This document shows positions 1-38,830 of a stretch of DNA of 38,830 bases, in pieces. This DNA is from Acidobacteria subdivision 13 bacterium RH2 MAG17b (GTDB lineage Bacteria > Acidobacteriota > Terriglobia > UBA7540). Every line of letters starts with the position of its first letter. Position 1 is the first letter of the stretch. The translations under genes and the position numbers were made by a program. Under the pieces are notes generated by a model. It had not been told where the DNA came from. It saw only the letters and a list, made by a program, of their open reading frames with translations, and searched no databases. The stretch covers positions 1 through 38,830 of the forward strand of contig NFUN01000116.1 in assembly GCA_002197525.1 (NCBI GenBank), written 5' to 3'.

Positions 1-5
1 CGCGC

Positions 6-551
6 CTATGAGGCGCGAGCGGCGCGCAACTTCACCCGGCCTTCTTCCACGGTCACCGAAAACCGGATGAGGTCGCAATCGAGGGATTTTTTGAACTGGC
101 GGGTTTTATCGCGGATATAGTCTGCGAAGAGTTGGGGATCGAGATCGTCTGCCGATTGGCCGGCGGCAGACTTTGCCCGGACAACCGCTTGTAGAAGCTG
201 TTCTACTTTTTCCTGGTCCGGATCGGACCACTCAATAGTGAAGTCCGCGCCTTTCGAGCGGCCTCCGTGGGCGCGTGCGATTACGGGTTGAATGCCCTCT
301 TCTTTCATCTTCAACTTTTTGCGCCACAGGTCATTGTGCACTGCATAGCTTTGGGTGAGTTGATTGAAGCGGAAACGCTGCCGGAAGGTCAAATCCATGG
401 TCCCGGCGCTGAATTTTTTAACGGTTTTTCCCACACGGAAAACCAAATCATTCGGCGGCCGGGGAGATCCGCCGTTGAAGTAAGTCTCATATTCGATCTT
501 CAAGCGGCGAAGATTATCTTCCAGCCGGTTGAGTTCCTCGTCGGCCGTCAT
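6..551 (-). CDS. MXAN_5187-like hypothetical protein
   Basis: ORF 6..629; internal ATG at 551 (MTADEELNRLEDNLRRLKIEYETYFNGG...) is preceded by a strong GAGGAG Shine-Dalgarno. The family resemblance is from memory. Confidence 0.6.
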   Translation of the reverse strand: MTADEELNRLEDNLRRLKIEYETYFNGGSPRPPNDLVFRVGKTVKKFSAGTMDLTFRQRFRFNQLTQSYAVHNDLWRKKLKMKEEGIQPVIARAHGGRSKGADFTIEWSDPDQEKVEQLLQAVVRAKSAAGQSADDLDPQLFADYIRDKTRQFKKSLDCDLIRFSVTVEEGRVKLRAARAS

Positions 552-699
552 GGCAGCTCCTCGCGGAAGCCTTTTGGAAAAGTATGGCTTCGCAGCGCGG
601 CCTGAGTCAACATCAAAGTTAATACTCATTGAGTGAACAACGGGAAAGGGCTAGGGATGAGGGGGGACGGGGTTAAAGAGTCTGTGTGAAAACTGCGGC

Positions 700-754
700 T
701 GTAGCGGCGCTGTCCTCAGCGCCGAAAGACGCCGGTGGGGACACCGGCGCTACA
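700..754. repeat. Three-way-junction inverted repeat (outer stem enclosing two hairpins)
   Basis: TGTAGC(700-705)/GCTACA(749-754) encloses GGCGCTG-TCCT-CAGCGCC (706-723) and CGCCGGTG-GGGA-CACCGGCG (730-749). Confidence 0.8.
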
Positions 755-827
755 AAAAATCCGCCACTATAATTTGTAATTCTCAATAGGCAAGCAGACC
801 TGAGGGGTCAAGGAAGGGGAATCGGGC

Positions 828-1580
828 ATGGCAAACGTAAAAGATCATCCTCTGCGGGGTCAAGTGGCGCTGGTCACCGGCGCGGGCCGCAGAATCGGAC
901 GCGCGATTGCAATCGAGCTCGGCCGGGCGGGCGCGCGCGTGGCCGTGAACTATTACCGCTCCCGGAGCGAAGCGCTGGCCACTGTGCGGGAAATTGAGGC
1001 GCTGGGCGCGGAGGCGGTGGCGGCGCCCGCTGACATTTCAAAGCCGAGACAAGTGGAAGCCATGTTCGCCCGGCTCGACCGCCGCTTCAATCGCCTCGAT
1101 CTGCTCGTGAATAACGCCGCTGTGTTCTTTCCTTCTCAGTGGGACCAGCTCACCGAACGCGATTGGGACCGCATTCTCGGAATCAATCTGAAAGGGACTT
1201 TCTTTTGCGCGCAAGCTGCCGCGCGCCGCATGATGGCGCAAAAACGGGGGCAGATCATCAACATCTCCTCGGTAGGCGGCCTCCAGGCGTGGCCGCGCTA
1301 CCTTCACTACTGTTCCTCGAAAGCGGGCGTGATTATGCTGACGAAATGCCTGGCCAAGGCTTTGGCCCCGCACATACTCGTCAATAGCATCGCCCCTGGG
1401 ACGATTCTTTTTCCGGGTGAGGAGAGCGACCCGGCGTTCAAAAAAATAATCCGCTCGACCCCTCTGCGAAAGGGCGGAGGGGCCGGGGACATTGCGGACA
1501 TGGTGGTCTTCCTCGCGGCAAAGAATCGCTTTGCGACCGGCCAGGTGTTTGTGATAGATGGCGGGAAGTCGATTCCATGA
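828..1580 (+). CDS. SDR family oxidoreductase (FabG/pteridine-reductase-like)
   Basis: Rossmann TGAGRRIGRAIA, NNAA motif, catalytic S..YCSSK (YxxxK), C-terminal VIDGG. Confidence 0.9.
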   Translation: MANVKDHPLRGQVALVTGAGRRIGRAIAIELGRAGARVAVNYYRSRSEALATVREIEALGAEAVAAPADISKPRQVEAMFARLDRRFNRLDLLVNNAAVFFPSQWDQLTERDWDRILGINLKGTFFCAQAAARRMMAQKRGQIINISSVGGLQAWPRYLHYCSSKAGVIMLTKCLAKALAPHILVNSIAPGTILFPGEESDPAFKKIIRSTPLRKGGGAGDIADMVVFLAAKNRFATGQVFVIDGGKSIP

Positions 1581-1586
1581 GCGAGT

Positions 1587-1616
1587 AGCGCACACCTCCG
1601 GTTCTGAGGTCTGCGG
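1587..1616 (+). repeat. 30-bp palindromic element, copy 1
   Basis: AGCGCACACCTCCGGTTCTGAGGTCTGCGG matches the reverse complement of 1817-1846 at 27/30 positions. Confidence 0.75.
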
Positions 1617-1816
1617 TTCTTTTCTACCGTGCCCCACGGCCATAGGTCAGATTCGCGTTTCCGAATCCGAAGGGATATTCACCCGGTCAATCGTCAATCC
1701 CCTGCGCCGCTTGAGCAGCCGCACGGTGATAAAAAAGAACCGGTCGGAAAGAAAAGGGCGACGCAACCGAGACACGGCGCTAGAATACACCCCTGTAGAC
1801 GCGATGACCACACAAG

Positions 1817-1846
1817 CCGCAGACCTCAGAGACGGAGGTCTGCGCT
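1817..1846 (-). repeat. 30-bp palindromic element, copy 2 (inverted); also a hairpin
   Basis: CGCAGACCTC-AGAGACG-GAGGTCTGCG forms a 10-bp perfect stem (1818-1827/1835-1844). Confidence 0.75.
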
Positions 1847-1867
1847 CCCCTCGCCATGCCTTTACCG

Positions 1868-4078
1868 TCAGGCCTTTGAGAGGCGGGAGAAAATAGCTCG
1901 TAACTGGGCGCGGGGAATTTGTTCGCTGCCGAAGCGGAGGGAGTTGTAGGCCCGCGTGAATTCGGCTGCCCCCGGTCCGAGCGGAGACGGTGCGAGGCCG
2001 CGGGCGAACTCCCACGGCGTCTGTGAGGGGCGTTTCCGGAAGCCCTTGGCGCGCGCAATTTTCAGAAACTGGCTGTACCAGCGCGCGGCTTCGTGCGGAT
2101 TCACAGGGCGGTCCTGGCCGCCAAACTTCCAGGCCCATTGCCAGCGAAGGCCCGCCGTTGAGATCTTACCCACCGTGAAAAGGTAGGCTACCAGCCAGGC
2201 CGCGAGCAAACCCAGCACTACGGCGAATTCGTGGTTGACCAGATCCTGTTCGGTCCGGAAAGCCCAGCGGGCGCCTTGCCTTTGGAGGCGGTCGAAGCGG
2301 GCTCGCGCCGCCAGCCGGAAGTGGCGGGAGTTCCGATCCACTTTCTGAGCCAGTAAGACCTGATGCGCAAAATCGTAATTGATGACCCATTCGCTCCAGA
2401 ACAAGCTTGCGGCATCCAGATAATCATCGAACGTAGTCCAGCCAGCAGCTTGGGCGGGGCCGGCTGGAGTTGGATCAAAGGGTATCCAACCGTACGCGGG
2501 GAAATACGCTTCAACCCAACTGTGCGCGTCCCGAGCGCGCACCACGAAGTCCTGGCCGATGGGGTTGTAAGTTCCGGTTTGGAACCCGTTCACAATCCGG
2601 GCCGGCACGTTCAGGGTGCGGAGCATCAACGTCATTGCGGCTGCAAAATAGACGCAATAACCCTTGCGGAACTTGAAAAGGAAACTGTCCACCGGGTCGG
2701 CAGACTCGAGTCCCGTTGGATTCAGAGTGTACCCGTAGTTGCTCCGAAGGTAATTCTGAACGGCCAGGGCGCGGTCGTAATTGTTTGAGGCAGGCTTGGC
2801 AATTCGCGTGGCGAGCGCCGCAAGTTCCGGATCAGGCTTCGGAAGCGAGAGATAGCGGAGACGGATCTCCTGAGTATAATTCTGCCCGGCGCGGCGTAGC
2901 AGGTCCGGGGGCGGCAGAGCGATGTTTGATACTACGGTATATCCAATCGGCGCGCCGAAGTGCTGCGGATCGTGCAGGGAACCGGTTTCGTCGATGCCAA
3001 GAGCGGGAAAGTTGCCAAAGATTTCGCGGGGTTGGGCGGCGGCAAACAGTACGTCCGTGGAAACGCTGGAGAGCAGAACCTGGTACCGTACCAAACGCTG
3101 AGGCCGCAGGTTCCAACCGGCCTGCGGCGGCAAGACGAAGCGCCCCGGTGAAGCGGGTCCCAGGCACATTTGAGCCGTATTCTCGTTGTACCACGCGCTT
3201 CCCGTGAAGCTGGTAAGCCCGATGCCGCGCCAGCGGATGCCTTGGAACTCGCGTGGATCGCCCGGCACTTTCACCCGCATTACTACCAGATTCGAGCGCT
3301 TGATGGCTCCGATATCGCCCAAATTCACGCTTTCGGAGAAGCCGGTGACGTTTTGAGTTTGAAGCGTGAAATTGCTGAAGTAAGACGTGTGGTAGCGAGG
3401 AATCACGAAGAAAAGCACGGAGCCCGCCGCGGCGATTCCCAGGGCCAGCCCGAGGGCCGTGAGGCCCAGGGAGTTTTCGATCTCCACGCGATTGCGGGCC
3501 GGATTTGGGTAAGGGCCTCGCGGCGCCTGGTGGGCCATCTCGATGCCGCGCTTTATGTCGTAGCTGATGAACATCGAGATGGCAAACAGCACGTAGAGCG
3601 TAAGGCCGATGAGGTAGTTTGCGCTCACCGTAAGCACCGCGCCCACCAGCATCATCAAAAAGGAAAGCGCCGCCAGATATCCATAGTCCCGGTAGCGCCG
3701 CGCTGAAAAAATCTTGATGACGGTGATGAAAAGGATTAAGTGGACGGTGGCGGCGAGCATCCGGTCGAGAAGGCCCGGACCGCCCGTCAGAAAAAGGAAA
3801 TCCAGAAGGAAAAAAAAGATATACAGAATTGAAAGAAGCGTGACCGCACGTGGACTGAGCCGGTAACCCGACTCACCCCGCACATAGCCCCATAGCTTGA
3901 CACCCAACGCTGCGGAAAATAAGGCGATGGAGACAGCATCCAACTTTCCGGTGGAGGCAAGCGTCAAGAAACTTGTGCCCAGCATGAGCAGCAGAGAAAT
4001 TTCAAAATAGCGCTGCACGCTGATATGCGCCTGCTTGTTGACGGAGCTTGGAGGGGCGGTCTGGACTGTGGCGGGCAT
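1868..4078 (-). CDS. TgpA-like membrane protein with transglutaminase-like domain (DUF3488/transglutaminase)
   Basis: N-terminal multi-TM segment followed by transglutaminase core: FRKGYCVYFAAAMTLMLRTLNVPARIVNGF ... ARDAHSWVEAYFPAYGWIPFDPTP. Confidence 0.9.
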   Translation of the reverse strand: MPATVQTAPPSSVNKQAHISVQRYFEISLLLMLGTSFLTLASTGKLDAVSIALFSAALGVKLWGYVRGESGYRLSPRAVTLLSILYIFFFLLDFLFLTGGPGLLDRMLAATVHLILFITVIKIFSARRYRDYGYLAALSFLMMLVGAVLTVSANYLIGLTLYVLFAISMFISYDIKRGIEMAHQAPRGPYPNPARNRVEIENSLGLTALGLALGIAAAGSVLFFVIPRYHTSYFSNFTLQTQNVTGFSESVNLGDIGAIKRSNLVVMRVKVPGDPREFQGIRWRGIGLTSFTGSAWYNENTAQMCLGPASPGRFVLPPQAGWNLRPQRLVRYQVLLSSVSTDVLFAAAQPREIFGNFPALGIDETGSLHDPQHFGAPIGYTVVSNIALPPPDLLRRAGQNYTQEIRLRYLSLPKPDPELAALATRIAKPASNNYDRALAVQNYLRSNYGYTLNPTGLESADPVDSFLFKFRKGYCVYFAAAMTLMLRTLNVPARIVNGFQTGTYNPIGQDFVVRARDAHSWVEAYFPAYGWIPFDPTPAGPAQAAGWTTFDDYLDAASLFWSEWVINYDFAHQVLLAQKVDRNSRHFRLAARARFDRLQRQGARWAFRTEQDLVNHEFAVVLGLLAAWLVAYLFTVGKISTAGLRWQWAWKFGGQDRPVNPHEAARWYSQFLKIARAKGFRKRPSQTPWEFARGLAPSPLGPGAAEFTRAYNSLRFGSEQIPRAQLRAIFSRLSKA

Positions 4079-4126
4079 GAGTCCTGCTCCATTTAATCCG
4101 CTACGAAGGCGCGCAGCAGCGCTCCA

Positions 4127-4870
4127 CTACATGAGTTGCCGGCGATAGGTTCCGGTCCAGGCTCGCCAGCGCAACTCAACCAGTTCCCGAAACATGCGGA
4201 CCGAGTCGCGCAGCAGACGCACCTTGGTGGCGCGATTATCATTCCAGCGCACTGGAACTTCAACAATCCTGCCTCCGGATTGCCGGATCAGGAAGAGTAA
4301 TTCGGGGTCGAACCCGAAACCCACAGCACGCTGTAACTCAAAGGCGCGCCGGGTAGTTTTCCTGCGGAAGAGCTTCAAGCCACACTGCGTGTCGCGAATC
4401 GGAAGGCCCGTTACCGCCCGAACCAGAATATTGAAGGCTCTGCCACTCCATTCGCGAATCGCGGGCTGGCGCACACCGATCAACTTCCGATTGAGGGCGC
4501 GGGAGCCGACCGCCGCGTCCGCACGGGATGATTCCAGCGTATGGAGCAGCTTATCCGCTTCTTCGATCGGGGCGGAAAGGTCCGCGTCAGTAAAAAGCAC
4601 GTATTGCCCTTGAGCTTCGAGTGCACCTCGCCGCACGCTGTAGCCTTTGCCCCTATTGGGTTCATTGCGGAGAACACGCATGCCTGGCCAACCCGCGGAG
4701 ACTTTCTCAAGGAGAGCGGGCATCTCATCGGTGGATCCATCATCCACAACGATCAGTTCGGTAGAAAATCTTTTTGTAGCGAAAAAGTCACGGACACGTT
4801 CGAGGGAACTTCCGATGCGCGCAGCCTCGTTGTATGCGGGAATCACGACGCTCAGGAAGGGTTCACTCAT
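4127..4870 (-). CDS. Family 2 glycosyltransferase, dolichyl-phosphate glucosyltransferase-like
   Basis: LSVVIPAYNEAARI, VVDDGSTD, FTDADLSAP motifs; DTQCGLKLFRR segment. Confidence 0.9.
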   Translation of the reverse strand: MSEPFLSVVIPAYNEAARIGSSLERVRDFFATKRFSTELIVVDDGSTDEMPALLEKVSAGWPGMRVLRNEPNRGKGYSVRRGALEAQGQYVLFTDADLSAPIEEADKLLHTLESSRADAAVGSRALNRKLIGVRQPAIREWSGRAFNILVRAVTGLPIRDTQCGLKLFRRKTTRRAFELQRAVGFGFDPELLFLIRQSGGRIVEVPVRWNDNRATKVRLLRDSVRMFRELVELRWRAWTGTYRRQLM

Positions 4871-5138
4871 TGCGTTGCGTTTGGACGAGGCCTATACCAG
4901 CGGTCTCAAAGAACGCAGGGTCATGGAACGCAGGCGCGGCTACAACCGGGTTCCGAATCGGAAGGGAAGAACAATTCCTAGCTTTCGGCCGTCCCTCACC
5001 TTAATATCGGCTACCGGGCCGTATTCTTGAAGAACGAAATTCCAGCCCGTTCAGCACAAAGCGGCTGTCACCGGGAAGACTTCAGCCGAGGCTCGTCCCC
5101 GGCTTGGATTTGACCGGCTTCGGAGGGCGGTTCCACGA

Positions 5139-7421
5139 TTACCCCTTAGAGACTTCCGCCAGGGCTTGCCGCGCCGCGTCCGCGTCCTTAAATTTTGGAT
5201 CGATTTGAAGGGCACGCTCAAACTCCTCTTTCGCCCTGGTCCGGTCCCCAAGTTTTTGGTAAGTGAGACCCAGGTGATAGTGGATAGAGGGGTCATTGGG
5301 CGCCTTTTGAAGAGCATCCTTGAGTAGCCCGGCGGCGAGCTGATAGAGTCCGTTGTGATAGTAAGCGCAGCCCAGCGTATCCGCTGCCGCGGAAGATTCC
5401 GGCATGGCGCGGCGCGCCGCCTGGGCGAGGGAAAGCGCAACGTCGGGATTCTGATTGTGTTGGATCATGAGATAGGCCAAGTTGTTTTGCGCCGGCGCAA
5501 AGTCTGGTTGTATTTGGAGCACTTTCTGGTATAGACCCTGAGCTTTCTGCCAATCTCCCTGGCTATCATCCAACTCGGCGAGCGCGATATAGGGCAGGAT
5601 ATCCTGAGGGTTCACTTGAATGGCTTGTTGGTAGGTTGAGGCGGCCTGGCCGATCGCGCCGAGCAAGGTTTGCACCTGGCCGAGGAGCAAATAAGCCGCC
5701 ATGTTGTTTTTGTCGAGCCGAACCGCTTGCGCCGCCGCCGCTTCCGCCTTCGGAAGATCGTGGGTGAACCCATACACCTTTGCCAGCGTCAAGTAAAACG
5801 GACTGCTCGCCGGGGCCTGAGCGATCTGCTGGTTGACGCGCTGAATTGCCAAGTCGGGCTTTTTCTCGCTAAGGTCGATGTTAACCAAGCCGTCCAAGGC
5901 TGGACTATAGCCGGGGCTCTTTGAGAGAGCCTGTTCATAGAGCTTCTGCGCTTCCGTGAACTTCTTTTGGCCAAAACGCAGGTCTCCAAGGGCGGCATAA
6001 CCGATAGGGCTTTGCGGCGCTACTTGCATGGCCTTTTGGAGATCGGCTTCAGCGGCGGCGGCGTCTTTTTGCTGCAAATCTACCTTCGCGTGCAGCACGT
6101 AGCCGTCGGGAGAGCCGGGGAGAATGCGCATTATTTGTTCAGAGGATTCCTTCAAAAGGTCCACATCGCCCTTACGAATTGCTACGCCAGCCAGAGCTCG
6201 CTGCGCTTGCACCATGTTTGGATTCAGGCGCGCCGCTTCACGCCACTGGCTTTCCGCCTGATCTATCTGGCCTGTCATGTTAAACGCAACACCCAGATAG
6301 TAGAGCGCGGGGGCGTTTTGCGGTTCGCCCTTCAAAACACCCTGTAGCAAATTGATCGCATCTTGCGGCTTCTGCTGTCCTTCGTCGATCTCGGCCTGAA
6401 GAATCAAGCCGCCCGAATCCTTGGTGTTGCTCTTGAGTATTCCAGAAACCACCTTCGCCGCCTGGTTGAAATGGTGATTGAGAATCAGAAGCTGGGCATA
6501 ACCCCGCTGCACGACCACATCTTTCGGATGCTGTTGGGTCAGCGAAGCGTACTCGGCGACAGCCTTATCCATTTGACCCGTCTCAAAGTAAAACTGAGCG
6601 AGCATGCGATAGGCCGAGGGGTTGTCCGGCATGACCTTCTTCGCTTCCACTAGGACTTGCTCCGCCTGAGGCTGTTTGTTTTCTATAAGATATAGCCTGG
6701 CGAGTGCAGCACTAGGCAAAGGATTGTTCGGGTCGAGCGTGACCGCCTTTTGGAATTGCTGCTCCGCGTCTGGCCACCGGCGTTGTTGCATGTAAAAGTT
6801 TCCGAGGGCCATCAGGGCCGAAATAGATTTTGGGTCAAGTTGCACAGCCTTTTTGAAACTTTCTTCGGCTTGATCTACCTTCTTCGCATCGAGCTGAAGA
6901 ACACCGAGATTCAGGTAGGTTTGGGGCCGGTCTGGCGAAAGCTGCAGCGCATCCTGCATTTCTTGAAGAGAAGCTTGAATGTTGGAAAGGCCAGCGTTGG
7001 AGTTGGCCATCAAAACCACCGCTTCGACGTTTTTCGAATCCTTTTGCATCACGAGCTTGGCCTGGGCCTGAGCTCGCTTGAAGTGACGGCTGGCTAGGAA
7101 CAGATTTCCTAAATCGAGCTGCGCCTTGAGATCATCAGGACGCAACTGTACAGCCTGGGATAATTCCTGATACGCCGGTTTCCAATATCCCATCCTCAAA
7201 TAACACCGGGCCAGTTGGTAATGCGCCTCTTCATATTTGGGATCGATGCGAGTGGCGTTGGTGAATTGAATCGCGGCGTCCTGGAATTCACCTTTGGCGT
7301 AGTATCGCGCGCCACTTTGAAAGAACTCGCGCTTTTGCGCATTGGGATCGCGATGGCATCCGGTCACACACGCCACCAGGAATAGCGAGGCGAGAAGGAT
7401 GAACAGACGCTGCTTGCTCAT
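5139..7421 (-). CDS. TPR-repeat lipoprotein of exosortase/EPS locus (PrsT-like)
   Basis: Start MSKQRLFILLASLFLVACVTGCHRDP at 7421 with GGAG SD; lipobox; many consecutive TPR units (e.g. YLNLGVLQLDAKKVDQAEESFKKAVQLDPKS). The upstream extension of the ORF is judged non-coding. Confidence 0.85.
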   Translation of the reverse strand: MSKQRLFILLASLFLVACVTGCHRDPNAQKREFFQSGARYYAKGEFQDAAIQFTNATRIDPKYEEAHYQLARCYLRMGYWKPAYQELSQAVQLRPDDLKAQLDLGNLFLASRHFKRAQAQAKLVMQKDSKNVEAVVLMANSNAGLSNIQASLQEMQDALQLSPDRPQTYLNLGVLQLDAKKVDQAEESFKKAVQLDPKSISALMALGNFYMQQRRWPDAEQQFQKAVTLDPNNPLPSAALARLYLIENKQPQAEQVLVEAKKVMPDNPSAYRMLAQFYFETGQMDKAVAEYASLTQQHPKDVVVQRGYAQLLILNHHFNQAAKVVSGILKSNTKDSGGLILQAEIDEGQQKPQDAINLLQGVLKGEPQNAPALYYLGVAFNMTGQIDQAESQWREAARLNPNMVQAQRALAGVAIRKGDVDLLKESSEQIMRILPGSPDGYVLHAKVDLQQKDAAAAEADLQKAMQVAPQSPIGYAALGDLRFGQKKFTEAQKLYEQALSKSPGYSPALDGLVNIDLSEKKPDLAIQRVNQQIAQAPASSPFYLTLAKVYGFTHDLPKAEAAAAQAVRLDKNNMAAYLLLGQVQTLLGAIGQAASTYQQAIQVNPQDILPYIALAELDDSQGDWQKAQGLYQKVLQIQPDFAPAQNNLAYLMIQHNQNPDVALSLAQAARRAMPESSAAADTLGCAYYHNGLYQLAAGLLKDALQKAPNDPSIHYHLGLTYQKLGDRTRAKEEFERALQIDPKFKDADAARQALAEVSKG

Positions 7422-7451
7422 GGTTGATCTCCTTACTTCAAGACCGGACCG

Positions 7452-7500
7452 TGCACGGTTATCCAACCGTGCATCGGAGGAGGTGAAACCTCTGCGATGC
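7452..7500 (-). promoter_or_regulatory. Structured 5' leader of the TPR lipoprotein gene (two overlapping hairpins)
   Basis: TGCACGGTT-ATCC-AACCGTGCA (7452-7473) and GCATCG(7471-7476)...GAGGT-GAA-ACCTC(7480-7492)...CGATGC(7495-7500); they share bases 7471-7473. Confidence 0.5.
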
Positions 7501-7622
7501 GCCGGGATGTGAGCTTCAATTTGAAACAACTCGCACAGGCTTCCGGCGTAGCCACGGCCTAAACCAATCTTAACCCCTGAAGAATCATCGGCCAAACTGC
7601 CTCAACCGCCAGGCAGGGAGTC

Positions 7623-8276
7623 TTACTGCGGAATATATTTCCCTAGCAGCGGCAAGATCAGACGGGTAAAGGTCAAAGCCCTCTGTTTTCCGCTTGCGAG
7701 AGCTTCGCCATCGGCCACCGGGGTGATCACGCGAACCAAAGCACCGTCCGTGCGGTTCATTCGCAGAGCATCGGCCAGCAGGTAAAACCGCGCCCAATAC
7801 TCGCTAGCCACGGTGCGACCGTGGGATTGGAACCAGTAAAGAACAACTTCGCGGCTCAATCCCAGTTGAAGCACGTAGTAGTTGGCGCGGAGTATCTTCC
7901 CGCCGCCCCAAGGAACTGTAATGACCGAGGATTGCACAGGCGTCCAGCCCGAGCCTGGAAGGCAATGCTTCGGCGAGTGGATCGTGTCTCCGGTCCTTTG
8001 GCGCGGGAAATAAGCCAGGAAGAGGTCCACGTCCGGCCTTCCGGGATCACGATAGAGGCGCTCGATGAACTCGCCCGGCCCGAGAATAGCCAAGTCGCCA
8101 GAAGGGATGGTCAGCGCCGTGCCATCCCATGGTCCGATTTGCGATGGGAAAGACGCCAATTCTTGATGCGGAGGCAATACCTCAGCCTGAACGTAGCGGT
8201 GCAAGAAAAGCGCTGCCACCAACAGGAGGAGCACCGGGAAAAGGCCCCTAATCCACGATTTTCCGGATTCTCTCAC
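7623..8276 (-). CDS. EpsI family protein (exosortase-associated)
   Basis: N-terminal TM, PGSGW followed by ...YYVLQLGLSREVVLYWFQSHGRTVASEYWARFYLLADALRMNRTDGALVRV; overlaps the stop of exosortase. Confidence 0.88.
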   Translation of the reverse strand: MRESGKSWIRGLFPVLLLLVAALFLHRYVQAEVLPPHQELASFPSQIGPWDGTALTIPSGDLAILGPGEFIERLYRDPGRPDVDLFLAYFPRQRTGDTIHSPKHCLPGSGWTPVQSSVITVPWGGGKILRANYYVLQLGLSREVVLYWFQSHGRTVASEYWARFYLLADALRMNRTDGALVRVITPVADGEALASGKQRALTFTRLILPLLGKYIPQ

Positions 8277-9187
8277 GATCTAAACCCTCTTATTGCACGT
8301 GCAGTTCCCCGAAAAATTGCGTGAACCGCAAACAGCGCCATCAAAGAAAGAATGAAGATCACCCAGCCAGAAAACTCATGAAAAAAGCCCTGCGCCTTGC
8401 TGGGATCCCAGTACATGCCCGTCAACCCCGTGCCCATAATCCGGAGTCCATTAGCGAGCACGGCGATAGGGACCGACGACGCTACCAGTAAGATTCGAAT
8501 GACCAAGCTGCTCTCTAAGAGATATCCATAAATGATGGCCAGCGTCCCGAGTGAGACCAGAGATCGGATGCCGCTGCAAGCTTCGACCACCTCGAGAGAC
8601 ATATTGGGCAGTTGGATGACGTTGCCGTCCTGCAAGACGGGCACCCCTGAGAATCGAAGAAACCACGTAGCCAAGTCCGAAGCCAGAAATTGAAGCGGAA
8701 TCGTGACCAGGTTCATAATCAAGGTTGGAGGAGGAACCATGAGAAACAGAAACGCCCAGGGGAAAAGAACCGCCTTAAAAAAATCCCACCCTTGAAAGTA
8801 AACCACCATCCCCGCAATCAGAAAGACCAGTGAAACGCGGGACACAAACAGCACCGCTGCGAGCACACCAAAGATCAGCAGCGCTAACGCCCCAGCCATG
8901 ATCAGCAGACCCCACCATGACGGCCGCGCTTTTATCGCCGCCAGCCGCTTCCGGTTTCTCCAGATCAGGAAGGCGGAAAAGGCCGGAACGAAAAAACCGT
9001 GGGAGAAATTAGGATCCGTCCACCATTGTTCGACCAGTCTATAGAGAATGCCGGCGTATAGGTATACGAGTAATCCTGCTAAGGCGGCTCCAGGCCATAA
9101 TATCCAAGTGGCAGACCTCGAACTCTCCAGTTCAAGGCCTTCCGCCACGCTTCGTTCGTGCGCGTTATTCATTACCAGTAATTCCAT
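8273..9187 (-). CDS. Exosortase (EpsH/Xrt family)
   Basis: Multi-TM; conserved Cys-Arg-His signature: EACSGIRSL ... PIAVLANGLRI ... FFHEFSGWVIF. Start could be ATG 9187 or the in-frame ATG 9172. Confidence 0.92.
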   Translation of the reverse strand: MELLVMNNAHERSVAEGLELESSRSATWILWPGAALAGLLVYLYAGILYRLVEQWWTDPNFSHGFFVPAFSAFLIWRNRKRLAAIKARPSWWGLLIMAGALALLIFGVLAAVLFVSRVSLVFLIAGMVVYFQGWDFFKAVLFPWAFLFLMVPPPTLIMNLVTIPLQFLASDLATWFLRFSGVPVLQDGNVIQLPNMSLEVVEACSGIRSLVSLGTLAIIYGYLLESSLVIRILLVASSVPIAVLANGLRIMGTGLTGMYWDPSKAQGFFHEFSGWVIFILSLMALFAVHAIFRGTARAIRGFRS

Positions 9188-9223
9188 TCCGCTTCATATA
9201 CAAGCTGGCGGAGGAATAGGGAT

Positions 9224-9239
9224 TGCAATTGGCTTTCCA
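9224..9239 (-). promoter_or_regulatory. Candidate sigma-54 (-24/-12) promoter for the exosortase arm
   Basis: Minus strand TGGAAAGCCAATTGCA: GG-N10-GC, 9/11 of TGGCACG-N4-TTGC; predicted start about 26 nt before the exosortase ATG. Confidence 0.6.
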
Positions 9240-9624
9240 TAGTTCAACAGGATTAAGGGTCATTTCAAGAATCGGCGGGATTATCAGAGCACGGCAAGTC
9301 GGGGAATAAGCGAGAATTTGCTGATCCAGATACATAGAACCCTTATTTGCTTGCACCAGATGCTCGTTTTGCGAACGGCACAAAGAAAGCAGGTGAAACT
9401 AGCCCGCTGTACCTTAAACTTCCAGCGGAGCCAAAGATAACACGTCAGACACCCGCTTACTAGTCCTAAAGAATGCCCCGAGAGTGAAAAAAATTACCTA
9501 ATTAGGGAAATTATTCGGCATATCTTAACACGGCTTTTCTGTGTAAATCACGCCATAGTATTGTATGCTTTTGGAAATGGGTATGTTATCAATACTTCCG
9601 GTCGAACGCGAAACCGGCCAGAGA

Positions 9625-9641
9625 ATGGCAGGCGGCTTGCC
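9625..9641 (+). promoter_or_regulatory. Candidate sigma-54 (-24/-12) promoter for the regulator/EPS arm
   Basis: aTGGCAGGCGGCTTGCc: GG-N10-GC, 10/11 of TGGCACG-N4-TTGC; predicted start near 9652, upstream of ATG 9702 with AGGGAG SD. Confidence 0.68.
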
Positions 9642-9701
9642 TAACTTTGGATGCATTCAGCAATTAGTGAGCCGTGTCAGGGTGGCCAAGGGAGTTTAAG
9701 C

Positions 9702-10667
9702 ATGCTGGTAAAGATTCCTCCACAAACTGCCGATCAACTTGTTGCTGAATCAAGTCAGCGAGGTCTTTTGGCGCCTTGCATCAGTCCTGCAATTCGGGCC
9801 ATCGAATCGATCATTGCCGACCTTGTGGCTACTGAAATCCCAGTTCTTCTAATCGGTGAAACTGGGACAGGCAAAGAAGTTGCTGCTCTAAGGATTCATC
9901 AGCTTTCGAGACGGCGCGTTGGCCCGTTCATCAAACTGCGATGTTCTGGCCTGAAGATTGAGGATTTCAATCAGCTTCCGATGCCGGGCAATGAAGCCAA
10001 TGCTTTCGACCGGAGCACGGTTTTCCTTGATGAGATAGGCGATCTGAATCCGGCCAGCCAAGCGCGCCTTCTCGAAGCGTTTGTTGGGGTGAATGGCGGC
10101 CCGGAAAGGTTTCAGTTAGGCGCCTGCGTCATCTCCTCGACCAGCCAGAACCTGGAAGGAGCCATGCAAACCGGCCGATTCCGGAATGCCTTGTACTATC
10201 GCCTGAGCGGGGTGTCTCTCCGGCTGCCTCCGCTCCGGGAGCGCACGGAGGATATTCTTCCGCTGGCGAATTTTTTCCTGGATAAATATTCCAGAGCTTT
10301 CGGGAGGCCGCGCCCGCAGTTAAGCACTGCGACTAGCCGCTGGATTCAGGCCTATGCTTGGCCGGGCAATGTCCGCGAGCTTGAGAACACGATGAAGAGA
10401 CTAGTCGCATTGGGCGACGAAGGCTTGGCTCTCAACAGCATGAGTGAAGCTCGCACTGTGGTGTTTGAACAGGCTGTTAACGGCGGAGGATGTTCCTTGA
10501 AGCAGGCGGCTCGAGCTGCGTCGCGAGAAGCCGAAAAGGAGTTGATTCTAAAAGCTTTATCTCGAACCCGATGGAATCGAAAACGCGCTGCCGAGGATCT
10601 CCGTATCAGTTACAAAGCCCTGCTTTATAAGTTGAAGCAGATCGGTGTGGAAAATCCGAATTCATGA
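9702..10667 (+). CDS. AAA+ sigma-54-type transcriptional regulator lacking GAFTGA loop, with Fis HTH
   Basis: GETGTGKE Walker A, VFLDEIGDL Walker B, GRFRNALYYRLSGVSLRLPPLRER, WPGNVRELENTMKR, C-terminal RTRWNRKRAAEDLRISYKALLYKLKQ. No receiver domain. SD AGGGAG precedes ATG 9702. Confidence 0.88.
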   Translation: MLVKIPPQTADQLVAESSQRGLLAPCISPAIRAIESIIADLVATEIPVLLIGETGTGKEVAALRIHQLSRRRVGPFIKLRCSGLKIEDFNQLPMPGNEANAFDRSTVFLDEIGDLNPASQARLLEAFVGVNGGPERFQLGACVISSTSQNLEGAMQTGRFRNALYYRLSGVSLRLPPLRERTEDILPLANFFLDKYSRAFGRPRPQLSTATSRWIQAYAWPGNVRELENTMKRLVALGDEGLALNSMSEARTVVFEQAVNGGGCSLKQAARAASREAEKELILKALSRTRWNRKRAAEDLRISYKALLYKLKQIGVENPNS

Positions 10668-10690
10668 TTTGCTTTTCAGGAGTTGGAGAT

Positions 10691-11326
10691 ATGAAGCAAA
10701 AATCTAAGGCGTATATGATGGCGGTATGGTTGGGAGCTTTGATCGTGGCAGCAATGCCCGCCGCGGGCGGGCAGAACCGCCGTGGCGGCCAGCAAAGCGG
10801 TTCCCACTCGTCAACCCAGTCACCCACGATTCCAGCAAGCCCGGACTATGTGATCCATCCCGATGATGTGCTCGATGTCACCGTGTGGAAGCAACCCGAC
10901 CTTTCGTTTCGGGGTCTTCCTGTCCGCCCCGACGGCCGGATTTCCCTGCCCCTGGTTAACGACATTCAGGCGTCAGGTCTGACAGCCATGCAGCTTTCCG
11001 CTGCCATAACCCAAAAGCTCAAAAAGTACCTTGTAGATCCTCAGGTTACGGTGGTGGTCGCGACGGTTAACAGCCAGCGCTACTATATGCTGGGGGAAGT
11101 ACCGCGTCCCGGAGTTTTCCCGCTGCTCCCAGGAATGACCGCCCTCCAAGCCCTTTCTGCTGCCGGGGGGTTCACTGAATTCGCCAATTCGAACAAGATA
11201 TACATCCTGCGCAAGGTCAATGGGAAGCAGGTGAAGCTCCCCTTCAATTACAAAGCCGTGCTTAGCGGCAAAGACCTTCAGGAGAATATTCAACTAAAGC
11301 CGAACGACACTATAGTTGTGCCGTAA
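10691..11326 (+). CDS. Polysaccharide biosynthesis/export protein (Wza/BexD-like, SLBB)
   Basis: Signal peptide; YVIHPDDVLDVTVWKQPDLSFRGLPVRPDGRISLPLVNDIQASGLT; YMLGEVPRPGVFPLLPGMTALQALSAAGGFTEFA. Confidence 0.92.
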   Translation: MKQKSKAYMMAVWLGALIVAAMPAAGGQNRRGGQQSGSHSSTQSPTIPASPDYVIHPDDVLDVTVWKQPDLSFRGLPVRPDGRISLPLVNDIQASGLTAMQLSAAITQKLKKYLVDPQVTVVVATVNSQRYYMLGEVPRPGVFPLLPGMTALQALSAAGGFTEFANSNKIYILRKVNGKQVKLPFNYKAVLSGKDLQENIQLKPNDTIVVP

Positions 11327-11354
11327 CAAGAGCGCTTGAGGTCTGAGAGAATCA

Positions 11355-12818
11355 ATGATGAGCTGCCGACGGTGTTTAATTCCAGTGATTGCCGGGCTAC
11401 TTTGCCTGTCTGTGCTGACCCGTGCGCAGGAAGGGTCTTTGCCGGGAGGTTCATCTTCCCAGGCTGGTGGAGAGTCCGCGCCGTCGCAGGGCGTGGGGAC
11501 ACCCGGATCTTCAGGCTCGTCGAATCCGCAGCTTCAACCAGATACTCATCCCCTGGCTGGCGCCTACCTTTACACGCTAGGTTCGGCGTTTGAGGGGCGC
11601 AGCTACTTCGAACCGGTGTTTTCCCTCAGTGAGGTTGGAGAGACTAATCCTCAATACATCTCGAACGCCAAACAGACATTTTCGGCTTCGACTATTCCCA
11701 TGGCTCAGCTTTTGCTGGTTCATCAGAGCAAGACCAACGAGATCGAGGCCGGTTACGTGGGCGGGGCGTTCATCTATGATAACGGCATTGCGCCAGTTGC
11801 TACCTTCCACGAGTTTAATGTGACGGATGTGAAGCAATTCCGCCGCTTTCAAGTAAGCCTATCCGACATCTTCAGCTATCTTCCCGAGGCGGCGTTTGGG
11901 TTCGGCGGGTTCGGCGGGATCGGCGCCGGGATGGGCGGGATGGGTGCCGGGATTTCCGGCGGCTTAGGAGTTGGCATGGGGGCTGGTCTGGTTAATCCGA
12001 TGTACAGCCCGAATCAGTCAATCCTGACCAGCCAGTTCGGTTCTTACAACAACACTGCTATAGCTCAGGCTGTTTACAGCGCCACGGCCAGGACAAAGAT
12101 TTCCGTGGGCGGTTCGTTTGGCACGTTACAGTCAGGGAGCAACCAAGCCGGTTTCATCAGCGGCAACAATGCGATGGGTTTCTTGGGAGTGCAACATAGT
12201 TTAACTGCACGAGATACCCTCGGATTGATGTACGACTATGGAGCGTTCAACTATGTTGGCTTGGCCGAGTCGTTCCGGACACAGATGTTGAATTTGGCGT
12301 ATGGGCGAAAGATTACGGGAAGACTGGCATTGCAGCTTTACGGCGGTCCGGAACTGCTAACTTACCGGACGAGCCCGTTGGCATCATTTACCAGCGTGTC
12401 CGCTTCCGGTACTGGCGCTCTAACTTATGCGCTCCGCCGGAATACGCTGGGGGTGTTTGTCAGCCGCTATGCCACAGGGGGTTCAGGAGTTGTCGCGGGA
12501 ACCAATACCACGATCGTTTCAGGAAATTGGACGCGGCAATTGACGCAGCGATGGTCAGGAACGGTTTACGGCGGATATGCTCGAAACACGCCGCTCGCCA
12601 CTAGCAGCGTCCCGTCTGCCGGACAGTATACGTCATGGTTCGGCAACGCGGTTTTAACCCGGGACATCGGACGTTACATCAGTTTCTATGTTGGATACGA
12701 ATACGAGCGGCAGGCTACAAATTCCGGGCCTTGCACGTCCGCTTTCTGCGCGGGCAATCTGGCCTCGCAGATCCTCGGAGTGGGGATAACTTTCAAGCCT
12801 CACCCCATCGGACTCTGA
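11355..12818 (+). CDS. Putative outer-membrane beta-barrel protein of the EPS locus
   Basis: Signal peptide, alternating beta-strand-like sequence, Gly-rich stretch; position between export protein and chain-length determinant. Confidence 0.65.
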   Translation: MMSCRRCLIPVIAGLLCLSVLTRAQEGSLPGGSSSQAGGESAPSQGVGTPGSSGSSNPQLQPDTHPLAGAYLYTLGSAFEGRSYFEPVFSLSEVGETNPQYISNAKQTFSASTIPMAQLLLVHQSKTNEIEAGYVGGAFIYDNGIAPVATFHEFNVTDVKQFRRFQVSLSDIFSYLPEAAFGFGGFGGIGAGMGGMGAGISGGLGVGMGAGLVNPMYSPNQSILTSQFGSYNNTAIAQAVYSATARTKISVGGSFGTLQSGSNQAGFISGNNAMGFLGVQHSLTARDTLGLMYDYGAFNYVGLAESFRTQMLNLAYGRKITGRLALQLYGGPELLTYRTSPLASFTSVSASGTGALTYALRRNTLGVFVSRYATGGSGVVAGTNTTIVSGNWTRQLTQRWSGTVYGGYARNTPLATSSVPSAGQYTSWFGNAVLTRDIGRYISFYVGYEYERQATNSGPCTSAFCAGNLASQILGVGITFKPHPIGL

Positions 12819-12867
12819 TCTTAAGATCTTTTGCAGCTCGCAGGGCAAAGGTAGGGGGTTAACAAGT

Positions 12868-14418
12868 ATGCTTTTGGGTCGACAACTCAATTTTGATGAT
12901 TATGCCGCCATTCTGCGCCGCCGTCTTTGGGTGATCCTCATTCCGGCGCTGTTAGGACCGTTCGTCGCTTACCTGATTGCCAGGCACCTGCGGCCTCGCT
13001 ACACCTCAAACAGTCTGATTTTGATCGAGCAGCCAAAGGTGCCCGCTAGCTTTGTTCCGTCGGTTGTGGGGAATGACTTGACCTCCAGACTCGCTAATAT
13101 GGAAGAACAGATTTTGAGCCGCACGCGCCTTGAGCCTCTGATCGACCGCTACGGGCTCTACCGGTCTGATATTCATCGGGTTTCCATAGAGGAATTGGTG
13201 GCGCGGATGCGGCAGGATATCTCGGTGACGCCTGTGAGCTTCGCGAATGGAGGAACAGATCAGAACAAGAGCGTACCAGGATTTCGGATAAGCTTCACGG
13301 CGAGCAATCCCCAAAGCGCCCAGGCCGTTTGCTCCGAGATTACTTCGATGTTCGTGGACGAAAACTTGCGGCTTCGAGAGTCGCGGGCCGAAGGCACGGC
13401 GACTTTCATTGCGATGGAACTGCAGTTGGCGAAGCAAAAGCTGGATGCGGAAGACGCCAGACTTGCGGGATTCAAGCAGCGGTACTTTGGCTCTCTTCCG
13501 GATCAAGAGCAGTCAACGGTCCGGATGCTCGGAACACTTTCGGCGCAATTGAACAGCCTAACCGACGCCCTCGGACGTTATCAGGACGACAGAACTTATA
13601 CAGAATCTCTTTTGACTCAACAGGTCGCTGCGTGGAAAGCTTCGCAAACAGGTTCTAGCCCGCAGACTTTACAACAAGAACTTGCTACCCTCGAAAACCG
13701 TCTGGCAACCCTTCGCACTCAGTACACGGAGGATTATCCGGATGTCGTCAGCGCTAAGCGGGACATTGCCAACATGAAAAATAAGATAGCCCAGCAACAG
13801 GCTGTGGACGCAGCTAATAAGACGAAGGCTCCGGTCCAGTCAGCGAACATCCTCAGCGAGCCGCCCGAGATCGGGCGGCTTCACGCTCAGTTGGGTTCTA
13901 TCGATGCAGCGATGAAGGAGAGCAAGCGCGAGCAAGCGCGGGTTCGAAGCCAGATCAACTATTATGAGGCAAAGTTGAAGCTGACGCCCACCGTTGAGCA
14001 GCAGTACAAGGACATTACTCGCAATTATCAAACGGCGCTGGCATTCTATAATAGCCTTCTCGCTAAAGAAAATGAGTCTGAGATGTCGACCAACCTTGAG
14101 AAGCGCCAAGAGGGTGAGCAATTTCAGGTTCTTGATCCTGCGGATTTGCCCCAGAAGCCTTCATTTCCCGATAAGTTACGGTTTGCGGCAGGAGGCCTTG
14201 CCGTTGGGCTTCTGCTGGGAGCTGGCATGGCGTTGCTGTTTGAGATGAAGGATAAGGCGCTCAGAGACGACCGCGACGTCGAGTTTTTTCTGGGAGTGCC
14301 TACGCTCGCTCTCGTGCCTTCAATGGATGATGGGCGCGGGGGGCAGTCAGATTTACTGGCGAAGCGGCACAAACTGGAGGCAGCCGTCAGTAAGCTACTC
14401 CCGTCGGGGCGAAAGTAG
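12868..14418 (+). CDS. Polysaccharide chain-length determinant (Wzz/GNVR-like)
   Basis: N-terminal DDYAAILRRRLWVILIPALLGPFVAYLIA TM, central coiled coil, C-terminal PxxP-TM (DLPQKPSFPDKLRFAAGGLAVGLLLGAGMALLFE). Confidence 0.9.
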   Translation: MLLGRQLNFDDYAAILRRRLWVILIPALLGPFVAYLIARHLRPRYTSNSLILIEQPKVPASFVPSVVGNDLTSRLANMEEQILSRTRLEPLIDRYGLYRSDIHRVSIEELVARMRQDISVTPVSFANGGTDQNKSVPGFRISFTASNPQSAQAVCSEITSMFVDENLRLRESRAEGTATFIAMELQLAKQKLDAEDARLAGFKQRYFGSLPDQEQSTVRMLGTLSAQLNSLTDALGRYQDDRTYTESLLTQQVAAWKASQTGSSPQTLQQELATLENRLATLRTQYTEDYPDVVSAKRDIANMKNKIAQQQAVDAANKTKAPVQSANILSEPPEIGRLHAQLGSIDAAMKESKREQARVRSQINYYEAKLKLTPTVEQQYKDITRNYQTALAFYNSLLAKENESEMSTNLEKRQEGEQFQVLDPADLPQKPSFPDKLRFAAGGLAVGLLLGAGMALLFEMKDKALRDDRDVEFFLGVPTLALVPSMDDGRGGQSDLLAKRHKLEAAVSKLLPSGRK

Positions 14419-14423
14419 GCTGC

Positions 14424-15344
14424 ATGTACAAGAAGTTCTTCGGGTTGCGCGAAAACCCGTTTAATGTCAGTCCGGATCCGCGTTACCTTTTCGTTACGCC
14501 TCACACCGAGGAGGCCCTGTCGTGCTTGACGCACGGTATTCAAAGGCGCAAGGGTTTTGTGTTGCTGACCGGAGAGGTGGGTACTGGCAAAACAACTCTC
14601 ATTAACAAGCTTCTCGAGTGGTTGCACCGGGAGGGACATGCGACGGCGTTCATTTTCAACCCGCGCCTCAGTGAAGACCAGTTCTTTGATTTCATGATGG
14701 CTGATTTTGGAATAGCTTGCGATACCCGGTCGAAGAGCCAAGTGTTGTTGCGGCTAAACCAATGGCTTTTAGAACGCTATCGGGCTGGTGAGGCAGCGGT
14801 TCTTATTGTAGACGAAGCGCAGGATCTGTCCCTTAGCCTCCTCGAAGAAATTCGCTTGCTTACGAACTTCGAAACTTACAGCGAAAAACTTCTGCAAATC
14901 GTCCTGTCTGGCCAGCCCGAGTTGGATGTGAAGCTGAGGCAGCCTGAGCTTCGCCAGCTTCGCCAACGCATCACGCTGCGGTCGAAGACGTATCCGCTGA
15001 CATCAGCGGAAACTGCGGGATACATCAACAGCCGCTTGCGCATTGCCGGAAGCGACGGCCAGTTGATCTTTACACCGGAAGCCATCGTGGCGATTTATCA
15101 ATACTCCCGGGGTATTCCGCGCATCGTTAATGTACTGTGCGAACACGCTCTTATTGGCGCCTTTGCCGATCAACGCAGGCCGGTCACCGCCGAGATCGTT
15201 CAGGGGGTGGCCGAAGAGTTCGAGTTGACTCCGGCCGACGCAGGTTCGGCAGAAAACCTCCAACCTGCAGGACAAGGATCCGCAAGCATGGAGGCATCCC
15301 GGAACTGGGCCACGCTTATGGACCGGTTGCGCAGGCCTGAATAG
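14424..15344 (+). CDS. ExeA/GspA-like AAA ATPase (exosortase-locus-associated type)
   Basis: MYKKFFGLRENPFNVSPDPRYLF; Walker A LTGEVGTGKTTL; Walker B VLIVDEAQDLS. Confidence 0.92.
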   Translation: MYKKFFGLRENPFNVSPDPRYLFVTPHTEEALSCLTHGIQRRKGFVLLTGEVGTGKTTLINKLLEWLHREGHATAFIFNPRLSEDQFFDFMMADFGIACDTRSKSQVLLRLNQWLLERYRAGEAAVLIVDEAQDLSLSLLEEIRLLTNFETYSEKLLQIVLSGQPELDVKLRQPELRQLRQRITLRSKTYPLTSAETAGYINSRLRIAGSDGQLIFTPEAIVAIYQYSRGIPRIVNVLCEHALIGAFADQRRPVTAEIVQGVAEEFELTPADAGSAENLQPAGQGSASMEASRNWATLMDRLRRPE

Positions 15345-15372
15345 CATGGGGCCGGATTAGGAAGGGAAGTTT

Positions 15373-16317
15373 ATGAGTCGAATTCACGACGCCTTAAGAA
15401 AGGCGGAGCAGGACCGCGCAGCAGATCTTCCCCCAGGGACGGGAGGGGATGACGCTCAACCTGTAGATTCTCTGTTCCAGAAAACCTTGCCGACCGCCCC
15501 GGAGCCAGACCTCGATAGTAGGAGTTCAGCGGCAGAGCCCGTTCGTGGGCTGGAGCGCATGGACGGGGTGACTCTTGAGGGATGGATGGCAGAGTGTCCG
15601 CAGTCGCCGTGGAAACCAGACCCTCATATGGTTCTGTTCGTGAACCCTGGAGATGCACAAACCGGCGTGGAAGAATTCAGGACGCTCCGGACACAGCTCA
15701 CCCAGATGCGCGAGAAGCTGCCTCTACAAACGTTGCTGGTTACGAGCGCCCTCGCAGGTGAAGGTAAAACCTTTGTCTCCGCTAACCTGGCACAAGCGTT
15801 TGTGCAACAGCACGGCCGCCGCGTACTGCTGATTGACGCCGACCTGAGGATTTCGAACCTTCACGCGTTATTGGGTGCTGCGCGGAGCCCAGGCCTGGCT
15901 GATTTTCTGTGCGGTGAGACCGATGCGCCCCGTATTTTTCAACGCGGGGTCCCGGGGAACCTCTTCTTTATTCCTGGGGGAAAATCGGTTTCCAACCCCG
16001 TGGAGCTGATTGGGAACGGCCGGCTGAAAGGCCTTCTGCACCGCGTCGCGCCACTGTTTGATTGGATAGTAATCGATTCACCCCCATGCGTTCCTCTCTC
16101 CGATGCCAGTCTGCTTGCGGACCTTACTGATGGGGTACTGATGGTAGTGCACTCCGGAAAGACTCCGTTTGATATCGCACAAAAAGCGAGCCAAATGTTT
16201 CGTGACCGGCATCTGCTAGGTGTCGTGTTGAATCAGGTAAGGCCTCAAGCCCCTTACAGCGCCTACTATTACAGGCCGGCGGAAGAGCATATTGCTAAAA
16301 ACGGTTCCAGGGGATAA
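15373..16317 (+). CDS. CpsD/CapB-like tyrosine-kinase family protein
   Basis: TSALAGEGKTFVSANLAQAF, VLLIDADLR, DWIVIDSPP; C-terminal Tyr cluster APYSAYYYRP. Confidence 0.9.
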   Translation: MSRIHDALRKAEQDRAADLPPGTGGDDAQPVDSLFQKTLPTAPEPDLDSRSSAAEPVRGLERMDGVTLEGWMAECPQSPWKPDPHMVLFVNPGDAQTGVEEFRTLRTQLTQMREKLPLQTLLVTSALAGEGKTFVSANLAQAFVQQHGRRVLLIDADLRISNLHALLGAARSPGLADFLCGETDAPRIFQRGVPGNLFFIPGGKSVSNPVELIGNGRLKGLLHRVAPLFDWIVIDSPPCVPLSDASLLADLTDGVLMVVHSGKTPFDIAQKASQMFRDRHLLGVVLNQVRPQAPYSAYYYRPAEEHIAKNGSRG

Positions 16318-16323
16318 CCATCT

Positions 16324-17700
16324 GTGGTTCGCCTGTTTAACGTTTATTACCCCATCCGGACTCTCGTCTTGGTTCTTGGCGAGACAGTCATTGTCTGCTC
16401 GTCTTTCATCGTGGCGGCTTTCATACGGCTGGGCCAAGATTCAGCGCTCGTTCTGGAATATGAAAACGGCCTGTATAAGGTCTTGGCGATCACAGGAATC
16501 GCATTACTCTGCTTCTACTATTTTGACCTTTACGACACGCAGCGTGTTCCCTCAGGCGGCGAGACTTTTTTCCGCATTTTTATCGCCTTGGGCATCCTGT
16601 CGCTGGTGTTGGCGGCGATAGAAGCTTTCATACCCGGCTTTCTGCTTGGCAATGACGTCTTCCTCTTAGGCCTTTTGATTTTGACGCTTTCCCTAATCGG
16701 CTGGCGGTGGCTTTATGGATGGCTTCTTTCGCAGCCGTTCCTACGCGAAAGAGTTTATGTGCTCGGCTCGGGCGACCGGGCCCAAAGGCTCGTGGAGGCG
16801 CTGCAAAAACGGCCAGAGCTTGGTCTCGAAGTTGTAGGATGGGGAGGAGCAGCCAGTGATGGATCGCTGACGCGTGAGCAGCTAGCCTCACAGTTGATGT
16901 CTCTTCGGGAGAAAAACGCGGTGGACCACGTCATCGTGGCTATGAGCGATGGCCGGGGTAAAATGCCAGTCAGAGAACTGCTCGATCTGCGGCTTTCCGG
17001 CGTGAAGATTGATGACGCCACCGGTCTGCTTGAAAAGATCTCGGGCAAAATCGAAGTTCATGAACTCCATCCGAGCCGGCTGATTTTCTCGGAAGGATTT
17101 CGACTGAATTACTTATTCCTTGCGCTGCGCCGGCTGATTTCTTTCGCGGTTGCACTCATTGGCTTGGCGCTGTGTCTGCCGCTGATTCCCTTCATCGCAG
17201 TGGCGGTTAAAATGAATTCGCCCGGACCGGTGCTCTATCGCCAAAAGCGGGTAGGACAGCGAGGGCGCGTTTTTACTTGTTATAAGTTTCGAACTATGCG
17301 AGCCGATGCTGAAGCGGGCAGTGGGGCGACGTGGGCTACCGATGGCGATCCTCGAATTACGGCGGTGGGCCGCATTCTGCGCTACCTTCGTCTCGATGAG
17401 ATTCCTCAGATGTGGAACGTGCTCAAGGGTGACATGGGGTTTATTGGCCCACGGCCCGAACGACCCGAGTTCGTAGAGCAACTCAGCCAACAGATTCCTT
17501 ACTACAATCTTCGCCACATCATCCGTCCGGGCATTACAGGTTGGGCTCAAATCCGTTACAAGTATGGGAATACGGTCGAAGACGCCCGCCAAAAGTTGCA
17601 ATACGACCTTTTTTATATCAAGAACATGTCGATCGGTTTGGACTTCTGGATATTCGTGCAAACGATTAAGGTGATACTCCTCGGACGGGGAGCGCAATGA
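16324..17700 (+). CDS. Undecaprenyl-phosphate sugar phosphotransferase (polyprenyl glycosylphosphotransferase)
   Basis: GTG start; N-terminal TMs, C-terminal bacterial sugar transferase: NSPGPVLYRQKRVGQRGRVFTCYKFRTMRADAE ... DEIPQMWNVLKGDMGFIGPRPERPEFV. Confidence 0.95.
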   Translation: MVRLFNVYYPIRTLVLVLGETVIVCSSFIVAAFIRLGQDSALVLEYENGLYKVLAITGIALLCFYYFDLYDTQRVPSGGETFFRIFIALGILSLVLAAIEAFIPGFLLGNDVFLLGLLILTLSLIGWRWLYGWLLSQPFLRERVYVLGSGDRAQRLVEALQKRPELGLEVVGWGGAASDGSLTREQLASQLMSLREKNAVDHVIVAMSDGRGKMPVRELLDLRLSGVKIDDATGLLEKISGKIEVHELHPSRLIFSEGFRLNYLFLALRRLISFAVALIGLALCLPLIPFIAVAVKMNSPGPVLYRQKRVGQRGRVFTCYKFRTMRADAEAGSGATWATDGDPRITAVGRILRYLRLDEIPQMWNVLKGDMGFIGPRPERPEFVEQLSQQIPYYNLRHIIRPGITGWAQIRYKYGNTVEDARQKLQYDLFYIKNMSIGLDFWIFVQTIKVILLGRGAQ

Positions 17701-18812
17701 AGTGGATTTTCTGGCTGTCTTTTGGACTTATTGCATACACGTATATCGGTTACCCCCTGGCGCTATACCTGAGGAGCCGGTGGCGCTCGCAGCCGGTGCG
17801 CAGGGAATCCATTGTCCCTCGCCTGTCCGTTATTATGGCCGTTCATAACGAGGCGGCGGCAATTTCCCAAAAACTAAACAACCTGTTTGCCTTGGATTAT
17901 CCCGCGGACCGGTTGGAGATTATCGCCGTCTCAGATGGTTCGGTGGACGGGACAAACAAGATTCTGCGGGATTATGAGGACCACCGCCTGCGGGTTTTCA
18001 TCCTTCCACAACATGAAGGCAAGGCGGCGGCTTTGAATCGTGGTATCCAAGAGGCGGAAGGTGAGATCGTTGTTTTCACGGACGCGCGGCAGATCGTGGA
18101 ACCAGAAGCGTTAAAGTACCTGGTATCCAACTTTGCTGATCCCACTGTGGGGTGCGTTAGTGGAGAACTCATGCTGGGAAATCCCGGGGGACCTCAGTCA
18201 GGAACTGGAGTTGGCCTATACTGGCGATTCGAAAAGATGATCCGGCGGTGGGAGAGCGAATCCGGATCTGTGGTGGGCGCCACAGGCGCCTTGTACGCTG
18301 CCCGGAGATCGTTGCTGGCGCCTTTGCCGGAAGATACCCTGCTGGACGACGTCTATCAGCCGCTGCAGATCGCGAGGCGCGGGGCGAGGGTGATCTTTGA
18401 ACCACGCGCCCGGGCGTGGGACCGCTTGGCTTCTTCGCACCAGGAATTCCGGCGTAAAGTGCGGACGTTAACGGGCAATTACCAGCTTCTACAACTCGCT
18501 CCCTGGCTGCTCACGCGGGACAATCCGCTCCGGTTCGAGTTTGTCAGCCACAAGCTACTGAGACTGTTGGTCCCTTTTGCTCTTTTGGCATTTCTGGCCG
18601 CCTCATTGTCGCTTTCCGCTCCCATTTACCGCGTCTCGGCTTTAACCCAGATCCTGTTTTACGGCTCGGCCGCGCTCAAGCCAGGAAAACCGCGCTGGGG
18701 TATTTTGAAGCGCGCTTCTGAGGCTGCACTGGCCTTTATTTTATTGAACGCTGCGGCCGCCGTAGCCCTTTTTTATTTTTTAACCGGCAAGCGCCGGGTC
18801 TGGGTGCGATAG
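17697..18812 (+). CDS. Membrane family 2 glycosyltransferase
   Basis: LSVIMAVHNEAAAI, VSDGSVDGT, FTDARQ; C-terminal TM helices; start overlaps upstream stop (ATGA). Confidence 0.9.
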   Translation: MKWIFWLSFGLIAYTYIGYPLALYLRSRWRSQPVRRESIVPRLSVIMAVHNEAAAISQKLNNLFALDYPADRLEIIAVSDGSVDGTNKILRDYEDHRLRVFILPQHEGKAAALNRGIQEAEGEIVVFTDARQIVEPEALKYLVSNFADPTVGCVSGELMLGNPGGPQSGTGVGLYWRFEKMIRRWESESGSVVGATGALYAARRSLLAPLPEDTLLDDVYQPLQIARRGARVIFEPRARAWDRLASSHQEFRRKVRTLTGNYQLLQLAPWLLTRDNPLRFEFVSHKLLRLLVPFALLAFLAASLSLSAPIYRVSALTQILFYGSAALKPGKPRWGILKRASEAALAFILLNAAAAVALFYFLTGKRRVWVR

Positions 18813-18818
18813 AAAACA

Positions 18819-20117
18819 ATGGCTGCAACCGCAACCAACACGCAAGCTCGCCAACGGAAACCTTTTGGCGGCCTATTTTTTTGGATTCTAGCCTTTTTCT
18901 TCATCTATTACGCTGTTCCGATGGTGTGGGTCCCGGGTCTGCACCTGATTCATCCCGCCAAAGTTGTCGGTTTGGGAGCCCTGGTAGCCTTGCTACTGAA
19001 TGTTGGAAAATTCGGAGAAGCCCTACTTCCCGAAGTGGTGCTTATATTGCTTCTGGTGACGCAAATGGGCCTTGCTTCCATATTTTCGCCGGTTTGGAAG
19101 GGAGGGGCTATTAACATCACCATGATTTTTGCTCAGGTTGTTCTGATTGTCTTCGCGATGGCCCTGGCGGTGAGGACTATAGACCGGCTTCGGAAATTGG
19201 TTTTTGTCCAGACTGCGTCGGTAGCAGTGATCGCAGTGCTCTCACTGGTGAGCGGCGGTTCCAAAGGGCGCCTGAGCGCGGCCATGTCAAGCAGTAACTA
19301 CTCGAACTCGAACGACTTAGCGCTTGCCGTCGTTTTAACCATACCGTTCTGCTTTTATTTCTTTTTCCGCACTCACAGCGTGTTTCGTAAGGGAATATGG
19401 GCCATGGCAATGCTGTCCATGTGCGCTACCGCCTTCTCGACGGGATCACGGGGAGGGTTTCTTGCATTCGCTGTGGCGGTTGGCGTATGTCTTTGGGAAT
19501 ATGGAGTCAAGGCGCGACGGATGTTTCTTGTCTTTGGGGCTGTCGCTGTAGGCGTAGTGCTCTTTTTGGTTGCCGGAGCAAAATTGGGAAACAGACTCGC
19601 TGGCACGTTTAATCCAAGCGAGAATTATGAAGCCTCCTACGGTTCCTACAAAGCCCGGAAGGCTCTACTGATCCAAAGTTTACGCTATACGGCCGAGTAT
19701 CCGCTTTTTGGGATTGGTCCCGGCGACTTTCAGTCGGCCTCAAAGACATGGCAGCCGACCCATGACGTTTACACAACCTTCAGCGCCGAAGTCGGCTTGC
19801 CGGCTCTGATCATTTTTCTTCTGATGCTCCGGCGGGCGTTTATAAATCTGCGCGAAGTGCGGCGCCGGATGCCAGACTCGGAACTCTCGGTGCTCGCAGC
19901 GTCGATGCGCGCGTCACTTCTGGCCTTCGCTTTGGCGGGGTTCTTTTACCCTGATGCCTACGCGTTTTTCCCCTACCTCATGCTGGCCCTCACTACGGCG
20001 GCCTTTCAGGTTGCCAGGGATCAGAGTGTTGAAATTCAAGAGCCAGAATCGGCTCGCCAGGCGGCCCGCTCGTACGCCTACGGGATGGCCTCGCGGACCT
20101 CGGTTCCGACGCGGTGA
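18819..20117 (+). CDS. O-antigen ligase/polymerase family (Wzy-like) membrane protein
   Basis: Polytopic; FSTGSRGGFLAFAV and ...YPLFGIGPGDFQSASKTWQPTHDVYTTFSAEVGLPALIIFLLML. Confidence 0.87.
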   Translation: MAATATNTQARQRKPFGGLFFWILAFFFIYYAVPMVWVPGLHLIHPAKVVGLGALVALLLNVGKFGEALLPEVVLILLLVTQMGLASIFSPVWKGGAINITMIFAQVVLIVFAMALAVRTIDRLRKLVFVQTASVAVIAVLSLVSGGSKGRLSAAMSSSNYSNSNDLALAVVLTIPFCFYFFFRTHSVFRKGIWAMAMLSMCATAFSTGSRGGFLAFAVAVGVCLWEYGVKARRMFLVFGAVAVGVVLFLVAGAKLGNRLAGTFNPSENYEASYGSYKARKALLIQSLRYTAEYPLFGIGPGDFQSASKTWQPTHDVYTTFSAEVGLPALIIFLLMLRRAFINLREVRRRMPDSELSVLAASMRASLLAFALAGFFYPDAYAFFPYLMLALTTAAFQVARDQSVEIQEPESARQAARSYAYGMASRTSVPTR

Positions 20118-20194
20118 AACAGCTTGGTGGAATGAGACGCGGGCGAGGCGCAAGACGTTCCCGGTAACTAATGGCGCGGAGACGATAACACTCA

Positions 20195-22156
20195 ATGTGC
20201 GGAATTGCTGGAATCGTAAATCGCGAAGGTGGCGCCAACATCGACGCCGGGACGATTCACCGCATGTGCCAGGCCATGGTGTATCGCGGCCCGGACGACG
20301 AAGGTATTTATACGAACGGTCCTGCAGGAATTGGGATGCGGCGGCTCAGCATCATTGACGTGGCCGGCGGACGCCAGCCGGTACACAACGAGGATCGAAC
20401 TATCTGGGTTGTCTTCAACGGCGAGATTTATAATTTCGCCGGGCTGCGGCGGGAGCTTGAAGCGCGCGGCCATCGCTTTTACACCCACTCGGACACAGAA
20501 GTCATAGTCCATCTCTACGAGGAGCACGGATCAAATTGCGTCCAGAAGCTCCGGGGGATGTTTGCGTTTGCCGTTCTCGACGAACGCAACCAAACGCTCC
20601 TGCTTGCCCGCGACCGGCTCGGGATCAAACCCGTCCATTACGCGGTCACCGGCGATGGCCTGATTTTCGGCTCGGAAATCAAAGTGATTCTTGCTGCGGT
20701 TCCGGAATTGAAGGAAACCGACCCGGAAAGCCTCCTGCAGTACTTCTATTTTGGTTATATTCTCGAGCCCGCGACGGCCTTCAAAAACATTCGCAAGCTG
20801 CCTCCCGGCCATCTGCTTGAATGGGAAAACGGGCGCGCCACTGTTCAGCGATACTGGGATTTACCGGCTTACGGAACCCACGAACCAAAATCCGAAGAGG
20901 AATGCCTGGAAGAGCTTGAAGCCTGCCTGAGTGAAGCGGTCCGCATGCGGCTGATCGCGGAGGTGCCGCTGGGCGCGTTGCTGAGCGGGGGAGTTGACTC
21001 CTCAATCGTCGTGGCTCTCATGGCCCGCCACAGCTCCCGGCCGGTTGAAACCTTTTCCGTTGCCTTCGGCAGGGCGGACTTTAATGAAGCTCCTCATGCA
21101 CGCCTCGTTGCGGAGCGATTCGCTACGAAGCACCACGAGCTTACGGTCGAGCCGAACCTTAGTGAAACATTGGACCTTCTCACTCACTCCATGGAAGAGC
21201 CTTTTGGAGACTCCTCCATGATTCCGACCTACCATATTTGCCGGCTGGCGCGACAACATGTTACCGTAGCGCTCTCCGGCGACGGTGGTGACGAGCTTTT
21301 TGCGGGCTATGAGCGTTATCCCTTCGTTCTGCAACCGAGCTTCGGGGACTGGATGCCTGGCGTCCTAGGGCGCTTGTACCGGGAGCAAATCTTTCACTGC
21401 CTTCCGAAGAGTCTTTACGGCCGGAACTTGATCTATAACCGGTCATTCCCGGTCCGTGACCGCTACCTTGACTACATTTCCTGGATGCCCGTGACCTCTC
21501 GCGAAAGGCACCTGGTCGCGGATGACTTCCTTGCCTGGGCGAAGCGCGCTCCCAACCCCTTTGTCCTATTTCAAAATTATTTCGACCACGCTCCAGCCGA
21601 TGACGCCTTGAGCCGCATGCTCTACCTGGATACCAAGACGTATCTACCTGGCGACATCCTCACCAAGGTGGACCGGATGAGCATGGCTTGCTCGCTCGAA
21701 GCGCGCGTGCCGCTGCTCGATCACGTTTTTGTCGAGCTCGTCACCAAATTACCCTTGCATTGGAAGTTTCGCTCAGGGCAGCAGAAGTACATCTTGAAGC
21801 GGCTCGCGGAGAGGCTCGGCGTGCCGAGAGAAGTCATTGATCGTCCCAAGCAGGGTTTTGCGCTCCCGCTGGTGCACTGGATGCGCCGCGAATTCCGGCA
21901 GGACTTGCTCCGCATCCTGCTTGAACCTCGAACTGTTCAGCGCGGCTATTTCAATCCGCAGGCGGTCCGGCAGCTTCTCGACGAGCATTTTTCGGGTCGG
22001 CGCGACCGGTCTAGCCGCATCTGGCGTCTTCTCATCTTCGAGCTGTGGCACCGGAATTTTCTTGAAGCCCCCGTCGTTGAGGTCTCTGGGCCCCCGCCGC
22101 CGCAAGCGCAGGTCAAGGCGGGCACGAGCCTTCACCCTGGCCTATTGACCGCCTGA
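20195..22156 (+). CDS. asnB: Asparagine synthase (glutamine-hydrolysing)-like amidotransferase
   Basis: MCGIAGIVN N-terminal Cys, RLSIIDV, FNGEIYNF, PLGALLSGGVDSSIV PP-loop, SGDGGDELFAGYERY. Confidence 0.93.
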   Translation: MCGIAGIVNREGGANIDAGTIHRMCQAMVYRGPDDEGIYTNGPAGIGMRRLSIIDVAGGRQPVHNEDRTIWVVFNGEIYNFAGLRRELEARGHRFYTHSDTEVIVHLYEEHGSNCVQKLRGMFAFAVLDERNQTLLLARDRLGIKPVHYAVTGDGLIFGSEIKVILAAVPELKETDPESLLQYFYFGYILEPATAFKNIRKLPPGHLLEWENGRATVQRYWDLPAYGTHEPKSEEECLEELEACLSEAVRMRLIAEVPLGALLSGGVDSSIVVALMARHSSRPVETFSVAFGRADFNEAPHARLVAERFATKHHELTVEPNLSETLDLLTHSMEEPFGDSSMIPTYHICRLARQHVTVALSGDGGDELFAGYERYPFVLQPSFGDWMPGVLGRLYREQIFHCLPKSLYGRNLIYNRSFPVRDRYLDYISWMPVTSRERHLVADDFLAWAKRAPNPFVLFQNYFDHAPADDALSRMLYLDTKTYLPGDILTKVDRMSMACSLEARVPLLDHVFVELVTKLPLHWKFRSGQQKYILKRLAERLGVPREVIDRPKQGFALPLVHWMRREFRQDLLRILLEPRTVQRGYFNPQAVRQLLDEHFSGRRDRSSRIWRLLIFELWHRNFLEAPVVEVSGPPPPQAQVKAGTSLHPGLLTA

Positions 22157-22257
22157 CGGCGAATTTCCTGAGTGCATCCTGTGCATCGCTAAGGGCGCTT
22201 CGGTTGCGCCCTCCACCTGGTGGAGTCAATCCTATAAGCAATTGGACTGAATGGATC

Positions 22258-23082
22258 ATGCCGAAGATTGAGACTGAAAAAATCACCTTCTCGTTCGGAC
22301 GCAACTGGCAGGAATTTCTTGATTGCCACCTCGATCCCGAGAGCGAGCGGATCGCCACAAATTCGTTAAAGGAGTTCATGGAAGTTGAGGATTTGCGCGG
22401 CCTGTCCTTTTTGGACGTTGGCTGCGGGAGCGGCTTATTTTCACTGGCCGCTTACCGCCTGGGCGCCCGGACCATCATCAGTTTTGATGTTGACCCTCTC
22501 TCTGTTCGCTGCTGCGAGGAATTGCGGCGGCGGGCTGGCGACCCGGCCCACTGGGAGATTCGCGAGGGATCCATCCTCGACTCCGCATTCATCAACGCGA
22601 TACCCAAGGCGGATGTAGTCTACGCCTGGGGTTCCCTGCATCACACCGGCGACATGTGGCAAGCCATCCGAAACGCAGCGGGATTAGTAGAAAATACCGG
22701 ACTGTTCTACCTCTCCATCTATAACAAGGTCGGCGAGCGAGGGGGTTCGGAATTTTGGCTGTATGTTAAAAGGCTCTACAACGGTTCTCCCCGTGCAATC
22801 AAACTCCTGATGGAGTTTGCGCAGTTCGGGCGGCACTTTTTGCGCAAGCTTGCTTCGTTTGAGAATCCACGCACCCTATTTACTCAGTATCAGTATTCTG
22901 CGGGCCGGGGCATGAACTATTGGACCGACGTCCGTGATTGGCTCGGCGGCTACCCTTACGAATTCGCAGCCACAGACGAGATTTTCCGCTTTGCTAAGCG
23001 CGAGCTGGGTTTTGAGCTGGTCAACTTGCGGGTCACGAACAACTTGGGTCCGAATGAATTTCTCTTTCGCAGGCGGAATTAG
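22258..23082 (+). CDS. Class I SAM-dependent methyltransferase
   Basis: FLDVGCGSGLFSLAAYRLGA motif I; ADVVYAWGSLHHTGDMWQAI; probable start MPKIETEK at 22258. Confidence 0.88.
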   Translation: MPKIETEKITFSFGRNWQEFLDCHLDPESERIATNSLKEFMEVEDLRGLSFLDVGCGSGLFSLAAYRLGARTIISFDVDPLSVRCCEELRRRAGDPAHWEIREGSILDSAFINAIPKADVVYAWGSLHHTGDMWQAIRNAAGLVENTGLFYLSIYNKVGERGGSEFWLYVKRLYNGSPRAIKLLMEFAQFGRHFLRKLASFENPRTLFTQYQYSAGRGMNYWTDVRDWLGGYPYEFAATDEIFRFAKRELGFELVNLRVTNNLGPNEFLFRRRN

Positions 23083-24228
23083 ATGCCGGAAGAGCCCAGC
23101 GACAACCGGCCGGCGGTTTTCCTGATGACCAACACCTTCGAAACCGGTGGAAGTGAGCGCCAATTCGTCACCCTGGCTCGCGCTCTGCGCCGCGAAGCGT
23201 TTCGTGTCGAGCTCGGATGTCTCGGGCGGTTGGGTGTGTTTAACAACGGGCTGGGGGACGTACCGGAGTTCCCGCCTGGCGGCAAGCTTTACGGTTGGCA
23301 GTCGCTTCGCGCGCGGCTGGCTCTTGGCAGGCGGCTGCGCTCTCGCCGAATTGCCGTCGCCCACTCATTCGATTTCTACTCGAATCTCATGATGATTCCT
23401 GCTGCCAAGTTCGCGGGAGTGCCCGTGGTCATCGGAAGCCAGCGGCAGTTGGGGGACTTGCTCAGCAAAGGTCAGGTCACCGCCCAGAACGCAGCCTTTT
23501 GCCTCGCCGACTGTGTGGTGTGCAATTCGCGGGCCGCCGCTGACCGCCTCACCCGGGCCGGGCTACCGGACCACAAGATCAAAGTCATTCCGAATGCTTT
23601 GCCGCAGGAAGCCTTCGCAGAAACGGCCCCTGCGCTGCCTCGTTCCGAGAGCGTCTTGCGGGTCGGGATGATTGCCAGGATGAACAATCCGGTAAAGAAT
23701 TATCCGGTGCTTCTCGACGCCGCGGCGCGGCTGGCCGCAAAGTATTCCAACGTGGAATTCCTGCTGGCCGGCGACGGCCCGCTTCGCCCAGAGCTTGAAA
23801 GCATGGCCAAATCCTTGGGGATCGAGCGGCAAGTGCGGTTTCTCGGCGACCGGAGCGATATTCCTGCCGTATTGGCGTCCATGGACATTTCTGTTTTGAC
23901 CTCGCACTCTGAAAGCCTGTCGAACGCCATTCTTGAATCCATGGCCGCCGGACTGCCTGTGGTGGCAACCCGCGTGGGCGGCAATCCGGACTTGGTTCAC
24001 GAAGGCGAGACGGGATTTTTGATCCCGCCCGGCGATGCAGCGAGCCTTGCGGAGGCTATCGAGCGCCTTCTGGCCGCGCCGGAGCTCCGGCGGGAGTTTG
24101 GACGGAAAGCAAAGGCGTTCGCGCTTGAGAATTTTTCGCTCACGCGCGTCCGGGACCAATACGAGCGGCTTTACACCGCGCTGCTCGCCCGCAAAGACCG
24201 GCTCACGACGCCACCGGCGAGGCATTAA
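23083..24228 (+). CDS. GT4-family glycosyltransferase
   Basis: NTFETGGSERQFVTLAR; VRFLGDRSDIPAVLASMDISVLTSHSESLSNAILESMAAGLPVVATRVGGNPDLV. Confidence 0.93.
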   Translation: MPEEPSDNRPAVFLMTNTFETGGSERQFVTLARALRREAFRVELGCLGRLGVFNNGLGDVPEFPPGGKLYGWQSLRARLALGRRLRSRRIAVAHSFDFYSNLMMIPAAKFAGVPVVIGSQRQLGDLLSKGQVTAQNAAFCLADCVVCNSRAAADRLTRAGLPDHKIKVIPNALPQEAFAETAPALPRSESVLRVGMIARMNNPVKNYPVLLDAAARLAAKYSNVEFLLAGDGPLRPELESMAKSLGIERQVRFLGDRSDIPAVLASMDISVLTSHSESLSNAILESMAAGLPVVATRVGGNPDLVHEGETGFLIPPGDAASLAEAIERLLAAPELRREFGRKAKAFALENFSLTRVRDQYERLYTALLARKDRLTTPPARH

Positions 24229-24252
24229 AATCATTCGCTCAAGGTGCAACTC

Positions 24253-26418
24253 ATGAAGCAAGTGATTCGCAAGGGTCTCAAAGAGATCGTGGTCGATGAG
24301 GTTCCGGACCCGGCCGTGCTGCCCGCTCACGTCTTGATTCAGGCGCACTACTCATTGATTTCGAGCGGCACGGAGAGCGCGAGCATTCATCAAGAAGGAG
24401 TGCTGAAGGAGGTGGCGGATAATCCTGGTCACTTGCGTAAGGTCTGGGAAGTGATGAAAGTGGCAGGGCCTGTCCGGACGATTGCTGAGGTCAGAGCGAA
24501 ATTCAGCGAATACGCGGTGCTGGGCTATTCGGGCGCCGGCATTATTGTGGATAAGGATCCTGCCCTGGCCGATCTTCGCGCCGGAGACCGCGTGGCTTAC
24601 GGAGGCGAAGGGACCGGGCACGCCGAAACGATCCGTACCGGCAGGCTGCTGGTAGCCAGGATTCCCGGCTCAGTTTCTTTTCAGCACGCCGCCTTCGCCA
24701 CGCTCGGCAGCATCGCGTTGAACGCTGTGCGCATCGCCGGAATCTCGATCGGGGACACAGTCGTAGTGATCGGGCAGGGCCTGGTCGGGCAGTTGGTCAG
24801 CCAATTGGTCCGCGTGCAGGGCGGCGTCGTCATCGCCACCGATTTGCTGCAAGAGCGGCTCAACCTGGCGCGCGAATTGGGAGCTCCGCACGCGGTTTTG
24901 GCCGGAAGCTCGCTGGCCGATTCGGTAAAGTCTCTCACCAATGGGCGCGGAGCGGACTGCGTGATTGTGGCCGCGGCGGCAAAGTCTTCCATACCTTGTG
25001 AGCAAGCTGTTGAGGTATGCCGTGACCGCGGGCGCGTGGTGGTGGTGGGCGCGGTCGAGATGCGCTTTGACTGGTTCCCGGCCTACCTGAAGGAGATCAA
25101 GGTCTTCATGGCGCGAGCCTACGGCCCAGGAAGCTACGACCCTGCCTATGAGCAACGTGGGCAAGATTATCCGCTCCCTTATGTCCGCTGGACGGAAAAC
25201 CGGAACATGGAGGAATTTCTGCGGCTGGTCTCGGAGGGCCAGCTTCGCCTCGATCCTTTGATTACCCACACCTATCCGCTGGAGCAGGCGCCCGTGGCTT
25301 ATGAAAAGGTGATGGATCGCTCGTCGGGAAGTCTCGCCGTGCTTCTGCGCTATCCCGCCGCTGAGGCGGGTCCGTCCGCTCCCGCCTTTGTCCCGCGCCG
25401 GAGAACGGAACTTAGCCCGGCTCGCGAAGCCGCGCTGCGCGTGGCGCTGGTGGGCGCGGGCAACCTCGCCCGCTGGGCTCATTTGCCGAACCTTGCGAAA
25501 ATTCCCGGTGCCGCGCTGCGCGCCGTCTATTCGACGAGCGGCGTGCGCGGAGCCAGCTACGGCCGCCGCTTCGGCGCAGCCTATGCCTGCTCCGATTATG
25601 AAGAGATTTTGCGCGATCCGGAGATCGACTTGGTCATGATTGCGAGCCGCAATGCGGAGCACGCTTCGCAGACCATCGCCGCATTGCGCGCGGGCAAGCA
25701 CGCCTTCGTGGAAAAGCCGCTGGCTTTGACGGAGGCGGAATGCCGGGAATTGTGCGCTGCTGCTTCCGAAACCGGATGCTCCGTCACCGTGGGCTTCAAC
25801 CGGCGATTCGCCCCGTTTTACCGCCAACTCAAAGAGCAACTGAAGCGGAGAACGGGTCCGGCGGTGCTGAACTGCCGCGTGAATTCCCCCGGCATCTCCG
25901 GCTCTTATTGGATGGCCGATCCCTCAATCGGCGGTGCGATCCTCGGCGAAGCGTGCCACTTCGTGGACTTGATGTATTGGCTGCTTGAATCGGAGCCGGT
26001 CTCGGTGGCCGCCTATTGTTTGCCGACCGATCGCAAGGATCCGGTTGGCGAGAACAACATGGCGGCGAGTTTTCGCTTTGCGGATGGCTCCATCGGAAAC
26101 CTCACCTACTGCACGGTTGGGACCAAGCGGTCGGGCGGCGAGCGCGTGGAGGTTTTCGCGCAGGGCGTCAGCGCCGCCACGGAGGATTTCAAGCGGTTCA
26201 CCGTTGCGGGCAGCGTGATCCGCAACAAAACCAAACTTTGGGCAGATAAGGGTTACGCCGAAGAGCTTGCCTCTTTCATCTCCAGCATTCGCCGCGGGGA
26301 AGCTCCGGCCGTGACGGTGCGTGACGGCGTGCGCGCCACGATTGGCAGCCTCAGAATGCTGGATTCCGCGAAGGCCCGTGAGCCTTTTGTCATCGACATC
26401 TCCGAATTTTGCCCGTAG
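24253..26418 (+). CDS. Bi-domain oxidoreductase: zinc-type alcohol dehydrogenase fused to Gfo/Idh/MocA
   Basis: N-terminal MDR fold (GDTVVVIGQGLVGQLVSQLVRVQGG); C-terminal Gfo/Idh/MocA (VALVGAGNLARWAHLPNLAKIPG ... AGKHAFVEKPLALTEAEC). SD AAGGTG before ATG 24253. Confidence 0.92.
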   Translation: MKQVIRKGLKEIVVDEVPDPAVLPAHVLIQAHYSLISSGTESASIHQEGVLKEVADNPGHLRKVWEVMKVAGPVRTIAEVRAKFSEYAVLGYSGAGIIVDKDPALADLRAGDRVAYGGEGTGHAETIRTGRLLVARIPGSVSFQHAAFATLGSIALNAVRIAGISIGDTVVVIGQGLVGQLVSQLVRVQGGVVIATDLLQERLNLARELGAPHAVLAGSSLADSVKSLTNGRGADCVIVAAAAKSSIPCEQAVEVCRDRGRVVVVGAVEMRFDWFPAYLKEIKVFMARAYGPGSYDPAYEQRGQDYPLPYVRWTENRNMEEFLRLVSEGQLRLDPLITHTYPLEQAPVAYEKVMDRSSGSLAVLLRYPAAEAGPSAPAFVPRRRTELSPAREAALRVALVGAGNLARWAHLPNLAKIPGAALRAVYSTSGVRGASYGRRFGAAYACSDYEEILRDPEIDLVMIASRNAEHASQTIAALRAGKHAFVEKPLALTEAECRELCAAASETGCSVTVGFNRRFAPFYRQLKEQLKRRTGPAVLNCRVNSPGISGSYWMADPSIGGAILGEACHFVDLMYWLLESEPVSVAAYCLPTDRKDPVGENNMAASFRFADGSIGNLTYCTVGTKRSGGERVEVFAQGVSAATEDFKRFTVAGSVIRNKTKLWADKGYAEELASFISSIRRGEAPAVTVRDGVRATIGSLRMLDSAKAREPFVIDISEFCP

Positions 26419-26428
26419 CCGCGCTTTC

Positions 26429-27478
26429 ATGAGAATTCTCCTGCTGGGACCTCATCCGCCGCCATACGGTGGCATTCAAACCCATCTGGTTGCGCTCCGC
26501 CAATATCTGCGGGAACGGCAAATTCCGTCCGAAGTGATCAACCTCACCCGGCACCGCCGGCCGGATTCAGATGGCGTCCATTACCCTCGGACGCCGCCGC
26601 AGGTTTTGCAGTTGCTCCTCCGCCTTCGGTATGACATTGCGCACCTGCACCTGGGCGGCGACCTGACGCCGCGCGTGCTGGCTTTGGCGCTGGTTTGCGC
26701 TTCCATCCCCCGCCGCAAAACCGTGCTCACGTTTCACTCGGGCGGATTTCCTTCTTCACCTGCGGGCAGGAGCGCGCACCGGCTCACTTGCCGGGCCTTC
26801 GTCCTGCGGCGGTTTGACCGCCTCATCGCCGTGAACGAAGAAATCCGGGACTTCTATCACCGTTGCGGCGTGCCGCCGTTTAAGACGCGCTTGATCTCTC
26901 CTTACACGGCGGTTCGCGTTCCTGCCGGAGCCGCGTTGCCTGCGGTCCTGGAGGATTTCTACCGGTCGCACAGCCCGGTGCTTTTAAGCGTAGGGTTGCT
27001 CGAACCGGAATACGATCTGCCGCGCCAGCTCGAAGCGCTGGAGCCGGTCCGCAGATCGTTTCCCCGTGCAGGACTCGTCCTGATTGGCTCGGGCAGCCTG
27101 GAAAGCGAACTTCGGGGGACGATCTCCCGCCTGCCGAAGCGCGAGCACGTGATGCTTTGCGGCGACGTGCCGCACGATTCCACGCTGCTCGCCATGCAGC
27201 GATGCTCCATTCTGCTTCGTACAACCCTTTACGACGGAGACGCCCTGAGCGTCCGTGAAGCGCTTCAGCTCGGCACGCCCGTGATCGCCACCGACAACGG
27301 CATGCGTCCGCCCGGTGTTATTCTTATTCCGCCTGCGAACCTCGACGCCTTGCGCGCTGCCATTGAAACCTGCCTCCACAGCGGCGCCCGCCGCGTGCAG
27401 TCATCCCCCGCAGACGATAGGAACCTGACGGCGGTGGTTGATGTGTACCGAGAGTTGCTGACGGAGTCGAGCGGTTAG
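26429..27478 (+). CDS. GT4-like glycosyltransferase
   Basis: MRILLLGPHPPPYGGIQTHLVALRQYL; ...LSVREALQLGTPVIATDNGMRPPGVILI. Confidence 0.87.
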   Translation: MRILLLGPHPPPYGGIQTHLVALRQYLRERQIPSEVINLTRHRRPDSDGVHYPRTPPQVLQLLLRLRYDIAHLHLGGDLTPRVLALALVCASIPRRKTVLTFHSGGFPSSPAGRSAHRLTCRAFVLRRFDRLIAVNEEIRDFYHRCGVPPFKTRLISPYTAVRVPAGAALPAVLEDFYRSHSPVLLSVGLLEPEYDLPRQLEALEPVRRSFPRAGLVLIGSGSLESELRGTISRLPKREHVMLCGDVPHDSTLLAMQRCSILLRTTLYDGDALSVREALQLGTPVIATDNGMRPPGVILIPPANLDALRAAIETCLHSGARRVQSSPADDRNLTAVVDVYRELLTESSG

Positions 27479-27580
27479 TATCGCACTTCAAAAATTCGCT
27501 GGCCGCATCGCCGCATCTCCTGCAAGAAAGCAGACGGCGCGGTCTGCTTACCAGCCGCCCTCTGCTACAATAGCAGGGCC

Positions 27581-27985
27581 ATGCCAGATGCCGATCCTAT
27601 CCTTGTCACGGCAGGCATCCTGGTGGCCGGGGACCGGATTCTCATCTGCCAGCGGCATCGTTCGGACCCTTACGGCTTGCAATGGGAATTTCCGGGTGGA
27701 AAGGTTGAGCCTCGTGAAAATCTTCGTGACTCGCTTCGCCGCGAACTTGCGGAGGAGTTGGCCATCACCGCCGAAATCGGCGAAGAAGTATTCAGGCTTC
27801 GCCATCGGTATCCAGATCGTTACGTCGAGGTGGTGTTTTTCGCCGTTCGCTCCTATCAGGGGCGCATTCTGAACCGGGTGTTCGAGGCGGTCGAGTGGGT
27901 CCCTCGCGCCAAACTGCGCGACTACCCATTCCTTGAAGCGGACCGTGAACTCGTGGACCGGATCGCGCGAGGTGAAATTGTCTAA
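27581..27985 (+). CDS. NUDIX hydrolase (MutT-like)
   Basis: Nudix box GGKVEPRENLRDSLRRELAEELAI; CQRHRSDPYGLQWEFPGGK. Confidence 0.92.
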   Translation: MPDADPILVTAGILVAGDRILICQRHRSDPYGLQWEFPGGKVEPRENLRDSLRRELAEELAITAEIGEEVFRLRHRYPDRYVEVVFFAVRSYQGRILNRVFEAVEWVPRAKLRDYPFLEADRELVDRIARGEIV

Positions 27986-29078
27986 TCACAAAACGTTCCG
28001 GAAGCGTTTGCTCTTCCTACCCTGGACGCTGGGCCTGCTCGCGCTGTGGACCGTCGCGGGCGCCATTTTAACCGCGGGCCAGGTTGAGACGGCTCCAGGC
28101 GGACCGGCTGCATTCGTCTGGCAGCACCGGCTGCAGATTCAAGGACACTTGGCGCTTGACTATTCGCCGGCAGGAGCCTTTTCCCCGGATAACTCAACCC
28201 TCGCTGTGGCGGAAGGCAACCGCGTCGTGCTCGCGAGCCTCGCGGACGGGAGCATCCGGAAGATACTGCGCCCGCGATTCCCGGACGTCTCGAACCTCAT
28301 GATTCAGTCCGCGAGCTTCGTCTCTTCCACAAGCCTTTTTATGCTCGCGAGCGGCGTGGCCGAAGCGCACCATCACAAGGGAGCAGGGACCCTGGAACTG
28401 GCCTTTCAGTGGGATGTCACTCATAACGCTTTGGCTGGCAAGGTGAGCCAAGTCGGCGGGGGCGGAGGCTTTCTTCCAGCGCGCTACTTCTCCCGCATCC
28501 GCTATCTGGTGCTTTATAAGAACAGCAATTTCGACGTGTGGAATCCCGTTACCGGGCAAGGGGGGCGCATCACGCTTCCCCAACTCAGCCACCCCCCGCA
28601 CCTGTATCAGTTTTCGCCGGACGGCCATTGGTTGATTCTGGCGCAGGTGGAAGCCAACGCCTCGCCAAACCCCATTGTGGTCCTGCTCCGCACCCACCAG
28701 TTCGTGGACGTGCTCGCAGGGCACGGCGGCCCGGTGCTTTCTATCGAATTCTCGCCGGACAGCAGCAAGGTGGCGACGGCATGCGCCGACGGCAAAGTGC
28801 GCATCTTTTCGGCACCGGGTTGGAAACTGCTTTGGACGCTCCCCGGAAACAATGGTCCGGTGCAGTGGGTGGATTTCTCGCCGCACGGAAACTGGATCGC
28901 CTCGGCGGGCCAGGATACCACCGTGAGAGTTTGGTCCGTCCAGACCGGCAAGTCGGTTCAGACCCTTTCCGAGAGCACTGAACCTCTCAAGACGCTCGCC
29001 TTTTCGCCAGACGGCCGGTACCTGGCCGCCACTTCAAACCGCATGGTGCACGTCTGGACGCGTACGCCGGTTAATTGA
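27972..29078 (+). CDS. WD40/beta-propeller repeat protein with N-terminal TM
   Basis: Repeats GGPVLSIEFSPDSSKVATACADGKVRIF, GPVQWVDFSPHGNWIASAGQDTTVRVWS, EPLKTLAFSPDGRYLAATSNRMVHVWT; likely GTG start overlapping the NUDIX end. Confidence 0.82.
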   Translation: MKLSNHKTFRKRLLFLPWTLGLLALWTVAGAILTAGQVETAPGGPAAFVWQHRLQIQGHLALDYSPAGAFSPDNSTLAVAEGNRVVLASLADGSIRKILRPRFPDVSNLMIQSASFVSSTSLFMLASGVAEAHHHKGAGTLELAFQWDVTHNALAGKVSQVGGGGGFLPARYFSRIRYLVLYKNSNFDVWNPVTGQGGRITLPQLSHPPHLYQFSPDGHWLILAQVEANASPNPIVVLLRTHQFVDVLAGHGGPVLSIEFSPDSSKVATACADGKVRIFSAPGWKLLWTLPGNNGPVQWVDFSPHGNWIASAGQDTTVRVWSVQTGKSVQTLSESTEPLKTLAFSPDGRYLAATSNRMVHVWTRTPVN

Positions 29079-29522
29079 TTCCTTACTCGTTGCGACCGCT
29101 GTAGCGACGCGCTTCACAGGCTGTGGGACAACTGCCGCGCCCAGTTGGTGGAGTTGAGTCAGACGAAGAATGCTCCCTGCTGGGGTCGCCGTTCATACTA
29201 CTTGTAATCGATGGCGCTCGATCCATCACCCGGACCGTGCCCGGTTCCGAGTGCAGTAGGCGCGCCAGCTTACGAGGGTTAATACTAGGCTAGAATAATG
29301 GCATTCTGGACTGAACTCAAGATTTTTCCGTTCTCTGGCGATAAAGCTTTGACAACACTATGCAATAGTGCGAGCTTCAACGAAGCGGAAGATTAGGACG
29401 GTTCAAGCAAGGCCGCCAGGACGCAAACGATCGGAAAGAGTTTCAAGCGGCAGCGCAGCGCCTTCAGCCGGGCGGTCAGCCCGGCACCTCTGCTTGCCGG
29501 GTAAGAATCAGTACACACTCCC

Positions 29523-31091
29523 ATGAATCTAAAATTTCAACAATCCCTCCCTAAAAAAGCGATCCGCCTTCTGGTTTCGGTCTTTCTGGTTGCTCTGGCT
29601 ATATGGCTGGTAGCAAAATCCGGCCGGTCGAAGAACGCGGACCAGGGAATTACGTCCCCGCACCAAACTGCTTTACCGGCTACTGGTCCTGCAACACCAC
29701 CTTCGAACCAGGCCAAGCCAGGCTCGCAAAGCTTGCAGGCGGGATCCGCGGCCTATACGCTGGACGGTCCCACGGTCAACATGCCATACGTGGTGAAGCG
29801 CGGTGAAAGCGTGGCCTCGCTCGCCTGGCGCTACCTGCCCCGGACGGTCTACCTCCGCCGGAGCGATCTTGAGGATGCCATCCTCCAAGTAAACAAATTG
29901 AAACGCAATACGCTGCAGCCGGGTGAAAGCGTGGTGATCCCCGGTATCCCTGTCCGTCCGATTCTGGATAAGCCGGTGACGGTCCCGAAGGATTTCGACG
30001 CGCGGGCTATTTATCTTACCGGATGGACGGCGGGGAGCGAGCGCGGCCTAGAGCTGATCCAGCAGTGGAAGTCTGTAGGCGGCAACGCCGTCGTTTTTGA
30101 CATCAAGGACTTCGACGGCGTAGTGCGCGTGCCTTTCGACCACAAGTACGCCCAACACGAAGGCGTCACGATCCGCAACCTGCCGAGGTTCATCCATTGG
30201 CTGCACTCGCTTCATATGCACGTCATCGCGCGGATCACGGTGTTCCGCGACGAACACCTGGCCCAGACCTATCCCGAACTGGATATTCGCTCCCACCGCA
30301 CGGGCAAGCCCTGGCTCGAAACCGGCAAGCTGGACTGGGTGGACCCGTCGTCGCCTGAAGTGCAGCAGTACAACCTGGATCTTGCCAAGATGGCGGCGGA
30401 AGACGGGGCGGACGAAATCCAGTTCGATTACGTCCGCTTTCCTGCACAAAGCGACCAGGCCGATGCGCAGTTTTCTTACCAGAAAGACCACGCGGACTGG
30501 CCTCGGAGCAAAGTCATCACGGAGTTCGTGAGCCGCGCCTACGGTGAGTTGCATCCCATGGGCGCGCTGATGTCTCTGGACGTTTTCGGTGTGATGGCGT
30601 GGGCCAAGCCGGTTGATCTGGCGCTCACGGGCCAGAATATCGCCGAGCTTGCCCGTCACTGCGACGTGATCTCTCCGATGATCTACCCCTCGCACTTCTT
30701 TCACTTCGATGGCTACGCGGACCCGGGTGACGCGCCGGAGCACTTTATTTCCGAGTCCATGCGGCGCTTCCAGGAAGCCACGAAGGGCAGCGGCGTGGTG
30801 CTGCGCCCATGGCTGCAGGCGTTTGCGTGGCGGACCAAAACGTACTCCGCCGATTACGTCCGCACGGAAATTCGCGTGGCGGCTGAGGCGGGCGGCATCG
30901 GGTTCCTCTTCTGGAATGCAGATAACAGCTACCCGAAGCCGATGGAAGTGATGGGTCATATGCGCGCGGCCGGGGACCGCGGCTTCCGGGGCGAGGCGGT
31001 AAAGGGATTTGCGCAAGCCGCAGTAGCAGGGGGCGGAACGCCCGCGCCTAAGGCAGGTGTCCCCGAATACCGAACAGCTTCCCCCAAATAA
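29523..31091 (+). CDS. LysM domain plus putative glycoside hydrolase (DUF4015-like)
   Basis: N-terminal TM; LysM YVVKRGESVASLAWRYLPR...NKLKRNTLQPGESVVIPG; TIM-barrel-like GNAVVFDIKDFDGVVRV...EIQFDYVRFPAQSD...VISPMIYPSHF. Confidence 0.87.
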   Translation: MNLKFQQSLPKKAIRLLVSVFLVALAIWLVAKSGRSKNADQGITSPHQTALPATGPATPPSNQAKPGSQSLQAGSAAYTLDGPTVNMPYVVKRGESVASLAWRYLPRTVYLRRSDLEDAILQVNKLKRNTLQPGESVVIPGIPVRPILDKPVTVPKDFDARAIYLTGWTAGSERGLELIQQWKSVGGNAVVFDIKDFDGVVRVPFDHKYAQHEGVTIRNLPRFIHWLHSLHMHVIARITVFRDEHLAQTYPELDIRSHRTGKPWLETGKLDWVDPSSPEVQQYNLDLAKMAAEDGADEIQFDYVRFPAQSDQADAQFSYQKDHADWPRSKVITEFVSRAYGELHPMGALMSLDVFGVMAWAKPVDLALTGQNIAELARHCDVISPMIYPSHFFHFDGYADPGDAPEHFISESMRRFQEATKGSGVVLRPWLQAFAWRTKTYSADYVRTEIRVAAEAGGIGFLFWNADNSYPKPMEVMGHMRAAGDRGFRGEAVKGFAQAAVAGGGTPAPKAGVPEYRTASPK

Positions 31092-31202
31092 GTTTTTGCA
31101 GAAGCTCATCTGGATTGAGAGTGCCGTGATGCATCGCGCGCTGCCTGGGTTGGCTCATGCAACATTCACAATGCCTTATATCGCCGCCAGGAGGAGTCTT
31201 CT

Positions 31203-31568
31203 ATGAAGCACTCGCCCGAATTCCTCAATCTCGTTAACGACGCGAAGAGTCGCGTGCGGGAGACTGACGTCGAAGAAGTGAAGCAATGGATAGACCGTGG
31301 CGAGAAATTTTGCCTGGTTGATATCCGGGAGGACCACGAGTGGGAGCGCGGACACCTGCCCGGAGCGATCCACTTGGGCAAGGGCATCATCGAGCGCGAC
31401 ATCGTGGACGCCATCCCCGAAAAATCCCAAACCATCGTGCTCTACTGCGGCGGCGGATTCCGCAGCGCTCTCTCCGCCGACAACCTGCAGAAGATGGGCT
31501 ATACGAACGTGCTTTCCATGGACGGCGGCTGGAGTGGCTGGAATGAAGCGGGATACCCTACCGAGTAG
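31203..31568 (+). CDS. Rhodanese-like domain protein
   Basis: LVDIREDHEWERGHLPGAIHLGKG; active-site loop YCGGGFRSALSADNLQKMGY. Confidence 0.93.
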   Translation: MKHSPEFLNLVNDAKSRVRETDVEEVKQWIDRGEKFCLVDIREDHEWERGHLPGAIHLGKGIIERDIVDAIPEKSQTIVLYCGGGFRSALSADNLQKMGYTNVLSMDGGWSGWNEAGYPTE

Positions 31569-31628
31569 TTCTGCGAAGCGGCAAGCCGAACGGCATGTGG
31601 TTGCGAACGAGCCTGAGCAAGGGAAATC

Positions 31629-32033
31629 ATGGTAACACCTTCACCGGGCAGTACGAATCAGTCTGAAAAAACTCTCTACCGGCGTCTCGGCGGATACGAC
31701 GTGATCGCGGCTGTCATAAGCGATTTGTTCGCACTGATGGCAGCCGACCCCCGGTTGGCCCGCTTCGGCGCTGGTCGCAGCCTGGATTCGCGTAGCCGGG
31801 GCCGCCAGTTGACCATCGACCAATTGTGCGCGCTCACCGGCGGACCCTGCGTTTACATCGGCCGTGACATGAAGACAGCTCACACTGGACTCGGCATAAG
31901 CGAAGAGGACTGGAAGCGCATGATGGAACTGACGGCCGCGGCGCTCGATAGGAATAATGTCCCCAAGAAGGAGAAAGAAGAGTTTCTGGGGATTTTTGAG
32001 GGATTCAAGGACGATATTGTCGAAGTTGGTTAG
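31629..32033 (+). CDS. Group 1 truncated hemoglobin
   Basis: TLYRRLGGYDVIAAVISDLFALMAADPRLARF; GGPCVYIGRDMKTAHTGLGISEEDWKRMM with proximal-His context. Confidence 0.9.
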   Translation: MVTPSPGSTNQSEKTLYRRLGGYDVIAAVISDLFALMAADPRLARFGAGRSLDSRSRGRQLTIDQLCALTGGPCVYIGRDMKTAHTGLGISEEDWKRMMELTAAALDRNNVPKKEKEEFLGIFEGFKDDIVEVG

Positions 32034-32091
32034 CCTCAAGCGAGGCCGCACAGTTTCAGATTCTGCCCTACATCAATGGCTGTCCATCAAA

Positions 32092-32306
32092 TTAGCCGCA
32101 CATTCCGGTGTGGAAAGCCTATAGCTTTCCGGCCAGGGACGCACGTTCTTGTAATCCTCTTTGGGCGCGAAGGCTAGGCCTTCGCGCCCAAAGAGAAACA
32201 GGTCGGTAAGAATTGCCGGGTGCCGGAAAGGCGAAGCCTTTCCGCAGCGCAAGCGGCAGAGCCGCAGAACACTTCGCGAAAGACAAACCGCAATTTGGAC
32301 AAGCTT
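32092..32306. repeat. Intergenic composite repeat, copy A
   Basis: Contains CCGCACATTCCGGTGTGG and GCAGAACACTTCGCGAAAGACAAACCGCAATTTGGACAAGCTT, shared with 37237-37314 and, for the first block, 38751-38774. Confidence 0.8.
32157..32195. repeat. Perfect 18-bp inverted repeat with 3-nt loop
   Basis: CTCTTTGGGCGCGAAGGC-TAG-GCCTTCGCGCCCAAAGAG, between convergent globin and dGTPase genes. Confidence 0.85.
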
Positions 32307-32423
32307 TGCCCCACCCCCCACCCATGGCTTGATCGAACATCAGCCGCCGGTGCCCCGCTCCACACCCCATACACAACAAAATGGTCTGCGCGCCACCAGC
32401 GGTTTATTGCGCCCGCCTCCTTC

Positions 32424-33552
32424 TTATTCCCCGAAAATCTTGCGGTATTGCATCTGCAGGTAATTGTCCGTCATTCCTGCGATGTAATCGCAGACGATGC
32501 GGGCCGCAGGCTCGGCTTGAGTCTTGGCGAAGTAGAAAGGCGGCAGAGAGCGGGGGCGGTCGAGGTAATGCTGGAAGACACGCTCCAAACGGCGGACGAT
32601 GCCTTTCCGCTCTGCAAGGAGATCAGGATGGGCATAGAAATGAACCCGCAGGAACTTTTTCAGGGAGGTGTTCCCCGCAGCGATACTGGGGCTGAGACCA
32701 ACCAGACGGGATTCAAGGGAGCGCACTTTGTCAACGGATCGCACTTTCCGGACACGCAGCCGGCGGTCTGTGGTTTTGATGAGGTCGCTGACGAGGACGT
32801 CCAGCAGCCGCCGCAGGGCTTCGTTGAATTTCAGCTTTTCGGCGGCTGCGGCGTAGCGCTTTTCGATGGTGCGGTAGAGCCGGTCGAAGAGTGGGACATT
32901 CTCCCGGATCAAGGTGAGGGATAGCAGGCGGGATTCATAGCCGTCGTCAAGATCGGCGCAGTTGTAGGCGATTTCATCGGCTGGGTCGATGAGCTGGGCT
33001 TCGAGCGGCGGCCGCTGACTCAGTAAATAGTCCTGGAGTTCAGGGTAATCTTCAGGCCGGTAATCACGGGAGTGCTTGACGATGCCCTCGCGCACTTCAA
33101 AAGTAAGGTTCAGGCCTGGGAAACCCGCGTACTTTTGCTCGAAGGTCTCCACGATGCGCAAGGCGTGAAGATTGTGGTCAAAACGGTCGCCGTGCTTTTC
33201 CATAAGCCGGTTGAGCGCTTCTTCTCCGGCGTGGCCGAAAGGGGGATGGCCGACGTCGTGCACCAGCGCCAACGCCTCAACAATATCCTCATTGAGGCGC
33301 AGCGATCTGGCGACGGTGCGGCTGATCTGCGCCACCTCGAAGGTGTGCGTGAGGCGGGTGCGGAAGTGATCTGAGTAGCGAGTGGTGAAAACCTGCGTTT
33401 TGTTCTCCAGTCGCCGGAAGGCCCGGGAATGGATGATGCGGTCCCGGTCGCGCTCGTAATCATTGCGATACGGATGACGGGGTTCCGGATAGCGCCGCCC
33501 CAGCGACCTTTCTGTCTGCATGGCGTAGCCGGCGAGCTTCGCCTGTCTCATG
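32424..33552 (-). CDS. dgt: Deoxyguanosinetriphosphate triphosphohydrolase-like HD protein
   Basis: YRNDYERDRDRIIHSRAFRRLENKTQVF; THTFEVAQISRTVAR; ALVHDVGHPPFGHAGEEAL; start MRQAKLAGYAMQTERS at 33552. Confidence 0.92.
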
Positions 33553-33793
33553 GGCGGCACGATTTCCTCGAGGTTGAGGGCTCTAGCATTGAGCAGAATC
33601 GGACTATAACACACCTTGGCCAGTCTGCCGCCGGGATCAGTTCCTGCCACGGTTCTTCGCCCGGCCCCCAAGGCGCTGCGTTATTTCCCTAAAAGTCGAG
33701 CTGGACTCTGCCGATAATCCCAGTGAGCCGGAACTTGGGTTAATGGGAGAGTCGGTTGCGAGTCTCTTCCTATCGCCGGCGTAAGGAGAATAC

Positions 33794-34513
33794 GTGCAGG
33801 ACAATAAAGACGTTATGGTTACCGGCGGGGAGCCTAACCAGCCGGAGATTTCCACGTTTGCCGCACTCGGCATGCCCTCGGCTGGCCTTAAGGGGGACAA
33901 ATTGAAGATTCTGGTCGCCGAAGACGACGCCGTATCCCGGCGAATGCTCGAAGTGATGTGCGCGTCCTGGGGGTTCGAGGTCACCGCCGTGGGCGATGGA
34001 TTAGCGGCGATGCAGGCGCTCGCAAGCGAGGATGCTCCACCTCTGGCGCTACTTGATTGGATGATGCCGGGAATGGATGGCCTTGAAGTGGTTCGCCGTA
34101 CGCGCTCCCGGCATCCCCTGCAACCGATTTACATCATTATGGTGACGGCGCGAGGCGGTCGCGAGGACATGGTTCGCGGGTTGCTGGCCGAGGCCGACGA
34201 TTACGTCGCCAAACCCTTCGACCACCGCGAACTGCGCGCCCGCGTACAGGTCGGCGCCCGCGTTGTACAACTGCAAATTGCTCTGGCGGAGAGAGTTATG
34301 GAACTGGAAAAAGCCCTGAGCCAGGTGAAAAGCCTGCGCGGCCTGTTGCCCATCTGTTCGTATTGCAAACGAATTCGCAACGACGGGAACTACTGGCAGC
34401 GGGTTGAAAGTTACATTGCGGAGCACTCGGAGGCCGAGTTTACGCACGGAGTGTGCCCGCAATGTTACGAGAGCATTGTAAAGCCTGAGATGGAGCACCT
34501 CCGCGCGGGGTAA
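33794..34513 (+). CDS. Response regulator with C-terminal four-Cys tail
   Basis: REC: ILVAEDDAVSRRML...LLDWMMPGMDG...VTARGG...DDYVAKPF; tail ICSYCKRIRNDGNYWQRVESYI...FTHGVCPQCYES. GTG start after AAGGAG. Confidence 0.9.
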   Translation: MQDNKDVMVTGGEPNQPEISTFAALGMPSAGLKGDKLKILVAEDDAVSRRMLEVMCASWGFEVTAVGDGLAAMQALASEDAPPLALLDWMMPGMDGLEVVRRTRSRHPLQPIYIIMVTARGGREDMVRGLLAEADDYVAKPFDHRELRARVQVGARVVQLQIALAERVMELEKALSQVKSLRGLLPICSYCKRIRNDGNYWQRVESYIAEHSEAEFTHGVCPQCYESIVKPEMEHLRAG

Positions 34514-34515
34514 CC

Positions 34516-37119
<2,604 letters not shown>

Positions 37120-37121
37120 AG

Positions 37122-37320
37122 GGTCTGTGTGAAAACAGCCGCATTTGAGTTGGTGCGGCGCTCGGAGCCTGCCCCGACGCTGTCGGGGAGCGCCGAAGCT
37201 ATTGAACAATAAAAACCGGCGGTCATAGACCATGGCAACCGCACATTCCGGTGTGGGAAGCGGCGGAGCCGCAGAACACTTCGCGAAAGGCAGACCGTAA
37301 TTTGGACAAGCTTGGTCACA
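37122..37320. repeat. Intergenic composite repeat, copy B
   Basis: GTCTGTGTGAAAAC (also 680-693); nested hairpin CGGCGCT..CCCCGAC-GCT-GTCGGGG-AGCGCCG (37156-37195); AACCGCACATTCCGGTGTGG; CGCAGAACACTTCGCGAAAGGCAGACCGTAATTTGGACAAGCTT. Confidence 0.8.
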
Positions 37321-37549
37321 GACCGCCGCACCAGCCGCGGTTGTCACGCAGACTCTGAAGGGCGGCTGATGGCGCACAGACAGTGAATTCACTTTAACCG
37401 GTAAACCGGCTGAGTGGGGTGTGGAAACTACTAACGATCGCAGAGTGAAGCGCCGATAAATAGTCAGGGCGGCCTTCCGGCAGCGCTACGCATGCGCCAC
37501 CCAATTCCAAAAGCTATGTTTGACGTGAAAGTGATATGAGAAACTACCT

Positions 37550-38488
37550 ATGGAAATCTTGATTGCTGAGGACGACCCTGTTTCACGGCGCATCTTGCAA
37601 GCTCATTTGGCTAAATGGGGATACGAGGTTGTGAGCGCTTGCGACGGGGAGGAAGCCTGGAAGGTCCTCCAGCAGCCGGATTCGCCTAAGCTGGCCGTTC
37701 TCGACTGGATGATGCCGGCGATGGATGGCGTCGAAGTGATTCGCAAGCTGCGCGAGCAGCCCGGGCAATCTTACGTCTATGTCCTCTTGCTCACAGCCAA
37801 GGGCCAAAAAGAAGACCTCGTTGCTGGGCTGGATGCGGGAGCCGACGATTATGTAACCAAACCTTTCGACGCGCAAGAGCTGCAAGCGCGGATTCGAACC
37901 GGAAGACGCATCCTCGATCTGCAGGACCAGCTCATCGCCGCCCGTGAAGCGTTGCGCGAGGAAGCTACGCACGATCCACTGACGGGAGTCTGGAATCGCG
38001 CTGGAATTCTCGACATCCTGAAAAGGGAGTGCGCCCGCGTGCACCGGACCGGCGGGTCGGTGGGGGGGGGAATGGCTGACCTCGATCATTTCAAACGCGT
38101 CAACGACACACATGGCCACTTGGCGGGCGACGAGGTGCTCCGGGAGGTGGCGCACCGCATGCATGGGTCGGTGCGGGCTTATGATTCGATTGGCCGCTAT
38201 GGGGGCGAGGAATTTGTGATTGTTCTGCCGGACTGCCATGCCGACGCAGCCTTCCACCAGGCTGAGAGGATCCGCTACGTCGTTAGCGAGCAGCCGGTGA
38301 ACGCAACGGGCGATTCACTTCCGGTCACCCTCAGTTTGGGCGTTGCCGCCAGCGATCAAACTGGATGCTCGGACTATGGAAGGCTTCTTCAGTCGGCGGA
38401 TTCCACGCTTTACCGGGCCAAGGCTGCGGGCCGCAACCGGGCTTTACTGGCTGCGCCGGATGCAGATCCGATTCTAGCCTCGCGTTGA
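37550..38488 (+). CDS. Response-regulator diguanylate cyclase (REC-GGDEF)
   Basis: REC ILIAEDDPVSRRIL...LDWMMPAMDG...DDYVTKPF; GGDEF domain DPLTGVWNRAG...ADLDHFKRVNDTHGHLAGDEVL...RAYDSIGRYGGEEFVIV with RxxD I-site. Confidence 0.95.
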   Translation: MEILIAEDDPVSRRILQAHLAKWGYEVVSACDGEEAWKVLQQPDSPKLAVLDWMMPAMDGVEVIRKLREQPGQSYVYVLLLTAKGQKEDLVAGLDAGADDYVTKPFDAQELQARIRTGRRILDLQDQLIAAREALREEATHDPLTGVWNRAGILDILKRECARVHRTGGSVGGGMADLDHFKRVNDTHGHLAGDEVLREVAHRMHGSVRAYDSIGRYGGEEFVIVLPDCHADAAFHQAERIRYVVSEQPVNATGDSLPVTLSLGVAASDQTGCSDYGRLLQSADSTLYRAKAAGRNRALLAAPDADPILASR

Positions 38489-38688
38489 CTTCCCTCCACG
38501 GTTTCACTCCACCACGATGTGGGTTTCCGTCCGCTCTACTCCATCCAGAATAAGGACATAAGCTCTCATCGCAACCTCCTCCACCAGCAGTAGGCAACCG
38601 CGAATCTCCGCGCCGTTTTCCTTGCTTGTGAAACAGCGCGGAGTTTTGCAGACATTCTATACAGAGTGACATAAGTCGGCGACGGCCA

Positions 38689-38820
38689 TTTGCTGGTGCG
38701 GCGCTCTATAAGCGCCGAAATCCGCCGGTCGCAGACCAGGGCTGTCCAAATTAACCGCACATTCCGGTGTGGGAAGCGGCTGCGCCGCCCCGCTGTGCGG
38801 AAAGCCTATGGCTTTCCGGG
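38689..38820. repeat. Intergenic composite repeat, copy C (continues to window edge)
   Basis: ATTTGCTGGTGCGGCGCTctataAGCGCCGAA, TTAACCGCACATTCCGGTGTGGGAAGCGGC, CGGAAAGCC-TAT-GGCTTTCCG (38798-38818). Confidence 0.75.
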
Positions 38821-38830
38821 CGCGAAAACG

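Follow-up and report, generated by a model that had tools for sequence, protein, structure and literature searches.

At positions 9702-10667 (+) of the window, as we call the whole 38,830-nucleotide stretch of DNA that was analysed, lies the gene for a stand-alone AAA+/Fis-HTH regulator of 321 aa without the L1/GAFTGA loop. Judging from sequence, this protein of a soil acidobacterium most likely restrains or tunes, from within the operon itself, the production of slime (EPS), and the reading that we favour, with a probability of roughly 45%, is that it acts as a non-activating enhancer-binding modulator providing negative feedback on EPS output. The features seen directly are the loss of L1 and of catalytic residues, a single origin of the family, its synteny, a promoter and an enhancer at fixed spacing, a shared recognition helix, and selection.

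The loop-less regulator and its orthologs

The open reading frame was assigned from a split Sigma54_activat match, AAA_lid_14, HTH_8 and its orthologs. The Sigma54_activat profile (PF00158) gave 86.7 bits against a cut-off of 20.2, in two pieces, which in the genome search covered profile positions 5-62 and 92-167; because of this split, nothing in the protein corresponds to the L1 portion of the profile. Where L1/GAFTGA would be, alignment and structure model place the short stretch NQLPMPGNEANAFDRST (residues 90-106, 9969-10019, +). The AlphaFold model (mean pLDDT 83) showed an AAA+ fold with a short low-confidence loop at residues ~91-105 and no L1 hairpin; its nearest PDB structures were NtrX, ZraR, NtrC1 and PspF, and the solved VpsR structure 7v2b was among the matches of the protein. 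The split profile match, the alignment and the model thus agree with the initial annotation, which had described the GAFTGA segment as replaced by a short stretch, and a cryptic L1 loop was ruled out by the last two. The C-terminal Fis-type HTH (HTH_8, PF02954) scored 41.5 bits against a cut-off of 22. The receiver family, which had also been reported as missing, was not found by domain search, and ~27 residues precede the AAA+ domain. The scores for PrsR (TIGR02915, 178.4 bits) and TyrR (NF008085, 146.7 bits) remained under the curated cut-offs of 502.6 and 576, respectively.

Walker A, Walker B, the arginine-finger region and the Fis HTH had all been regarded as intact, which held except in the finger region. 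Walker A (GETGTGKE, residues 52-59, 9855-9878, +) and Walker B (VFLDE, residues 107-111, 10020-10034, +) are kept, as is the HTH (residues 289-314, 10566-10643, +) with its recognition helix ISYKALLYKLKQ. The finger region is less well preserved than claimed, since the R-hand motif RxDxxxR (for its definition see PMC3419264) reads RNALYYR (residues 161-167, 10182-10202, +), with Asp replaced by Ala and both Arg kept. The sensor-I region ISSTSQN (residues 144-150, 10131-10151, +) is altered, as had been noticed, its Asn being Ser in the window protein, and the switch Asn is replaced by Arg. Within the catalytic set of switch Asn, Walker B DE, sensor-I Asn and RxDxxxR, Walker B alone is intact.

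Loop-less orthologs, more than 60 in number and from ~60 genomes of Terriglobia (Acidobacteriota), came from a scan of GTDB genomes and a scan of 299 genomes of this class, and 65 distinct proteins were analysed; strong matches (E <= 1e-92) were confined to Terriglobia in a 396-genome sample drawn across the phylum. L1/GAFTGA was absent in all 65, which excludes an error of sequencing or assembly, such as the deletion error that might have undone the initial annotation; a pseudogene is likewise ruled out by these 65 distinct proteins and by dN/dS well below 1. The Walker A Lys was found in 65/65 orthologs, Walker B DE in 33/65, the switch Asn in 14/65 and the sensor-I Asn in 3/65 (lost in 62/65). 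Both Arg of the finger region were kept in at least 60 of the 65; RxDxxxR was intact in 23/65, in comparison to 68/68 GAFTGA relatives, and its Asp was lost in 37/65. The catalytic set as a whole, made up of L1, switch Asn, Walker B, sensor-I Asn and R-hand, was complete in none of the 65 loop-less proteins and in 54/68 of the GAFTGA relatives. L2 was also short across the family, with a median of 25 residues from Walker B to sensor I as compared with 29, and the HTH was almost invariant. In close pairs of loop-less proteins, dN/dS was 0.07-0.21 for the AAA core and 0-0.06 for the HTH, and this purifying selection indicates that the protein is maintained; the AAA core of intact partners gave 0.03-0.07, so the loop-less core evolves somewhat faster. 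We also noticed that Walker B was lost entirely in L114, L123, L137, L113, L145 and L026, the last three of which lack the second finger Arg too. One genome carries a second, degenerate homologue (L021:20065-20886), in which Walker B and the finger region are lost and which adjoins separate chain-length and kinase genes.

In a rooted tree built without the L1 columns (support given as bootstrap/SH-aLRT), the loop-less proteins formed one clade (100/99). Their sister group, L144, L148 and L149, belongs to another Terriglobia family, keeps GAFTGA (joint support 93/82) and also stands by wza in the loci examined. Next outward came solo GAFTGA proteins (92/85) and then the PrsR-related proteins with a receiver domain. 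This topology is most simply read as a single loss of L1. The earlier proposal of a repurposed regulator dedicated to the EPS system is well supported by the one clade, the fixed wza position and the intact sister group at that position.

The EPS locus and its control region

The loop-less gene was located at the head of an exosortase/EPS locus, immediately 5' of wza in nearly all contexts examined, and, across families, it is usually divergent from the exosortase, EpsI and PrsT genes. In the window, the divergent genes encode an exosortase (EpsH family, 8273-9187, -; PF09721, TIGR02602), an EpsI-family protein (7623-8276, -; TIGR02914) and a PrsT-like TPR protein (5139-7595, -; TIGR02917 over its cut-off). 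On the other side, the ORF of a wza-like export protein (10664-11326, +; PF02563, with TIGR03027 under its cut-off) overlaps the stop codon of the regulator, and the genes for a chain-length determinant, an ATPase, a tyrosine kinase and an EpsB-type glycosyltransferase (12868-17700, +; TIGR03007, TIGR03015, TIGR03018, TIGR03013) are part of an XrtA-type EPS locus. The search for orthologs next to exosortases, which had been suggested as a check, returned the same exosortase/EPS locus in ~60 Terriglobia genomes. An Rfam search of the window found no family. The same contig also encodes a receiver + GGEEF protein (37550-38488), a probable diguanylate cyclase, which would matter should c-di-GMP be a ligand of the regulator, as it is of VpsR and FleQ.

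A sigma-54 -24/-12 promoter of the regulator-wza operon, TGGCAGGCGGCTTGCC, was predicted at 9626-9641 (+; score 12.1), at a position conserved in orthologs, by a matrix that was written after the general -24/-12 consensus and was unfitted to these data. Forward promoters with a score of at least 10 were present in 47 of the 65 orthologs against 3.7 in shuffles, and in most orthologs the site falls at one position, ~55-75 nt ahead of the start codon. In the window, this promoter departs from TGGCAC-N5-TTGCW at two positions, and across the whole window a loose sigma-54 pattern was at chance by count, with no excess; the weight of this predicted site comes only from its position and conservation. 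Another predicted sigma-54 promoter, TGGAAAGCCAATTGCA (9224-9239, -; score about 12.4), faces the exosortase gene, and such reverse promoters were found in about a third of the orthologs.

The candidate enhancer (UAS) is the palindrome AGAGTGAAAAAAATTACCTAAT (9481-9502, unstranded; score 14.5), the core of which (9484-9498) was recovered in a whole-genome scan; a weaker UAS-like site lies 20 bp further downstream (9501-9522, unstranded) and scored 7.9, under the strict threshold. An unsupervised dyad search found GGAA-N6-TTCC in 21 of 60 upstream regions, with 0.3 expected, and a palindrome matrix, fitted on these same data, marked 57/60. The enhancer centre was located 135 bp (median) upstream of the -24 element (IQR 133-137, n=49). 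Since the shuffle controls ignore the shared ancestry of orthologs and so overstate significance, we put the weight on the constancy of this spacing and on how other genes differ. Tandem sites 20-21 bp apart exceeded the control, yet they were a minority (15% downstream). In the own genome, the UAS pattern gave 21 matches as compared with 9 in the reversed control, and because this excess is mild, single genome-wide matches are leads only.

The sigma-54 regulon and its probable PrsR-like activator

The own genome has one sigma-54 gene (rpoN) and about ten GAFTGA-type bEBPs, and the sigma-54 DNA-binding domain was found in 55/59 other genomes. Near a PEP-CTERM gene of the own genome there is a pair of a histidine kinase and a receiver-AAA-HTH protein (C81:45854-47212), the latter one of these bEBPs, whose recognition helix ISYKALLYKIRQ is little different from the ISYKALLYKLKQ of the loop-less protein; as its 338 bits to PrsR fall under the cut-off of 502.6, we call this activator PrsR-like. 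An enhancer of the same type as that of the window was located upstream of most of the 26 solo GAFTGA genes and of 0/18 genes for receiver-domain (PrsR-like) activators. A cascade from PrsR to sigma-54 is likely, because the enhancer precedes most solo activators and no PrsR-like response regulators, and the loop-less protein appears to stand inside this sigma-54 regulon, sharing the recognition helix of its activators. In the own genome, the enhancer and a sigma-54 promoter are also paired with an ORF that ends in a PEP-CTERM-like tail (L175:1498-1772). Such enhancer/sigma-54 control of PEP-CTERM genes was predicted for Proteobacteria by Haft et al. (2006), with another motif and spacing (PMC1569441), and RpoN dependence was shown for an Aquincola PEP-CTERM gene (PMC9850573). 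The same combination occurs near another PEP-CTERM-like gene of the own genome (L147:10546-10723), with the promoter >600 nt from the gene.

A PrsR-like activator was present in 55 of the 60 genomes carrying the loop-less gene. The closest PrsR-like orthologs (E <= 1e-110) were found in 55/60 genomes with the gene in comparison to 33/51 without it, and the matches in the latter are nearly all weaker; this co-distribution was rejected as evidence, being confounded by phylogeny. Among the solo activators, the GAFTGA-bearing ones of one family, f6 (L105:10985-12169, L110:10987-12183, L111:7765-9003, L120:15521-16642, L136:13911-15032, L138:4727-5842, L143:7219-8298), have DG in place of DE in Walker B, so the intact-loop partner there may be a poor ATPase. 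The solo activator L127:15317-16459 has GSFTDA for GAFTGA, possibly a second, milder loss of the motif, and an own-genome response regulator, L004 (G000:C11:5109-5609), has GAFTDA.

Possible roles and related systems

In the favoured reading, the loop-less protein would descend from an enhancer-binding activator of the PrsR kind that regulated its own gene, and would itself be inert towards sigma-54. A PrsK/PrsR-type two-component system would turn on the sigma-54 promoter upstream of regulator-wza-EPS, and the first gene product would still bind the enhancer palindromes that serve its own EPS operon, and probably also those of PEP-CTERM genes, without the ability to open sigma-54 promoters. 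By occupying the same enhancers or joining the ring of the activator, it would limit further activation, which would amount to negative feedback on EPS output. The protein is unable to contact sigma-54 via L1, and remodelling of sigma-54 is very probably impossible for it (PMC7175178); its binding to the enhancer, the part of PrsR as activator, the oligomer state and the net negative sign are what we infer from the sequences. The corresponding history, in which a positively autoregulated sigma-54 activator at the head of an EPS operon underwent a single loss of its loop and thereafter persisted throughout Terriglobia in the role of a dedicated anti-activator at shared enhancers, turning positive into negative feedback, is put forward a shade more tentatively than the reading itself. 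Against the favoured reading, the enhancer could serve the PrsR-like or a solo activator alone, and a pure competitor needs no AAA+ domain, yet the Walker A Lys is invariant and the AAA core is under selection.

These last features fit a co-activator subunit, which we place second and regard as unlikely. The loop-less protein would form mixed rings with the intact PrsR-like or solo activator, with a positive or tuning effect; under the same doubt, it may supply DNA binding and nucleotide-dependent contacts and the partner the GAFTGA loops. Besides the ATP-binding Lys, the selected AAA core and the two finger Arg, the intact partner in most genomes, a solo GAFTGA activator often in the same locus and the paralogous rings VnfA1-VnfA3 and HrpR-HrpS (PMC9542535) argue for it. 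However, RxDxxxR is kept only in a minority of the family, the Asp being Ala in the window protein, whereas all GAFTGA relatives have it, and within one genome the AAA domains of the loop-less protein and its partners are no more than ~30-48% identical. The kept trans-acting arginine fingers were considered as proof of mixed rings, an argument weakened by the frequent loss of the R-hand Asp.

Less probable again, and third in our order, is a sigma-70 effector like VpsR or Rhodobacter capsulatus NtrC, which would bind ATP and DNA and recruit or block sigma-70 polymerase at EPS promoters. L1-less TyrR, DhaR, HupR, VpsR and the NtrC of R. capsulatus and Caulobacter act at such promoters (PMC3162934, PMC10274813), ATP binding without hydrolysis suffices in some L1-less relatives, and VpsR controls EPS genes. 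However, the conserved promoter before the loop-less gene is of the sigma-54 type, its enhancer lies as far away as is usual for sigma-54 systems, and 9100-10750 holds one sigma-70-like site where 1.4 are expected by chance. Among the roles listed in the initial annotation, the TyrR-like sigma-70 one found no promoter above chance in the control region, whereas a repressor or partner of a canonical PrsR-like protein fits best, because of the conserved sigma-54 promoter and enhancer and of a PrsR-like activator with a near-identical helix in the same genome. It is improbable that the loop-less protein is a mere relic, decaying and of little regulatory importance, and that none but the PrsR-like and solo activators use the enhancers: the faster AAA core and the losses that successively affect Walker B, the switch Asn and sensor I would suit such a relic, but the protein is kept class-wide at one position, under purifying selection throughout and with an almost invariant HTH.

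GAFTGA-less bEBPs are already known, including at EPS genes (VpsR); the literature searched does not describe a class-wide loop-less family that, like this one, appears to belong to a sigma-54 regulon and to have an enhancer of its own. Known relatives that lack GAFTGA work at sigma-70 promoters; the loop-less protein is encoded at the start of a conserved sigma-54 operon and nearly shares the recognition helix of the intact activators, so that its action as a sigma-54 anti-activator or as a ring subunit without the loop can be put to a direct test. The control regions also yield a concrete code of enhancer and promoter for the control of exosortase-linked EPS genes in Terriglobia, no description of which was found in the literature searched.

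Proteobacterial PrsR (TIGR02915) resembles the loop-less protein in its kindred AAA+ and Fis-HTH domains, its exosortase/EPS context and its layout of enhancer and -24/-12 promoter (PMC1569441), and differs from it by having a receiver domain and GAFTGA. The Proteobacterial enhancer ends in TTTACA and lies ~63 nt from motif 2 (PMC1569441), unlike the GGGAAA/TTTCCC-type palindrome of Terriglobia, whose centre is 135 bp away from -24. In Vibrio cholerae, VpsR is likewise a bEBP without GAFTGA linked to an EPS locus, and its structure 7v2b matches; however, VpsR carries a domain N-terminal to AAA+, is a c-di-GMP-binding protein and works with sigma-70, whereas the loop-less protein has no N-terminal domain and its operon promoter is sigma-54-type. 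The NtrC proteins of R. capsulatus and Caulobacter share with it an L1 deletion in a bEBP lineage with intact relatives (PMC10274813), but they keep the receiver domain, which is absent here, and act at sigma-70 promoters, an action that is unsupported for the loop-less protein. The solo activators L144, L148 and L149 are the sister group at the same wza position, with the same kind of enhancer upstream; they differ in their intact L1 and are therefore presumably still able to activate sigma-54.
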